A stretch of DNA of 64,000 nucleotides from Pseudomonas baltica (GTDB lineage Bacteria > Pseudomonadota > Gammaproteobacteria > Pseudomonadales > Pseudomonadaceae): the NCBI RefSeq assembly GCF_031880315.1, contig NZ_CP134771.1, positions 1,922,001-1,986,000 of the forward strand, read 5' to 3'. Shown here piece after piece: positions 1-64,000 of this stretch; within the stretch, counting starts at the first letter, position 1; each line of letters begins with the position of its first letter. Both the position numbers and the translations under genes were made by a program. Below the pieces are notes generated by a model. The model saw nothing but the letters and a program-made list of their open reading frames with translations, had not been told where the DNA came from and ran no database searches.

Positions 1-41
1 ACATAGGTTTACGCCAATGCTAAAGATCTTTTTGCCAGACG

Positions 42-61
42 AGCCACCTTGGCGGCTCGAC
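42..61. terminator. Short inverted repeat downstream of the MFS gene
   Basis: A GAGCC...GGCTC inverted repeat lies just beyond the 3' end of the minus-strand MFS gene. No clean run of T follows it, so a terminator role is only possible. Nothing else is visible in the first 72 bases. Confidence 0.3.
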
Positions 62-72
62 GGCAGGCCAGG

Positions 73-1443
73 CTAATCCGCCGAGGTCACCAGGCGCAAG
101 CCACTGGAGATCGCGCCCACGGCGGCGAATCCGGCACCGATGCTCAAGGCCAGCAATGGCCCACCGCTACCGGCGATGCCGAAGCTCAGGGCCACCAGCG
201 CCGCGCCCGTCGCCTGGCCGATCAAGCGGGCAGTGGCCACGGTACCACTGGCGCCGCTGGCCCGCTCGCGGGGTGCGCTGGTCATCAGCGCCTTCTGATT
301 GGGCGCCTGGAAAAAGCCGAATCCCGCTCCGCAAATGATCATCCGCGCGATGATATCGCCAGCACTCGGATCCGTCGGCAACAGCGCCAGCGATACCATG
401 CCCGCGCTGAGGATCGCCAGCCCGATGCCGCCGAGCAGACCGGGCGGATAACGATCGGACAAACGGCCGGCGATCGGTGCGAAAAGCGCAACCACCACTG
501 ACCAGGGCGTCATCAGAAAGCCCGTCTCGACCGGATTGCGGCCCAGAGTCGTCTCGAAGAAAAACGGCAGCGACACGAACGCCAGCCCCTGGGTAGCGAA
601 TGAGCAGAATGCCGTGAGCGTCGACAACGCGAACATCGGCCGCTTGAGCAGATCCAGGGGAAACATCGGCGCCGGATGCGCCCTCTCGCGATAGATCATC
701 AGGGCCCCGGCGGCCAGGAATATTGCGAAGGCCAGCAACACGCTGAAACGCGAGCCCATCTGCGCGGCCTGGCCCAGAGAGAAGATCAAGGCCCCGAAGG
801 CGATCACATTGAGGCTCGCCGTCAAATAGTCGAATTTCTGCGCCTTGGTCTGGCCGAGCGGCAGGGCATTCCAGGCAAACACCAACGCGAACACGCCAAT
901 CGGCAGGTTGATCGCGAACAGCCAAGGCCAGTTGGCCACCGACAGGATCAGCGAGGCGATGGTCGGCCCGGCGGCGAATGACGTGCCGACCACCAGCGCG
1001 TTCAAGCCCAGCCCACGGCCCAGACGCTCACGAGGGAAGATCGAACCGATCAGCCCGGCATTGACGCTCATGATCGCACTGGCACCCAGGCCCTGCAGCA
1101 CCCGGGCGCCGGTGAGCGTCGGCAGCGACCAGGCGAAGGTGCACATCAACGATGACACGACGAACAGCATCAACCCGGCCAGATAGACCTTGCGCTGACC
1201 GACGATCGAGCCCAGCGCGGCAAACGGCAGGATGGTTGCCACGGCCGCCAGTTGATAGGCATTGATAATCCACACCGAGGCCGCTGGCGACGCATTCAGG
1301 TCGGCGGCGATCGCCGGCAGCGCAGTGTTGGCGATGGCAGTGTCCAAGGTCGCCAGCGCAATGGACATCAGGATCGCCAGCATCCCGCGAAATTCCTGGG
1401 TGGTCAGCTTGGTCGAGGAAGAGCTTGCAAGGGAATCCGCCAT
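73..1443 (-). CDS. MFS drug exporter, DHA2 (EmrB/QacA-like) family
   Basis: This 456-residue inner-membrane protein is predicted to use the proton gradient to export small toxic molecules. It is hydrophobic throughout, with segments fitting the 12-14 helices of the family. The antiporter motif C (GPTIASLI, about residues 160-170) and the RVLQGLGAS stretch before it mark the drug:H+ antiporter group. The ATG at 1443 is the first in the frame. It is divergent from the sugar operon across a 354-base gap that carries repeated GGGAT motifs, so a regulator probably binds there, but no regulator gene is adjacent. The substrate cannot be read from the sequence. Confidence 0.88.
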   Translation of the reverse strand: MADSLASSSSTKLTTQEFRGMLAILMSIALATLDTAIANTALPAIAADLNASPAASVWIINAYQLAAVATILPFAALGSIVGQRKVYLAGLMLFVVSSLMCTFAWSLPTLTGARVLQGLGASAIMSVNAGLIGSIFPRERLGRGLGLNALVVGTSFAAGPTIASLILSVANWPWLFAINLPIGVFALVFAWNALPLGQTKAQKFDYLTASLNVIAFGALIFSLGQAAQMGSRFSVLLAFAIFLAAGALMIYRERAHPAPMFPLDLLKRPMFALSTLTAFCSFATQGLAFVSLPFFFETTLGRNPVETGFLMTPWSVVVALFAPIAGRLSDRYPPGLLGGIGLAILSAGMVSLALLPTDPSAGDIIARMIICGAGFGFFQAPNQKALMTSAPRERASGASGTVATARLIGQATGAALVALSFGIAGSGGPLLALSIGAGFAAVGAISSGLRLVTSAD

Positions 1444-1797
1444 AAGTCCTCTATAGGGGTGATCGATACCTGCGGTGACCGCATGATGGACTATTGCGAT
1501 GAATTTGCAGATTAAAAACTACACCGGTGAGTAAATCCCATATTTAGGGATGTAAAATCATAGTTTGGGATTTTTCGCAACTGGGCTATATTGATTGCCA
1601 GCAGCTCAACGCACACAAAAAAAATAATATCGGTGATGCAATGCAATTCTATTCCCACGTCTTTCTCCGCGCGGTCCTACTCTCTGGTCGTCACGATCAG
1701 CGCGACTGCGCCTGCATGAACCCTCTCCCTCGCTCGCACCGGCCCTCTTCAAGCGGCCGGCGTTCGTCGTGTCTTTGCCTAACAGGAGTCCGGATCC
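1444..1797. promoter_or_regulatory. Divergent intergenic region between the MFS gene and the sugar operon
   Basis: The 354-base gap has no convincing gene. It holds an ATCCC-N7-GGGAT inverted repeat (1535-1551), a further GGGAT at 1567-1571 and an A-rich tract near 1616-1627. The stretch nearest the SDR gene is GC-rich and ends in an AGGAG ribosome binding site upstream of the ATG at 1798. It must contain the promoters of both flanking transcripts. Confidence 0.5.
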
Positions 1798-2616
1798 ATG
1801 GCTGAACCTCTTTCCCTGCCCGCCGTCCCAGAGCCACCCCGTGGTGAGCGCCTGAAAAACAAGGTGGTGCTGTTGACTGGCGCCGCTCAGGGCATTGGCG
1901 AAGCGATCGTCGCCTGCTTCGCCGCCCAGCAGGCCAAACTGGTGATCAGCGATATCCAGGCAGAAAAAGTCGAAGCCGTCGCTGCGCGTTTCCGCGAACG
2001 CGGTGCCGACGTCCAGGCGTTGCGCGCCGATGTCTCCCAGGCCCAGGATCTGCAGGCCATGGCCCGCCGTGCGCTGGAGCTGCATGGGCGTATCGACGTG
2101 CTGATCAACTGCGCCGGCGTCAATGTGTTCCGCGACCCGCTGCTGATGACCGAAGAAGACTGGCGCCGCTGCTTCGCCATCGACCTGGACGGCGCCTGGT
2201 ATGGCTGCAAAGCGGTGCTGCCGCAGATGATCGAGCAAGGCGTCGGCAGCATCATCAACATTGCCTCGACCCATTCCAGCCACATCATCCCTGGCTGTTT
2301 TCCCTATCCGGTGGCCAAGCACGGCCTGCTGGGCCTGACCCGTGCCCTGGGCATCGAGTACGCACCAAAGGGCGTGCGCGTCAACGCCATCGCGCCGGGA
2401 TACATCGAAACCCAACTCAATGTCGACTATTGGAACGGCTTCCCCGACCCGCACGCCGAACGCCAGCGCGCGCTGGATCTGCATCCACCGCGGCGCATCG
2501 GCCAACCGCTCGAAGTGGCCATGACCGCGGTGTTCCTGGCCAGCGACGAAGCCCCCTTCATCAACGCCTCGTGCATCACCATCGATGGTGGCCGCTCGGT
2601 GCTTTACCACGACTGA
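1798..2616 (+). CDS. SDR-family sugar dehydrogenase (probable L-arabinose/aldose 1-dehydrogenase)
   Basis: A 272-residue short-chain dehydrogenase. It has the nucleotide-binding TGxxxGIG motif at residues 27-34, the NCAG motif near 104-107 and the catalytic Ser157/Tyr170/Lys174 set. It is the first gene of an operon with araFGH, so the likely role is oxidation of the imported sugar to its lactone, the first step of the non-phosphorylative arabinose route common in pseudomonads. SDR substrate specificity cannot be read directly; the sugar role comes from context. The ATG at 1798 is preceded by AGGAG and gives a usual family length. Confidence 0.8.
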   Translation: MAEPLSLPAVPEPPRGERLKNKVVLLTGAAQGIGEAIVACFAAQQAKLVISDIQAEKVEAVAARFRERGADVQALRADVSQAQDLQAMARRALELHGRIDVLINCAGVNVFRDPLLMTEEDWRRCFAIDLDGAWYGCKAVLPQMIEQGVGSIINIASTHSSHIIPGCFPYPVAKHGLLGLTRALGIEYAPKGVRVNAIAPGYIETQLNVDYWNGFPDPHAERQRALDLHPPRRIGQPLEVAMTAVFLASDEAPFINASCITIDGGRSVLYHD

Positions 2617-2656
2617 GCCCTGCACCCACACCAAATCCGATACGGCTGTGCCCCCC

Positions 2657-2677
2657 AATAAAAATAAGGAGTTGCCC
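2657..2677 (+). promoter_or_regulatory. A-rich ribosome-binding region of araF, candidate Hfq/Crc site
   Basis: The bases just upstream of the araF start contain two overlapping matches to the AAnAAnAA pattern (2657-2664 and 2660-2667) directly before the AAGGAG ribosome binding site. In Pseudomonas, Hfq with Crc binds A-rich ARN repeats at such sites to repress catabolic genes. Function here is inferred from sequence only. Confidence 0.45.
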
Positions 2678-3682
2678 ATGAATCGTCGTAGCTTTTGCCG
2701 TACCGCCCTCGCTGTCACCGCCCTCAGCCTGGGTGGCAGTCTGTTCTCGCTGGCCAGTGCCGCCGACCCGATCAAGATCGGTTTTCTGGTCAAACAGGCT
2801 GAAGAGCCCTGGTTCCAGACCGAATGGGCCTTCGCCGAAAAAGCCGCCAAGGACAAAGGCTTCACCCTGATCAAGATCGCCGTGCCAGACGGCGAAAAAA
2901 CCCTCTCGGCCATCGATAGCCTCGCCGCCAACGGCGCCAAGGGCTTCGTCATCTGCCCGCCGGATGTCTCCCTGGGCCCGGCCATCGTGGCCAAGGCCAA
3001 GATGAACGATCTCAAGGTGATCGCCGTCGATGACCGCTTCGTCGACGCCAACGGCAAGTTCATGGAGGACGTCCCGTACCTGGGCATGGCTGCCTTCGAG
3101 GTCGGCCAGAAGCAAGGCAGCGCCATGGTCACCGAAGCCAAACAGCGCGGCTGGGACTGGAAAGACACCTACGCGGTGGTCAACACCTACAACGAGCTCG
3201 ACACCGGCAAGAAGCGCACCGACGGCTCGGTCAAATCGCTGCAAGATGCCGGCTTGCCCAAGGACCACATCATCTATGCGGCGCTCAAGACCCTTGATGT
3301 GCCCGGCAGCATGGACGCCACCAGCTCCGCGCTGGTCAAGCTGCCCAGCGCGGCGAAGAACCTGATCATCGGCGGCATGAACGACAACACCGTGCTCGGC
3401 GGCGTACGTGCCACTGAAAGCGCCGGCTTCGCGGCGGCCAACGTTATCGGCATCGGCATCAACGGCACCGACGCCATCGGCGAGCTGAAAAAACCCGACA
3501 GTGGCTTCTTCGGCTCGATGCTGCCCAGCCCGCACATCGAGGGCTATAACACCGCAAGCATGATGTTCGACTGGATCAGCACTGGCAAGGAACCGCCCAA
3601 GTACACCGCCATGGATGAGGTCACGCTGATCACCCGCAAGAATTTCCAGCAGGAGCTGGAAAAAATCGGCCTGTGGAATTGA
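2678..3682 (+). CDS. araF: L-arabinose ABC transporter, periplasmic binding protein
   Basis: A 334-residue periplasmic sugar-binding protein. It resembles E. coli AraF closely over its length, for example KIGFLVKQAEEPWFQTEW near the mature N-terminus and IKIAVPDGEKTLSAIDSLAA soon after. A signal peptide of about 27 residues with a twin-arginine-like RRSFCR start and an ASA cleavage site precedes it. The ATG at 2678 follows an AAGGAG site; a longer reading from 2585 would overlap the SDR gene and put the signal peptide in the interior. It delivers arabinose to AraGH. The SDR gene ends 61 bases upstream. Confidence 0.93.
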   Translation: MNRRSFCRTALAVTALSLGGSLFSLASAADPIKIGFLVKQAEEPWFQTEWAFAEKAAKDKGFTLIKIAVPDGEKTLSAIDSLAANGAKGFVICPPDVSLGPAIVAKAKMNDLKVIAVDDRFVDANGKFMEDVPYLGMAAFEVGQKQGSAMVTEAKQRGWDWKDTYAVVNTYNELDTGKKRTDGSVKSLQDAGLPKDHIIYAALKTLDVPGSMDATSSALVKLPSAAKNLIIGGMNDNTVLGGVRATESAGFAAANVIGIGINGTDAIGELKKPDSGFFGSMLPSPHIEGYNTASMMFDWISTGKEPPKYTAMDEVTLITRKNFQQELEKIGLWN

Positions 3683-3697
3683 TGCGCAGAGGTGTCC

Positions 3698-5230
3698 ATG
3701 CAAGCACAACTCAGTACGCCCTCCCAGCCTGAGCCGATGGCCAGCCTGAGCTTCAAGGGCATTGGCAAGGCCTTCCCGGGTGTGCAGGCCCTGGCCGATA
3801 TCAGCTTTACCGCCCACCCCGGCACCGTGCACGCGCTGATGGGCGAGAACGGTGCGGGCAAATCGACCCTGCTGAAAATCCTCGGCGGTGCCTATGCGCC
3901 CAGCAGTGGCCACCTGCAGATCGGCGACCGGCAGGTGAACTTCAAGTCCACCGCCGAGAGCATTGCCAATGGCGTGGCGGTGATTCACCAGGAGCTGCAT
4001 CTGGTGCCAGAAATGACCGTGGCCGAGAACCTCTTTCTCGGCCATCTGCCCGCGCGTTTCGGCCTGGTCAATGGCACCGAGCTACGCCATCGCGCGCTGG
4101 CCTTGCTCAAGGGCCTGGCCGACGAGATCGATCCGCAGGACAAGGTCGGGCGTCTGTCGCTGGGGCAACGGCAGCTGATCGAAATCGCCAAGGCGCTGTC
4201 CCGCGGCGCGCATGTGATTGCTTTCGACGAACCGACCAGCAGCCTGTCGGCGCGGGAAATCGACCGCTTGATGGCGATCATCACCCGCTTGCGTGACGAG
4301 GGCAAAGTGGTGCTTTACGTGTCGCACCGCATGGAAGAGGTGTTCCGTATCTGCAACGCCGTCACGGTGTTCAAGGATGGCCGTTATGTGCGCACCTTCG
4401 AGCAGATGAGCGAGCTCAGCCACGATCAACTGGTCACCTGCATGGTCGGCCGCGATATCCAGGACATCTATGATTACCGGCCCCGGGTCACGGGCGAGGT
4501 GATGCTCAAGGTCGCCGGGCTGCTGGGCCCGGGCCTGTCGGCGCCGGTGGATCTGCAGGTGCACCAGGGCGAGGTACTCGGCCTGTTCGGCCTGGTGGGT
4601 GCCGGCCGTACCGAACTGCTGCGCCTGCTCAGTGGCCTGACGCGCAAGACCGCCGGCAGCGTCGAGTTGGCAGGCAAGGCGCTGACGTTGCGTTCACCTC
4701 GGGATGCGATCGGCGCGGGCATTCTGCTCTGCCCCGAGGACCGCAAGAAGGAAGGCATCCTGCCGCTGGCCAGCGTCGCCGAAAACATCAATATCAGTGC
4801 CCGCCCCGCCCATGCCTCCTTGGGTTGGCTGCTGCGCGGTGAGTGGGAGCGTTCGAATGCGGACAAACACATTCGTGCACTGAAGGTGAAGACGCCTTCG
4901 GCCGGGCAAAAGATGATGTTCCTGTCCGGTGGCAATCAGCAAAAAGCCATCCTCGGTCGCTGGTTATCGATGCCGATGAAAGTCCTGCTGCTGGACGAGC
5001 CCACCCGCGGCATCGACATCGGCGCCAAGGCCGAGATCTACCAGATCATCCACAACCTGGCGGCCAGCGGTATTGCCGTGATCGTGGTGTCCAGCGACCT
5101 GATGGAAGTCATGGGCATCTCCGACCGCGTGCTGGTGCTCTGCGAAGGCGAGGTACGCGGCGAGGTGGCTCGCGCGGATGCCAATGAAACCAGTCTCCTG
5201 CACATGGCCTTGCCCCGCCAGCGCCACTGA
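3698..5230 (+). CDS. araG: L-arabinose ABC transporter, duplicated ATPase
   Basis: A 510-residue cytoplasmic ATPase with two ABC domains, the normal layout for sugar importers of the CUT2 class. The first Walker A is GENGAGKST (about residues 49-57) with signature SLGQRQ and Walker B VIAFDEPTS. The second domain has a degenerate Walker A (GLVGAGRTE) but an intact LSGGNQQK signature and LLLDEPTRGID. The ATG at 3698 lies five bases after AGAGG; a GTG at 3692 is possible. It is 15 bases downstream of araF and powers transport with AraH. Confidence 0.93.
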   Translation: MQAQLSTPSQPEPMASLSFKGIGKAFPGVQALADISFTAHPGTVHALMGENGAGKSTLLKILGGAYAPSSGHLQIGDRQVNFKSTAESIANGVAVIHQELHLVPEMTVAENLFLGHLPARFGLVNGTELRHRALALLKGLADEIDPQDKVGRLSLGQRQLIEIAKALSRGAHVIAFDEPTSSLSAREIDRLMAIITRLRDEGKVVLYVSHRMEEVFRICNAVTVFKDGRYVRTFEQMSELSHDQLVTCMVGRDIQDIYDYRPRVTGEVMLKVAGLLGPGLSAPVDLQVHQGEVLGLFGLVGAGRTELLRLLSGLTRKTAGSVELAGKALTLRSPRDAIGAGILLCPEDRKKEGILPLASVAENINISARPAHASLGWLLRGEWERSNADKHIRALKVKTPSAGQKMMFLSGGNQQKAILGRWLSMPMKVLLLDEPTRGIDIGAKAEIYQIIHNLAASGIAVIVVSSDLMEVMGISDRVLVLCEGEVRGEVARADANETSLLHMALPRQRH

Positions 5231-5248
5231 ACCCCCTGAGAGGTGTCT

Positions 5249-6220
5249 ATGACTACGCAACACTCTGCGCTGCCCAAACCCCACAAGAGCCTCAACCTGC
5301 GGCGCTTCCTCGATGATTGGGTGATGCTGCTCGCGGCCATCGGCATCTTCGTGCTTTGCACACTGCTGATCGACAACTTCCTCTCGCCGCTGAACATGCG
5401 CGGGCTGGGGCTTGCCATCTCGACCACCGGCATCGCCGCCTGCACCATGCTCTACTGCTTGGCGTCCGGGCATTTCGACCTTTCGGTGGGCTCGGTGATC
5501 GCCTGCGCCGGGGTGGTCGCGGCGGTGGTCATGCGCAGCACCAACAGCGTCTTCCTCGGGGTTGGCGCGGCGCTGCTGATGGGCCTGATCGTCGGCCTGA
5601 TCAATGGCATCGTGATCGCCAAACTGCGGGTCAACGCGCTGATCACCACGCTGGCGACCATGCAGATCGTCCGCGGCCTGGCGTATATCTTTGCCGACGG
5701 CAAGGCGGTGGGCATCTCGGTCGATAAATTCTTCGTGTTCGGCAACGGCCAGTTGTTCGGCGTGCCGGTGCCGATCGTCATCACCCTGGTGTGCTTCATG
5801 TTTTTTGGTTGGTTGCTGAACTGCACCACCTACGGCCGCAATACCATGGCCATCGGCGGCAATCAGGAAGCAGCGCTGCTGGCCGGGGTCAATGTCGATC
5901 GCACCAAGATCATCATCTTCGCGGTGCACGGGCTGATTGGCGCGTTGGCCGGGGTGATCCTCGCGTCGCGGATGACCTCAGGCCAGCCGATGATCGGCCA
6001 GGGCTTCGAGCTGACGGTCATTTCCGCGTGCGTGCTGGGGGGCGTCTCGCTGAGCGGCGGTATCGGCATGATCCGCCACGTGATTGCAGGGGTGCTGATT
6101 CTGGCGATCATCGAGAACGCCATGAACCTGAAGAACATCGATACTTTCTATCAGTATGTAATCCGCGGTTCGATCTTGTTGCTGGCGGTGGTCATCGACC
6201 GGTTGAAGCAAGGTCGCTAG
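5249..6220 (+). CDS. araH: L-arabinose ABC transporter, permease
   Basis: A 323-residue inner-membrane permease of the CUT2 (AraH/RbsC/XylH) class with about ten hydrophobic segments after a short cytoplasmic N-terminus. The CLASGHFDLSVGSV and IGGNQEAALLAGV stretches are typical of the family. The start at 5249 has the same AGAGG-TGTCT-ATG leader as araG. It ends the operon; its TAG overlaps the stop codon of the convergent kinase-like gene by two bases, and no terminator hairpin is visible between them. Confidence 0.92.
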   Translation: MTTQHSALPKPHKSLNLRRFLDDWVMLLAAIGIFVLCTLLIDNFLSPLNMRGLGLAISTTGIAACTMLYCLASGHFDLSVGSVIACAGVVAAVVMRSTNSVFLGVGAALLMGLIVGLINGIVIAKLRVNALITTLATMQIVRGLAYIFADGKAVGISVDKFFVFGNGQLFGVPVPIVITLVCFMFFGWLLNCTTYGRNTMAIGGNQEAALLAGVNVDRTKIIIFAVHGLIGALAGVILASRMTSGQPMIGQGFELTVISACVLGGVSLSGGIGMIRHVIAGVLILAIIENAMNLKNIDTFYQYVIRGSILLLAVVIDRLKQGR

Positions 6221-6882
6221 ATGCACGCCGGGATGGCGATGGCCGAGGCGAGTTTCACGGCGGTGCTTGCCTGCTGATCCTGCAGATAAGCATCCAGAAA
6301 GCCCCGGCCGCCGCCTTCGAGCAACAACGTACGATCCTTCTCCAGGCGCAGGACGTGCTTGAAGTTGCGCACCCGCAGGTTACGCCGCAATGGCCGCTTG
6401 TAGGCGCGCAGATCGGCGCAGTCGATCAGGCCGAGCTGGTTGTCAGGGGTGAGGATGATGTTGCCCAGGTGCGCGGAACGGAAGTAAATGCCCTTGTCGT
6501 GCAGGGTCGCCAGGAAGTGCCCCAGTTGTGCACGCAACGCCTCGCGATTCTCGGACTTGGTCAGCGCTTCGCGCAGGGTGATACCCGGCAGCGGGTCGTA
6601 GTGTGCCGCATGGCTGGCGAGCCGCTTGATCCGGTAGACCGACAACACGTGTGGGCAAGGGATGTCGCGTTCAGCCAGCAACGCGCAGTTGTCGGCGAAG
6701 CGTACTGCATAGGGATACAGCGCAGCGGAGGTCAGCAGACGTTTGCGGCGAAACAGCTTCAACACCGTGCCATCGCCCAGACGCAACACTTTGTCACCCG
6801 AACGATCGGCTTCAAGAACCTCGGCACCTTCGCGTAGCGTCATATAGCGGGGTAGATCGAGGGTCTGCATCCGGTGGTCCAT
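6217..6882 (-). CDS. Small Kdo/InaA-type kinase-like protein ('toluene tolerance' annotation)
   Basis: A 221-residue cytoplasmic protein of the lipopolysaccharide-kinase-like group. It has a Lys-containing N-lobe (VLKLFRRKR), a catalytic-loop-like YFRSAHLGNIIL and a metal-site-like LGLIDCADL. The Asp of the usual HRD loop is not in its normal place. Similar pseudomonad proteins are often annotated as toluene tolerance proteins, and the true substrate is unknown. The ATG at 6882 is preceded by AAAGGCG. It is co-oriented with the InaA-like gene upstream, which suggests a shared role in envelope stress, but this is inference. Confidence 0.7.
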   Translation of the reverse strand: MDHRMQTLDLPRYMTLREGAEVLEADRSGDKVLRLGDGTVLKLFRRKRLLTSAALYPYAVRFADNCALLAERDIPCPHVLSVYRIKRLASHAAHYDPLPGITLREALTKSENREALRAQLGHFLATLHDKGIYFRSAHLGNIILTPDNQLGLIDCADLRAYKRPLRRNLRVRNFKHVLRLEKDRTLLLEGGGRGFLDAYLQDQQASTAVKLASAIAIPACI

Positions 6883-6985
6883 CGTAGGCGCCTTTCGTGG
6901 CTTGACGATGCACATTTTATTACAATTTTTAACTTTCAGATAGATTGTGAAAAGATTGTCACAAGCATCACAGAAATTCGTCAAC

Positions 6986-7003
6986 GGCCAGCATTTGCTG
7001 GCC
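6986..7003. terminator. Hairpin between the two kinase-like genes
   Basis: A perfect 7-base-pair stem, GGCCAGC-ATTT-GCTGGCC, lies just downstream of the InaA-like gene. No U tract follows on the minus strand, so it is a weak terminator or a processing signal at best. Confidence 0.35.
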
Positions 7004-7056
7004 GGTTATCCAAGCGCGCAGTGCTCGCGCCAAACCGCTCTGACGAGCGGCGGCCG

Positions 7057-7869
7057 TTATGGCGTCGCCAGCTTGCCGCCTTTGACCTTCTGGCCGGTGA
7101 CTTCCTTGCGCATGGAATGGCGATCGATCTTGCCCGCCAACCAGCGCAGGTAAGGTCGCATCGGCGAGCCCTGCAAGTACTCGCGCAGGAAGAACATCCG
7201 GTCGCTACGACTCAGGGCCCCACTGTGGCGATTGAGCGTACCCAGATCACGCAGGCCCGGCAGGAAGGGTACGAACACCCGACGAGACTTCTCCAGGTCA
7301 ATGAGCGCTACCTCGTAATCGGCGCCCTGCGTCTTGACCATCAGATGCTTGGGGTACAAGCAACGGTGCTGAATGCCGGCAGCGTGCATCTTGCGAACAC
7401 TGCGGGCAACTGCCGCCAAGAGGCGTCGACGCTGTGGAACGGGCATCGCCAGCGCCTCGCCTTCGTACAGGATATCTTCCATCGAGCGATAGCCTTCCAG
7501 CGACTCGGTCATGAGCATCGCCTGCAGGTTGCCGTCACGAAAGCACTGAGCGAAGCATACCGGATTGAGCGTGGGCACCTGGTGCTTGCGCAAATGGCGG
7601 ATGTTCCTGAACTCGCGCACGAAGGTGCCTTCGCCCCGGATCGGGTGCAACAGCGTCCGGTGGCCGTGATTTTCCTGTCGTTTGAGATAGACGTTGGTCG
7701 ACGAGCCTTCCGGCGTCGCGAAATTCATGCGGCACACACCGCTCCAACCGCCACGGCGGTAATTCGGCGGTTCGACCCAGTCACCGCTCAAATCCCAGAT
7801 TTTTTCGTAGTCGTTCAAGCCGTTGAACTGCAGGAACGCCTGCCATTGCGGTGGAATAATAAACTTCAC
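7057..7869 (-). CDS. inaA: InaA-family lipopolysaccharide kinase-like protein
   Basis: A 270-residue protein of the InaA/KdkA kinase-like family. It carries an N-lobe lysine in TNVYLKRQEN, the characteristic IQHRCLYPKHLMVK loop and the YEVALIDLEKSR metal-binding segment. The loop has Cys where WaaP-type kinases have the catalytic Asp, which is usual for InaA proteins as I recall them. The GTG at 7869 is chosen because GGAG precedes it by six bases and the family starts with this KFIIPP region. The upstream 7870-7990 sequence is AT-rich and probably holds the promoter. Family members respond to weak acid or envelope stress. Confidence 0.75.
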   Translation of the reverse strand: MKFIIPPQWQAFLQFNGLNDYEKIWDLSGDWVEPPNYRRGGWSGVCRMNFATPEGSSTNVYLKRQENHGHRTLLHPIRGEGTFVREFRNIRHLRKHQVPTLNPVCFAQCFRDGNLQAMLMTESLEGYRSMEDILYEGEALAMPVPQRRRLLAAVARSVRKMHAAGIQHRCLYPKHLMVKTQGADYEVALIDLEKSRRVFVPFLPGLRDLGTLNRHSGALSRSDRMFFLREYLQGSPMRPYLRWLAGKIDRHSMRKEVTGQKVKGGKLATP

Positions 7870-8001
7870 GCGAAGCTCCGATTTACAAATTGTCAAAATT
7901 TTCCCACGCAATTGTAAACCAACGGTGGTTTTTTCAGACAATTCTTAAAAGGGTTATAACCATCATGGCAAGCTGGCCCTGACGAAAGGAAAATCGCGCG
8001 C

Positions 8002-8040
8002 AAAAAAAAGCCGGAGAACACTGAGTGCTTTCCGGCTTTT
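8002..8040 (-). terminator. Rho-independent terminator of tRNA-Lys
   Basis: AAAGCCGGA and TCCGGCTTT arms flank a short loop, and a run of T follows on the minus strand. It lies directly downstream of the tRNA-Lys gene. Confidence 0.85.
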
Positions 8041-8054
8041 CTCTTGATTCGAAA

Positions 8055-8130
8055 TGGTGGGTCGTGTGGGATTCGAACCTACGACCAATTGGTTAAAAGC
8101 CAACTGCTCTACCAACTGAGCTAACGACCC
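8055..8130 (-). tRNA. tRNA-Lys (anticodon TTT)
   Basis: The 76-base minus-strand sequence begins GGGTCGTTAGCTCAG, has a TTT anticodon in the CTTTTAA loop, a GGTTCGAATCC T arm and an encoded CCA end (8055-8057). The pairing acceptor arms GGGTCGT/ACGACCC are complete. It sits between queC and the inaA-like genes, in the position used elsewhere in Pseudomonas as the integration site of PAPI-1/pKLC102-type elements. No second copy of its 3' end is seen in the window. Confidence 0.97.
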
Positions 8131-8190
8131 GTTTCGTGGGGCGCATAATACTTCTTTTTACAGCTAATTCAACCCCTTACCGAAAATAAA

Positions 8191-8877
8191 TCAAAAATAA
8201 GGGGTCGGATCGACGACACCGGCGTTGGCGAAACCTTCGGCACGCAGGCGGCAACTGTCGCACTTTCCGCAGGCCTGGCCTTGATCGTTGGCCTGATAGC
8301 AGGAAACGGTCTGGCTGTAATCGACGCCAAGGGCGATGCCAGCCTTGACGATGTCAGCCTTGCTCATGTTCTGCAATGGCGCCTGGATAGTGAAGCCCTG
8401 CCCCTCTACACCGGCCTTGGTCGCCAGGTTGGCCAGGCGCTCGAACGCCTCGACGAACTCCGGGCGACAATCCGGATAGCCGGAATAGTCAACGGCATTG
8501 ACGCCGATGAAAATATCCCGAGCCCCGAGCACTTCGGCCCAGCCCAGCGCCAGCGACAGAAACACGGTGTTGCGCGCCGGCACATAGGTCACCGGGATGC
8601 CTTCGCCAAGGGTTTCAGGAACATCGATGCTGCTGTCGGTGAGTGCCGAGCCGCCCATGCCATCGAGGTCCAGGCCGATGACCTTGTGCGCGGCCACACC
8701 CCGTTCCCTGGCCACCCGGGCTGCCGCGTACAGTTCGGCACGATGGCGCTGACCGTAGTCGAAGCTCATGGTGTAGCACTCATAACCTTCGGCCTGGGCC
8801 ATGGCGACCACCGTAGCGGAGTCAAGGCCGCCGGACAGCAGGATCACGGCTTTTTTTACAGCAGGTGGAGTGGTCAT
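8191..8877 (-). CDS. queC: 7-cyano-7-deazaguanine synthase
   Basis: A 228-residue cytoplasmic enzyme that converts 7-carboxy-7-deazaguanine with ATP and ammonia to preQ0 in queuosine synthesis. The PP-loop ATP-binding motif SGGLDS is at residues 15-20, and the C-terminal zinc-binding cysteine cluster ([18 protein letters not shown]) is present. The ATG at 8877 gives the usual length; longer readings run into queE. queE ends one base before it, so the two are translated from one message. Confidence 0.95.
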
Positions 8878-8878
8878 A

Positions 8879-9526
8879 TCAGCGCCCCGGCTCGTCATTC
8901 CAAAGATATTTGTGCAATTGCATCTGCAACCTGACGGGCAGGTTGTCGGCCACGATCCAGTCGGCCAGATCGGTAGGTCGCAGCTCGTGGTGGCTGGGCG
9001 ACAACAGCACTTCACCCGCCCGATCAGCCAACCCGTACTGGATCATCTTGGAGACCGACCAGTCGTAATCTTCACGCGAGCAGAGGACGAACTTGACCTG
9101 ATCGTTGCGAGTCAGTAAACCGATATTGTCATACAAATTGCGATGAGACTCTTTCGAGCCCGGCGTCTTGAGGTCCAGCACGCGGCTGACCCGCGGATCG
9201 ACCTTGGAGATATCCAGGGCCCCGCTGGTTTCCAATGACACCTCGTAACCCGCATCACACAGTTGCTTGAGCAAAGGGATAGCGTTGGGCTGGGCCAGCG
9301 GCTCGCCACCGGTGACGCACACGTAGCGCGGGCGGTAACTGGCAACCTGCTCGAGGATGGACTCAAGGCTGCGTACCGTGCCGCCGCTGAAGGCGTAGGC
9401 GCTGTCGCAATACTGGCAGCGCAATGGGCAGCCGGTCAGGCGCACGAAAACGGTGGGCAGGCCAGCGGTTCGTGTTTCACCCTGCAATGAGTAAAAGACT
9501 TCGGTAATTCGTAGTGTGTCTTGCAT
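8879..9526 (-). CDS. queE: 7-carboxy-7-deazaguanine synthase, radical SAM
   Basis: A 215-residue radical SAM enzyme that makes 7-carboxy-7-deazaguanine from carboxy-tetrahydropterin, one step before QueC. Cys33, Cys37 and Cys40 form the CxxxCxxC cluster site, with the FYSLQGET and TGGEP motifs of the family. The ATG at 9526 was preferred to one three codons upstream because it matches the usual pseudomonad N-terminus, [17 protein letters not shown]. It is followed directly by queC. Confidence 0.95.
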
Positions 9527-9642
9527 ATCCGCCACGGGCGTAACAGCTGAACAGGCTGTCCGCCTCCGTCAGGCACCTTGAAGAACCCGCGAGCGCGTGA
9601 TCCCAAAAGGCGTGTACCAATAAAAGGGTGCAAATTCTAACG

Positions 9643-9669
9643 AAAAAACCCGCGGCTAGCGCGGGTTTA
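9643..9669 (-). terminator. Terminator of the tol-pal operon
   Basis: Arms AAACCCGCG and CGCGGGTTT form a hairpin followed by a T run on the minus strand. It ends the transcript of cpoB, the last gene of the operon. Confidence 0.8.
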
Positions 9670-9700
9670 TTCAATGGGTCAGGCCGCAGCCCGACAGCGC

Positions 9701-10525
9701 TTACATATGTTGCAGGTCGCGCTGCGCCAGTTGCGCGGCAGAAGTGCCCGGATATTGGGTCACTACCTGCTGCAGAATCGGCTTAACCCGATCAGTGTGG
9801 CCCAGCCGACGCTCTACGTCAGCGAGCTTGTACAGCGAATCCGGTACCTTGGCATGCTTGGGATAGAGCTGACTGACCTTGGCAAAGGCCTGGCCAGCAC
9901 CCTGCAGATCGCCCTTGGCGAGGTTGACCTCACCCAACCAGTACTGAGCGTTACCGGCATACTGGCTGTTAGGGTATTTGCGCAAGAACGCGGAGAAGGC
10001 CTGGCTGGCCTTGTCGAAGTCCTTGGCCTTGATCAGATCGAAGGCAGCATCGTAATAGAGCTTTTCCTTCGCCGGATCGCCCGGCTCACTGCTCGCCGCG
10101 CCTTGATCAGCGGGAGCGGCCGGAGTGCCTGCGGCGTTGATATCGCCACCGGCTGGAGAATTCTGTGCGGGAGCCTGCTGCTGAGCATTGTTGGCGCCAG
10201 CCTGTATACGACTGTCGAGGTCCTGATAACGCTGCAGCCCTTCTTGTTTCAGCTGCTGAATATCGTTTTGCTGGACTTCGACCTGACCGCGCAAGCGGGC
10301 AATGTCTTCCTGCATTTGCTGCAATTGCATGAACAGCTCACCCTGCGCCGAGACAGGGGCGCTAGCCCCTCCCCCGGCGGAGGCGCCGCTCGTACCATAA
10401 CCCGTCGGCGGGTAATTGCTGCCCCCATTGGAGGCGCCATTCCCATCGACTACAGGAACTGCTGCACCTGCCATAAGAGGCAAGGACAGCGCCAGGATCG
10501 TTACAGCACGGCGGCACGTTCGCAT
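9701..10525 (-). CDS. cpoB: Cell division coordinator CpoB (Tol-Pal protein YbgF)
   Basis: A 274-residue periplasmic protein. It has a signal peptide of about 22 residues (ending AGA), a coiled-coil trimerisation region (about 60-105, MQLQQMQEDIARLRGQVEVQQ), a Gln/Ala/Pro-rich linker and a C-terminal TPR domain (about 150-270). In E. coli CpoB links Tol-Pal outer-membrane constriction with PBP1B. It follows pal by six bases at the end of the tol operon. Confidence 0.93.
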   Translation of the reverse strand: MRTCRRAVTILALSLPLMAGAAVPVVDGNGASNGGSNYPPTGYGTSGASAGGGASAPVSAQGELFMQLQQMQEDIARLRGQVEVQQNDIQQLKQEGLQRYQDLDSRIQAGANNAQQQAPAQNSPAGGDINAAGTPAAPADQGAASSEPGDPAKEKLYYDAAFDLIKAKDFDKASQAFSAFLRKYPNSQYAGNAQYWLGEVNLAKGDLQGAGQAFAKVSQLYPKHAKVPDSLYKLADVERRLGHTDRVKPILQQVVTQYPGTSAAQLAQRDLQHM

Positions 10526-10531
10526 ATCGAA

Positions 10532-11032
10532 TTACTTACGCAGTTCGACGCGACGGTTTTGAGCCCAGGACTGCTCGTCGTTGCCGGTAGCAACTGGACG
10601 CTCTTCGCCGTACGAAACGACTTCCAGCTGAGCTGGCGAAACGCCTTGCAGTACCAGGTAACGCTGAACAGCTTTGGCGCGACGCTCGCCCAGTGCCAGG
10701 TTGTACTCGCGAGTACCACGTTCGTCGGTGTTACCTTCCAGAACGACTTTGGCGCCGCTAGCTTTCAGGTCTTTAGCGTGAACGTCCAGAGCGCGCAGGG
10801 CTTCTGGTTTCAGATCCGAGCTGTCGTATTCGAAGTAGAAAGTGGTGATCGCGCGCAGAGCAGCTTCTTCGCTCAGGCTGCCGTCAACGGCGCCGGTGTT
10901 TGCACCGTAACCAGCGTTAGGATCAACAGCGGCGCTTTGGCCAGCGTTGTCACCACCTTTGGACGAGCAACCTACAGCTACTGCCATGGCCAGGGCCAGC
11001 GCAGCGAACTTACCAAACTTCAGCATTTCCAT
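10532..11032 (-). CDS. pal: Peptidoglycan-associated lipoprotein Pal (OprL)
   Basis: A 166-residue outer-membrane lipoprotein, nearly identical to P. aeruginosa OprL. The lipobox VAVGC places the lipidated cysteine at residue 22. The OmpA-like peptidoglycan-binding domain fills the C-terminal two-thirds, including [13 protein letters not shown] and [12 protein letters not shown]. It anchors the outer membrane to peptidoglycan and binds TolB. It lies between tolB and cpoB. Confidence 0.97.
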
Positions 11033-11091
11033 CGTGAAACTCCTAATGAACCCCAGTGTGTTAAGTACAGCTTTTTTGTTACATCGCCGCG

Positions 11092-12393
11092 TCAGTTCAG
11101 GTAAGGGGACCAGGACGGTTCTCTGACTTCGCCTTGAGCGGTAGGAAGCGGGAGCCTTACGCGTCCGTTAAGGGACACGAGCATCAAGACTCCCCGGCCC
11201 TGCTGGCGGGTGGCGTAGATTACCATGGTGCCGTTGGGCGCAACAGTAGGCGACTCATCAAGACTTGAATCTGTGAGCACTTTTACGCTCCCACGAGCCA
11301 TATCTTGTGCTGCCACCTTGAAATTGGTGAAGCCATCCTGACGGTGGATCATGACCAGAGTCTTTTCATCCGCCGAAAGTTTAGGGTTGGCGTTGTAGTT
11401 ACCAATGAAAGTAACACGTTCAGCATTGCCACCACCGACCGACTGTTTGTAGATCTGCGGCTTGCCGCCACGGTCGGAGGTGAAATAGATGGTGTTGCCA
11501 TCTTTACCCCAGAACGGTTCGGTGTCGATGCCCGGGCTGTTGGTAACACGAGTCAGCGCACGGGTGTTGAGGTCCATCACGTAGATCTCCGGGTTGCCGT
11601 CCTTGGACAGCACCAGCGCCAGGCGGTTGCCATCGGGCGAGAACGCCGGGGCACCGTTGAGGCCATCGAAGTTGGTCAGCTGTTCGCGGCGACCGGTATC
11701 GATATGCTGGAGGAAGATGCGTGGGCGACGCTGCTCGAACGACACATAGGCAATACGCTTGCTGTCCGGTGCATAACGCGGCGACAGGATCGGCTCGCGC
11801 GATTGCAGCAGGGTGACTGCACGAGCACCGTCATAGTCGGAGCGCTGCAGGGTATAGCGGGTGTTGTTCTCGGAGAAACGCTCGGCCGTCACATAAAGGA
11901 TGCGCGTGGAGAACGCACCTTTGATGCCGGTGAGTTTTTCAAACGATTGGTCGGCGATGTAGTGCGACATGTCGCGCAACTGATCGGTGCTGCCCGACAC
12001 GCTGCCGGTCAGCACAGGCTGCTCGGTGGCGACGTTGAACAAAGCGTAGGACACCTGCAGGCGACCGCCGGCTGGCACGATGCTGCCGACCATCACGTAT
12101 TGGGCGCTCAGCGCTTTCCAGTCACGAAACACGACTTCGCTGGCCTGGGTCGGCTGGCTGATCATGTTCTGCTTTGGAATCGGCGAGTAGTAACCCGAGT
12201 TGCGCAGGTCATTGCCGATGATCTCGGCCATGTCCTCTGGCAGCACGGAGCCGCCCTGCCAACCGAAGGGTACGACCGCGATCGGCGTCGCACGGTCACT
12301 GCCGCTGGTGACCAGGATGTTCTTTTCATCGGCTGACGCCATACCGGCCGCACAACAGAGAACGACAAGCAGTCCTCGAAGAAGGTTAATCAC
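11092..12393 (-). CDS. tolB: Tol-Pal system translocation protein TolB
   Basis: A 433-residue periplasmic protein. A signal peptide (about 21 residues, cleaving after MASA) precedes an N-terminal alpha/beta domain and a C-terminal six-bladed beta-propeller with repeated SPDG/YxxxSDRGGxxxIY motifs. TolB links TolA with Pal. Its start overlaps the end of tolA by four bases, indicating coupled translation. Confidence 0.96.
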
Positions 12394-13466
12394 AAGGCTA
12401 GATCCTCAGGTGTGAATGTCATCTTGAATGAACGATAAGCATTGAAATCAGCGGCAGACATGCCCTGCATTTCAGTTAAGCGACCGATGTTTTTCACCGC
12501 AGCCACTGTTGAAGCATCAAACGGACCGTCACCGCTGCTTTTCAGCACGCTGACACTGGTAATCGTGCCGTCCGGCAGCATTTTGATCTGCAGTACCACA
12601 CTCATACCCTTGCGCGCCGATGGCGGCCGCGCCCAACCTTCTGCCGCTCGCGAGCGGATCAGGTCGTCGAAGTCACCGGCGGTCTGATCGCCTTTCTCGT
12701 CGGCCAGAGCCTGCTGGCGCTGCGGGGTATCGGAAAGCAGGTCGGCCAGCGCTTGCGCCTTCTTGTCCTCCGCAGCCTTGCGCGCCGCATCCTGGGCCTT
12801 CTTCTTCTGAGCGTCGGCGGCAGCTTTCGCCTTGGCGGCATCGGCAGCCTTTTTCTTCGCGTCGTCAGCAGCAGCCTTGGCGTCGTCCGCCGCTTTCTTC
12901 TTGGCGGCGTCGGCAGCCTGCTTCTTCGCGTCCTCGGCAGCCTCTTTCTTGGCCTCTTCCGCCGCCTCTTTCTTGGCCTCTTCTTCGGCCTTTTTCTTGG
13001 CGATGTCGGCCTGCTCGGCTTTCTTGGCGTCGGCGGCCTTGGCGTCGGCTGCCTTCTTCGCGTCGTCGGCTTTTTTCGCTTCATCGGCCTTGGCAGCAGC
13101 GTCAGCTTTTTTGGCTTCGTCAGCTTCCTTGGCGGCTTCGGCTTTTTGAGCAGCGTCGGCTTTCTTTTGTTCCGCTGCCTTTATCTCTTCCTGCTCGACC
13201 TTTTTCTGTTCCATCTGCTCGGTTTCAGTCTGGCGCGCGGCCGACTTCTTCGCCTCCCCGGCAATCTTCTGATTGGTCTGGGTGACAGCCTGGCTTTTGG
13301 ACTTGAGCTGGTAGAGGGTCGCCTGCACGATCGGTTTCGACGGTGGCAGGTCAGGGGTCATGGCGAAGCTGACGAACAGCATCCCGAAAATCAGGACGTG
13401 CAGACCTATGGCCCAGACACTGGGCCAGAAATAGTTTTCCGAGGCAGTGGGCTCTCGCTGCTCCAT
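12390..13466 (-). CDS. tolA: Tol-Pal envelope-spanning protein TolA
   Basis: A 358-residue protein with one N-terminal membrane segment (about residues 15-37), a long Lys/Ala/Glu/Asp-rich helix (about 60-245) and a C-terminal domain (about 260-358) that contacts TolB and Pal. The helical part is encoded by simple Ala/Lys codon repeats, giving low-complexity DNA from about 12,770 to 13,200. TolA transmits proton-motive force from TolQR to Pal. It overlaps tolR by one base and tolB by four. Confidence 0.95.
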
Positions 13467-13921
13467 TACGGCGCCTCGGTAATCAGGCCAACGTTACCGA
13501 CACCGGCCTTCTGCAACCCGCCCATGGCGCCCATGACGGAGCCATAGTCGACGGACTTGTCACCACGGATGAACACCTGGGTGCGCTTACCGTTCTGATT
13601 GCCTTGCGCGATGATCGCAGTGACCGCCTGGGTCATCTGCGGCAAGGTCATGGCCTTGTCCTGCACTTTGTCGGTGTCGACTTCACTGCCAAGGTTCCAG
13701 TAGTAGGTCTTGTCAGCCTTGATGGAAATGGTCAGGACCTGAGTGTTGTTGTCCTGCGGCAAGGCTTCGCTGGAAACCTTGGGCAGGTCGACTTTCACGC
13801 CCTGGTTGAGCATCGGTGCGGTGACCATGAAGATGACCAGCAGTACCAACATCACGTCGATGTAAGGCACCACGTTCATCTCGGCGACCGGCTTGCGTTT
13901 GGGGCGGCGACCTCGAATCAT
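13466..13921 (-). CDS. tolR: Tol-Pal inner-membrane protein TolR (ExbD family)
   Basis: A 151-residue protein with a short cytoplasmic N-terminus, a single membrane helix carrying the proton-path Asp (YIDVMLVLLVIFMVT, about residues 20-36) and a periplasmic domain. With TolQ it forms the proton-driven motor of the Tol system. It lies 14 bases after tolQ. Confidence 0.96.
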   Translation of the reverse strand: MIRGRRPKRKPVAEMNVVPYIDVMLVLLVIFMVTAPMLNQGVKVDLPKVSSEALPQDNNTQVLTISIKADKTYYWNLGSEVDTDKVQDKAMTLPQMTQAVTAIIAQGNQNGKRTQVFIRGDKSVDYGSVMGAMGGLQKAGVGNVGLITEAP

Positions 13922-13935
13922 TGGGATTTACCTGC

Positions 13936-14631
13936 TCACTCTTCGCTGGTGTGCACTTTACGGTGCAGGATGGCCTGGAATTCTTCGGCGAAGGTGTAGT
14001 AGCGATTGATGAGGGTTTCGCTGCGCGCGGCGAAGCGGTTGTAAGCGATCACCGCCGGGATGGCGGCGAACAGACCGATGGCGGTAGCCACCAGCGCTTC
14101 GGAAATACCCGGGGCAACGGTGGCCAGAGTGGCTTGCTGTACGGCAGCCAGGCCCCGGAAGGAGTTCATGATGCCCCATACGGTACCGAACAGACCGATA
14201 TACGGGCTGACCGAACCAACGGTGGCGAGGAACGGCAGGCTCGTTTCGAGCTTTTCTTCTTCGCGCGAGATGGCCACGCGCATGGCCCGGCCAACGCCTT
14301 CCATCACCGCATCAGGATCGACACCGGCTTGCTGACGCAGGCGCGAGAACTCCTTGAAGCCGGCGCGAAACACCTGCTCGACGCCCGAATCAGGATCCGG
14401 ATTGCTGCCCGCCTGGCGGTATAGCTTGGACAGGTCGATACCCGACCAGAAACGCTCCTCGAACAGATCCAGGGCACGCTTGCCCGCGCGCAGCATGTTG
14501 CTGCGCTGAAAGATCATGATCCATGAAGTGACCGAGGCCCCCACTAGAATCAACATGACCAACTGCACCACGATGCTGGCATTGCTGACCAAACTCCACA
14601 TGGAGGTATGGTCGACGGCGGTAGCTTCCAC
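13936..14631 (-). CDS. tolQ: Tol-Pal inner-membrane protein TolQ (ExbB family)
   Basis: A 231-residue protein with three membrane helices (about 18-38, 135-160 and 170-195) and the conserved GLFGTVWGIM and ALVATAIGLFAAIPAV segments that line the proton channel. It partners TolR and TolA. It follows ybgC by two bases. Confidence 0.96.
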   Translation of the reverse strand: MEATAVDHTSMWSLVSNASIVVQLVMLILVGASVTSWIMIFQRSNMLRAGKRALDLFEERFWSGIDLSKLYRQAGSNPDPDSGVEQVFRAGFKEFSRLRQQAGVDPDAVMEGVGRAMRVAISREEEKLETSLPFLATVGSVSPYIGLFGTVWGIMNSFRGLAAVQQATLATVAPGISEALVATAIGLFAAIPAVIAYNRFAARSETLINRYYTFAEEFQAILHRKVHTSEE

Positions 14632-14633
14632 GC

Positions 14634-15089
14634 TTAATCTCCTGCTGTAATGTGATTACCCGGGCCGCCTGCGTCGGCCAAGGCCGCCCGCAAGGCTTCT
14701 GGAATGGCCCGGGGTCTGAAATTGTCGGCGCGCACGCAGGCCACCATTACCTGCCCTTCACAGAGCAGTGTCGCATCCGTTGCCCGCCTGACCTGCTGAT
14801 GGAATCGCAGGCTGACACGGTTCAATTCGATTACTTCGGCGCTGATGGTCAGTTCGTCGTCCAGGCGCGCTGGCGAGTGATAGCGCGCCTCGCAGGAATG
14901 CACCACGAACAGCAGGTTGTCGCCAGCCATCGAGTGCTGGGAAAAGCCCAGTTCCCGCAGCCGTTCGGTGCGAGCCCGCTCCATGAACTTGAGGTAATTG
15001 ACGTAGTAAACGATGCCGCCCGCATCCGTGTCCTCGTAATAAACGCGACAGCGGTGTGCGAACGACGGAACCCCGTTTTGCGCGCGCAT
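14634..15089 (-). CDS. ybgC: Tol-Pal associated acyl-CoA thioesterase YbgC
   Basis: A 151-residue hotdog-fold thioesterase. The [19 protein letters not shown] motif contains the catalytic Asp of the 4-hydroxybenzoyl-CoA thioesterase class. It is the first gene of the tol-pal operon, as in most gammaproteobacteria. The ATG at 15089 is the only good start. Confidence 0.95.
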
Positions 15090-15227
15090 ACTCTAGTGCT
15101 TACTCCTCAGGTTGCCAATCCGGCCAGGCAACTGTTTTTCATAGAATTAGCGATTGATGCAGGGACATTTCAAGCGCCTGCCCTTCGGACCACCGAAAAG
15201 CCGAATAAATCTGTCGGATTCAAGGTT

Positions 15228-16289
15228 TCATGCCTCATCGAGTGGATCGCCGACGGCGCTCGCATTCAGGTCGCCCAAGCGGCCAGGAATATTCAGGCCA
15301 AAGTGCAGATAGGCATGGCGAGTCACCACCCGACCTCGCGGTGTGCGCATGATATAGCCCTGCTGAATGAGATATGGCTCCAGCACGTCTTCGATGGTGT
15401 GGCGCTCCTCGCTGATCGCTGCCGCCAGGCTGTCGACACCCACCGGACCACCGTCGAATTTCTCGATCATGGTCAACAGCAGGCGCCGGTCCTGGTGATC
15501 GAAACCGCGCTCGTCGACGTCCAGCAGGTTCAGCGCCAGATCGGCGATCGGCTTGGTGATATGGCCCTGCGCACGCACCTCGGCGAAATCGCGCACGCGC
15601 CGCAGCAGGCGGTTGGCGATCCGCGGCGTACCGCGCGCACGCCGGGCGATCTCGAAGGCGCCTTCGTCCTCGATGGGCAAGCCCAGAATCTTCGCCGAGC
15701 GAATCACGATGGTCGCCAGATCGGCCGTGCTGTAGAACTCCAGGCGCTGAACGATCCCAAAACGATCGCGCAGCGGATTGGTGAGCATGCCGGCGCGAGT
15801 GGTGGCACCGACCAGGGTGAAAGGTGGCAGATCGAGCTTGATGGAGCGCGCTGCGGGGCCTTCGCCAATCATGATGTCGAGCTGGAAGTCCTCCATGGCC
15901 GGGTACAGTACTTCTTCGACAATCGGCGACAGACGATGGATTTCATCGATGAACAGCACATCGTGGGGCTCGAGATTGGTCAACATCGCCGCCAGGTCGC
16001 CTGGACGTTCCAGCACGGGCCCTGAGGTGCTCTTGATCGAGACGCCCATTTCCTGGGCGATGATGTTGGCCAGGGTAGTCTTGCCCAATCCGGGCGGACC
16101 GAAGATCAGGGTGTGGTCGAGGGATTCGTTGCGCCCGCGGGCTGCCTGGATGAACAGCTCCATCTGCTCGCGCACGGTCGGCTGGCCGATATAGTCGGCC
16201 AGGCTCAGCGGACGAATCGCGCGGTCCTGCTGCTCTTCGCGATCACGGCCGCTGGGAGCGGCGGTGATCAATCGGTCGGCTTCAATCAC
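15228..16289 (-). CDS. ruvB: Holliday junction branch migration helicase RuvB
   Basis: A 353-residue AAA+ ATPase that drives branch migration at Holliday junctions with RuvA. Walker A is [11 protein letters not shown], Walker B is [10 protein letters not shown], and the C-terminal winged helix ends in [14 protein letters not shown]. The start at 16289 is GTG, immediately adjacent to the ruvA stop. Confidence 0.97.
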
Positions 16290-16901
16290 TTAGATCATTC
16301 CCTTCAGCGCACGCCTGATCAGATCTTCACTGCTCAGGCCCTTCTCTTTGATGGCCGACACGGCCTTGCTCGCTTCCTGCGGCTTGTAACCCAGCGAGAT
16401 CAGCGCGCTGACCGCGTCGTTCTCAGCCGTTGCCACCGGCACACTGCTGCCTTGGGGCCCATCGGACACCAGCTGGAACATGCTCGGCACGGTTTCCCAG
16501 GCCTTGAAGCGGTCCTTGAGTTCCACCAGCAAGCGCTCGGCGGTCTTTTTGCCGACGCCGGGGATCTTCACCAGCGCCGAGGTATCCTGCGCCTGGACGC
16601 AGCGTACCAGCTCATCGACATCCAGGCCGGACATCAAGGCCAATGCCAGCTTGGGCCCGACGCCGTTCAGGCGGATCAACTCGCGAAACAGTTCGCGTTC
16701 GCGGCGCTCGAAAAAACCGTAGAGTAACTGAGCATCCTCGCGCACCACCAGATGGGTATGCAGGGTCACCGGCTGGCCGACGGGCGGCAGACGGTAAAGC
16801 GTAGTCATGGGCACTTCGAGCTCATAGCCGAGACCGTTGACATCGATAATCAGGTGCGGCGGCTGTTTTTCAGCGAGGGTGCCGCGCAAGCGTCCAATCA
16901 C
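16290..16901 (-). CDS. ruvA: Holliday junction complex protein RuvA
   Basis: A 203-residue protein that binds Holliday junctions as a tetramer and loads RuvB. It has an N-terminal OB fold (MIGRLRGTL), two helix-hairpin-helix motifs (LNGVGPKLA and [12 protein letters not shown]) and a C-terminal RuvB-binding domain. It shares a message with ruvB. Confidence 0.97.
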
Positions 16902-17030
16902 GTTTGTTCAATCCTGTTGGAGGATGCTTTCAAATACCAAGCGCAACGGTTAGAGCCGGCTGCCACAAGGCGATCATCATTGCAGGGATACGAGCGCCTG
17001 CAATTGAAAATTTGTTAATCGATGATGCTA

Positions 17031-17555
17031 TCAGAGCCGTAGACGTCCGCCGCGGCTGCGTGCGCCGCTCAAGCCGTGAGGGATCAGGCTGGAGCGGGTA
17101 TGCGCGTGGCACAAGGCGATCGCCAGGGCGTCGGAGGCATCGATCTGCGGTTTTTGCGTGAGTTTGAGCAGGTGCATGACCATCATCTGCACGGCTTCTT
17201 TGTTCGCCCCGCCACTGCCGGTGATCGCCTGCTTGACCTGGGTGGCCGAATACTCGGCGATCTCCAGCCCTTCTTCAGCCGCCGCGACAATCGCCGCACC
17301 GCGGGCCTGACCGAGCTTGAGCGCGGAATCGGCATTGCGCGCCATGAAGACCTTTTCGATACCCATGGTCACCGGGCCATGCAGCTGGATCACCTCGCGC
17401 ACGCTGCGGTAGACGATCTGCAAGCGTTGATGCAGCTCGCCACTGCCGGTACGGATACAGCCCGAGGCGATGTATTCGCAGCCACGGCCGATGTCGCGCA
17501 CGACCCCATAGCCGGTGATGCGCGAACCGGGGTCGATGCCAAGAATTAATGTCAT
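17031..17555 (-). CDS. ruvC: Holliday junction resolvase RuvC
   Basis: A 174-residue endonuclease that cuts Holliday junctions. The first acidic residue is in [15 protein letters not shown], with Glu in GIEKVFM and a C-terminal [14 protein letters not shown] carrying the last two acidic residues. The ATG at 17555 gives the family length; the longer reading has a non-homologous N-terminus. A 129-base gap separates it from ruvA. Confidence 0.96.
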
Positions 17556-17692
17556 AAAGCTCGCAGCATGATGGAACGGTCGGTTAGACCCTTGAGAAGA
17601 CAAAAGCCGCCGCGGTGCGGCGCTTGATCGGCGCCGAACCTTGACGGCTCGCATGATACTCGCTGGCGGCTTTCAATACCTGCCCAAAGGCC

Positions 17693-18439
<747 letters not shown>

Positions 18440-18500
18440 AACGCAAACTCCGAATTCTGCTTGTGACATTCGCGGTGCCGGGCACCACACGACGGTAGAT

Positions 18501-18588
18501 GTAGCGAGGGGGCTTGGCCCCGATGGCGGCATATCAGTCGCCTTGGGGTGGCTGATGTACTGCTATCGGGGGCAAGCCCCCTCGCTAC
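18501..18588. repeat. Paired REP palindrome between yebC and aspS
   Basis: GTAGCGAGGGGGCTTG at 18501-18516 is matched by the inverted CAAGCCCCCTCGCTAC at 18573-18588, with a loop of about 56 bases. This is a typical Pseudomonas REP doublet. Confidence 0.85.
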
Positions 18589-18609
18589 CGGGTGGGACGA
18601 TCGCCGTCC

Positions 18610-20385
18610 TTATTCTGCCTTGGTCTGCTCGCGCAGACGGATATGCAGCTCGCGCAGTTGCTTGGCGTCCACCAGACCAGGGGCCTGGGTCATGACATCG
18701 GCAGCGCTCTGGGTTTTCGGGAAGGCGATGACTTCGCGAATCGACTGCGCACCGGTCATCAGCATCACCAGACGGTCAAGGCCGAAGGCCAGGCCACCAT
18801 GGGGTGGCGCACCGTACTTGAGCGCGTCGAGCAGGAAGCCGAACTTCTCTTCCTGTTCTTCAGGCGAGATACCCAGCAGACGGAACACCGCCTGTTGCAT
18901 TTCCTTGCGGTGAATACGGATCGAACCACCGCCGAGCTCGGTGCCGTTGAGCACCATGTCGTAGGCACGGGACAGCGCGCCTGCCGGGTTGGCTTCGAGC
19001 TCGGCCGGGCTGCACTTGGGTGCGGTGAACGGGTGGTGCAAGGCGCTGAAGCTGCCGTCTTCGTTCTCTTCGAACATCGGGAAGTCGACGACCCACATCG
19101 GCGCCCACTCGCAGGTCAGCAGCTTGAGGTCGTGACCCAGCTTGATCCGCAGCGCGCCGAGGGCCTCGCTGACGATCTTGGCCTTGTCGGCGCCGAAGAA
19201 GACGATGTCGCCATCGACCGCACCGACGCGATCGAGGATCACGTTGAGGTTGGCTTCAGGGATGTTCTTGACGATCGGCGACTGCAAGCCGTCGACGCCC
19301 TTGGCGCGCTCGTTGACCTTGATGTACGCCAGGCCACGGGCGCCGTAGATGCCGACGAACTTGGTGTAGTCGTCGATCTGCTTGCGCGGCATGCTCGCCC
19401 CGCCCGGGACGCGCAAGGCGGCCACACGGCATTTCGGGTCGTTGGCCGGGCCGCTGAAGACCTTGAATTCCACCTCGGTGAGCTGGTCGTTGACGTCGAC
19501 CAGTTCCAGCGGGTTGCGCAGGTCGGGCTTGTCCGAACCGTAGCGACGCATGGCTTCTTCGAAAGTCATGTGCGGGAATTCGCCGAATTCCAGATCCAGC
19601 ACTTCCTTGAACAGGTTGCGGATCATTTTTTCGGTCAGGCCCATGATCTCTTTTTCATCGAGGAAGCTGGTCTCGATGTCGATCTGGGTGAATTCCGGCT
19701 GACGGTCGGCGCGCAGGTCTTCGTCGCGAAAGCACTTGGCGATCTGGTAGTAGCGGTCGAAGCCGGCGACCATCAGCAGTTGCTTGAACAGCTGAGGCGA
19801 TTGCGGCAGGGCAAAGAAGCTGCCGGGATGGGTGCGGCTCGGGACCAGATAGTCACGGGCGCCCTCAGGCGTGGCGCGGGTGAGGATCGGTGTCTCGACG
19901 TCGAGGAAGCCGTTTTCATCGAGGAAGCGGCGGATGCTGGTGGTCATGCGCGAGCGCAGACGCAGCTTTTCGGCCATTTCCGGGCGACGCAGGTCCAGGA
20001 AGCGATAACGCAGGCGAGTTTCTTCGCCGACGTCGGAATATTCATTGAGCGGGAACGGCGGGGTTTCCGACTCGTTCAGCACTTCGAGGGAGTAGCCCAG
20101 CACTTCGATGGCGCCCGAAGCCATGTTCGGGTTGACCGCGCCTTGCGGACGCAGGCGCACCTTGCCGGTCACCTTGACCACGTATTCGCTGCGCACACGG
20201 TCGGCGACGGCGAAAGTGTCGGCGCGATCGGGGTCGAAGACCACCTGAGCCAGGCCTTCACGGTCACGAATATCGAGGAAGATGACCCCGCCATGGTCGC
20301 GACGACGGTGGACCCAGCCGCATAGGGTAATTTCCTGACCTTCCAGGCTCTCGTTCAGTTGGCCGCAATAATGGCTGCGCATCAT
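18610..20385 (-). CDS. aspS: Aspartyl-tRNA synthetase
   Basis: A 591-residue class II synthetase. It has an N-terminal OB anticodon-binding domain (about 1-110), motif 2 in [18 protein letters not shown], a bacterial GAD insertion (about 290-420) and motif 3 [12 protein letters not shown]. It charges tRNA-Asp; in Pseudomonas the enzyme is reported to be non-discriminating and to make Asp-tRNA-Asn for GatCAB. The ATG at 20385 has a second ATG next to it. Confidence 0.97.
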
Positions 20386-20530
20386 GATGGTGGTTTCACT
20401 TCCAGTAATTCGAATTTCAGCCAGCGCTTAGCAAGGCGCAGGCAGATGTAGACGCAATAGTGCAAGACCCGGCGGGCCCAGGCAACCCGTGCAGCCCGAC
20501 GGCTGCGGGTGATCCGGGCCCGGGAGCGGG

Positions 20531-20752
20531 CTATTCGGCCTTGTCGCCGCCGGCCAGGTTCTTTTTCGCGCCGGTCTTGAAGTCTGTCTCGTACCAGCCG
20601 GAACCGCTGAGGCGGAAACCGGGCATGGACAGCATCTTCTTGAGCTCGGGCGCGGCGCAGGCCGGGCAATCGGTCAGCGGCGCGGCGCTGATTTTCTGAA
20701 TGACTTCCATCTGGTGACCACAGGAAGCGCATTGATAGTCATACATGGGCAT
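20531..20752 (-). CDS. FmdB-family zinc ribbon protein
   Basis: A 73-residue protein starting MPMYDYQCASCGHQMEV with a second CPAC pair about 25 residues on, so four cysteines for one zinc. Such FmdB-type proteins are small putative regulators of unknown role. The ATG at 20752 begins at the conserved MPxYDY. It lies 145 bases upstream of aspS in the same direction, which is the common arrangement in pseudomonads. Confidence 0.88.
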   Translation of the reverse strand: MPMYDYQCASCGHQMEVIQKISAAPLTDCPACAAPELKKMLSMPGFRLSGSGWYETDFKTGAKKNLAGGDKAE

Positions 20753-20893
20753 TGGGACGTCTCTCAAGCAAAAACCGCGGCGCGCATAGGGCACGGCGCG
20801 GAGCGCAGTGCGGGCGCCGCGCGGCAAAGCGCGGGATTATATCCGGATAATGATGGCGGGTGCAGCCATGCACCGCAACCGCCATCGATTCCA

Positions 20894-21250
20894 TCATGCC
20901 CGGGCGATCGCCGCCTCCAGCGAACCTTCCCGAAAGCCGTTCTGCAGATGCACCACGCAGACCACTCGCACCAGGCCGCTGAAGTTCTTCACCCCGCCGT
21001 AGCGCAGATGCACTTCGCGGTCGATATAAGAGAGCAACGCATTGATGGAACACGCATTGGCCCGCGCAATGGTGGCCAGCACGTTCCAGTACACCGACTC
21101 GAGGCGCAGGCAGGTCGCAAAGCCGTTGAGCCGCACGGATTTGGATTGCGGTTGCGCCAGGGTCATATTGAAACTGTCGACGAAAGGATCGACTGCCGGT
21201 CGCCCGCAGGCGATACCACGCTTTCTCGCTGAAGTTGATTCCTTGTCCAT
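20894..21250 (-). CDS. Ribbon-helix-helix domain protein
   Basis: A 118-residue protein with a C-terminal region (about 50-118: SVRLNGFATCLRLESVYWNVLATIA) resembling the RHH_4 family of DNA-binding proteins. The ATG at 21250 is preceded by AAGGAAGTG. Its target is unknown. It is co-oriented with the FmdB gene but separated by 141 bases. Confidence 0.75.
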   Translation of the reverse strand: MDKESTSARKRGIACGRPAVDPFVDSFNMTLAQPQSKSVRLNGFATCLRLESVYWNVLATIARANACSINALLSYIDREVHLRYGGVKNFSGLVRVVCVVHLQNGFREGSLEAAIARA

Positions 21251-21410
21251 AAAAGCACTTCCTTGAGCTTTCTCCCGACAGGCGCCGCGATGCACAGCGC
21301 CTGCTCCCGGGCTTCATCAAGCCCGATCAGGCACAGCGCTCGCTATCGGCGAAGGCATCTAAGGATGTAGGAAGAGTCGCTATGGACGTAGGAATTTGCA
21401 GCCCCAACCC

Positions 21411-21491
21411 TGTGGGAGCGAGCTCTGCCAGCGAACGCATGTATCAGTCTCTACATCAGCGACCGACAGTTCGCTTTCGCGGGCAGAGCAC
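21411..21491. repeat. REP doublet between the RHH gene and dps
   Basis: A TGTGGGAGCGAGCTCTGC sequence is followed about 60 bases on by its imperfect inverse, GCGGGCAGAGC. The arms fit the Pseudomonas REP consensus (GTGGGAGC...GCTCTGCC). Confidence 0.65.
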
Positions 21492-21522
21492 GCCGGCACA
21501 GCGGGAAGCGCAGGCTTCGTGA

Positions 21523-21993
21523 TCAGCCTTCGAGCAGCGAACGCAGCATCCAGCCGGCCTTTTCGTGCACTTGCATGCGCTGGGTCAGCAGGTCGGCGGT
21601 CGGCTCATCGCTGACCTTGTCGAGCAACGGGAACAGGCTGCGAGCGGTTCGCGTCACCGCTTCCTGGCCTTCGACCAGTTTGCGGATCATTTCTTCGGCG
21701 CTCGGCACGCCTTCGTCTTCCTTGATCGACGACAGCCGCGCGTAAGTCGAATAAGTGCCAGGGGCAGGGAAACCCAAGGCGCGGATGCGCTCGGCGATGG
21801 AGTCGACCGCCAGCGCCAGCTCTGTGTACTGCTCCTCGAACATCAGGTGCAGGGTGCGGAACATCGGCCCGGTCACGTTCCAGTGAAAATTGTGGGTCTT
21901 GAGGTAAAGCACGTAGGTGTCAGACAACAGCCGCGACAAACCGTCAACGATGGATTTGCGGTCTTGTTCGCTGATACCGATATCAATGGCCAT
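21523..21993 (-). CDS. dps: Dps-family DNA-binding ferritin
   Basis: A 156-residue member of the Dps/miniferritin family that oxidises and stores iron and can protect DNA. The ferroxidase residues lie in [14 protein letters not shown] and [21 protein letters not shown]. Length and motifs fit the family over the whole protein. The Lys-rich N-terminal tail of E. coli Dps is absent, so DNA binding is uncertain. Confidence 0.92.
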
Positions 21994-22390
21994 GAAAATC
22001 CCCTTTCAATGAATGGCTTTCACCTGATCTGGTGTGCGCGCCACTCTAGCAACAGCCGCGCTGGCGCGCATCCCCGGGGCTGATTTGCGCATCCTTTTGT
22101 CCCGTCCTCGCCCCTTCAAGCCAGGGTCCGAGGATGCCTCGCACATATCTTGAAACCACCTATCCGACAAATAGCCGGATTACGTAACCGCTTGATTTGA
22201 GAAGACCTCACCTTTGCTGTTAAATAGGTCGGTGCACCTGAGTCGCTTCCGGGCCCTCGTTTTCAGGGCTCTTGTTTTCAGCGCTCGGGTGCCTTGGCTG
22301 ATCTCTCCCCTTGCTGTCGCTTCTTCTATTCATGGGCGTTGGGTGCGACATCAGCTCTTCCTCGTGATCCGCCTGAGTGAGTCAATCGAC
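21994..22390. other. Intergenic region between dps and the cold-shock-domain gene
   Basis: These 397 bases separate divergent genes and must hold both promoters. The frame of the downstream gene is open back to 22214, but the ATG at 22391 starts at the first hydrophobic segment. No clear RNA gene or repeat was found. Confidence 0.4.
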
Positions 22391-22993
22391 ATGTTGAAAA
22401 TCGTTCACCTACTGACCGGGGCCGCCGCTTTGCTGCTGTCCTTCATTCCCAGCCTGCGCGCCGAAGCGCTTCCCTACCTTTCCCAACCTGATGCTATCTA
22501 CCTGGCCTTTTTCGGCCTGCTCAATCTTCTGATCGCCCCCGTTGTGCCGCAATGGCACAGAGGCACCCGCCAGCAACTGCAAATCGTTGCCAGCGCGCTG
22601 CTGATCCTCGCCGTGGTCCTGCAGACCATCACCCTGCTTGCACCGTTGCCGATGCTGGCGGGTCAGCCGGCTATCCTGCTCAGCCTGTTGTGCGCCGTGG
22701 CAGCCGTTGCCCTGCATCTGGGCGCAAGCTTCTACCGTGCTCGCACGCCTGCCCCGGCAGTCAACTACGACATGACCAACCGCGATACCGGCACGGTGAA
22801 GTGGTTCAACACCTCCAAGGGCTTCGGGTTCATCTCCCGGGACTCGGGTGATGACATCTTCGTGCACTTTCGCGCTATCCGCGGTGAAGGTCACCGCGTA
22901 CTGGTCGAAGGCCAGCGCGTGGAGTTCTCGGTGATGAACCGCGACAAGGGCCTGCAAGCCGAAGACGTGATCGCGGCCTCGCCTCGCCGCTGA
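22391..22993 (+). CDS. Membrane-anchored cold-shock-domain protein
   Basis: A 200-residue protein. The first 115 residues contain three to four hydrophobic helices (about 3-20, 36-54, 65-87 and 92-115). A complete cold-shock domain follows at about 131-198, with RNP1 KGFGFI (143-148) and RNP2 DIFVHF (155-160). It would present an RNA- or ssDNA-binding domain at the inner membrane. Orthologues sit at the same place next to slyX in other pseudomonads. A strong terminator follows. Its function is unknown. Confidence 0.85.
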
Positions 22994-23004
22994 TCCGCAG
23001 CTGT

Positions 23005-23044
23005 AAAAAAACCGCGAAGCCTGTACGGGTTCGCGGTTTTTTTT
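23005..23044. terminator. Bidirectional terminator
   Basis: AAACCGCGAA and TTCGCGGTTT arms flank an 11-base loop, with A and T runs on the two sides. It can end both the cold-shock-domain gene and the convergent slyX transcript. Confidence 0.85.
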
Positions 23045-23061
23045 CGCCTGTCGTCAGCGAA

Positions 23062-23268
23062 TCAGTAATGCGGCGGAGGCGCTTCCTGCTGGCCTGGCTC
23101 GAACTGCCCGGCCGATTCTTCCTGACGCTTGATCAAGGCCGCCATCCGCGCCTGTAGCCGCTCAATGTCACGCTGCTGCTTGATCAGCTCATCGCTGAGT
23201 GACTGGATGGTGTCATCCTGAAACGCCAGGCGGCTTTCCAGATCGTTTACCCGGCTTTCCAGGCTCAT
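23062..23268 (-). CDS. slyX: SlyX protein
   Basis: A 68-residue coiled-coil protein of the SlyX family ([30 protein letters not shown]), with the usual C-terminal PPHY. Its start overlaps the end of the HIT gene by four bases. The function is unknown. Confidence 0.95.
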
Positions 23269-23696
23269 GAGGCATCACCTGCCAGGGTCAAGCCGGCCAG
23301 TTGCAAAGCCTGCACTCGGGACCTGATCTCCTCTACCTGAGCCGCACTGTAAGGCACGGCCGCTACTTTGCCCCATACTGGACTCGGCCAGGCGGTATCG
23401 GTCTTGAAGCGCACAATCACATGCATGTGCAATTGCGCGACGACATTGCCCAACGCGCCGATATTCATCTTGTCGGCGGAGTAACTCTGGTGCAGCGCCG
23501 CCGCCAGCGTGGAGGTCTCCTGCCACAGCTGTTGTTGCTGTTCGGCACTCAACTCGAACACTTCGCTGATATCAGCCTGGCGCGGCACGAGAATGAACCA
23601 CGGGTAGTTGGCATCGTTGCTGAGCAACAAACGGCACAGCGGAAAATCACCCAGCAAAAGGGTGTCTTGTTGCAGACGGGCATCGAGAGAAAACAC
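23265..23696 (-). CDS. HIT-domain nucleotide hydrolase/transferase
   Basis: A 143-residue histidine-triad protein. The [14 protein letters not shown] segment fits the HIT signature, with Gln in place of the first His. The start is taken as the GTG at 23696 because GGAG lies eight bases upstream and the homologous region begins here; the frame runs open further upstream without similarity. It is translationally coupled to slyX. HIT proteins hydrolyse or transfer nucleotides, but the substrate is unknown. Confidence 0.85.
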
Positions 23697-24604
23697 TGCA
23701 GGATCTCCAAGGCAGCAGGAATTGCCTGGCCCGATGATCGAAATCGAGCCGCTGCGCGCAGGATACGCTCGATTGGCTCGGGGATCACCGTTCTTGCCGA
23801 TGCTCCATTTTGGCCCCACGTGCACCCGCACATGAACCGCTTCTGTCTCGCCGCCCGGCAATGCCCCGTTATCGCCCGCAGTTACCAATTTTCGCACCGT
23901 TACCGAACACGATTGGAAAACTGCTGACCCGAAAACGCTTATAACGGCCAGCGATAGCATTAGAAGTGAATTTTCAAGAGGCACGCACCGCTCTAGCTCA
24001 AGCATAAAATGGAATAACCATACTAGTTGCGAAAAGCCAGACCTCGAGTAACATCAGCCCGCCCAGTGCTACTTTTCGCACCATTAAAGAACAACCTGAG
24101 CGATGGCAGTGCGCCATGTTGACAATCCGCGACTATTTTCAGCGGCCGCCCGGTAACAAAACCGTAAGCTTGCTAAAGGTATGCTTAGATGAAATGCACG
24201 CTTGTGGAAAATTCGAAAGCCGGGGACAGCCCCATTTTACGGGGGTTCCGAGCGGAAAATTAAAAAAAGTGAAAATTTTGTTGGCGGCTGGTACGTTTGT
24301 GCACGCTTGTTGCTAAGACTTATTAGACGAGAACATCAAAGGGTTTAAGGACCGTTTGAAGGTTCCAGGCAAACGGACAGGCTGAAGGCGCCGCTTTTAT
24401 TGTAATGGGCGACACGAAAAGCGTCTTTTGCGACATTGAGGATTGTAATTGCGACATTAAGATAAAAAGTCCAACACATCCTGCTTCATAAAGATTATTG
24501 AATTGGGCCGGAATGGCGAGTCGCCTTCCGACACGAAAAAAGAACTAGTCGTTACCTATATAAAGACGGCAGTTCCCTGACTAAAACCAAAGGAGCAATC
24601 ATCG
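23697..24604. other. Long intergenic region upstream of the oprD pair
   Basis: These 908 bases have no convincing gene. From about 24,200 on the base composition is AT-rich. A GGGGACAGCCCC motif lies near 24,224-24,235. A 66-codon frame at 24,116-24,316 has no family features and is not called. The last 96 bases are a leader shared with the second porin gene. Confidence 0.4.
24509..24604 (+). promoter_or_regulatory. Leader of the first oprD gene, repeated upstream of the second
   Basis: Blocks CGGAATG-GCGAGTCGC, TACCTATA-GACGGCAG and AAAGGAGCAATCA-CGATG occur in the same order and spacing as at 26061-26151. A short palindrome, GGCGAGTCGCC, lies at its start. The TATATA block is a plausible -10 element. 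Confidence 0.6.
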
Positions 24605-25939
24605 ATGAAAGTCATGAAGTGGAGCGCAATCGCTCTCGCAGTTACCGCCGCAAGCACCCAACTGGTCTTCGCCGCACCGTTCGTGTCCGACCAGGCCACT
24701 GCGAAGGGCTTTATCGAAGATAGCACCGCGACCGTTCTGCTGCGCAGCATCTATTGGAACCAGGACAACAAGGGTTACCACAACCGCGACAACAAAGATT
24801 GGACCACTGCGGCACTGGGTAACTTCAGCTCGGGCTACACTACTGGCACCATCGGTGTCGGCTTTGACGCCTTCGCCTATGGCGCTTACGCGATCAATTC
24901 CAAAGGCGGCGGCACGGGCAACATTTCTGCCGATGCTGACGGCGATCACGACACTGGCGGCAAAGCCGGCGGCGCAGTGAAGTTCCGCATCTCCAAAACC
25001 GAACTGAAAATCGGCGACATGTCGCCAAGCACTAGCCCGGTATTCGCTGTCGGTGGCTCGCGCATCATGCCGCAAACCGCGAGCGGTGTGAGCTTGCAGA
25101 GCAGTGAAATCAAAGGTCTGGACGTTGAACTGGGTCACTATACCTCGTCGACCTCTTCGGCTTCGACCAACCGTGACGGCGGCCTCTATGCCACCTACGC
25201 TGGTGCACAAACCGACGCAGTCAATTTCGGCGGTGGTCGTTACGCCGTCAACGATCAACTGACCGTTGGCGCCTACATGTCGCAGTTCCATGACATCTGG
25301 AACCAGTACTACGGCAACGTGAACTACGTTCTGCCAATCACTGGCGACCAGTCGATGACCTTCGACTTCAACTACTACAACACTCAGGATTCGGGCCAGG
25401 CCAAGGCCGGCGACATCAACAACAATACGTTCTCCCTGGCGGCAGCGTATTCGTTCTTGACCGCCCATACGGTCACCTTGGGCTTCCAAAAGGTCAACGG
25501 CAGCACGCCTTTTGACTATATCGGCGTGGGTGATAACAAAGGCGGCGGCGGCGGCGACTCAATTTTCCTGGCCAACTCCATTCAGGTTTCCGACTTCAAC
25601 AGCCCTGGCGAACGCTCGTTCAAACTGCAATATGACCTGGCAATGGCCACCTACGGCGTTCCTGGCCTGTCCTTCATGGCCCGTTATGTCTACGGCGATA
25701 ATATCCATGCAGCCACCCTCGGCAGTGTCTACAACTCCGACGGCACCAGCGGCTTCAACAGCAGTGGTGCTACCCACAACGAGACTAACGTAGAAGCCAA
25801 GTACGTGGTCCAGGAAGGCCCTGCTAAAAACCTGTCGTTCCGTACTCGCCTGGCTTGGCATAACGCCAGCGGCGGTCAGGTAGACGGCGACGGCAACAAC
25901 TTCCGTCTGATCGTCGACTACCCAATCACCATTCTGTAA
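24605..25939 (+). CDS. OprD-family outer-membrane porin (copy 1)
   Basis: A 444-residue outer-membrane channel of the OprD family. It has a signal peptide of about 23 residues (ends VFAA), the FVSDQATAKGFIEDST mature start, FAVGGSRIMPQTASG and a C-terminal RLIVDYPITIL ending suited to BAM assembly. Family members take up basic amino acids or organic acids; the substrate here is unknown. It is the first of two tandem paralogues, each with its own leader and terminator. Codon use matches the neighbours. Confidence 0.93.
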   Translation: MKVMKWSAIALAVTAASTQLVFAAPFVSDQATAKGFIEDSTATVLLRSIYWNQDNKGYHNRDNKDWTTAALGNFSSGYTTGTIGVGFDAFAYGAYAINSKGGGTGNISADADGDHDTGGKAGGAVKFRISKTELKIGDMSPSTSPVFAVGGSRIMPQTASGVSLQSSEIKGLDVELGHYTSSTSSASTNRDGGLYATYAGAQTDAVNFGGGRYAVNDQLTVGAYMSQFHDIWNQYYGNVNYVLPITGDQSMTFDFNYYNTQDSGQAKAGDINNNTFSLAAAYSFLTAHTVTLGFQKVNGSTPFDYIGVGDNKGGGGGDSIFLANSIQVSDFNSPGERSFKLQYDLAMATYGVPGLSFMARYVYGDNIHAATLGSVYNSDGTSGFNSSGATHNETNVEAKYVVQEGPAKNLSFRTRLAWHNASGGQVDGDGNNFRLIVDYPITIL

Positions 25940-25966
25940 AGAATGCGCTGACCCAGTAGTCTCTTG

Positions 25967-25996
25967 AAGCCCGGCCATCGCGCCGGGCTTTTTCAT
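25967..25996 (+). terminator. Terminator of oprD copy 1
   Basis: AAGCCCGG and CCGGGCTT arms are followed by a T run, 28 bases after the stop codon. Confidence 0.85.
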
Positions 25997-26060
25997 GCAC
26001 GCGCGCGACGAACGGCCCGCCCCTTGCATATCCCGCCTCGCACCATCTCTCGAACCAAGT

Positions 26061-26151
26061 CGGAATGCCGAGTCGCTATCCGGCAACGCAACACTGGCCG
26101 CTACCTATAGAAGGACGGCAGATCCAGACTCACTCAAAGGAGCAATCACCG
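26061..26151 (+). promoter_or_regulatory. Leader of the second oprD gene
   Basis: This copy keeps the blocks of the first leader, including CGAGTCGC, TACCTATAGAAGGACGGCAG and AAAGGAGCAATCA, with the palindrome at its start less perfect. It shows that the duplication included the control region. Confidence 0.6.
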
Positions 26152-27486
26152 ATGAAAGTACCAAAGTGGAGCGCAATCGCGTTCGCCGTCACAGCAGCGT
26201 CCAGCCAATTGGCCTCGGCCGCTGCTTTTGTAAGCGATCAGGCAGACGCCAAGGGCTTCGTTGAAGACAGCACCTTGAACCTGCTGCTGCGCAACTACTA
26301 CTTCAACCGCAACACCCTCGGCGGCGGCAATGACCCCCGCGACTGGACGCAAAGCTTCCAAGGCGTGTTCAGCTCGGGCTTCACCCAAGGCACCGTAGGT
26401 TTTGGCGTCGATGCATTCGGCTACGCCACCTACAAGCTGGACGGCGGCGACGGTCACACCGGTTCGGGCAACCTGCCGGCTGGCGACGGCCAATATGGTA
26501 AAGCCGGGGTTGATGCCAAAGTGCGCGTCTCCAAGACACAGTTGACCATTGGCGACATGCAGCCCACCACCAGCCCGGTATTCGCCGTCGGCGGTAGCCG
26601 CATCGTTCCGCAAACCGCAACCGGCATCCAGATTCAAAGCAGCGAAATCAACGGCCTGGACCTGGAAGGGGGTCATTTCACCTCCACCACCAGCGGCACC
26701 AGCACTGCCCGTGGCGGCAACCTGGGGTCGGCCTACACCAGCATCTCGGCCGACTCGATCGACTATATCGGCGGCCACTACGCCGCCACCGACGCCTTCA
26801 CGTTTGGCCTCTATGCATCAAAACTCGAAGATATCTGGAAGCAGTACTACGCCAACGCCAACTACGTGCTGACGTTGCCCTCCGACCAATCGGTAACGTT
26901 CGATTTCAACTACTACAAGACCAAGGATGACGGCTCGGCGAAACTGGGCGATATAGACAACAACACCTTCTCCCTGGGCGCCGCCTACACCTTCCTGACC
27001 GCACACACCGTGACCCTCGGCTTCCAGAAGGTCAACGGTGACACGCCGTTCGACTACATCGGTGTTGGCGGTCGCAAGGACAACGGCGATGGCATGGCCT
27101 TCGGCGACTCGATCTTCCTCGCCAACTCCGTCCAATACTCTGACTTCAACGGCCCGGGCGAGCGCTCGTGGAAAGCCCAATACGGCCTGGACCTGGCGAC
27201 CTACGGGGTTCCCGGCCTCAGCTTCATGACCCGTTACGTGTACGGCGATCATATCAATGCAGTGGCCTCCGACAGCGCCTATACCAGCTATGGTTTTTCC
27301 AGTACCTCTGATGACGCTAGCCATCACGAATGGGATCTGGAGGCCAAGTACGTCGTACAGACCGGGCCGGTCAAGAACATGTCGTTTCGCATGCGCCAGG
27401 CATGGCACCGTTCGAGTGGCGGCCAGGCCGACGGCAGCGTCGACGAGTTCCGCCTGATGGTGGATTACCCTATCTCGATCCTGTAA
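26152..27486 (+). CDS. OprD-family outer-membrane porin (copy 2)
   Basis: A 444-residue paralogue of the preceding porin, similar over the whole length (for example MKVPKWSAIAFAVTAASSQLASA, FAVGGSRIVPQTATG, DYIGVGGRKDNGDG). A signal peptide is present and the protein ends DYPISIL. The ATG at 26152 aligns with the start of copy 1; the longer frame from 26065 is the leader. The loops differ more than the strands, suggesting altered substrate choice. Confidence 0.93.
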   Translation: MKVPKWSAIAFAVTAASSQLASAAAFVSDQADAKGFVEDSTLNLLLRNYYFNRNTLGGGNDPRDWTQSFQGVFSSGFTQGTVGFGVDAFGYATYKLDGGDGHTGSGNLPAGDGQYGKAGVDAKVRVSKTQLTIGDMQPTTSPVFAVGGSRIVPQTATGIQIQSSEINGLDLEGGHFTSTTSGTSTARGGNLGSAYTSISADSIDYIGGHYAATDAFTFGLYASKLEDIWKQYYANANYVLTLPSDQSVTFDFNYYKTKDDGSAKLGDIDNNTFSLGAAYTFLTAHTVTLGFQKVNGDTPFDYIGVGGRKDNGDGMAFGDSIFLANSVQYSDFNGPGERSWKAQYGLDLATYGVPGLSFMTRYVYGDHINAVASDSAYTSYGFSSTSDDASHHEWDLEAKYVVQTGPVKNMSFRMRQAWHRSSGGQADGSVDEFRLMVDYPISIL

Positions 27487-27517
27487 TCGAGGTGTCCGAA
27501 ACGCCTGTAACACCCGA

Positions 27518-27545
27518 GAAAGCCCGGCCCGCGCCGGGCTTTCTC
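27518..27545 (+). terminator. Terminator of oprD copy 2
   Basis: AAAGCCCGG and CCGGGCTTT arms form a hairpin. Only a few T residues follow, so it is somewhat weaker than the terminator of copy 1. Confidence 0.7.
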
Positions 27546-27645
27546 CATTCAGCCGGCGCGACAAACGCCCTGCCCTGTACGTCTCCAGACCAGCACCGTA
27601 CAATGCCCGCCTTACATAAAATTCAGCAACAGACAACGGCCTACC

Positions 27646-29361
27646 ATGCGCACCAGTCAATATTTGCTCGCCACCCTCAAAGAAAACCCTTCCGATGCAG
27701 TGGTTATCAGCCACCAGCTGATGCTGCGCGCCGGGATGATTCGCAAACTCGCGTCGGGCCTCTACACCTGGCTGCCGATGGGGCTGCGCGTGATGCGCAA
27801 GGTCGAGCGCATCGTGCGCGAGGAAATGGACGCCGCCGGCGCCCTCGAAGTGTTGATGCCTGGCATCCAGCCCGCCGAGCTGTGGCAGGAATCGGGCCGC
27901 TGGGAGCAATACGGCCCCGAGCTGCTGCGCCTCAAGGATCGTCACGGTCGCGAATTCTGCGCCGGCCCGACCCACGAAGAGGTGATCACCGACATCGCCC
28001 GCAATGAATTGAGCAGCTATAAACAGTTGCCGATCAACCTGTACCAGATCCAGACCAAATTCCGCGACGAGATTCGCCCACGCTTCGGTGTGATGCGCGC
28101 CCGCGAGTTCATCATGAAGGACGCCTACTCCTTCCACGCCGATCAGCCGTCGCTGCAGGTCACCTATGACCGCATGCACCAGGCCTATTGCAACGTGTTC
28201 ACCCGCCTAGGCTTGAAATTCCGTCCAGTAGAAGCCGACAACGGCTCGATCGGTGGCGCCGGCTCCCATGAGTTCCACGTGCTGGCCGAGTCCGGTGAAG
28301 ATGACATTGCCTTCAGCGATGGCTCCGACTACGCCGCCAACATCGAAAAAGCCGAGGCCGTGCCACGGGAAACCGTACGCCCTGCCCCGAGCGAAGAACT
28401 GCGCCTGGTCGACACCCCCGATGCGAAAACCATCGCCGCCTTGGTCGAAGGCTACAACCTGGCCATCGAGAAAACCGTCAAGACGCTGATCGTGCGTGCC
28501 GCCGAAGAAGGCAAGCTGATCGCCCTGGTGATCCGTGGCGACCACGAGCTCAACGAAATCAAGGCAGGCAACCATCCGCTGGTCGCCAGCCCGCTAGTTA
28601 TGGCCACCGATGCCGAGCTGCGTAATGCCATCGGCGCAGGCGCGGGCTCCCTGGGCCCGCTGAACCTGCCCCTGCCGTGCATCATCGATCGCTCGGTGCA
28701 GTTCATGAGCGACTTCGGTATCGGCGCCAACATCGACGACAAGCACTACTTCGGCGTCAACTGGGAGCGCGACCTGCCGCTGCCGGAAGTGGCCGACCTG
28801 CGCAATGTCGTCGACGGCGACCCGAGCCCGGACGGCAAAGGCACCCTGAGCATCAAGCGCGGTATCGAAGTCGGGCATATCTTCCAGCTCGGCACCAAGT
28901 ACAGCGAAGCGCTCAAGTGCCAGGTGCTGGGCGAAAACGGCAAGCCTGTGACACTGGCCATGGGTTGCTACGGTATCGGCGTTTCGCGCGTGGTGGCAGC
29001 CGCCATCGAGCAGAACAACGACGCCGGCGGCATCATCTGGAGCGACGCCCTGGCACCATTCCAGATCGCCCTGGTACCACTGCGCTACGAAACCGAACAG
29101 GTCCGCGAGGCCACCGACAAGCTTTACGCCGAGCTGACCGCCGCCGGTTTCGACGTGCTGCTGGATGACCGCGACAAGAAGACCAGCCCCGGCATCAAGT
29201 TCGCCGACATGGAGCTGATCGGTATCCCGCACCGCATCGTGGTCAGCGACCGCGGCCTGGCCGAAGGCAATCTGGAATACAAGGGCCGTACCGACAGCGA
29301 GCCTCAGGCGCTGGCCGTTGCCGACGTGCTCGAGTTCATCCAGGCTCGCGTGGGCCGCTGA
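27646..29361 (+). CDS. proS: Prolyl-tRNA synthetase
   Basis: A 571-residue bacterial-type ProRS. It has class II motifs (motif 2 [21 protein letters not shown] split around residue 150), the YbaK-like editing insertion (about 230-390) and the C-terminal anticodon-binding domain (about 475-571). It charges tRNA-Pro and removes misacylated Ala. Its length equals that of P. aeruginosa ProS. Confidence 0.97.
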
Positions 29362-29374
29362 CGGCAGACCGATC

Positions 29375-30346
29375 ATGGACAAACCAAAGCCCCTGGCGGC
29401 CAGCCCTGTACTGCCGCTAGCGCTTAAAGGCGCCGCCTTGTGCGGCGCTTTGTTCCTCGCTGGCTGCGCCAACCACATGTCGCCGCGCAACGAACACGAG
29501 GAACGTGTAGAGCGCAAATTGCTCGAGCACAGCGTGCAGATCGACGTCGGCGAACCAACGACTCTCGACGAGCCGCAGCGCCGTGTGCGCGTCAACGAAC
29601 ACCGGACTTTCGAAGTCACCGAGTTCGAAGTCACCCGCAACTATGACCGCTATACCCCCTATCAACCTTGGCGCAAAGTCTACGAGATCCCGCTGGGGGC
29701 CGTCGCCGTGGTGGGTGGTGTGGGCGCCAACGTGGTCAATATCTTCGCGTTGGGCCGCCTGCCCGACAGCGTGACCCACGACTGGATCACCGATGGTCTG
29801 GCCGGCCTCAATCCGGCGATGAACATGCCCTCCAGCGGTCGCGCCGAACAGAACCTGGCCAGCGTCAAGGAAGTGCAGAAGGACAAACACCGGGAGGTCA
29901 TCAGCCTGCCGTGGAGCAACCGCCCGGTAGACGTGACTGCAGGTAGCCACCTGTACTCGCTCACTACCGACCGTGAGGGGGTGGTGCGGGTCAATCTGCT
30001 CGACAGCCCGTTCGCCGACAACAGCCTGCGCAACGTCGCACGCCTGCAATTCAGCGCCAAGGACGACGACGACCATACCCATGGCGAGGCGTCCCTGGAC
30101 CTGAGCAATGATTTGCGAAGCAAACTGGTGGAAGCGCGTGGGCTGATTTTCGACGATCTGGAGGACGACGAAGTTAGCCAGTGGGTGCATCGCGTCAAGC
30201 GTCTGTCGGAGCTGGGTTTCGAGGCCGAGGCGGCTGATCTGGAGCAAAGCCTGATCGAGCTGACGCGCAACGACCCGGAACTGCAGCACGATTTTCTTCG
30301 GGCCTTGGCCCGCGCTGGCCGCCATGTGACGGTACCGAATCACTGA
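29375..30346 (+). CDS. Conserved outer-membrane-type lipoprotein of unknown function
   Basis: A 323-residue protein. The signal peptide ends in LFLAGC, placing the lipidated cysteine at residue 31. There is one Gly/Val-rich hydrophobic stretch (AVAVVGGVGANVVNIFA, about 110-128) and an acidic C-terminal helical part. I recognise no named domain. The ATG at 29375 lies 13 bases after proS and starts at the signal peptide; proS and this gene are probably co-transcribed. It ends three bases before the convergent dinB stop. Confidence 0.8.
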   Translation: MDKPKPLAASPVLPLALKGAALCGALFLAGCANHMSPRNEHEERVERKLLEHSVQIDVGEPTTLDEPQRRVRVNEHRTFEVTEFEVTRNYDRYTPYQPWRKVYEIPLGAVAVVGGVGANVVNIFALGRLPDSVTHDWITDGLAGLNPAMNMPSSGRAEQNLASVKEVQKDKHREVISLPWSNRPVDVTAGSHLYSLTTDREGVVRVNLLDSPFADNSLRNVARLQFSAKDDDDHTHGEASLDLSNDLRSKLVEARGLIFDDLEDDEVSQWVHRVKRLSELGFEAEAADLEQSLIELTRNDPELQHDFLRALARAGRHVTVPNH

Positions 30347-30349
30347 CGC

Positions 30350-31411
30350 TCAGGAACTGAACAGCTCCAGCTGTTCATGGGCGCCGCGCAGGTCGAGCAG
30401 GCGCACACCGATGCCCAGCAGACGCACCGGCTTGCCGCCGCGCGCGAATGCCTGAGTCAGCAACTGCTGATAGCTGTCGAGGTCGCGGCCGGCGCCCGCC
30501 TGCTCCAGGGTGGTCTGGGTGAAATCGTGGAACTTGACCTTGACGAAAGGCTTGCCGGGGCGATAGCTGCTGTCGATCCGCGCCATCCGCCCTTCGAGCG
30601 TTGCCATCAGCTCCGGCAGCTTGTCCAGGCAACTGGCCAAATCTGGCAAGTCCTTGTCGTAGGTGTTTTCCACACTCACTGACTGACGCCGGCTGTCGTT
30701 CTGCACCGGGCGCTCATCGATGCCCCACGCCAGACTATAAAGGCGTTCGCCGAAACTGCCGAACTCGCGCACCAGTTTGAGCTTGCTCCACTGCCGCAGA
30801 TCCAGGCAGCGCTCGATGCCTTGGCGTTGCAGCTTGTCAGCGGTGACCTTACCGACCCCGTGCAACTTGCTGACCGACAGGTCGGCGACAAAATCCTCGA
30901 CCTCCCCCGGGGTAATCACGAACAGTCCATCGGGCTTGCGCCAATCGCTGGCAATCTTGGCGAGAAACTTGTTCGGCGCCACCCCGGCCGACACGGTGAT
31001 ATGCAGGCGCTTGGAAACCTTGCGGCGAATATCCTGGGCGATACGCGTGGCGCTGCCGGCAAAATGGGCGCAATCGGACACGTCCAGATAGGCTTCATCC
31101 AGCGACAAGGGTTCGATGAGGTCGGTGTATTCGCGAAATATGGTGTGAATCTCGCGGGAGGCTTCTTTATAGGCATCCATGCGCGGCTTGACGATCAGCA
31201 GGTCCGCGCAGAGCTTGAGGGCATGTCGCGATGACATCGCTGAGCGCACACCGTAGGCACGCGCTTCGTAATTGCACGTAGCGATTACCCCCCGGCGCTC
31301 GGCTGAGCCGCCGACAGCCAACGGCTTGCCCGCCAATTGCGGGTCATCGCGCATTTCGATGGCGGCATAAAAACAGTCGCAATCGACGTGGATGATTTTG
31401 CGTTGGGTCAT
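30350..31411 (-). CDS. dinB: DNA polymerase IV
   Basis: A 353-residue Y-family translesion polymerase. Catalytic acids lie in IHVDCDCFYAAIEMRD and SLDEAYLDVS, with a helix-hairpin-helix motif KLHGVGKVTADKL and the little-finger domain to the C-terminus. The ATG at 31411 gives the usual length. In many bacteria dinB is SOS-induced, but no clear LexA box was identified here. Confidence 0.95.
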   Translation of the reverse strand: MTQRKIIHVDCDCFYAAIEMRDDPQLAGKPLAVGGSAERRGVIATCNYEARAYGVRSAMSSRHALKLCADLLIVKPRMDAYKEASREIHTIFREYTDLIEPLSLDEAYLDVSDCAHFAGSATRIAQDIRRKVSKRLHITVSAGVAPNKFLAKIASDWRKPDGLFVITPGEVEDFVADLSVSKLHGVGKVTADKLQRQGIERCLDLRQWSKLKLVREFGSFGERLYSLAWGIDERPVQNDSRRQSVSVENTYDKDLPDLASCLDKLPELMATLEGRMARIDSSYRPGKPFVKVKFHDFTQTTLEQAGAGRDLDSYQQLLTQAFARGGKPVRLLGIGVRLLDLRGAHEQLELFSS

Positions 31412-31647
31412 GGTCGAGTGGAGCTCTGCCCTGGAAAACCGTGTGAACTGGTATTTTGTACAGTATCGCATCGACAGCTGAATGCCGCATCTGTTGTGGG
31501 AAGATTCCTTGGTGAGCGGCCACCCAATTTATTTTATCAATCGAAAATAGTCCTTCGATAGGTCTCAAACCCCCGCCCCTGCTGCTCTGGAAGCCCTTCT
31601 TAGCTCGCTAAGCGATTGAACGAAAAGAATTTTCTGAAAATCATCGT

Positions 31648-31675
31648 TTGACAAGGCAGCGCGTCCCTGTAGAAT
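31648..31675 (+). promoter_or_regulatory. Promoter of the first tRNA-fMet
   Basis: TTGACA at 31648-31653 and TAGAAT at 31670-31675 are 16 bases apart, just upstream of the tRNA. Confidence 0.85.
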
Positions 31676-31687
31676 CAACTCCACAGA

Positions 31688-31764
<77 letters not shown>

Positions 31765-31772
31765 AACATCAA

Positions 31773-31803
31773 AGAAGGCCACTTGAAAAAGTGGCCTTTT
31801 TTG
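31773..31803 (+). terminator. Terminator of tRNA-fMet copy 1
   Basis: AAGGCCACTT and AAGTGGCCTT arms are followed by a T run. Confidence 0.9.
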
Positions 31804-31846
31804 TATCTGCCTCTTTTGTCTTTTTTCAGTTTTATCAAATAGATCC

Positions 31847-31874
31847 TTGACACGCAGTCGAGAATCTATAGAAT
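31847..31874 (+). promoter_or_regulatory. Promoter of the second tRNA-fMet
   Basis: TTGACA at 31847-31852 and TAGAAT at 31869-31874, again 16 bases apart. The spacer sequence differs from copy 1. Confidence 0.85.
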
Positions 31875-31887
31875 GCGCATCCACAGA

Positions 31888-31964
<77 letters not shown>

Positions 31965-31972
31965 AACGTCGA

Positions 31973-32003
31973 AGAAGGCCACTTGAGAGAGTGGCCTTTT
32001 TTG
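31973..32003 (+). terminator. Terminator of tRNA-fMet copy 2
   Basis: GGCCACTT and AGTGGCC arms with a T run, nearly the same as the first copy but with a changed loop. Confidence 0.9.
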
Positions 32004-32215
32004 TGCGCGCTAAAAAAACTGACATTTCAATCCCTTAGACTATCGTCAATGTCACCAGCGCTGGCCCAATCGTGAAACTTCCTCTAAAGCTTCGCACGGG
32101 TTCGCCGCTAAATGGTCGTACGGGTTAACATTGGAATTACACTTTTTTTTCAGATGGACAGGTAAAAAAGACTGGATTGGCTGAATCCCGTCGTCCAGCG
32201 TCCACGAGGTTTTTG

Positions 32216-34858
32216 ATGCGCCCCGACTCACAGGAAGTTGACACCAGCAGTGCTCCCGTCCACCCCGTAGATCCTCGACGCCTGCGCTGGCTGGAACTGC
32301 TGAGCCGCTATCGGCAGCCGATCGGGTTGACGGTGACGCTGTTGTTGTTCGGTATTGCGTTGATAGCGTGTTGGCATTTGTTGTTCGAGATGGATATATA
32401 CGCCCTGCACGACTCGGTGTTGAGCACGCCGCGCTCTTCGCTGGCAGGCGCGTTGGCCGCGACGGTGGTCGGCTTTATCGTGTTGCTGGGCTACGAATGG
32501 TCCGCGAGCCGATACGCCGGCGCCGATCTCAAACCGGCGACGCTGGCATTGGGCGGCTTCACCGCCTTCGCCATCGGTAACGCCATCGGCTTGTCGCTGC
32601 TGTCTGGTGGCTCCGTGCGCTACCGCCTTTATTCACGCAAAGGCATGGGCGCTACCGAAGTCGCGCGCATGACTCTGTTCGCCAGCCTTTCTCTGGGTTG
32701 TGCGCTGCCGCCACTGGCGGCCCTCGCGACGCTGAGCGATTTGCCCGCTGCTGCGACTGCCCTCGGGCTTTCGGAAGGCCTGCTTGGGAGCGTCGCCTGC
32801 GCCGTCCTGCTGTTGTTCGCCGCCTTGGCCATCGGCATCTACCGTCGGCGCCTGCCAGAACAACCCATCGCCAACAATCTGCTGGTCCGCGTCGGGCGCC
32901 GTACCTTGCGCTTGCCAACCCTGCGCCTGACCCTGCTGCAATTGGTGATCACCGCCCTCGACGTGGCAGCCGCCGCGACCGTGCTGTATTTGCTGTTGCC
33001 CGAAACACCGCCGTTCGGCGCCTTCCTGCTGGTGTACCTGCTGGCCCTGGCAGCTGGGGTGCTGAGCCACGTGCCCGGCGGCGTCGGGGTGTTCGAAGCC
33101 ATCTTGCTGGCCGCGTTCGCCGATCAGATAGGCGCGGCGCCCCTGGCAGCGGCCCTGTTGCTGTACCGCATCATCTATGTGGTACTGCCGTTGCTGGTCG
33201 CCTGCGTGATGCTGCTGATCAACGAAGGTCGACGCTTCTTCTTTGCCCAACAAGCCATTCGCGTGGCCTCCGGGCTGGCGGCGCCGGTGCTCGCACTGCT
33301 GGTGTTCCTGTCTGGCGTGGTGCTGCTGTTTTCTGGCGCAACCCCTGAAATCGACACCCGTCTGGAGCATATGGGCTTTCTCCTCCCCCATCGGCTTATC
33401 GACGCCTCGCACTTCGGCGCCAGCCTGATCGGCGTGCTCTGCCTACTGCTGGCTCAGGGCCTGCGTCGACGCCTGTCGGCGGCGTGGATGCTGACCACCA
33501 TTCTGCTGCTGGTCGGCGCGCTGTTGTCGCTGCTCAAGGGTTTCGATTGGGAGGAAGCGACCATGCTGACCCTCACCGCCGCCTTGCTGGCCGTGTTCCG
33601 CCGCTCCTTCTATCGCCCTAGCCGCTTGCTGGAGGTGCCGTTCTCGGGCGTGTGGCTGGTATCGAGTGCCTGCGTGGTGGCGTCTTCGATCTGGCTGCTG
33701 TTCTTCGCTTATCAGGACGTGCCCTACAACAACCAGTTGTGGTGGCAGTTCACCCTGGATGCCGATGCGCCCCGTGGCTTGCGCTCGGCTCTGGGCAGCG
33801 CGGTGCTGTTGATCATCGTCGCCCTGACCTGGCTGTTGCGCACGGCGCGGCCTACCATCCATTTGCCGACCCCGGAAGAACTCGAGCGCGCCGCCCGTAT
33901 CCTCGCGCATTCCAGCCAGCCGGACGGTGGCCTGGCCCTGACCGGTGACAAGGCACTGCTGTTCCACCCTAACGACAAGGCGTTCATCATGTACGCCCGG
34001 CGCGGTCGCAGCCTGGTGGCGCTCTATGATCCAATCGGCCCGACTCAGCCACGGGCAGAGATGATCTGGCAGTTCCGTGACCTGTGCGACCTGCACCACG
34101 CCCGGCCGGTGTTCTACCAGGTGCGCGCCGAGAACCTGCCCTTCTATATGGATATCGGCCTGACTGCCATCAAGCTCGGCGAAGAAGCCCGCGTCAACTT
34201 GCACACCTTCGACCTCGAAGCCAAGGGCAAGGAGATGAAGGACCTGCGCTACACCTGGAACCGCGGCACCCGCGACGGCCTGTCGCTGGAAGTCTACGAA
34301 CCTGGCACCGCTCCGCTGGATGAACTAAAAATCATCTCGGACGCCTGGTTATCAGGTAAGAATGTGCGCGAAAAAGGCTTCTCCCTAGGCCGGTTCAGCG
34401 CCGACTACCTCAAGCATTTCCGTATTGTCATCGTCCATTTCGAAGGCAAGCCGGTGGCCTTCGCCAACCTGCTCGAAACCGATCGCCGCGACCTGGCCAG
34501 CCTGGACCTGATGCGCGCGCATCCTGAGGCGCCGAAGCTCACCATGGAGTTCATGATGGTCGGCTTGATCCAGCACTACAAAGCCAAGGAATATGCGCGT
34601 TTCAGCCTGGGGATGGTGCCTTTGTCCGGCTTGCAAACGCGGCGTGGCGCCCCGCTGACCCAGCGTCTGGGTTCGATGGTGTTTCAACGCGGCGAGCAAC
34701 TGTATAACTTCCAGGGGCTGCGTCGCTTCAAAGACAAGTTCCAGCCTGACTGGGAACCTCGTTACATGGCCGTGCCCGCAGGACTCGATCCGATGGTGGC
34801 ATTGGCTGATACTGCCGCCCTGATCGCGGGCGGCTTGACTGGATTGGTGAAACGCTGA
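32216..34858 (+). CDS. mprF: Aminoacyl-phosphatidylglycerol synthase/flippase
   Basis: An 880-residue inner-membrane protein. The N-terminal part (about 25-530) contains about 14 membrane segments (flippase-type), and the C-terminal soluble domain (about 540-860, DUF2156) transfers an amino acid from tRNA to phosphatidylglycerol. Its length matches P. aeruginosa PA0920, which makes alanyl-phosphatidylglycerol. The ATG at 32216 lies five bases after GAGGT; an upstream TTG is less likely. It overlaps the next gene as ATGA. Confidence 0.93.
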   Translation: MRPDSQEVDTSSAPVHPVDPRRLRWLELLSRYRQPIGLTVTLLLFGIALIACWHLLFEMDIYALHDSVLSTPRSSLAGALAATVVGFIVLLGYEWSASRYAGADLKPATLALGGFTAFAIGNAIGLSLLSGGSVRYRLYSRKGMGATEVARMTLFASLSLGCALPPLAALATLSDLPAAATALGLSEGLLGSVACAVLLLFAALAIGIYRRRLPEQPIANNLLVRVGRRTLRLPTLRLTLLQLVITALDVAAAATVLYLLLPETPPFGAFLLVYLLALAAGVLSHVPGGVGVFEAILLAAFADQIGAAPLAAALLLYRIIYVVLPLLVACVMLLINEGRRFFFAQQAIRVASGLAAPVLALLVFLSGVVLLFSGATPEIDTRLEHMGFLLPHRLIDASHFGASLIGVLCLLLAQGLRRRLSAAWMLTTILLLVGALLSLLKGFDWEEATMLTLTAALLAVFRRSFYRPSRLLEVPFSGVWLVSSACVVASSIWLLFFAYQDVPYNNQLWWQFTLDADAPRGLRSALGSAVLLIIVALTWLLRTARPTIHLPTPEELERAARILAHSSQPDGGLALTGDKALLFHPNDKAFIMYARRGRSLVALYDPIGPTQPRAEMIWQFRDLCDLHHARPVFYQVRAENLPFYMDIGLTAIKLGEEARVNLHTFDLEAKGKEMKDLRYTWNRGTRDGLSLEVYEPGTAPLDELKIISDAWLSGKNVREKGFSLGRFSADYLKHFRIVIVHFEGKPVAFANLLETDRRDLASLDLMRAHPEAPKLTMEFMMVGLIQHYKAKEYARFSLGMVPLSGLQTRRGAPLTQRLGSMVFQRGEQLYNFQGLRRFKDKFQPDWEPRYMAVPAGLDPMVALADTAALIAGGLTGLVKR

Positions 34859-36207
34859 TGATTCGACGTTACGGGCGAGCAGTTCTCGTCACGCTGGTAG
34901 TATTGATCCTCGCGCTGGCGGGCGGTTACTGGCTCTGGAACCGCCCTGCCCCGGCGGCCCATGTGGAGCAAATCGCCCTGAGCGACGGCAGCAAGGCGGC
35001 ATTGGTGACCCCGGGCACGCGCATCAAGTCGCGAGTGGCACTGGCGGTTCCAGCCGAGCAAATGCTCAATGACAACCAGTTGCTGGACCTGAGCCAGTCC
35101 GGCTCGGCGCAGATCCTCCAGATCGTCCTGCCCAAGGACGATTGCACTCTGCAGGCCCAGGCATTGCAAGCCGGCCTGAAGAAGCTCGATGGCGCACCTG
35201 ACGTGGTCAGCGGCATCGGCCCTGGTGCGACCCTGGCGTGGCAATGGCTGGCCAGCCAGAACAACGACAAGGCCCAGGCCATCTCGGTGGACTTCACCAT
35301 CGAGCATGCCGAGGAACCGGACCCGGACGCGCCGAAGCCAGCCGTGCCGCCGCCGCCCTTCGAGCCCAAATGCAAGACGCCACTGATCAAGTCCGCACCC
35401 CACGGCAAATGGACCGTGGCCTGGAATGACAACCCGGACGACGTCGCCGCAGCCTTCGTGCGCGACCAGCCCAACGCTCAGACCAGCATCAGTGACTACG
35501 ATGTAAACCTGCCACAGGTGATGAAGAATTCGCTGGCTGACGTCCTGGTCGGGCAATCCGCTGGTCAGTTGAAGATTCCAGTGGTGGAGGTGCCTGCGGG
35601 GCAATCCTCCGACACCGTGACGCTGTTCCTGTCCGGTGACGGTGGCTGGCGCGATCTGGACCGCGACGTAGCAGGCGAAATGGCCAAGCTCGGCTACCCG
35701 GTGGTGGGTATCGACACGCTGCGCTACTACTGGCAGCACAAGAGCCCGGAGGAAACCGCCTACGACCTCGCTCAGCTGATGCACTTCTACCGTCAGAAAT
35801 GGGGCACCAAGCGTTTCATCCTGGCCGGCTATTCATTTGGCGCCGACGTGTTGCCAGCGGTCTACAATCGCCTGCTGCCCGAAGACCAGAGCCACATCGA
35901 TGGCGTGATCCTGCTGGCCTTCGCCCGTAGCGGCAGCTTCGAGATCGCAGTCGAAGGTTGGCTCGGCGCTGCTGGCAAGGAGGCACCTACCGGGCCGGAA
36001 ATGGCCAAGCTGCCTGCTGCCAAGGTGCTCTGTGTGTACGGCAAGGAAGAGGCAGACGAGACCGGCTGCACCGAGGCCACCGCCCCGGGTACCAAGCTGG
36101 AGCTGCCTGGCGGTCATCACTTCGACGAGAACTACCCGGCACTGGCCAAGCGCCTGACGGATGCGATCGACAAGTTCCAGGGTAAGGAAGACACTGCTCA
36201 GAAGTGA
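34858..36207 (+). CDS. AcvB/VirJ-family alpha/beta hydrolase (probable aminoacyl-PG hydrolase)
   Basis: A 449-residue exported protein. An N-terminal hydrophobic segment (about 8-26) leads to the periplasm, and the C-terminal VirJ-type hydrolase domain has the nucleophile Ser326 in GYSFGAD. The order mprF then this gene is that of PA0920-PA0919, where the second protein hydrolyses alanyl-phosphatidylglycerol. The four-base ATGA overlap indicates coupled translation, so synthesis and turnover of the lipid are likely balanced. Confidence 0.88.
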   Translation: MIRRYGRAVLVTLVVLILALAGGYWLWNRPAPAAHVEQIALSDGSKAALVTPGTRIKSRVALAVPAEQMLNDNQLLDLSQSGSAQILQIVLPKDDCTLQAQALQAGLKKLDGAPDVVSGIGPGATLAWQWLASQNNDKAQAISVDFTIEHAEEPDPDAPKPAVPPPPFEPKCKTPLIKSAPHGKWTVAWNDNPDDVAAAFVRDQPNAQTSISDYDVNLPQVMKNSLADVLVGQSAGQLKIPVVEVPAGQSSDTVTLFLSGDGGWRDLDRDVAGEMAKLGYPVVGIDTLRYYWQHKSPEETAYDLAQLMHFYRQKWGTKRFILAGYSFGADVLPAVYNRLLPEDQSHIDGVILLAFARSGSFEIAVEGWLGAAGKEAPTGPEMAKLPAAKVLCVYGKEEADETGCTEATAPGTKLELPGGHHFDENYPALAKRLTDAIDKFQGKEDTAQK

Positions 36208-36223
36208 TTTTTCGGTGGTGATG

Positions 36224-36259
36224 AATAGCCCGAGTTCTTTATGAATTCGGGCTTTTTTG
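36224..36259 (+). terminator. Terminator of the mprF operon
   Basis: AGCCCGA and TCGGGCT arms with a TTTTTT tract, 17 bases after the stop codon. Confidence 0.85.
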
Positions 36260-36290
36260 TTGGTGGTGAGGGGGCTGGGGATTGGGGTGC

Positions 36291-36508
36291 GGCTCTGCTT
36301 GCGCTCCAGCCTGGGCGGCGCCCCACATTGGCCCCTCGCTGACGCTCGGGGTTCCCGCGTTCCGGCTTCTGAATCGGTGGCACGCCGCGAATCGCCCTCC
36401 ATGGCTCAACGCGGCTTCCCCGGCATCCATGCCGGGGAGCCACCGATTCAGAAGCCTCCACGCGGCCTGCTGGAGGGGCGCCGCCCAGGCTGAAGCGCAA
36501 GCAGAGCC
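36291..36508 (-). repeat. Long palindromic element A (inverted partner of element B)
   Basis: The outer arms 36291-36324 and 36475-36508 pair over 34 bases with one mismatch. The inner arms 36364-36381 and 36439-36456 pair perfectly over 18 bases. A further hairpin lies at 36418-36437. Read on the minus strand it has the conserved TCCAGCAGGCCGCG, CCGGCATGGATGCCGG and GGCCAATG blocks found in elements B and C. Overlapping open frames on both strands are products of the palindrome, not genes. Confidence 0.9.
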
Positions 36509-36573
36509 CGTCGGAAGTCGAGGCGCCACCGCTAACGCTTTTAAAAGCTCGATAACGCCGCAAGTATCACTGT

Positions 36574-36795
36574 TCTGCTTTCGAGTCGGCCTTGGGGTTG
36601 CGGCCCCCTTCCAGCAGGCCGCGCTTCGACGTGCTGGCGAGGGGATAGCCGGCATGGATGCCGGCTAAGCCCCGTTGGGCCACGGAAGGCCCATCGGGGC
36701 GTGCCCCTCGCCAGTGCGTCGAAGTGCGGGAACCCTGAGCCAAAGCGAAGGGCCAATGGCGGGGGCCGCGACCCCAAGGCCGGCTCGAAAGCAGA
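36574..36795 (+). repeat. Long palindromic element B
   Basis: The outer arms 36574-36608 and 36761-36795 pair over 35 bases with two mismatches. The inner arms 36624-36644 and 36704-36724 pair over 21 bases with two mismatches. Hairpins at 36647-36666 and 36670-36699 fill the core. Loop sequences match element C at 56.9 kb, while the inner stems are different. It is 65 bases from element A and in the opposite orientation. Confidence 0.9.
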
Positions 36796-36833
36796 ACCAC
36801 CCCGATCCAAAGTGCTCCGCCAACGACCGATCA

Positions 36834-36850
36834 ACCAAAAGCCGACCTGC
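36834..36850. repeat. Sequence repeated, inverted, before element D
   Basis: ACCAAAAGCCGACCTGC is the reverse complement, with one mismatch, of GCAGGTTGGCTTTTGGT at 56712-56728. It could mark an outer edge of the repeated unit. Confidence 0.5.
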
Positions 36851-36880
36851 GAAATGCCCTCAAACCCGCACCAGCAACCA

Positions 36881-38779
36881 TCACATCTCTACCTGGGTCC
36901 CCAACTCGATCACACGATTAAGCGGCAGATTGAAGAAGCGCAAATTACCATTGGCGTTCTTCAACATGAACGCAAACAACGCCTCGCGCCATCTAGCCAT
37001 GCCAACGATCTTCGAAGCGATCACCGTCTCGCGACTCAGGAAGTAGGTCGTACGCATAGGGCTGAAATCCAGCTCATCCAGATGACACAGGGCCAGCGCG
37101 CCAGGCACATCGGTCTCGTCCATGAAGCCGAAATGCAGGATCACCCGGAAAAAGCCTTCGCCGTAGCTTTCCACCTCGACCCGGCGCTCGGCACTGACCC
37201 GCGGCGTGTCTTCGTTGAGTACCGTCAGCAGTACCACTTGCTCGTGCAACACCTGGTTATGCAGCAAATTATGCAGCAGCGCATGGGGCACCGCGTCGGA
37301 GCGTGCAGTCAGGAACACCGCGGTGCCCTGCACTCGGTGCGGCGGTTGCACGCGGATACTGCCGATAAAGATCGGTAGTGGCAGCGCGCCCTCGTCGAGG
37401 CGCTCGACCAGCAGCTGTTTGCCGCGCTTCCAAGTGGTCATGAGGATGAACAGCACGGTGCCGGCCAGTACCGGGAAGGCGCCGCCTTGGACGATCTTCG
37501 GCACGTTGGCGGCGAAAAACAGGCCATCCACCAGCAAAAAGCCGATCAACACCGGCACCGCCAGCAACGGTGGCCATTTCCACAGCAGCAACATGACCGC
37601 CGAGACCAGAATCGTGGTCATCAGCATGGTCCCGGTGACTGCAACGCCGTACGCCGAGGCCAGCGCACCGGAGGACTCGAAGCCCACCACCAGCAGGATC
37701 ACACCGACCATCAGCGACCAATTGACCGCACCAATGTAGATCTGCCCCTCTTCTGCGCTCGAGGTGTGCTGAATGTACATGCGCGGGATATAGCCGAGCT
37801 GGATGGCCTGGCGCGTGAGCGAGAAGGCACCGGAAATCACCGCCTGGGAGGCGATGACTGTGGCCAGGGTCGACAGCGCCACCAAGGGAATCAATGCCCA
37901 GCTAGGTGCCAGCAGGTAGAAGGGGTTGCGTGCCGTCTCCGGATCGGACAGCAGCAAACCGCCCTGGCCGAAGTAGTTAAGCACCAGCGCCGGCAGCACC
38001 AGGATGAACCAGGCACGGGCGATCGGCTGGCGGCCGAAGTGGCCCATGTCGGCGTACAGCGCCTCGGCACCGGTCAATGCCAGTACCACGGCGCCAAGAA
38101 TCGCCACGCCCATGCCAGGGTGGACCACGAAGAAGCGCACCGCCCACATCGGGTTGAGCGCCTTGATCACCTCGGGGTTCTGCACGATGCCATACAGGCC
38201 CAGCGCGCCCAGCACCAGAAACCACAGCACCATGACCGGGCCGAACAGCTTGCCGATACGCGCCGTACCACGGCTCTGGATCAGGAACAGCGCCACCAGC
38301 ACCACCAGCGACAAGGGCACGACCCAATGCTCGATGCCATCGAAGGCCAGTTCCAGGCCCTCGATCGCCGAGAGCACCGACACGGCCGGGGTAATCATGC
38401 TGTCGCCATAGAACAGCGCCGCGCCCACCAGCCCGCACACCACCAGCAATGCCCGCAGGCGCCGGTGGTTGGCGGCGGCACGGGAGGCCAGCGCCGTCAG
38501 CGCCATGATCCCGCCCTCGCCCTGGTTGTCGGCGCGCAACACGAACAGCATGTATTTGATCGAGACCACCCAGATGAGCGACCAGAAGATCAGCGACAGG
38601 ATGCCCAACACGCCATCATGGTTGACGGGAACCCCGTAACCTCCGGAAAACACCTCACGCAGGGTGTACAACGGGCTGGTACCAATGTCGCCATAGACCA
38701 CGCCCACGGCCGCCACCAACATACCCACCGCACCGGGGCGAGAATGCCCGGTGCCCGCCTGACTGTTTGCCTGAACCAT
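36881..38779 (-). CDS. kup: Kup-family low-affinity potassium transporter
   Basis: A 632-residue inner-membrane K+/H+ symporter. The conserved [12 protein letters not shown] lies in the first of about twelve membrane helices, and a hydrophilic C-terminal tail of about 170 residues follows. The ATG at 38779 is preceded by AGGAG; the longer frame upstream overlaps the control region. It is convergent with mprF-acvB and divergent from rimO. Confidence 0.95.
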
Positions 38780-39059
38780 CAACCACTCCTGAAACCTGTA
38801 CCTGGGCCCGCGAAAACTTTGAGGATCGGCGCACTTTTGTGCGCATCGGGTCCCGATTCTTAGCTGCTCATCACCGCGTGACCGAGCACAACGCCGCGAA
38901 GCATAGCGCAGCACTCGTCGCATTTCCCTCTATAAAGCTGGTCAAGCGCCTTGGCCATGGATAGAATTGCGCACTTTTTGATCAAGAGGCGTCTACAGCG
39001 CCCGCCTGGCCGCTTGCGTGTGGCCGTTCAGATATCAAGATTCAATACCGAGGTTAGCC
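38780..39059. promoter_or_regulatory. Divergent control region of kup and rimO
   Basis: These 280 bases lie between divergent starts and must hold both promoters. No repeat, RNA gene or clear operator was recognised. Confidence 0.4.
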
Positions 39060-40397
39060 ATGTCCACCGTCCCTTCGTCAGCCGCCCCCAAGGTCGGTTT
39101 CGTTTCTCTGGGTTGCCCCAAGGCCCTGGTAGATTCCGAGCGCATCCTGACTCAACTGCGCATGGAAGGCTACGAAGTGGTGGCGACCTATCAGGACGCC
39201 GATGTGGTAGTGGTCAACACCTGCGGTTTCATTGACAGCGCCAAGGCTGAATCGTTGGAAGTGATCGGCGAAGCCCTGGCCGAAAACGGCCGTGTGATCG
39301 TCACCGGCTGCATGGGCGTGGAAGAAAGCGCCATTCGCAATGTGCACCCCAGCGTATTGTCGGTGACCGGCCCTCAGCAGTACGAGCAGGTCGTCAATGC
39401 CGTGCACGACGTCGTTCCGCCGCGCCAGGATCACAACCCGCTGATCGATTTGGTGCCCCCGCAAGGCATCAAGCTGACCCCGCGTCATTACGCCTACCTG
39501 AAGATTTCCGAAGGCTGCAACCATAGCTGCAGCTTCTGCATCATCCCGTCGATGCGCGGCAAACTGGTGAGCCGCCCGGTGGGCGACGTGCTGAGCGAGG
39601 CCGAGCGCCTGGTCAAAGCAGGCGTCAAGGAGCTGCTGGTGATCTCCCAGGACACTAGCGCCTACGGCGTGGACGTCAAGTACAAGACCGACTTCTGGAA
39701 TGGCCAGCCGGTCAAGACCCGCATGCTCGAGCTGTGCCAGGCACTCAGCAGCCTGGGCGTGTGGGTGCGCCTGCACTACGTCTATCCGTACCCCAACGTC
39801 GATGACGTGATTCCGCTGATGGCCGCCGGCAAGATCCTGCCGTATCTGGACATCCCGTTTCAGCACGCCAGCCCCAAAGTGCTCAAGCTGATGAAACGCC
39901 CGGCCTTCGAAGACAAGACCCTGGCGCGCATCAAGAACTGGCGCGAGCAGTGCCCGGATCTGGTCATCCGTTCGACCTTCATCGTTGGTTTCCCGGGCGA
40001 GACCGAAGAAGACTTCCAGTACCTGCTCGACTGGCTAACCGAAGCACAGCTCGACCGCGTCGGCTGCTTCCAGTACTCGCCGGTCGAAGGCGCGCCGGCC
40101 AACCTGCTGGACGCGGCCGTAGTGCCTGACGACGTCAAGCAGGATCGCTGGGACCGCTTCATGGCGCACCAGCAAGCCATCAGCGCGGCACGCCTGCAGA
40201 TGAAGATCGGCAAGGAAATCGAAGTGCTGATCGATGAAGTCGACGAGCAAGGCGCAGTCGGCCGCTGCTTCTTCGACGCCCCGGAAATCGACGGCAACGT
40301 GTTCATCGAAAGCGATGGCAGCATCAAGCCTGGCGACAAGATCTGGTGTCGGGTGACCGATGCCGATGAATATGATCTGTGGGCTACTCCACTGTAA
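39060..40397 (+). CDS. rimO: Ribosomal protein S12 methylthiotransferase RimO
   Basis: A 445-residue radical SAM methylthiotransferase that modifies Asp89 of ribosomal protein S12. The N-terminal domain has cluster cysteines Cys19, Cys55 and Cys84, the radical SAM site has Cys153, Cys157 and Cys160 (CNHSCSFC), and a TRAM domain ends the protein. The ATG at 39060 is chosen over a frame starting at 39018. Confidence 0.96.
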
Positions 40398-40420
40398 TCA
40401 TCGCCAATCATACTGGCCTC

Positions 40421-40498
40421 TTCGCGAGCAAGCTTTGCTCCCACCGGGTTGTTCTCCCTACCGGAGTTCACCCAGTGAGCACAAAGCTTGCTCGCGAA
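40421..40498. repeat. REP doublet after rimO
   Basis: TTCGCGAGCAAGCTTTG and its inverse, CAAAGCTTGCTCGCGAA, are about 45 bases apart. This is the 'CGCGAGCAAGC' REP type. Confidence 0.85.
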
Positions 40499-40576
40499 GA
40501 CGGTAGTGGCGATGACAAAAATCCTTCCTGCCCACTATAGTTACCCATGGACTGCCCCGTCATGGAGACTGCCGCA

Positions 40577-41047
40577 ATGCCTAACGAACCCACCATCGTC
40601 ACACCCCACCAAAGCGACTATCCCGAGCTGACCAAAGTGTGGGAGTCATCGGTGCGGGCCACGCACAAGTTTCTGCCCGACGACTACATCCGCGAGCTGC
40701 GGACCCTGGTGCTTGAACACTACCTGGACGCCGTCATGCTGATCTGCATACGCGATCCGCAGCAGCGCATCATGGGATTTGCCGGCGTGGCCGCTGGCAA
40801 GGTGGAAATGCTCTTCGTCGCCCCTCGCCATCGCGGCCAGGGTGTGGGCAAGCAACTGCTCACTTATGCCATCGAACACCTTAATGCTGATCTGATCGAC
40901 GTCAACGAGCAGAATGCCCAGGCCGTGGGCTTCTATTTCAAACAGGGTTTCGAAGTGATCGGCCGCTGCGAGCAGGACGGTCTGGGGCATCCCTACCCAT
41001 TGCTGCACTTGCGCCTGGCCGCGCGGCAGAGCGTACGCAGTGCTTGA
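40577..41047 (+). CDS. GNAT-family N-acetyltransferase
   Basis: A 156-residue acetyltransferase. The acetyl-CoA motif A is VAPRHRGQGVGKQLLTYAI, followed by DVNEQNAQAVGFYFKQGFE. The overall shape is of the YjaB/YiaC kind. ATGs at 40547, 40562 and 40577 are in frame; the last has GGAG nine bases upstream. The substrate is unknown. Confidence 0.85.
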   Translation: MPNEPTIVTPHQSDYPELTKVWESSVRATHKFLPDDYIRELRTLVLEHYLDAVMLICIRDPQQRIMGFAGVAAGKVEMLFVAPRHRGQGVGKQLLTYAIEHLNADLIDVNEQNAQAVGFYFKQGFEVIGRCEQDGLGHPYPLLHLRLAARQSVRSA

Positions 41048-41119
41048 GCGAAGATTAAACGGCGAATATCGCGCGCCACGCGGGTACAATGGCGGCCTTA
41101 TCTTGCCACGGTCGCTGTC

Positions 41120-41830
41120 ATGTCTGAACCCACTCGCCTTTCCAAACGCCTGATCGAACTGGTCGGGTGCTCGCGCCGTGAGGCAGAGCTGTTCATCGAG
41201 GGCGGCTGGGTCCGGGTGGACGGCGAAATCGTCGACGAACCGCAATTCAAGGTCGAGGCGCAGCGCGTCGAGCTCGATGCACAAGCAAAGGCCGTGGCCC
41301 CCGACCCGATCACCTTGCTGGCGCACCAGCCCGCCGAACAAAGCCGCGAACAGCTGCAGCGATTGCTCGCTCCGGAGAATTTGTCCGAGGCCCATCGTTA
41401 CGGTAAACGGCCGTTGCGCGGGCACTTCGTGCGCCTGAGCTGCGCTGCCGAGTTACCCGAGTACTGCGCCGGCCTGCAGGTGTTTACTCAGGACTGGCGT
41501 ATCGCTCGCAAGCTCAGCGATGACATCGCCAAGCTGGAGCAGGAGTTCGTCGTCGAAATCAGCGGCGACATGAGCGAGCACGGCCTCAACCGCCTGCAGC
41601 ATGGCGTCACCTACAAGGGCAAAGCGCTGCCACCGGTGAAAGTCAGCTGGCAGAACGAAACTCGCCTGCGCATCGTACTGAAAAACCCGCTGCCGGGTGT
41701 CTTGGTGCAACTGTGCAACAGCGTCGGGCTGAACGTGGTGTCGATCCGTCGCATCCGTATCGGCGGCGTATCCATGGGCAAACTGCCCGTCGGCGAATGG
41801 CGCTACATGGCGACCACCGAGAAGTTCTAA
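41120..41830 (+). CDS. RsuA/RluB-type pseudouridine synthase homologue, catalytic Asp missing
   Basis: A 236-residue protein with an N-terminal S4 RNA-binding domain (about 5-50, RLSKRLIELVGCSRREAELFI) and a pseudouridine-synthase-like domain including LNRLQHGVTYKGK and LPVGEWRYM. At the position of the active-site GRLD motif it reads AELP (in AELPEYCAGLQVFTQD), so the catalytic Asp is replaced by Pro. It may bind rRNA without modifying it, or use another residue. It is upstream of the DUF1456 gene. Confidence 0.8.
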   Translation: MSEPTRLSKRLIELVGCSRREAELFIEGGWVRVDGEIVDEPQFKVEAQRVELDAQAKAVAPDPITLLAHQPAEQSREQLQRLLAPENLSEAHRYGKRPLRGHFVRLSCAAELPEYCAGLQVFTQDWRIARKLSDDIAKLEQEFVVEISGDMSEHGLNRLQHGVTYKGKALPPVKVSWQNETRLRIVLKNPLPGVLVQLCNSVGLNVVSIRRIRIGGVSMGKLPVGEWRYMATTEKF

Positions 41831-41842
41831 GCCGTTTTCAGG

Positions 41843-41861
41843 CGTCGCCGAGTTGGCGACG
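41843..41861 (+). terminator. Short hairpin after the pseudouridine synthase homologue
   Basis: CGTCGCC and GGCGACG pair around GAGTT, directly after the stop codon. The T run is short, so termination would be partial. Confidence 0.4.
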
Positions 41862-41884
41862 TCGTTTATCCAGGATTCGATTTC

Positions 41885-42346
41885 ATGATTCAAAACGATG
41901 TACTGCGCAGCGTGCGCTACATGATCGACATCGGCGACGCCAAAGTCGTCGAGCTGATCAAACTCGGTGGTGGCGAAGCGACCAGGGAAGAAGTCGCCGC
42001 CTACCTGACCAAGGAAGAGGAAGAAGGCTTCGTCCATTGCCCCGACACGGTGCTGGCGCATTTTCTCGATGGCCTGGTGATCTTCAAGCGGGGCAAGGAT
42101 GACAGCCGTCCAGCCCAGCCGATCGAACTGCCGGTGACCAACAACACCGTGCTGAAAAAGCTGCGCGTGGCCTTCGAGCTCAAGGAAGACGACATGCACG
42201 CCATCCTCAAGTCGGTGGAGTTTCCGGTGTCCAAGCCAGAGCTCAGCGCTCTGTTCCGCAAGGCTGGCCACAATAACTATCGCCCGTGCGGCGACCAACT
42301 GCTGCGCAATTTCCTCAAGGGCTTGACCCTGCGCGTTCGCGGCTGA
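41885..42346 (+). CDS. DUF1456 (YehS-like) protein
   Basis: A 153-residue protein made of two repeats of the DUF1456 type: MIQNDVLRSVRYMIDIGDAKVVELIKLGG and NNTVLKKLRVAFELKEDDMHAILKS. The family function is unknown. It lies 54 bases after the preceding gene on the same strand. Confidence 0.9.
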   Translation: MIQNDVLRSVRYMIDIGDAKVVELIKLGGGEATREEVAAYLTKEEEEGFVHCPDTVLAHFLDGLVIFKRGKDDSRPAQPIELPVTNNTVLKKLRVAFELKEDDMHAILKSVEFPVSKPELSALFRKAGHNNYRPCGDQLLRNFLKGLTLRVRG

Positions 42347-42361
42347 AGCCGGGCTAGTCCT

Positions 42362-42440
42362 CTTCGCGAGCAAGCTTTACTCTCACGGTGTAACCAGCGC
42401 TATCGCCGTACACCTGTGAGCAGGGCTTGCCCGCGAAAGC
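42362..42440. repeat. REP doublet after the DUF1456 gene
   Basis: CTTCGCGAGCAAGCTTTACTC and the inverted GAGCAGGGCTTGCCCGCGAAAG flank about 30 bases. It is the same type as at 40.4 kb, less perfect. Confidence 0.75.
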
Positions 42441-42483
42441 GCTATCCCAGCCACTTCAGGATTCGAGCCTCAAGGAGTTTGCC

Positions 42484-42678
42484 GTGACGCCACGTGTCGT
42501 TGTTGCCGCCCTGCTGCTCGCAAGTCTTCCCGGCCTGTGCGAAGCGAAACCTGCCTACTGGTACCGATGGCAGAGCAAGACCCAGGAAGGCGTCTACGTC
42601 TGCTCGCAAACCTACCCAGGCGTTGGCTGGATACGCATCGCGGGCCCTTTCAAGGTCGCCGGCTGCAAGTCATTCTGA
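42484..42678 (+). CDS. Small secreted protein of unknown function
   Basis: A 64-residue product starting with GTG at 42484, six bases after AAGGAG. A signal peptide of about 20 residues (VVVAALLLASLPGLCEA) is followed by a short mature part of about 43 residues with two cysteines (VCSQTY and GCKSF) and several aromatic residues. I do not recognise the family. It is 35 bases upstream of trmO. Confidence 0.7.
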   Translation: MTPRVVVAALLLASLPGLCEAKPAYWYRWQSKTQEGVYVCSQTYPGVGWIRIAGPFKVAGCKSF

Positions 42679-42713
42679 TCGCGCTCCCATGATCCCCCGC
42701 TACCTGGTGCCCC

Positions 42714-43400
42714 ATGAGCCATAGCGTTTCCCCGGTCGGTTTCGTCCGCTCCTGCTTCAAGGAAAAATTCGCCATCCCCCGGCAACCCCAACTCGCTCCG
42801 GCGGCCCGCGGTGTGGTGGAGCTGGTGGCGCCGTTCAATAACGGTGACGCGGTACAAGGCCTGGAACAGGTCAGCCATGTGTGGCTGGTGTTCCTGTTCC
42901 ATCAGGCCCTGGAAGACACACCCCGCCTCAAAGTGCGGCCGCCGCGCCTGGGCGGGAATACCTCGATGGGGGTCTTTGCGACACGCGCCACCCACCGCCC
43001 TAACGGGATAGGCCAGTCGGTGGTGCGCCTGGACAAGGTCGAGGCAGGCAAGCTGTGGGTGTCCGGCATTGATCTGCTGGATGGCACGCCGGTGCTGGAT
43101 ATCAAACCGTACGTGCCCTATGCCGATATTATCGATGGGGCACACAATCAGATGGCCAGTGCAGCGCCCGAACTGATCGCCGTGCAATGGCACGATGAGG
43201 CACTACACAGCGCCCGTGAGCACGGTCAGCGCCTCGGCGAGCCACTGATGGAGCTGATCGAGCAGTGCCTGGCACAGGACCCCCGCCCGGCGTATCAGGT
43301 GCCGACACCGGAGCGCCAATACGGCGTGCGGCTGTGGGATGTGGACGTGCGCTGGCACTATCCCGAGCCTGGGCTGATTCGGGTCCTGGAAGTAGTGTGA
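42714..43400 (+). CDS. trmO: tRNA t6A37 N6-methyltransferase TrmO
   Basis: A 228-residue SAM-dependent methyltransferase of the TsaA/TrmO family that methylates N6-threonylcarbamoyladenosine in tRNA-Thr. Family segments include VSPVGFVRSCFKEKFAIPRQP, LEQVSHVWLVFLFH and TRATHRPNGIGQSVV, the last holding the SAM-binding loop. A terminator follows. Confidence 0.94.
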   Translation: MSHSVSPVGFVRSCFKEKFAIPRQPQLAPAARGVVELVAPFNNGDAVQGLEQVSHVWLVFLFHQALEDTPRLKVRPPRLGGNTSMGVFATRATHRPNGIGQSVVRLDKVEAGKLWVSGIDLLDGTPVLDIKPYVPYADIIDGAHNQMASAAPELIAVQWHDEALHSAREHGQRLGEPLMELIEQCLAQDPRPAYQVPTPERQYGVRLWDVDVRWHYPEPGLIRVLEVV

Positions 43401-43451
43401 TCTCTGTGGGACTGGGTTCTGCCAGTCTCACAGCTTGAACGTGCGCGCATG

Positions 43452-43490
43452 AAAAAGCCGCTCGACCCGTGTGGGTGGAGCGGCTTTTTT
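43452..43490. terminator. Bidirectional terminator between trmO and fpr
   Basis: AAAAAGCCGCTC and GAGCGGCTTTTTT arms flank a 13-base loop, with A and T tracts on either side. It serves both convergent genes. Confidence 0.9.
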
Positions 43491-43502
43491 GATCGGCGCC
43501 GA

Positions 43503-44282
43503 TTATTTCTCGACGAAGGCGCGCTCGATCAGGTAATCACCTGGCTCGCGCATACGCGGCGAAACGGTGAGGCCGAAGCTGTTGAGCACTTCGCTGGTCT
43601 CGTCGAGCATGCTCGGGCTGCCGCACAGCATCGCGCGGTCGTCCTGAGGATTGATCGGTGGCAGACCGATATCGCTGAACAGCTTGCCGCTGCGCATCAA
43701 GTCGGTCAGGCGACCTTCGTTCTCGAACGGCTCGCGGGTCACGGTGGGGTAGTAGATCAGCTTGTCGCGCAGCGCTTCGCCGAAAAACTCGTTGGCCGGC
43801 AGATGCTCGGTGATGAACTCGCGGTAAGCGACTTCGTTCACGTAACGCACGCCGTGGCAGAGGATGACCTTTTCGAAACGCTCGTAGGTTTCCGGATCCT
43901 GGATGACGCTCATGAACGGCGCCAGGCCAGTGCCGGTGCTCAACAGGTACAAGTGCTTGCCAGGCTTGAGGTCGTCAAGCACCAGAGTACCGGTAGGTTT
44001 CTTGCTGATGATGATCTCGTCGCCTTCCTTGAGATGCTGCAGCTGCGAGGTCAGCGGGCCATCGGGCACCTTGATGCTGAAGAACTCCAGATGCTCTTCC
44101 CAGTTAGGGCTGGCGATGGAATAGGCACGCATCAACGGACGGCCGTTGGGCTGCTGCAGGCCGATCATCACGAACTGCCCGTTCTCGAAGCGCAGGCCTG
44201 GATCACGCGTGCACTTGAAGCTGAACAGGGTGTCGTTCCAGTGGTGCACACTGAGAACGCGTTCGTGGTTCATGTTGCTCAT
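43503..44282 (-). CDS. fpr: Ferredoxin-NADP+ reductase FprA
   Basis: A 259-residue FAD enzyme nearly identical to P. putida FprA as remembered. The FAD-binding RAYSIASP and NADP-binding LSTGTGLAPF motifs are present, and the protein ends VEK. It moves electrons between NADPH and ferredoxin or flavodoxin, often in oxidative stress. The ATG at 44282 gives MSNMNHERV. It is divergent from the LysR gene, whose orthologue FinR activates fprA in P. putida. Confidence 0.96.
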   Translation of the reverse strand: MSNMNHERVLSVHHWNDTLFSFKCTRDPGLRFENGQFVMIGLQQPNGRPLMRAYSIASPNWEEHLEFFSIKVPDGPLTSQLQHLKEGDEIIISKKPTGTLVLDDLKPGKHLYLLSTGTGLAPFMSVIQDPETYERFEKVILCHGVRYVNEVAYREFITEHLPANEFFGEALRDKLIYYPTVTREPFENEGRLTDLMRSGKLFSDIGLPPINPQDDRAMLCGSPSMLDETSEVLNSFGLTVSPRMREPGDYLIERAFVEK

Positions 44283-44402
44283 TGACGATGGCTCCTGAAA
44301 GAACGGTGCGCTGACCATAGAGCGCGATTGCGCAATAGTTTAAAGCCAGCAACAATATCTGTTAACTGAATTATCAAGATATAGGTTATCGGTTATATCG
44401 AT
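44283..44402. promoter_or_regulatory. Divergent fpr/finR promoter region
   Basis: The 120 bases are AT-rich near finR. An ATATC...GATAT inverted pair (44355-44382) and overlapping GTTATCGGTTATATCG sequences are candidates for LysR-type binding sites. Confidence 0.5.
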
Positions 44403-45329
44403 ATGCGATTTACTCTAAGACAACTCCAGGTATTCGTTGCCGTCGCCCAGCAGGAAAGCGTCTCGCGCGCGGCTGTGCAATTGGCGCTGTCGCAATCGGC
44501 CGCCAGCACTTCGATCACCGAGCTGGAGCGTCAAACCAGTTGCCAACTGTTCGACCGGGCCGGCAAGCGTCTGAGCCTCAACGCCCTGGGCCATCAACTG
44601 CTGCCCCAGGCCGTCGCCTTGCTCGATCAGGCCAAGGAGATCGAAGACCTGCTCAATGGCAAATCCGGCTTCGGCTCGCTGGCGGTGGGTGCGACACTGA
44701 CCATCGGCAACTACCTGGCAACCTTGCTGATCGGGCATTTCATGCAGGTACATCCGGAAAGCCAAGTGAAGCTGCACGTGCAGAATACTGCCAACATCGT
44801 CCAGCAGGTCGCGCACTACGAAATCGACCTGGGGCTGATCGAAGGCGACTGTAGCCATCCCGATATCGAGGTGCAACCCTGGGTCGAAGACGAACTGGTG
44901 GTGTTCTGCTCACCCAAGCATCCCTTGGCCGGCAGCGGCCCGGCCAGCATGGAAGCCTTGACGCGAGAAGCCTGGATACTCCGCGAGCAGGGTTCCGGCA
45001 CCCGTCTGACGTTCGATCAGGCAATGCGCCACCATCGCTCAAGCCTCAATGTGCGCCTGGAGCTCGAACACACCGAAGCGATCAAGCGCGCCGTGGAATC
45101 GGGCCTGGGCATCGGCTGCATCTCGCGGCTGGCCCTGCGCGATGCCTTTCGGCGCGGCAGCCTGGTGGCGGTACAGACGCCGGAGCTGGACCTGGCGCGG
45201 CAATTCTTCTTCATCTGGCACAAGCAGAAGTATCAAACCTCGGCAATGCGCGAATTCCTCGACCTGTGCCGCTCGTTCACTCGTGGCGTGAGGCGTAGTG
45301 ACGAAATCGTATTGCCGGACATTGCCTGA
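44403..45329 (+). CDS. finR: LysR-family regulator FinR
   Basis: A 308-residue LysR-type regulator with an N-terminal winged helix-turn-helix (about 1-62, RAAVQLALSQSAASTSITELE) and a C-terminal effector domain. Its place divergent from fpr matches FinR of P. putida, which activates fprA under superoxide stress and in sulfur metabolism. The assignment rests on context and family. Confidence 0.88.
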   Translation: MRFTLRQLQVFVAVAQQESVSRAAVQLALSQSAASTSITELERQTSCQLFDRAGKRLSLNALGHQLLPQAVALLDQAKEIEDLLNGKSGFGSLAVGATLTIGNYLATLLIGHFMQVHPESQVKLHVQNTANIVQQVAHYEIDLGLIEGDCSHPDIEVQPWVEDELVVFCSPKHPLAGSGPASMEALTREAWILREQGSGTRLTFDQAMRHHRSSLNVRLELEHTEAIKRAVESGLGIGCISRLALRDAFRRGSLVAVQTPELDLARQFFFIWHKQKYQTSAMREFLDLCRSFTRGVRRSDEIVLPDIA

Positions 45330-45333
45330 AGCT

Positions 45334-45696
45334 TTAAAGCAGAATCAGTGCCCAGACGATACCGATCATGGTCATGGCCACCAACTGCGCGGCGCTGCCC
45401 ATGTCCTTGGCGTTTTTCGACAACGGATGCAGATCGAGGGAAATCCGGTCGATGGCCGCCTCGATCGCCGAGTTGATCAACTCGACGATCAATGCCAGCA
45501 GGCAGACGGCGATCAACAACGCACGTTCAACCCGGCTGACGTTGAGCAAAAAGGCGACAGGAATCAGCACCACATTGGCGAGTACCAACTGACGAAACGC
45601 CGCTTCGCCAGTGAACGCCGCTTGCAGGCCTGCGAGTGAATAACCACCGGCATTGAAGATACGCTTGAGGCCTTTTTGGCCTTTGAAGGGGGACAT
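45334..45696 (-). CDS. dgkA: Diacylglycerol kinase
   Basis: A 120-residue inner-membrane enzyme with three helices that phosphorylates diacylglycerol. The conserved ELINSAIEAAIDRIS motif holds the active-site residues, with AKDMGSAAQL following. It is downstream of erdR in the same direction. Confidence 0.95.
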   Translation of the reverse strand: MSPFKGQKGLKRIFNAGGYSLAGLQAAFTGEAAFRQLVLANVVLIPVAFLLNVSRVERALLIAVCLLALIVELINSAIEAAIDRISLDLHPLSKNAKDMGSAAQLVAMTMIGIVWALILL

Positions 45697-45739
45697 GAAT
45701 AAAGGAGTGCCTGGAGTGTCAGAAAATGGCCATCAGTAC

Positions 45740-46390
45740 TCAATGGCTGCCGATGGATTCGAGTTGTTGCAACAGCAGGGCCGCCTGGGTGCGGGTGCGC
45801 ACGTTCAGCTTGCGGAAAATAGCCGTGACATGCGCCTTGATCGTCGCTTCGGATACGCTCAGCTCGAAGGCGATCTGCTTGTTGAGCAGGCCTTCGCAGA
45901 CCATGGTCAGCACGCGAAATTGCTGCGGCGTCAGGGCGGCCAGGCCGGCACTGGCGGCCTTGGCCTCGGCCGAAACGCTGACGGCTTCGAACGCTTGTGG
46001 CGGCCAGCTGACATCGCCGTCCAAAACCGTACGCACCGCCTCCTGAATGGCCTCCAGGCTGCCGGACTTGGGAATGAAGCCACTGGCACCGAACTCGCGG
46101 GACTTGACCATCACCGCCGCTTCTTCCTGAGCCGAGACCATCACCACCGGAATCTGCGGATACTGCCCACGCAGCAGCACCAGGCCCGAGAAACCGTAGG
46201 CGCCCGGCATATTAAGGTCGAGCAGGACCAGATCCCAATCGGACTTTTCCGTCAGCCGGGCTTCGAGCTCGGCGATACTGGCCACTTCCACCAACCGTGC
46301 GTCCGGCCCCAGGCCGAGAGTTATCGCCTGATGCAAGGCACTGCGAAACAGCGGGTGATCGTCGGCAATCAGGATGTCGTAGTGGGCCAT
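45740..46390 (-). CDS. erdR: Response regulator ErdR (NarL/LuxR type)
   Basis: A 216-residue response regulator. The receiver domain has Asp10/Asp11 and phospho-acceptor Asp58 (LVLLDLNMP), with a C-terminal LuxR-type helix-turn-helix (LLNKQIAFELSVSEATIKAHVTAIF). The erdR-dgkA pair matches P. aeruginosa PA3604-PA3603, where ErdR controls acetate and ethanol oxidation genes. No partner kinase is adjacent. Confidence 0.9.
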   Translation of the reverse strand: MAHYDILIADDHPLFRSALHQAITLGLGPDARLVEVASIAELEARLTEKSDWDLVLLDLNMPGAYGFSGLVLLRGQYPQIPVVMVSAQEEAAVMVKSREFGASGFIPKSGSLEAIQEAVRTVLDGDVSWPPQAFEAVSVSAEAKAASAGLAALTPQQFRVLTMVCEGLLNKQIAFELSVSEATIKAHVTAIFRKLNVRTRTQAALLLQQLESIGSH

Positions 46391-46499
46391 GGGTCAGTGG
46401 ATCCTGTGAGGTCGGGCGCTGGGCATCTTCGCACCTGAATCGGCGCCAAGCATGCCGAGCCGGGCCGGGGTGGTCAAGTCGGTGCGTTCAGCCAGGCCA

Positions 46500-47216
46500 T
46501 CATGCCGGGTTGAAGGCCTGCAAACGCTGGTGCAATTGATCGTCGACGTCCACCGGGAGCTGGTACTTGGCCCCTAGATAATGAGCACTGAACGCGTCCA
46601 GCCAAGCGTCCAGCGCGCTGGCTGCACGCTGATCACCGGCCAGTTCCAAGCATAACGCCGCCACTTCCGCGGTGCAGAAGTGATCGTCACGCTTGGAGCG
46701 ACGCAATTTGTAGCGCGACAGTTGGTCCGAGGTCAGGCTCAACACCGGAAAGCGGTCGAGATAGGGGCTTTTACGAAACATCTTGCGGGCTTCGTTCCAG
46801 GTGGCGTCCAGCAGAACGAACAAAGGCCGCTTGCCCGGCATCGGTTCGACCTGCTGAGTCACGCGCTGTGGCTCGACGAACTCGCCAGGAAAGACGATAT
46901 AAGGCTGCCACTGTGGATCATCGAGCAGCGCCAGCAGCGCCGGATCGATCTCCACCCGCGACCAGCTGAAGGCCTGGGTATCGCTCAATACATCAGCGAT
47001 CAGCCAGCCGGTATTGCTCGGTTTGAGCGGCTCGACATCGTGCATCAACAGGCACACCGACGATTGCGCGGCCACCTGCGGGCGCCATGGGCACAGGCAA
47101 TAGCTGGCAATGACCCGACACCCAGGGCAACGGGGCGCTCGGGAGCCTCGGGCAACGAAAGGTTTGGTGCAGCGAGCCAGACGCTGGGCGCGCAGGCGGG
47201 AAACGGCGTGGGTCAT
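46500..47216 (-). CDS. DTW-domain tRNA-uridine aminocarboxypropyltransferase
   Basis: A 238-residue DTW-domain protein, the family that makes acp3U in tRNA. It has an N-terminal zinc-type Cys cluster (CPGCRVIASYCLC, about 29-41), the DxTW motif in LLDATWNEARKM and the SKRDDHFCTAEVAA C-terminal motif. The ATG at 47216 is the clear start. It lies divergent from the secreted-protein gene. Confidence 0.9.
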   Translation of the reverse strand: MTHAVSRLRAQRLARCTKPFVARGSRAPRCPGCRVIASYCLCPWRPQVAAQSSVCLLMHDVEPLKPSNTGWLIADVLSDTQAFSWSRVEIDPALLALLDDPQWQPYIVFPGEFVEPQRVTQQVEPMPGKRPLFVLLDATWNEARKMFRKSPYLDRFPVLSLTSDQLSRYKLRRSKRDDHFCTAEVAALCLELAGDQRAASALDAWLDAFSAHYLGAKYQLPVDVDDQLHQRLQAFNPA

Positions 47217-47423
47217 TGCGGATCACAGCGGCGAAGAATGGCCTCAGTTTATCAGAGCGTCCGGCGCTTTAGCGGCATTTGCGATGGTGGCGACCGCGCC
47301 GCCAGCCTATAATTGCGCGCCCCGGTTCATGTGAACGCAAAGGAAGCACATGTGAACGCAAGGAAAGGACATGGGTCCAAACCCCCAGTCCCTTTATCTG
47401 GCCCCCCCGATCAGGAGTGTTTC

Positions 47424-47861
47424 ATGTTGCGCTTTATCGTTCCGTCCTTGACCCTGTTGCTGGCCCTGCCTTTCGCCGCACAAGCCGCCTCCTTGAAAGA
47501 CACGGAACTCAACCAAATGCTTCAACAAGTGGCCAAGCAGAGCAGCGAGGGCACCCCCCGCGCCATCAACGAAGACATTCTCGACCAAGGCTTCACCGTT
47601 GAAGGCAAGGAACTGATCGACCATTTGAGCGTGCGTCCCGAACAAGCTGAAAAAATGCGCGCCGACAAGAATACCGTGCGCTACCAACTGGGCGTCAGCG
47701 TCTGCCAGAACCAGGGCTTCCGCGATCTGCTGACCCGTGGCGCGGTGATGCGTTACGACTTTACCGAATACAAGACCAACAAGTTCATCGGCACCCAGCG
47801 TTATACGGCTGCCGACTGCGACATCAAGACCGATAAAGCACCCGCCACCAAGAAGAAGTAA
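47424..47861 (+). CDS. Secreted protein, possibly of the PA3611 family
   Basis: A 145-residue exported protein. The ATG at 47424 follows AGGAG and gives a signal peptide of about 20 residues (LALPFAAQA). The mature part is small and basic at its end (TDKAPATKKK) with one cysteine pair (SVCQNQ and ADCDIK). Location near the DTW, LOG and recX genes suggests the quorum-regulated PA3611 family of P. aeruginosa, but I could not confirm this by alignment. Confidence 0.7.
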   Translation: MLRFIVPSLTLLLALPFAAQAASLKDTELNQMLQQVAKQSSEGTPRAINEDILDQGFTVEGKELIDHLSVRPEQAEKMRADKNTVRYQLGVSVCQNQGFRDLLTRGAVMRYDFTEYKTNKFIGTQRYTAADCDIKTDKAPATKKK

Positions 47862-47865
47862 ACCG

Positions 47866-48075
47866 CTATCGCGGCCGTTCGCTGGCGAGGCGTTGCGCCT
47901 CGTCAGCACGCAAATCGGCGATCACCGCTTGCAGATAGCGCGAGCGCCGCTCGCCTCCCTCGAGCCGACGCCGGCATTCCTCTTCGACACTGAGATCACT
48001 CGCCTGCGCAGCCTGCTCTAGTAGCCGGTAGAGGCCGACATCGATCTCAAGATACAAATGATGCGTGCGCTGCAT
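47866..48075 (-). CDS. Small helical protein of unknown function
   Basis: A 69-residue product. The ATG at 48075 is chosen because GGAGG precedes it; two upstream ATGs are possible. The sequence YLEIDVGLYRLLEQAAQASDLSVEEECRRRL recalls a ribbon-helix-helix fold, and the rest is Arg/Glu-rich. It ends five bases from the convergent secreted-protein gene. Confidence 0.6.
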   Translation of the reverse strand: MQRTHHLYLEIDVGLYRLLEQAAQASDLSVEEECRRRLEGGERRSRYLQAVIADLRADEAQRLASERPR

Positions 48076-48330
48076 CCTTGCCTCCGTGCCTGCTCGCGTA
48101 TTCATATGCGGGGCTTCCATTTCGCCACCCGTCTCTTGAGTAAATCAGACATGGGCGAGGTTTGGGATCAACTGACCAACGGTAGCCCATGGCCACTAGC
48201 CGAGCAAAAGGCGTTGCCAGCCATCACCCGTTGGGCCCATCATCAATCCATCGTCACCCCATGGCACGCCGTGTTGTCACCCTTGTCCGCCTGCTGCGCG
48301 ATGGGGCCAAAGTGCAGAAGGAGATGTTGA

Positions 48331-49452
48331 ATGCCGTACCAACCGGACGACTTTTTATCCGCCCATTTCAACAGCAATGGCCGAGACCTCACCACTCGCA
48401 TCGACGCTCAGCTGCGTCAGATCGCCCCTGATAGCCCCAATCTTTCGCTGTATCGTGACATGATGCTGACTGTACTGCGCATGGCCGAGGACGACAGCAA
48501 TCGCTGGAACGCCAAGATCACCCTCCAGGCCCTGCGCGAACTCACCCACGCCTTCCGCGTGCTCGAACAGTACAAGGGCCGCCGCAAGGTCACGGTATTT
48601 GGCTCGGCGCGCACGCCACAGGAACATCCGCTCTACGCTCAGGCAACGGAACTCGGCGCTGCACTGGCTGATGCCGGGATGATGGTCATCACCGGTGGAG
48701 GTGGCGGCATCATGGCTGCGGCACACAAAGGCGCAGGCCGCGAGCACAGCCTGGGGTTCAATATCACCCTTCCCTTCGAGCAGCATGCCAACGCCACCAT
48801 CGATGGCACGGAACAGCTGCTGCCGTTTCATTTCTTCTTTATTCGCAAGCTGTTCTTCCTCAAGGAGGCCGACGCCCTGGTCTTGTGCCCAGGCGGTTTC
48901 GGTACCCTCGATGAAGCCATGGAAGTGCTGACGCTGATCCAGACCGGCAAAAGTCCATTGGTGCCTGTGGTGCTGCTGGACACATCGGACGGTGGTTTCT
49001 GGCAAGGCGCGCTGGACTTCATTCAGCAGCAGCTGCAAGCCAACCGCTACATTCTGCCCAGCGACCTGAAACTGCTGCGGCTGGTCCACAGCGCAGAAGC
49101 AGCGGTGCAGGAGATCGACCAGTTCTACAGCAACTTCCATTCGACCCGCTGGCTGCAGAAGCTGTTCGTGATTCGTCTTCGCCACGCGTTGAGCGATGCC
49201 GCGCTGGACACCATCCGCAAGGATTTTGCCGCGCTGTGCCTCAGCGATACGTTCGTGCAGCAGGCCTACGACGGCGAACAGCACAACGAACCGGAATTCA
49301 GCCACCTGTCCCGGCTGGGTTTCAACTTCAATGGCCGTGACCAAGGGCGGTTGCGCGAGCTGGTCGATTTTATCAATCAGAAGGAGAACTGGGCCGAGGC
49401 GCCTGTATCGACGCCCAGCATCGCTACACCGAAGCTGCGCGAGCACAGCTAG
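48331..49452 (+). CDS. LOG-family (TIGR00730) Rossmann-fold protein
   Basis: A 373-residue protein with the LOG/lysine-decarboxylase-like motifs GGGGGIMAAAHKGA and PGGFGTLDEAMEVLT, used by nucleotide 5'-monophosphate nucleosidases. About 85 extra residues precede the domain and about 100 follow it. AGGAGATG precedes the ATG at 48331. It is upstream of recX but convergent with it. The exact substrate is unknown. Confidence 0.85.
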   Translation: MPYQPDDFLSAHFNSNGRDLTTRIDAQLRQIAPDSPNLSLYRDMMLTVLRMAEDDSNRWNAKITLQALRELTHAFRVLEQYKGRRKVTVFGSARTPQEHPLYAQATELGAALADAGMMVITGGGGGIMAAAHKGAGREHSLGFNITLPFEQHANATIDGTEQLLPFHFFFIRKLFFLKEADALVLCPGGFGTLDEAMEVLTLIQTGKSPLVPVVLLDTSDGGFWQGALDFIQQQLQANRYILPSDLKLLRLVHSAEAAVQEIDQFYSNFHSTRWLQKLFVIRLRHALSDAALDTIRKDFAALCLSDTFVQQAYDGEQHNEPEFSHLSRLGFNFNGRDQGRLRELVDFINQKENWAEAPVSTPSIATPKLREHS

Positions 49453-49456
49453 GGTA

Positions 49457-49927
49457 TCAGTCGTCGAAACTGCGGCCGCTGAGCAAGCGGCCGACCAACT
49501 CCAGCGGATAGCCGCGATACACCAGGAAACGGGTCTGCTGCGCGCGCTCTTTCATGTCCTGGGGCAACTGCCCGGAGAACTTGCGCTGCCAGGTATTGGC
49601 CAGTTGCGCCGACCAGTCAAATTCAGCCTCACGCAGTGCCTGCTCAATGTCCGCGCGCTGCAGACCTCGCTGACTCAATTCTTCCCGAATACGCAGCGGA
49701 CCGTAGCCTGAGTGGGCACGGTAGCGAATAAAGCTTTCGAGATAACGGGCTTCTGACAGCAAACCCTCTTCCGTCAGACGGTCGAGTGCCTGGTCGATCA
49801 ATTCGGGGGGAGCGCCGCGCTGACGCAACTTGCGCGTCAGCTCGACACGACCGTGCTCGCGACGTGCGAGCAGGTCCATTGCGGTCCGTCGCACGGCGAC
49901 GGGGGTATCCAGAACGACAGTGGACAT
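49457..49927 (-). CDS. recX: Recombination regulator RecX
   Basis: A 156-residue helical repeat protein of the RecX family ([33 protein letters not shown]) that binds RecA filaments and limits their extension. It is directly downstream of recA and ends five bases from the LOG gene. Confidence 0.95.
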
Positions 49928-49935
49928 GGACGGGA

Positions 49936-51000
49936 TCAGAAGTCCGCGTCAGCGTCGACCATCTCGTCAGCAGGAGCAGGCGCTGCTGCCTCGGCTTTCT
50001 TGGCATCGACACCACCGGTCAGCAGTTTTTCACGGATCTGCTTCTCGAGGACGGCCTTGATGTCCGGGTTTTCCTGCAGGAACTTGGCCGAGTTGGCCTT
50101 GCCCTGACCGATCTTGCTGCCTTGGTAGCTGTACCATGCACCGGATTTTTCCAGGAAACCATGCAGCACACCCAGATCGACGATTTCGCCGTTCAGGTAG
50201 ATACCCTTGCCGTACAGGATCTGGAATTCAGCCTGACGGAATGGCGGTGCGACCTTGTTCTTGACGACCTTGACGCGGGTTTCGCTGCCGACCACTTCAT
50301 CGCCTTCCTTCACCGCGCCGGTCCGGCGGATGTCCAGACGGACCGAAGCGTAGAACTTGAGTGCGTTACCACCCGTGGTGGTTTCCGGGCTACCGAACAT
50401 GACGCCGATTTTCATCCGGATCTGGTTGATGAAGATCACCAGGCAGTTGGCGTTCTTGATGTTACCGGTGATTTTGCGCAGAGCCTGGGACATCAGACGG
50501 GCCTGAAGGCCCACGTGCATGTCGCCCATCTCACCTTCGATTTCAGCCTTGGGTACCAGGGCCGCTACGGAGTCGACGATGATCACGTCAACGGCGTTGG
50601 AGCGCACCAGCATGTCGGTGATTTCCAGCGCCTGCTCACCGGTGTCAGGCTGCGAGACCAACAGGTCGTCGACGTTAACGCCCAGCTTGCCGGCGTATTC
50701 AGGATCAAGCGCGTGCTCGGCGTCGACGAAGGCGCACGTAGCACCGGCCTTTTGCGCCTGGGCGATGACCGACAGGGTCAGCGTGGTTTTACCCGAAGAC
50801 TCCGGGCCGTAGATTTCGACAATACGGCCTTTTGGCAGGCCGCCAATACCCAGCGCGATGTCCAGGCCCAGCGAACCGGTAGAGATGGCAGGAATGGCCT
50901 GGCGCTCGTGATCGCCCATGCGCATGACCGCACCTTTACCGAACTGACGTTCGATCTGACCCAAGGCCGCAGCCAAGGCTTTCTTCTTGTTGTCGTCCAT
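49936..51000 (-). CDS. recA: Recombinase RecA
   Basis: A 354-residue RecA. Walker A is GPESSGKTT, and the DNA-binding loops, [17 protein letters not shown] and the acidic C-terminal tail ([11 protein letters not shown]) are intact. It catalyses strand exchange and induces the SOS response by LexA cleavage. The start at 51000 ([13 protein letters not shown]) is the conserved one; a longer frame adds a foreign N-terminus. It is followed by recX eight bases on. Confidence 0.98.
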
Positions 51001-51086
51001 TGAAGTCCTCTCGTAATCAATTAGGCCTGAAGGGCCGGAATAACTGTATAAGTAGCCAGTATTATTCCACACGATTGATCGCGCGC

Positions 51087-51587
51087 CTACCCCTCCAGGG
51101 GACTTTCTCCTGATGCAAGCTGTGTCAGCCCAGTCAGGGCGGCCTTTACCGTCTGTCGGCGGACCTCATCGCGGTCACCGGGGAATTGTCGGCGCTCGGC
51201 AAACAGCTGCTCGCCATCCGCCCAGGCGAGCCAGACGGTGCCTACCGGCTTGTCCGCCGAGCCGCCGTCCGGCCCGGCGACGCCACTGACCGCTACGCCG
51301 AAACGCGCACCGCTGCGATCACAGGCGCCTCGTACCATCGCCTCGACCACCTCGCGGCTGACGGCGCCCACGCGGCCGAACAGTTCGGCGCTGACACCGA
51401 GTTGTGCGGTTTTCTGGGTATTGGAATAGGTGACGTAACCGGCTTCGAACCAGGCCGAGGAGCCGGGGATGCGCGTAATGGCTTCGGCGATGCCGCCACC
51501 GGTGCAAGATTCGGCGGTGGTGGTTTGGGCGGCAAGGACGCGCAAGGATTCACCGAGGGTGGCGGCTAGCTGGGTGATAGGGTCCAT
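51087..51587 (-). CDS. cinA: CinA C-terminal domain protein (nicotinamide-nucleotide amidase)
   Basis: A 166-residue stand-alone CinA C-terminal domain (PncC), which deamidates NMN. The [16 protein letters not shown] and [18 protein letters not shown] motifs are typical. The ATG at 51587 is the family start. In pseudomonads it lies upstream of recA, and the interval between it and mutS is a known insertion site for tailocins. Confidence 0.94.
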
Positions 51588-51656
51588 GGGCCAGATACCG
51601 TAGCGATTGAGAGAATCGCTACGGTACCCCAACCCGATCACAAGGGAAAAGAAAGA

Positions 51657-51950
51657 TCAGAATCGCTTGTCGCCAGCCGTACCGGCCCCAACCGGGGTCG
51701 TGCCCGGCGCGCCCGCAAGGTCACCTCCAGGCCCACCGCCGCCATCCCCATTTGCAATGGCGGTACCGCTCGCGGGGGCGCTTGCGTTTTCGACTGGATT
51801 TGTAACTCCACCCCCGTCACCTCCACCGCTAGCGTCTATAACGCCGGGATCAGCCGCAGTGCTTCCAATGGATATGTCAGTCAACTTCACGATCGGAAGT
51901 ACAATTGTTTTTAAACAAAAAGCCTTCGAAAGCAGCGCATACGCAGCCAT
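51657..51950 (-). CDS. Gly-rich hypothetical protein
   Basis: A 97-codon open frame. The first 30 residues are hydrophobic (LLSKAFCLKTIVLPIVKLTDISIG) and the rest is a Gly/Ala/Asp/Pro repeat (GGGDGGG, GDGGGGPGGDLAGAPG). GAGG lies close before the ATG at 51950. An opposing Pro-rich frame on the plus strand covers the same bases, so this call is uncertain. Confidence 0.35.
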   Translation of the reverse strand: MAAYALLSKAFCLKTIVLPIVKLTDISIGSTAADPGVIDASGGGDGGGVTNPVENASAPASGTAIANGDGGGGPGGDLAGAPGTTPVGAGTAGDKRF

Positions 51951-52021
51951 GCACCTCAATAACGGGGACTCTCGATACGTCGCTATGGAATTACAAGCAC
52001 AGCCTCACAATGCTAGAAAAA

Positions 52022-52558
52022 TCAGATTTGCGGTTTAGCGCTCCGCCAATAGAACAAAGAACAACAAAAAGCCACAAACCCCAACCCCCAAAAATAGGCA
52101 ATCGAGTAATAGAGAGACTCATTTATGGCCATCCGAACATCGCGTCCTAAATCATCGTCATAGACTAAACACTCATTAAGCGTTAAAGCATGTCGCATTT
52201 TGAAACCAGAATCCATTTCTTGAATCGACAAAATCAATATTTGGCCGACAACCAAGTCTTTATCGTGACACCCATCCTTCCTCGCATACACCCGTAGGGA
52301 AATAGGCTGCCCAAGTGGTGCTACCGCAACTTTATAGGACACTATCGATCGATCTTCCTCCAGTCTTACCGGACCAGATCTGATTACGCCCGTTGTCGAA
52401 ATAATCCGGCCAGAGGACGCAGACTGTTCGTCAACGGATAGGTACGTGAGCCCGAAGCCTATAAAGACGAAAGCAAGCGATATCCATCCGCATACTTTCA
52501 TCCTTTGCCGTACAGATAACCGATGGAAAGCTTCAAGCGCAGACCGCGGGGGATTCAT
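52022..52558 (-). CDS. Hypothetical two-helix membrane protein
   Basis: A 178-residue protein with membrane segments at about 22-42 and 150-172, around a soluble beta-rich part of about 105 residues (STTGVIRSGPVRLEEDRSIVSYKVAV). The layout resembles DUF3592-type proteins, but I cannot assign it. ATG at 52558 is used; a TTG at 52588 with GAGG upstream is possible. The base composition is AT-rich compared with the flanking core genes. Confidence 0.6.
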   Translation of the reverse strand: MNPPRSALEAFHRLSVRQRMKVCGWISLAFVFIGFGLTYLSVDEQSASSGRIISTTGVIRSGPVRLEEDRSIVSYKVAVAPLGQPISLRVYARKDGCHDKDLVVGQILILSIQEMDSGFKMRHALTLNECLVYDDDLGRDVRMAINESLYYSIAYFWGLGFVAFCCSLFYWRSAKPQI

Positions 52559-52624
52559 GATCTCTTTAAGACTAGTTTGCTTGCCCAAATACTTTGCCTC
52601 GTATTAATTACTACCGAACAGTTT

Positions 52625-53200
52625 TTACAAGACCGTCTTAAACGCTATCGTCACCCTCAACTCATCACAATTCACCGCCGGCGACCGAGCACTATGCGGA
52701 ATATGACCATTGAAAATAACTGCCCGCCCAGGCTTTGGTAGGATTGATTTGATAATGTGTTGCTTCTGATGATCATAAAACACCAACTCTCCTCCCCAGC
52801 AAGTCGCCCAATGCTCATTACAAAACAACACCGCTGTCTTACCCGTCTCGGAAGGCCTGTTGTCTCTATGGATAGGAGAATCTTGCCCGAAAGTCTGACC
52901 ATTGGCATATACACCAAGCAACGTCGCCTGCGGCATATGGATCGCCTTCACCCTCATCCATATATCGTAAAGCACGGTCCATTCGGGATGAGTACGAAGC
53001 TCTTCTTCCGAGGACTGACGCTCGACCCTTCGGCCACCTGCAATGAACGAATGCCAGCAAGGTCTGGAAAAATAAGCATCATTGATAGGCCAACCAAATA
53101 GTCAGATTGAACGCTTCAACAAGCAACCCATTCTTTGTTGATCTTCCGCCGTCACAACTTCGTCTACAACACAGATATCATTTTCGGAAAACTTAAACAC
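52625..53200 (-). pseudogene. 2OG-Fe(II) oxygenase interrupted by an in-frame TGA
   Basis: Read through, the frame encodes 191 residues from a GTG at 53200, with AGGGA upstream. The iron ligands His111-x-Asp113 (PIHRD) and His169 (IPHSA), and the 2-oxoglutarate Arg182 (LRVTIAFK), are all in place. Codon 33 is TGA (53104-53102), and the protein resumes at once as LFGWPINDAYF in the same frame. A TGG-to-TGA change is the simplest explanation. A start after the stop would lack the N-terminal strand. It is AT-rich, like its neighbours. Confidence 0.75.
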
Positions 53201-53626
53201 AGTCCCTATCCTCACAACCCTGAAGAGCTGATGCGTTCTCACGCCTAACATGTAGATACCCCGACCATTTAGCCAATGGTTTCCCTTGCGTCGCTGAGCG
53301 TGAATCCACAGTAGGAAAATCCCCCCAAGCAGATCAACTGCAAAATTGTAAACAGCACCCGACTGCCAGCAATACAACCTCAAACTGCCAGCATTCAATC
53401 AACCCGATTGATACGAATACAAACCGTCTACGCCGCCATTATCAAAATTGCGCCACCCAGCATCTACCAGGGAAATAATCCCCAATGAGAAAAATCAGAT
53501 ATTTCTTATGTGCCACTACCGATCATCCGCTGCCTCGATTACCCTCCCCCTCGGCATCTCCACCCAATCCCTGTACCATTCCCCGCCAACCCTTGACCCA
53601 CCCACGCCGAGAGCCCGATTCCCGCA
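53201..53626. other. Intergenic region upstream of mutS
   Basis: These 426 bases of moderate AT content have no convincing gene. The frame of the oxygenase stays open to 53398, but that stretch reads as an unrelated N-terminus. The last 120 bases presumably hold the mutS promoter. Confidence 0.4.
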
Positions 53627-56194
53627 ATGAGTGACCTATCCGCACACACACCCATGATGCAGCAGTACTGGAAGCTGAAAAACCAGCACCCGGACCAGCT
53701 GATGTTCTATCGCATGGGCGACTTCTACGAGATTTTCTACGAAGACGCGAAGAAGGCCGCCAAGCTGCTCGACATTACCCTCACCGCGCGCGGGCAGTCG
53801 GCCGGGCAATCGATTCCGATGTGCGGGATTCCTTACCATGCCGCCGAGGGCTATCTGGGCAAGCTGGTCAAGCTCGGCGAATCGGTAGTCATCTGCGAGC
53901 AGGTGGGCGATCCGGCGACCAGCAAGGGACCGGTGGATCGGCAGGTGGTGCGCATCATTACCCCGGGTACGGTGAGCGACGAAGCACTGCTGGACGAGCG
54001 CCGCGACAACCTGATCGCCGCGGTGCTGGGCGACGAGCGTCTGTTCGGCCTGGCGGTACTGGACATCACCAGCGGCAACTTCACGGTGCAGGAATTCAAG
54101 GGCTGGGAAAACCTGCTGGCCGAGCTTGAGCGCATCAATCCGGTCGAGCTGCTGATACCCGATGACTGGCCCCAAGGCCTGCCGGCTGAAAAACGCCGTG
54201 GCGCACGTCGCCGCGCACCGTGGGATTTCGAACGCGACAGCGCCCACAAGAGCCTGTGCCAGCAGTTCGCGACCCAGGACCTCAAGGGCTTCGGCTGCGA
54301 GAAGCTGACCCTGGCCATCGGCGCCGCCGGCTGCCTGCTGGGTTACGCCAAGGAAACACAGCGCACCGCCCTGCCGCACCTGCGCAGCCTCAAGCACGAA
54401 CGCCTGGACGACACTGTGGTGCTGGACGCCGCCACCCGGCGCAATCTGGAGCTGGACGTCAACCTGGCTGGCGGCCGTGAAAACACCCTGCAATCGGTGA
54501 TCGATCGCTGCCAAACTGCCATGGGCAGCCGCTTGTTGACCCGCTGGCTGAATCGCCCGCTGCGCGATCTGAAGATTCTCCAGGCGCGTCAGACATCGAT
54601 CCGCTGCCTGCTCGACGGCTATCGCTTCGAGGGCCTGCAACCACGCCTCAAGGACATCGGTGATATCGAGCGTATCCTCGCTCGCATCGGCCTGCGTAAC
54701 GCCCGTCCTCGCGACCTGGCTCGCCTGCGCGATGCACTGGCCGCGCTGCCGGACCTGCAGATTGCCATGGCTGATCTCGAGACCCCGCACCTGGCGCGTC
54801 TGGCAACCATCGCCGGCACCTACCCGGAACTCTCCGAGCTGCTGGCCAAGGCCATCATCGACAACCCGCCCGCCATCATCCGCGACGGCGGCGTGCTCAA
54901 GGCCGGCTACGACAGCGAGCTCGACGAGCTGCTGTCGCTGAGCGAAAACGCCGGTCAGTTCCTGATCGATCTCGAAGCGCGGGAAAAAGCCCGCACCGGC
55001 CTGTCGCACCTCAAAGTCGGCTACAACCGCGTGCACGGCTACTTTATCGAGCTGCCGAGCAAACAGGCCGAATCGGCACCAGCGGATTACATTCGCCGCC
55101 AGACCCTCAAAGGCGCCGAGCGCTTCATCACGCCCGAGCTCAAGGCCTTCGAAGACAAGGCACTGTCGGCCAAGAGCCGCGCCCTCGCTCGCGAAAAAAT
55201 GCTTTACGAGGCGCTGCTGGAACGGCTCATCGGCCACCTGGCGCCGCTGCAGGACACCGCCGCCGCGCTGGCTGAACTCGACGTGCTCAGCAACCTCGCC
55301 GAGCGCTCCCTGAACCTGGACCTCAACTGCCCCAGCTTCGTCGACGAGCCGTGCATGCGTATCAGCCAGGGTCGTCATCCAGTGGTCGAGCAAGTACTGA
55401 CCACGCCGTTCGTGGCCAACGACCTGCGCCTCGACGACGACACGCGCATGCTGGTCATTACCGGCCCGAACATGGGCGGTAAATCGACATACATGCGCCA
55501 GACCGCGCTGATCGTGTTGCTGGCCCACATCGGCAGCTTCGTGCCAGCTGCCAGCTGTGAACTGTCGCTGGTGGACCGCATCTTCACCCGTATCGGCTCG
55601 AGCGACGACCTCGCCGGCGGACGTTCGACCTTCATGGTGGAAATGAGCGAGACCGCCAACATCCTGCACAACGCCAGCGATCGCAGTCTGGTGCTGATGG
55701 ATGAAGTCGGCCGTGGCACCAGTACCTTCGACGGCCTGTCGCTGGCCTGGGCCGCCGCCGAACGCCTGGCGCAGCTGCGGGCCTATACGCTGTTCGCCAC
55801 TCACTATTTCGAGCTCACGGTGTTGCCTGAGAGCGAGCCGCTGGTGGCCAACGTGCATCTCAATGCCACCGAGCACAACGAGCGCATCGTCTTTTTGCAC
55901 CACGTGCTGCCCGGCCCCGCCAGCCAGAGTTACGGCCTGGCGGTGGCGCAGTTGGCCGGTGTGCCGGAAGCGGTCATTCGTCGCGCCAAGGAGCATCTTG
56001 GTCGGCTCGAAACCAACAGCCTGCCCCATGAACCCGTACTCGCCAAGCCCGGTAAACCCGCAGCGCCGCACCAGAGCGACCTGTTCGCCAGCCTGCCGCA
56101 CCCGGTCCTGGACGACCTCGCGCGCACCGATATCGACAGCCTCACACCACGGCAAGCGATGGAATTGCTTTATACACTGAAGAACCGGATCTAA
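53627..56194 (+). CDS. mutS: DNA mismatch repair protein MutS
   Basis: An 855-residue mismatch-recognition ATPase. The mismatch-binding [10 protein letters not shown] (Phe-x-Glu) lies near residue 30, the core domain covers about 270-550, and Walker [10 protein letters not shown] is at 613-621 with [12 protein letters not shown] downstream. A C-terminal [21 protein letters not shown] segment fits the tetramer-forming end. It is followed by fdxA at 143 bases. Confidence 0.97.
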
Positions 56195-56337
56195 CGCTGA
56201 GAGTCACAAGCTGATAGAATCCCGCGCGGTTTGGGAATGCCACGAACTATTAGCCTGGTTCGCAGGCTGCCTATCCCAGACCCAGCGGCCCCGAATACAG
56301 GGGGTTTGGCTGTAGCCGCCTGAGGAGAGAACCTGAA

Positions 56338-56661
56338 ATGACCTTCGTCGTCACCGACAACTGCATCAAGTGCAAGTACACCGACTGCGTAGAAGTGTGT
56401 CCGGTGGACTGCTTTTACGAAGGGCCGAACTTCCTGGTCATTCACCCGGACGAGTGCATCGACTGTGCTCTGTGCGAACCTGAGTGCCCGGCCGTGGCGA
56501 TTTTCTCGGAGGATGAAGTGCCTGCCGAGATGCAGGAGTTCATCGCCCTGAACGGAGAACTGGCAGACATCTGGCCGAATATCACCGAGAAGAAAGAATC
56601 AATGCCGGACGCTGCAGAGTGGGATGGCAAAAAGGGCAAGATCGCCGAACTCGAACGCTGA
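56338..56661 (+). CDS. fdxA: 7Fe ferredoxin FdxA
   Basis: A 107-residue ferredoxin of the Azotobacter FdI type. Cys9 and Cys17 with a further Cys near 50 bind a 3Fe-4S cluster; Cys21 and the CIDCALC cysteines bind a 4Fe-4S cluster. It transfers electrons. In P. aeruginosa fdxA lies next to rsmZ and rpoS, as here. Confidence 0.96.
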
Positions 56662-56680
56662 GGTTTAGCGCGACGCTCGG

Positions 56681-56710
56681 AGGCCCCGGATTGCGGGGCT
56701 TTTTTTCGTC
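56681..56710 (+). terminator. Terminator of fdxA
   Basis: GCCCCG and CGGGGC arms are followed by seven T residues. Confidence 0.85.
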
Positions 56711-56711
56711 T

Positions 56712-56728
56712 GCAGGTTGGCTTTTGGT
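56712..56728. repeat. Inverted match of the sequence after element B
   Basis: GCAGGTTGGCTTTTGGT is the reverse complement, with one mismatch, of 36834-36850. It lies just outside element D. Confidence 0.5.
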
Positions 56729-56746
56729 GGATTGGAGATTGGGGAG

Positions 56747-56864
56747 TGGTCCTTTGCTACGAGCCTGTGCGGCTCGCCCTGCCCATTGGCCCTTCGCCTA
56801 GGCTCAGGGCACCTGCACGCGGCCTGCTGGAGGGGCGGCCGCACAGGCCCGCAGCAAAGGACCA
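56747..56864 (-). repeat. Long palindromic element D (short form)
   Basis: Arms 56747-56773 and 56838-56864 pair over 27 bases with two mismatches. On the minus strand it contains CCAGCAGGCCGCG and GGCCAATG blocks of elements A-C, but the inner stem and core hairpins are absent, so it is about 100 bases shorter. It is inverted relative to element C, 53 bases away. Confidence 0.85.
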
Positions 56865-56917
56865 TTCGGAAATGGGGAGCGCCCATAAAGCTGAACAGAC
56901 GACACAAATATCACTGT

Positions 56918-57139
56918 TCTGCTTTCGAGTCGGCCTTGGCGTCGCCGCCCCCTTCCAGCAGGCCGCGTTCCGGTACGCTTGCGCAGGGCTAGCCGGCAAG
57001 GATGCCGGCTAAGCCCCGCTGGGCCATGGACGGCCCATCGGGGCGTGCTCTGCGCAAGCGTACCGGAACGCGGGAACCCCTCGCGTCAGCGAGGGGCCAA
57101 TGGCGGGGGCGGCGACGCCAAGGCCGACTCGGAAGCAGA
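56918..57139 (+). repeat. Long palindromic element C
   Basis: Outer arms 56918-56952 and 57105-57139 pair over 35 bases with one mismatch. Inner arms 56968-56986 and 57050-57068 pair perfectly over 19 bases. Hairpins lie at 56991-57010 and 57014-57043, and a third is CCCCTCGC-GTCA-GCGAGGGG. It matches element B in loops and order but has a different inner stem. Confidence 0.92.
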
Positions 57140-57190
57140 ACCAACCCAACCCAAGAACCCAGCCCAGAAAAAATTCACCAAATCGCAGGC

Positions 57191-57218
57191 AAAAAAAAGG
57201 GGCGGTTTGACCCGCCCA
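57191..57218 (-). terminator. rsmZ: Terminator of rsmZ
   Basis: GGGCGGGT and ACCGCCCC arms with an eight-T tract on the minus strand. Confidence 0.9.
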
Positions 57219-57322
57219 CATTTTTTCCATATTTCCCTGTATTCCCTGTCATCGTCCTGATGAATCGCGTCTTGCGATGTCCTGGCTCTCGATCCGTGAG
57301 GGCCTGTGTCTGTCCGTAGACA
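57195..57322 (-). ncRNA. rsmZ: Regulatory sRNA RsmZ
   Basis: A minus-strand RNA of about 128 nt between fdxA and rpoS, the place of rsmZ in pseudomonads. It begins TGTCTACGGACAGACACAGG, a hairpin with GGA in the loop, and has seven GGA motifs in total (ACGGA, ACGGA, AGGA, AGGA, GGGA, GGGA, TGGA), the binding sites for RsmA/RsmE. It ends in a GC-rich terminator. It sequesters Rsm proteins and so relieves translational repression of secondary metabolism genes under GacS/GacA control. The exact ends are inferred. Confidence 0.93.
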
Positions 57323-57330
57323 CAGTGCTG

Positions 57331-57336
57331 ATATTA
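57331..57336 (-). promoter_or_regulatory. -10 element of rsmZ
   Basis: TAATAT on the minus strand, about eight bases before the inferred start at 57322. Confidence 0.6.
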
Positions 57337-57494
57337 GCGATCTCCCTGGCCATGACAAGCCAGCAAATCTTTCAAAAAAAGTCATTAAGCTTATATTTCA
57401 AAGAAAATAATCTATATTTTTCAACATGTTAGTAAATGCCTCCGCTGATTTGAGCCATTACTCTACGCGCTCCCGTTACGATCGCTTACGCATC

Positions 57495-57512
57495 CGTCAG
57501 CAATGGCTTACA
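57495..57512 (-). promoter_or_regulatory. GacA upstream activating sequence of rsmZ
   Basis: The minus strand reads TGTAAGCCATTGCTGACG, matching the TGTAAG-N2-AT-N2-CTTACA consensus perfectly in the first half and in 4 of 6 bases in the second. It is centred about 180 bases upstream of rsmZ, as reported for this gene in other species. Confidence 0.8.
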
Positions 57513-57552
57513 CGCCCTGCCGCAAACCTCTTAAAAACCTCAAAAGCAGGAC

Positions 57553-57580
57553 GAAAAAATGCCCCGCATCCGCGAGGCAT
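57553..57580 (-). terminator. Terminator of rpoS
   Basis: ATGCCTCGCG and CGGGGCAT arms followed by TTTTTT on the minus strand, just after the rpoS stop. Confidence 0.85.
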
Positions 57581-57599
57581 TGTTGCTGCACTGCCAGGT

Positions 57600-58604
57600 T
57601 TACTGAAACAGCGATTCGCTGGACAGGCCATTCTTCTCGAGAATTTCGCGCAAGCGCTTGAGGCCCTCGACCTGAATCTGACGAACTCGCTCACGGGTCA
57701 GGCCGATCTCGAGGCCGACGTCTTCCAGCGTGCTGCTCTCATGGCCACGCAAGCCGAAACGACGCACTACGACTTCACGCTGCTTGTCGGTCAGCTCCGA
57801 CAGCCACTGATCGATGCTCTGAGAAAGATCGTCGTCCTGCAGCAGTTCGCAGGGATCGGTAGGGCGATCGTCCGTCAGGGTGTCGAGCAGGGTCTTGTCC
57901 GAATCTGGTCCAAGCGAAACGTCCACCGAAGACACGCGCTCGTTGAGGCCGAGCATGCGTTTGACCTCGCCGACGGGTTTTTCCAGCAGATTGGCGATCT
58001 CTTCGGGCGATGGCTCGTGGTCGAGTTTTTGCGTCAGCTCGCGGGCGGCACGCAGGTAGACGTTGAGTTCCTTGACCACATGAATCGGCAGCCGAATCGT
58101 GCGGGTCTGATTCATGATCGCCCGTTCGATAGTCTGGCGAATCCACCAGGTGGCATAGGTCGAGAAACGGAAGCCGCGCTCCGGATCGAATTTTTCTACC
58201 GCGCGGATCAAGCCGAGGTTGCCCTCCTCGATCAGGTCCAGCAGTGACAGCCCGCGGTTGACGTAGCGTCGGGCGATTTTCACCACCAGTCGCAGGTTGC
58301 TCTCGATCATGCGTTTACGCCCGGCCGGATCACCTTTTTGCGACAGCCGTGCGTAATGGACTTCTTCTTCGGGAGACAACAGAGGTGAGAAACCGATCTC
58401 GTTGAGATACAACTGCGTGGCATCCAATGCCCGTGTGTAATCGATGTATTTGTGCTGCTTGAGGGAGGTGGAGCCTTTGGCCTTGGTGCGAGCAGCGGGT
58501 ACGACGGGTTCGTCATCGGCCGATGCATCCAGAACGATACCGGTCTCCATCAGGAGCACCTCATCGTCAATGTCAAACTCCGGCGCTTCTTTGCTGAGAG
58601 CCAT
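57600..58604 (-). CDS. rpoS: RNA polymerase sigma factor RpoS
   Basis: A 334-residue stationary-phase and stress sigma factor. Region 2 has [35 protein letters not shown], and region 4 ends [27 protein letters not shown]. It directs transcription of general stress genes. It lies downstream of nlpD; in Pseudomonas its main promoter is within nlpD. rsmZ follows it on the same strand. Confidence 0.98.
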
Positions 58605-58714
58605 ATTTTTAGTCCCTTGTTGAGTTCGACCTCAAGCTCCAGCGACGCCCTTATCCTTGGCAACGCGTGAGCCTGTCCCCATTTACGACATGAAGGAACA
58701 GGCTGGCAACAATA

Positions 58715-59629
58715 TCAACGACGCGGCAGGAATTGCACCGGATCTACAGGTTTGCCCTGACTGCGAATCTCAAAATGAAGCTTGACCCGGTCGGTACCCG
58801 TTGAACCCATCTCGGCAATTTGCTGCCCGGCTTTGACCTGCTGCCCCTCCCGAACCAACAGCCTGCGGTTATGACCGTAGGCACTGACGTAGGTTTCGCT
58901 GTGCTTGATGATGATCAACTCGCCGTAGCCCCGCAATCCACTCCCGGCGTAAACAACCGATCCATCAGACGCAGCAAAAACAGGCTGTCCCAATTCTCCG
59001 GCGATATCAATGCCTTTATTCAAACTGCTGTTTGAAGCGAATTTACCGATCAATACCCCGTTAGCAGGCCATGCCCAACCCGTCGGCGAGCGTTGCCCGG
59101 CAGGTACGGGCGTTTGCGTCGGAGTGACCGGTGCGACTGTCGCGCTGTTGGCTGGAGCGGTGACTGTACCCGGCGTTGGCGCGCCAACGGGACGCGTGAT
59201 GACCGTTCGACGATAGGAAGAAGACGGACTGTTGGAACCGGTCACCACTGGGGGCGAACCGGCCACTACCGGCGTAGACCCCGCTACGACCACTGGTGCA
59301 GAGCCATCGGCGCTCGAACGCCCATCGAAGCGGATTGCCTGCCCAGGATGAATGGTGTAAGGCTGAGGAATGTTGTTACGCGCCGCCAGGGCCTTGAAGT
59401 CCCAACCATAGCGAAAGGCAATGGAAAACAGCGTGTCGCCACGCTTGACCACGTATTGACCGGTAGTGACCGTCGGGTTCTGGGGCGCCTTGGCGCGATC
59501 GACGACCTTTACACCGCCACTGCTGGACGAACTGGCGCAACCCGACAAGGTGGCTGCTAAGGCAAGACCAATCATCAGAAGCTTGAAGCTCGATAGACCC
59601 ATACGCTGCTGAATGACTGTGAGACCCAC
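58715..59629 (-). CDS. nlpD: Lipoprotein NlpD, LysM and degenerate LytM domains
   Basis: A 304-residue outer-membrane lipoprotein. The lipobox TLSGC puts the lipid on Cys31, a LysM domain covers about 59-101, a Pro/Thr/Val-rich linker follows, and a LytM-type domain ends the protein. Its metal-ligand positions read NKGID and VKLHFE, so two zinc-binding histidines are lost, as in amidase activators such as E. coli NlpD. The GTG at 59629 is chosen because AGGGAG precedes it and it yields the usual N-terminus; upstream frame is unrelated. It activates AmiC-type amidases at the septum by analogy. Confidence 0.9.
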   Translation of the reverse strand: MGLTVIQQRMGLSSFKLLMIGLALAATLSGCASSSSSGGVKVVDRAKAPQNPTVTTGQYVVKRGDTLFSIAFRYGWDFKALAARNNIPQPYTIHPGQAIRFDGRSSADGSAPVVVAGSTPVVAGSPPVVTGSNSPSSSYRRTVITRPVGAPTPGTVTAPANSATVAPVTPTQTPVPAGQRSPTGWAWPANGVLIGKFASNSSLNKGIDIAGELGQPVFAASDGSVVYAGSGLRGYGELIIIKHSETYVSAYGHNRRLLVREGQQVKAGQQIAEMGSTGTDRVKLHFEIRSQGKPVDPVQFLPRR

Positions 59630-59834
59630 CCGCCGCTCCCTAAGTTTGCTGAATAGTTCATGATCACGCGGATACATGAACGAAAGTGTAGTTTGCAGTA
59701 TACCTTGCGTACCCTCGCAAGGCAGGCAGCAGGCCAAGACCTGCGTGCGTGTATCAGTACATCGAGGATGCGCGACCACGGCTCTATGACCCATGCGCGC
59801 GCACGGAATTCCATGCCACCTGGGGTGTATTCAA

Positions 59835-61245
<1,411 letters not shown>

Positions 61246-61258
<13 letters not shown>

Positions 61259-62304
61259 GAGCTGTCCGTCTGCCCTGCCGGTACCAGATCGAAGAGTTCG
61301 CGCACCACTACGGTGGCGAAGCATCCGGCCGGAAGGACGAATTCCAGTTGCAGAATGTCAGGCTCGGGATAATGCCACGACAACCGCCCAATGGGCAGTC
61401 GCAGGATGCGACGTTCTTGGCTCAAACCCGCTTTGATCAGCCAATCGGCCAGATCGGCGTAGGCAGCCGATACATTTTGTTCGATTTCACGCGCCCGACC
61501 ATCCGTGCCAAGCTCGCCCTCGCCCCACAGCGCACCGGTGGGGTGCAGATCGAGAATCGCCAGGCGCGGGTCATCAAGCTCGGCGGCGGTGGCCGGGAAA
61601 AAGCTGCGGCTGTCGGTGAACGCCAGCAGATCGCCCAGTAACGCCTGGTTCCAGCTACCGTCAGCGACCCGGGCGGCGAGGATCTGATTGAACAGAAAAC
61701 TGCGCGCCGTGGACAGCAGCCGCGACCGCACATTGCGCTGCTCCGGCAAGGCCTTGCGAGCCGCCCATTGCTGCGCATCGAATACATTGCCGCCGTCGTG
61801 GCCAAAGCGCTGAGTGCCAAAATAATTGGGCACACCCTGGACCTTGAGCTGTTCGAGACGCGCATCAAGGGCGGCGTGGTCAGCGTTCATACTGGTCAGG
61901 CGCAAGGTAAACCCGTTGGCGGCGTGAGCACCGCGCTGCAACTTGCGCTTGTGACGGGTGGCCTGGAGAATCTTCAGAGTATCGTCTTCGGCCTTGCTCA
62001 GGTCCGGATCGGCCTTGCCGGGCAGTTGCAGGCTGAACCACTGGCGAGTCAGGGCCATGCGATCCTTGAGCCCGGCATAACTGACCGTGCGCAAGGGCAC
62101 GCCCGCCGCCTTGGCCAGCCGCCGAGCGGCCTCTTCGGTATTGAGATTGCGCTTCTCGACCCAAAGCCACAGGTGCTCGCCATCGCCACTGAGCGGGATA
62201 TCGAGCACTTCGTCGACCTGAAAATCTTCAGCGCTGGCCTTGAGCACAGCGCTGCCCAGCGCCGCTGCGAATGCACGCGGCCCGAGCAGTTCGAGTTCGG
62301 TCAT
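61246..62304 (-). CDS. truD: tRNA pseudouridine(13) synthase TruD
   Basis: A 352-residue enzyme that makes pseudouridine 13 in tRNA-Glu. The catalytic Asp81 is in [13 protein letters not shown], with [14 protein letters not shown] further on. The TruD insertion domain is present. Its end overlaps surE and its start overlaps ispF by four bases. Confidence 0.96.
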
Positions 62305-62774
62305 GGGCGCAGCAACAGGGCAACGGCGTGAACGGCAATGCCCTCTTCGCGGCCGGTGAAGCCGAGTTTTTCTTCGGTCGTGGCCTTGACGTTGACTTGA
62401 TCGAGCTCGATGTTCAGATCGGCGGCGATCTGGGCGCGCATGGTCTCGATGTGCGGGGCCATTTTCGGGGCCTGGGCAACGATGGTGGCATCGACGTTAC
62501 CGACCACCCAACCCTTGGCCTGAACGATCGCGACCACGTGACGCAACAGCACACGACTGTCGGCACCCTTGAATTGCGGGTCGGTGTCCGGAAAATGCTT
62601 GCCAATATCGCCCAAAGCCGCAGCACCGAGCAACGCATCGCTCAAGGCATGCAGCAGCACGTCGCCGTCGGAGTGCGCGAGCAGCCCGAAGCGGTGCGGG
62701 ATGCGCACGCCCCCGAGAGTAATGAAATCGCCATCCGCGAAACGGTGCACATCATAGCCGTGGCCAATACGCAT
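62301..62774 (-). CDS. ispF: 2-C-methyl-D-erythritol 2,4-cyclodiphosphate synthase
   Basis: A 157-residue enzyme of the MEP isoprenoid pathway. Zinc ligands are in GYDVHRF (Asp8, His10) and [21 protein letters not shown], and [11 protein letters not shown] is conserved. The ATG at 62774 is the family start. It is upstream of truD and overlaps it by four bases. Confidence 0.97.
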
Positions 62775-62779
62775 AAAAG

Positions 62780-62812
62780 AAAACGCCCCGATTGAGTCAG
62801 GGCGTGATTCTA
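62780..62812 (-). terminator. Terminator of the adhC-fghA transcript
   Basis: On the minus strand, arms CACGCCCTGA and TCGGGGCGT form a hairpin followed by TTTTCTTTT just before the ispF start. It separates the formaldehyde genes from the ispF operon, or works as a partial readthrough point. Confidence 0.7.
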
Positions 62813-62857
62813 CCTGCTTTGGCCGACCTTGGCGCCCTCTAGTAGCACGCCATCCAA

Positions 62858-62938
62858 TGTGGGCACGGGCGCTACCCGCGAAGCGTACAACGCGCAATCG
62901 CGTCGACCCATTTGCAGGCAGAGCCGGCTCCCACAAGG
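62858..62938. repeat. REP-like element between ispF and fghA
   Basis: A GTGGGCACGGGCGCTACCCGCGAAGC sequence split over two arms and an inverted GCAGAGCCGGCTCCCACAA about 45 bases on fit the Pseudomonas REP types, imperfectly paired. Confidence 0.6.
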
Positions 62939-62939
62939 T

Positions 62940-63782
62940 TCAGGCCAGCGCCGCCGCGTGGTGGCGCAGGTGATCGTCGATGAAGCTGGCGATGAAGTAA
63001 TAGCTATGGTCATAGCCCGGCTGCAACCGCAACATCAGCGGGTAATCCGCCGCTTTGGCCGCTTGCACCAGAGCTTCGGGCTTGAGCTGATTCTCGAGAA
63101 AGTCATCCCGATCGCCCTGATCGACCAAGGTCGGCAGACGCTCGCGGGCCTCGGTCAACAGCACCGACGCATCCCACTCACGCCACTTCGAACGCTCCTC
63201 GCCCAGGTAGCGCGAAAACGCCTTCTGCCCCCACGGGCAATCCATCGGATTGCTGATCGGCGAAAACGCCGACACCGAACGATAGCGCCCAGGATTGCGC
63301 AAAGCGCACACCAGCGCGCCATGACCGCCCATGGAGTGACCGCTGATACTGCGCCGCTCGCTGGCCGGGAAATGCGCCTCCACCAGGGCGGGCAACTCCT
63401 GCACCACATAATCGTGCATGCGGTAATGCCGCGCCCACGGCTGCTGGGTGGCGTTGAGGTAGAAGCCGGCGCCCAGCCCGAAGTCCCAGGCGCCGTCCGG
63501 ATCATCCGCCACGTCCGGGCCGCGCGGGCTCGTGTCCGGTGCGACGATGATCAACCCCAGTTCGGCGGCGAGCTTGTGCGCTCCCGCCTTTTGCATGAAG
63601 TTCTCGTCGGTGCAGGTCAGGCCCGACAGCCAATAGAGTACCGGCAACTTGCCACCTGCCTCCGCTTGCGGTGGCAGGTACACGGCGAAGGTCATGTCGC
63701 AACCCAGCACCTCGCTGCGATGCTTGTAGCGCTTGTGCCAGCCGCCGAAGCTCTTCTGGCACGAAACGTTCTCCAGGCTCAT
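62940..63782 (-). CDS. fghA: S-formylglutathione hydrolase
   Basis: A 280-residue alpha/beta hydrolase that releases formate and glutathione in formaldehyde detoxification. The nucleophile is Ser150 in GHSMGG, with [15 protein letters not shown] and DTSPRG as family segments. It lies 12 bases downstream of adhC in the same operon. Confidence 0.96.
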
Positions 63783-63794
63783 GGCATGTCTCCC

Positions 63795-64000
63795 TTAAAA
63801 GTGGATGACGCTGCGAATGCTTTTGCCTTCGTGCATCAGGTCGAACGCCTTGTTGATATCTTCCAGGCCCATCGTGTGGGTGATGAAGGTATCCAGCGGA
63901 ATCTCGCCCTTCTGCGCCATGTCGACATAGCTCGGCAGCTCGGTGCGGCCGCGCACGCCACCAAACGCCGAACCACGCCAGACGCGACCGGTCACCAGCT
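63795..64000 (-). CDS. adhC: S-(hydroxymethyl)glutathione dehydrogenase, 3' end only
   Basis: About 68 codons of the C-terminal end of a class III alcohol dehydrogenase, with [17 protein letters not shown] and [26 protein letters not shown]. The gene continues beyond the window. It produces S-formylglutathione, the substrate of the adjacent FghA. Confidence 0.94.

Follow-up and report, generated by a model that had tools for sequence, protein, structure and literature searches.

The window analyzed here is a stretch of 64,000 nucleotides from Pseudomonas baltica, and all coordinates are positions within it. Reading of the sequence revealed two head-to-head pairs of palindromic elements, for which the labels A to D of the first-pass annotation were kept. 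In the first pair, element A extends over 36291-36508 on the minus strand as a whole hairpin with a gamma-type outer stem. Its partner B, also a whole hairpin, extends over 36572-36797 on the plus strand and carries an alpha-type outer stem, and a spacer (36509-36571) lies between the two. The second pair begins with element D (56744-56867, minus strand), which according to its sequence and to the comparison with the genome of a sister species (G349) consists of an outer stem and loop blocks only. It is followed by a spacer (56868-56915) and by element C (56916-57141, plus strand), again with an alpha-type outer stem. This pair adjoins rsmZ, which was located by cmscan at 57192-57324 on the minus strand, approximately 50 bp from element C. 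The first-pass annotation had placed all four elements at 36291-36795. This interval is correct for A and B, but C and D lie approximately 20 kb away.

The predicted fold of an element starts with a long outer stem leading to a junction, from which a long inner stem rises with two hairpins on top, each carrying a GGA loop. One side of the junction carries the block CCAGCAGGCCGCG, and the opposite side carries a small hairpin together with GGCCAATG. The outer arms are complementary to 97% in A, 95% in B, 97% in C and 84% in D. The inner stems of A and C have 18 and 19 bp, and that of B has 21 positions, of which 19 form Watson-Crick and 2 form G-T pairs. Direct reading of the sequence thus bore out the earlier claim that the loop blocks of A to D follow a common order and that the inner stems pair. 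Sequence and fold together place the first apical loop of A (AUGGAU, on a GC-rich stem) at 36425-36430 and its second (AUGGAG, on a 3-bp stem) at 36397-36402, both on the minus strand. The corresponding loops on the plus strand are AUGGAU (36654-36659) and ACGGAA (36682-36687) in B, and AAGGAU (56998-57003) and AUGGAC (57026-57031) in C. Single elements measure 218-226 nt and a unit of two divergent elements approximately 500 bp.

The first-pass annotation could not match the elements to a named family. Comparison with Rfam by cmscan assigned A, B and C to RF01731 (TwoAYGGAY) with 57.8, 56.5 and 68.1 bits, each exceeding the gathering score of 43 bits. The matching cores are 36348-36472 in A, 36612-36736 in B and 56956-57080 in C. 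Element D gave no RF01731 match in the covariance-model search because its inner domain is deleted while the outer loop blocks are kept; its counterpart in the sister genome reached 40.7 bits, which is below the family cut-off. RF01731 belongs to the same Rfam clan as RsmZ (CL00106). Like the described family, the elements show two adjacent hairpins with AYGGAY-like loops under a common closing stem. They differ from it in extent, since the RF01731 matches span only the inner 125 nt of each element. All six apical loops of A, B and C contain GGA, but the strict AYGGAY motif is not always kept (AUGGAG, ACGGAA, AAGGAU). In the available text of the 2010 screen no function is given for TwoAYGGAY (PMC2864571), and binding of CsrA was proposed in 2014 by a motif study (PMC4333381, excerpt). 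Excerpts of later work report a longer helix with covariation support (PMC7657543), hairpin stabilities (PMC11661157) and two additional covarying pairs in Rfam 15 (PMC11701678). The available parts of the literature naming TwoAYGGAY or RF01731 mention no outer stem, side hairpin, divergent unit, dispersal or stem exchange.

Folding as RNA gave -195.8 kcal/mol for B (226 nt; mean of shuffled sequences -107, z -17.2) and -181.5 kcal/mol for A (218 nt, z -13.9). None of 200 shuffled sequences folded as well as the native one, either for A or for B. A search with the loop pattern retrieved at least 120 stretches, and the matches listed include Pseudomonas, Stenotrophomonas, Xanthomonas, Saccharospirillum and others. 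Across these genera the closing inner stems have unrelated sequences that nevertheless pair. A closing stem could be detected in 103 elements. In 36 representatives of these, 84.3% of the positions in the inner-stem arms form Watson-Crick pairs, compared to 33.3% (sd 2.6, maximum 43%) when arms were permuted within the same set. A second set of 36 excised rows, consisting of 33 elements plus A, B and C and with every row joining pieces cut from a single element, showed pairing in 91.4% of the cells versus 58.7% after shuffling and 40-50% in slid registers; both sets were selected by loop pattern and minimum stem score, which inflates the absolute pairing percentages. Double changes in these rows numbered 211 versus 76.6 in shuffled rows and were present in 12 of the 12 stem pairs counted. 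Thus, the fold is maintained across unrelated stem sequences, as had been claimed from the four copies.

A set of 273 distinct elements gave 201 stems, and the strand on which the fold is formed was deduced from their isolated mismatches of distinct context. Read on the sense strand, G.T mismatches outnumber A.C mismatches by 88 to 30 (p = 9e-8), and G.A mismatches outnumber C.T mismatches by 54 to 9. An earlier version of the test with 48 representatives had given 57 G.T versus 22 A.C, and a strict version with 14-bp windows gave 17 versus 10, which is not significant. A DNA fold of both strands, or copying of one arm from the other alone, should produce equal numbers. Therefore, the strand carrying AYGGAY is the folded one. 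The original suggestion of a folded RNA or a DNA cruciform holds as far as one folded strand is concerned, be it RNA or single-stranded DNA, while a cruciform of two strands is disfavoured by this asymmetry.

The own genome contains 29 matches to RF01731, 28 of them over the cut-off, which are distributed over 17 places. In 12 of these places the elements form divergent pairs with the minus-strand element on the left and the plus-strand element on the right, and two further pairs, each with one half without the core, were recognized by reading of the sequence. In all 14 pairs an alpha outer stem is joined to a stem of another type. Pseudomonas sp. UFMG81 (G411) harbors 60 matches, and the 20 regions retrieved from it contain 20 neighbouring pairs, 19 of them divergent. 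Over all loci examined, a divergent arrangement was seen in 72 of the 84 cases of neighbouring elements no more than 900 bp apart, a descriptive count because the loci partly overlap. Tail-to-tail pairs, against this usual order, were observed in genome G413 (C66:65512-66009 and C193:21984-22488). At least 95 of 149 genomes of the genus contain an RF01731 match, and several contain many copies of identical score.

Sites lacking the element were found for two copies. For one copy in genome G099, 30 loci were retrieved out of 139 genomes possessing the gene next to it, and the 420 bases after this gene are empty by loop pattern in all 29 relatives. All 13 other loci with acvB and kup both read lack the pair A/B, though the sister species has an element at that site. 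Copies located at sites that are empty in relatives demonstrate that the unit disperses. The D/C insertion is shared by the sister genome, which is 98% identical at fdxA and has both elements whole. Elements no more than 900 nt from fdxA occur in 4 of 56 loci, namely in the own and the sister genome (one insertion) and in two relatives, loci L153 and L156, whose TwoAYGGAY elements near this fdxA site belong to another subfamily; this number is too small to judge an insertion preference for rsmZ.

The apical loops were compared in the own-genome matches found via the covariance model. The first loop is AUGGAU in 14 of the 29 matches and the five-base AGGAU, one loop base short, in 11. The second loop is AUGGAU in 9, ACGGAA in 9, AGGGAU in 3, AUGGAA in 2, AAGGAU in 2 and AUGGAC in 1. 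At least two GGA hairpins with stems of four or more pairs are formed in 26 of the 29 matches and only one in the other 3. Most copies consequently fit A-N-GGA-X with variation at N and X. The high-affinity consensus of RsmE, as given in the accessible part of PMC4005645, is a hexaloop ANGGAX placed directly on a stem. The loops therefore vary precisely where RsmE tolerates change, which we count in favor of RsmA/CsrA binding sites. In the minimum-energy folds of A to C the first loop closes to a tetraloop. It is further stated in an excerpt of PMC7652899 that very stable structure might disfavour CsrA binding and that most hairpins selected by SELEX have at most four contiguous pairs; the extremely stable stems of the elements may thus lower the affinity for CsrA. 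Among 200 Pseudomonadota genomes, 16 were positive for RF01731 (13 over the cut-off), and CsrA is encoded in 16 of 16 positives versus 133 of 200 overall, a co-occurrence confounded by phylogeny because 15 of the 16 belong to the class of P. baltica. The own genome encodes five CsrA-family homologues; most of the 133 CsrA-positive genomes show one or two.

Taken as a whole, the sequences are best read as a mobile non-coding repeat whose RNA would offer two RsmA/CsrA sites as a decoy, and we assign this reading a probability of roughly 0.55. A/B and D/C are both copies of the dispersing non-coding unit, which is approximately 500 bp long and composed of divergent TwoAYGGAY elements with unlike outer stems. 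Transcription of the sense strand of each element would arise by read-through or at a promoter; a scan of 36150-36950 gave no sigma-70-like promoter. The long stems would present two hexaloops of the kind bound with high affinity by RsmA, RsmE or CsrA, and a single RNA could bind to the dimeric protein and serve as a small decoy. Any stem sequence would serve as long as it is paired, so that stems could be exchanged as cassettes. For the same reason the two halves of a unit could stay unlike, which would avoid one long perfect palindrome.

The dispersal and the mismatch asymmetry would fit a folded DNA strand as well as an RNA. Accounting for both by a single-stranded DNA element, in which the hairpin on one strand is recognized by a transposition enzyme and the GGA loops are contacts between DNA and protein, is conceivable but improbable. 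HUH transposases recognize the ends of REP or IS200/IS605 elements. However, none of the best 25 of 78 Pfam families found in 90 neighbouring ORFs is of the transposase type, and the 10 ORFs scanned out of 28 lying close to elements in two other Pseudomonas genomes gave neither a partner IS nor a transposase. Moreover, the loops match ANGGAX, the consensus of an RNA-binding protein, at the variable positions as well. The ends of the unit share a G-rich inverted sequence by eye. A clean junction or target duplication was not obtained at the own locus L003, where the sister genome (L382) has a different palindromic repeat in place of TwoAYGGAY, nor at the other queried own copies, for which the draft contigs of the sister did not contain both flanks. 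We take the repeat of the sister at this site to be REPIN-like from its appearance; it is as if such intergenic places swap one kind of repeat for another.

Comparison with the sister species revealed how the stems change. The comparison covered 12 orthologous elements in which both cores are present; D, the right half of own locus L027 and the right half of sister locus L005 were left out since one core is missing. The stem type is the same in 8 of the 12. In 3, both arms of the inner stem have been exchanged, namely in the right element of L023 and the left element of L019 in the own genome with the outer stem type kept and in the left element of L006 with outer differences as well. The remaining one, element A, is of another type as a whole, gamma here and beta in the sister. 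With 4 of 12 orthologous elements differing in stem type, the view that the exchanged stems reflect compensation alone could not be upheld. The replacement in blocks looks like recombination from copy to copy. Since the loops on both flanks of the inner hairpin are alike across copies, recombination there can move the whole hairpin, and pairing survives without stepwise compensation. This exchange of cassettes with conserved pairing is a clear example of a structured RNA with a nearly free stem sequence.

Stepwise change was seen as well. The compensation between the outer stems of B and C that had been pointed out from the sequence (GGGG/CCCC versus GGCG/CGCC) is present, and the sister ortholog of C has GGGG/CCCC, from which C differs by a double change of G-C to C-G. 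It is thus a double change within a single locus. Forty-two pairs have changed in seven of the eight same-type orthologous elements, comprising 5 double compensations, 16 one-sided changes that still leave a pair and 21 broken pairs. Four of the 5 double compensations are the same G-C to A-T change. With half of the changed pairs broken, single pairs are under modest constraint in the short term.

The exchange of stem types, the modest short-term constraint and the one-arm changes seen at the base of the inner stem would suit selfish palindromes that fold without molecular function, one arm being repaired from the other by template switching or gene conversion. Such a process is neutral with respect to the strand and should not yield the observed excess of G.T over A.C and of G.A over C.T. 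It would also leave unexplained that diverged copies keep the GGA of both loops on the same strand. We consider this explanation unlikely.

The genes next to the elements are diverse: when 90 of 203 flanking ORFs were scanned, no Pfam family occurred in more than three. Gene orientation around the elements, based on simple ORFs as gene calls, gave counts of 36/26/26/21 and thus no clear preference. A cis-regulator of a gene class was rejected on these grounds. Diverse neighbours without a clear preference of orientation are as expected of a trans-acting or a selfish repeat. The same lack of orientation bias bears on a role as terminator, insulator or stabilizer of 3' ends, in which the very stable intergenic hairpins would protect or end neighbouring transcripts. 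Terminator-like hairpins do lie beside the first pair, at 36227-36253 (plus strand) just left of A and at 36814-36798 (minus strand) at the right end of B. However, neither is on the sense strand of the adjoining element, no other was found in 36150-36950, and the two GGA loops would be left unexplained, which makes this role very unlikely.

Each of the three Rsm proteins of P. putida KT2440 pulls down RNA from intergenic regions next to ISPpu8 and a 'long palindromic region' (PMC7937890, available part); from this description the regions may be TwoAYGGAY elements. That RsmA acts on the element itself, binding to the loops as self-regulation in order to repress or direct the movement of either the unit or an RNA intermediate, can be given hardly any probability: an influence of the Rsm proteins on the mobile element whose flanks they bind is raised as a possibility by the authors of the same paper in the text available, but no mobilizer was identified in the ORFs scanned here.

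The preferred reading of a decoy RNA places the elements close to the sequestering RNAs RsmX/Y/Z and CsrB/C, with which they share GGA loops on stems of a kind able to bind RsmA/CsrA. They differ from these RNAs in having only two sites, in being dispersed in multiple copies and in their long and nearly arbitrary stems, and no promoter was found for them in 36150-36950. With the REP/REPIN sequences and their RAYT proteins the elements have in common that they are dispersed intergenic palindromes in Pseudomonas that occur as inverted pairs. However, REP palindromes measure 20-40 bp (PMC3733652, excerpt) and the elements described here approximately 220 nt; they further differ by copy numbers in the tens, by the GGA loops and by the lack of a link to a tyrosine transposase among the adjacent ORFs scanned. 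The R200 repeat, one of the R0-R200 families of P. fluorescens, has 320 bp with 47 copies in SBW25 and 8 in Pf-5 according to part of PMC2718517. Its size and copy number would fit such an element. In the accessible parts of the literature on P. fluorescens repeats and on repetitive elements binding CsrA/RsmA, no work joining both subjects was found. With regard to a MITE, the ends share the G-rich inverted sequence by eye, no target duplication could be read at the sites compared, and the scanned ORFs gave no partner transposase. RsmU of Xanthomonas is probably not a member of this family, since its authors report no homologue in Rfam 13 (PMC7694677, excerpt).

TwoAYGGAY in Pseudomonas is a dispersing, paired and strand-specifically maintained repeat, and together with CsrA in all positive genomes this turns the suggestion made in 2014 into a concrete test. 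If the decoy reading is true, a mobile element acts on a global post-transcriptional regulator. We tentatively go one step further and suggest, as a possibility with the odds against it, that the divergent two-RNA units, amounting to 60 elements in one genome, might form a distributed sponge that tunes this regulator. The repeat might then spread by copying pairs of decoys, its interchangeable stem cassettes being kept unlike within a pair, and the tandem repeats at its flanks might hint at an undescribed way of moving.

These tandem repeats have units of 5-9 bp and cluster at the flanks of the elements. In 289 partly overlapping loci, 245 arrays per 295 kb were counted near elements versus 122 per 1,151 kb elsewhere. 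They were noted at L358-L377 in UFMG81, at L005, L016 and L021 in the own genome and at L208 and L214 in Stenotrophomonas. Within one genome the unit varies by copy, with GGTCGA, GGGTTC or GGTCGC at the same end.

Carriage of the unit by plasmids or phages was rejected, as 72,556 plasmid and 50,697 phage records contained no match to the own unit; the plasmids also gave no high-identity match to the unit of UFMG81. The loop pattern was observed on 17 viral contigs (L311-L327), in eight of which the flanking ORFs are alike. These ORFs look like MutS genes, and these contigs may for this reason represent chromosomal flanks of prophages.
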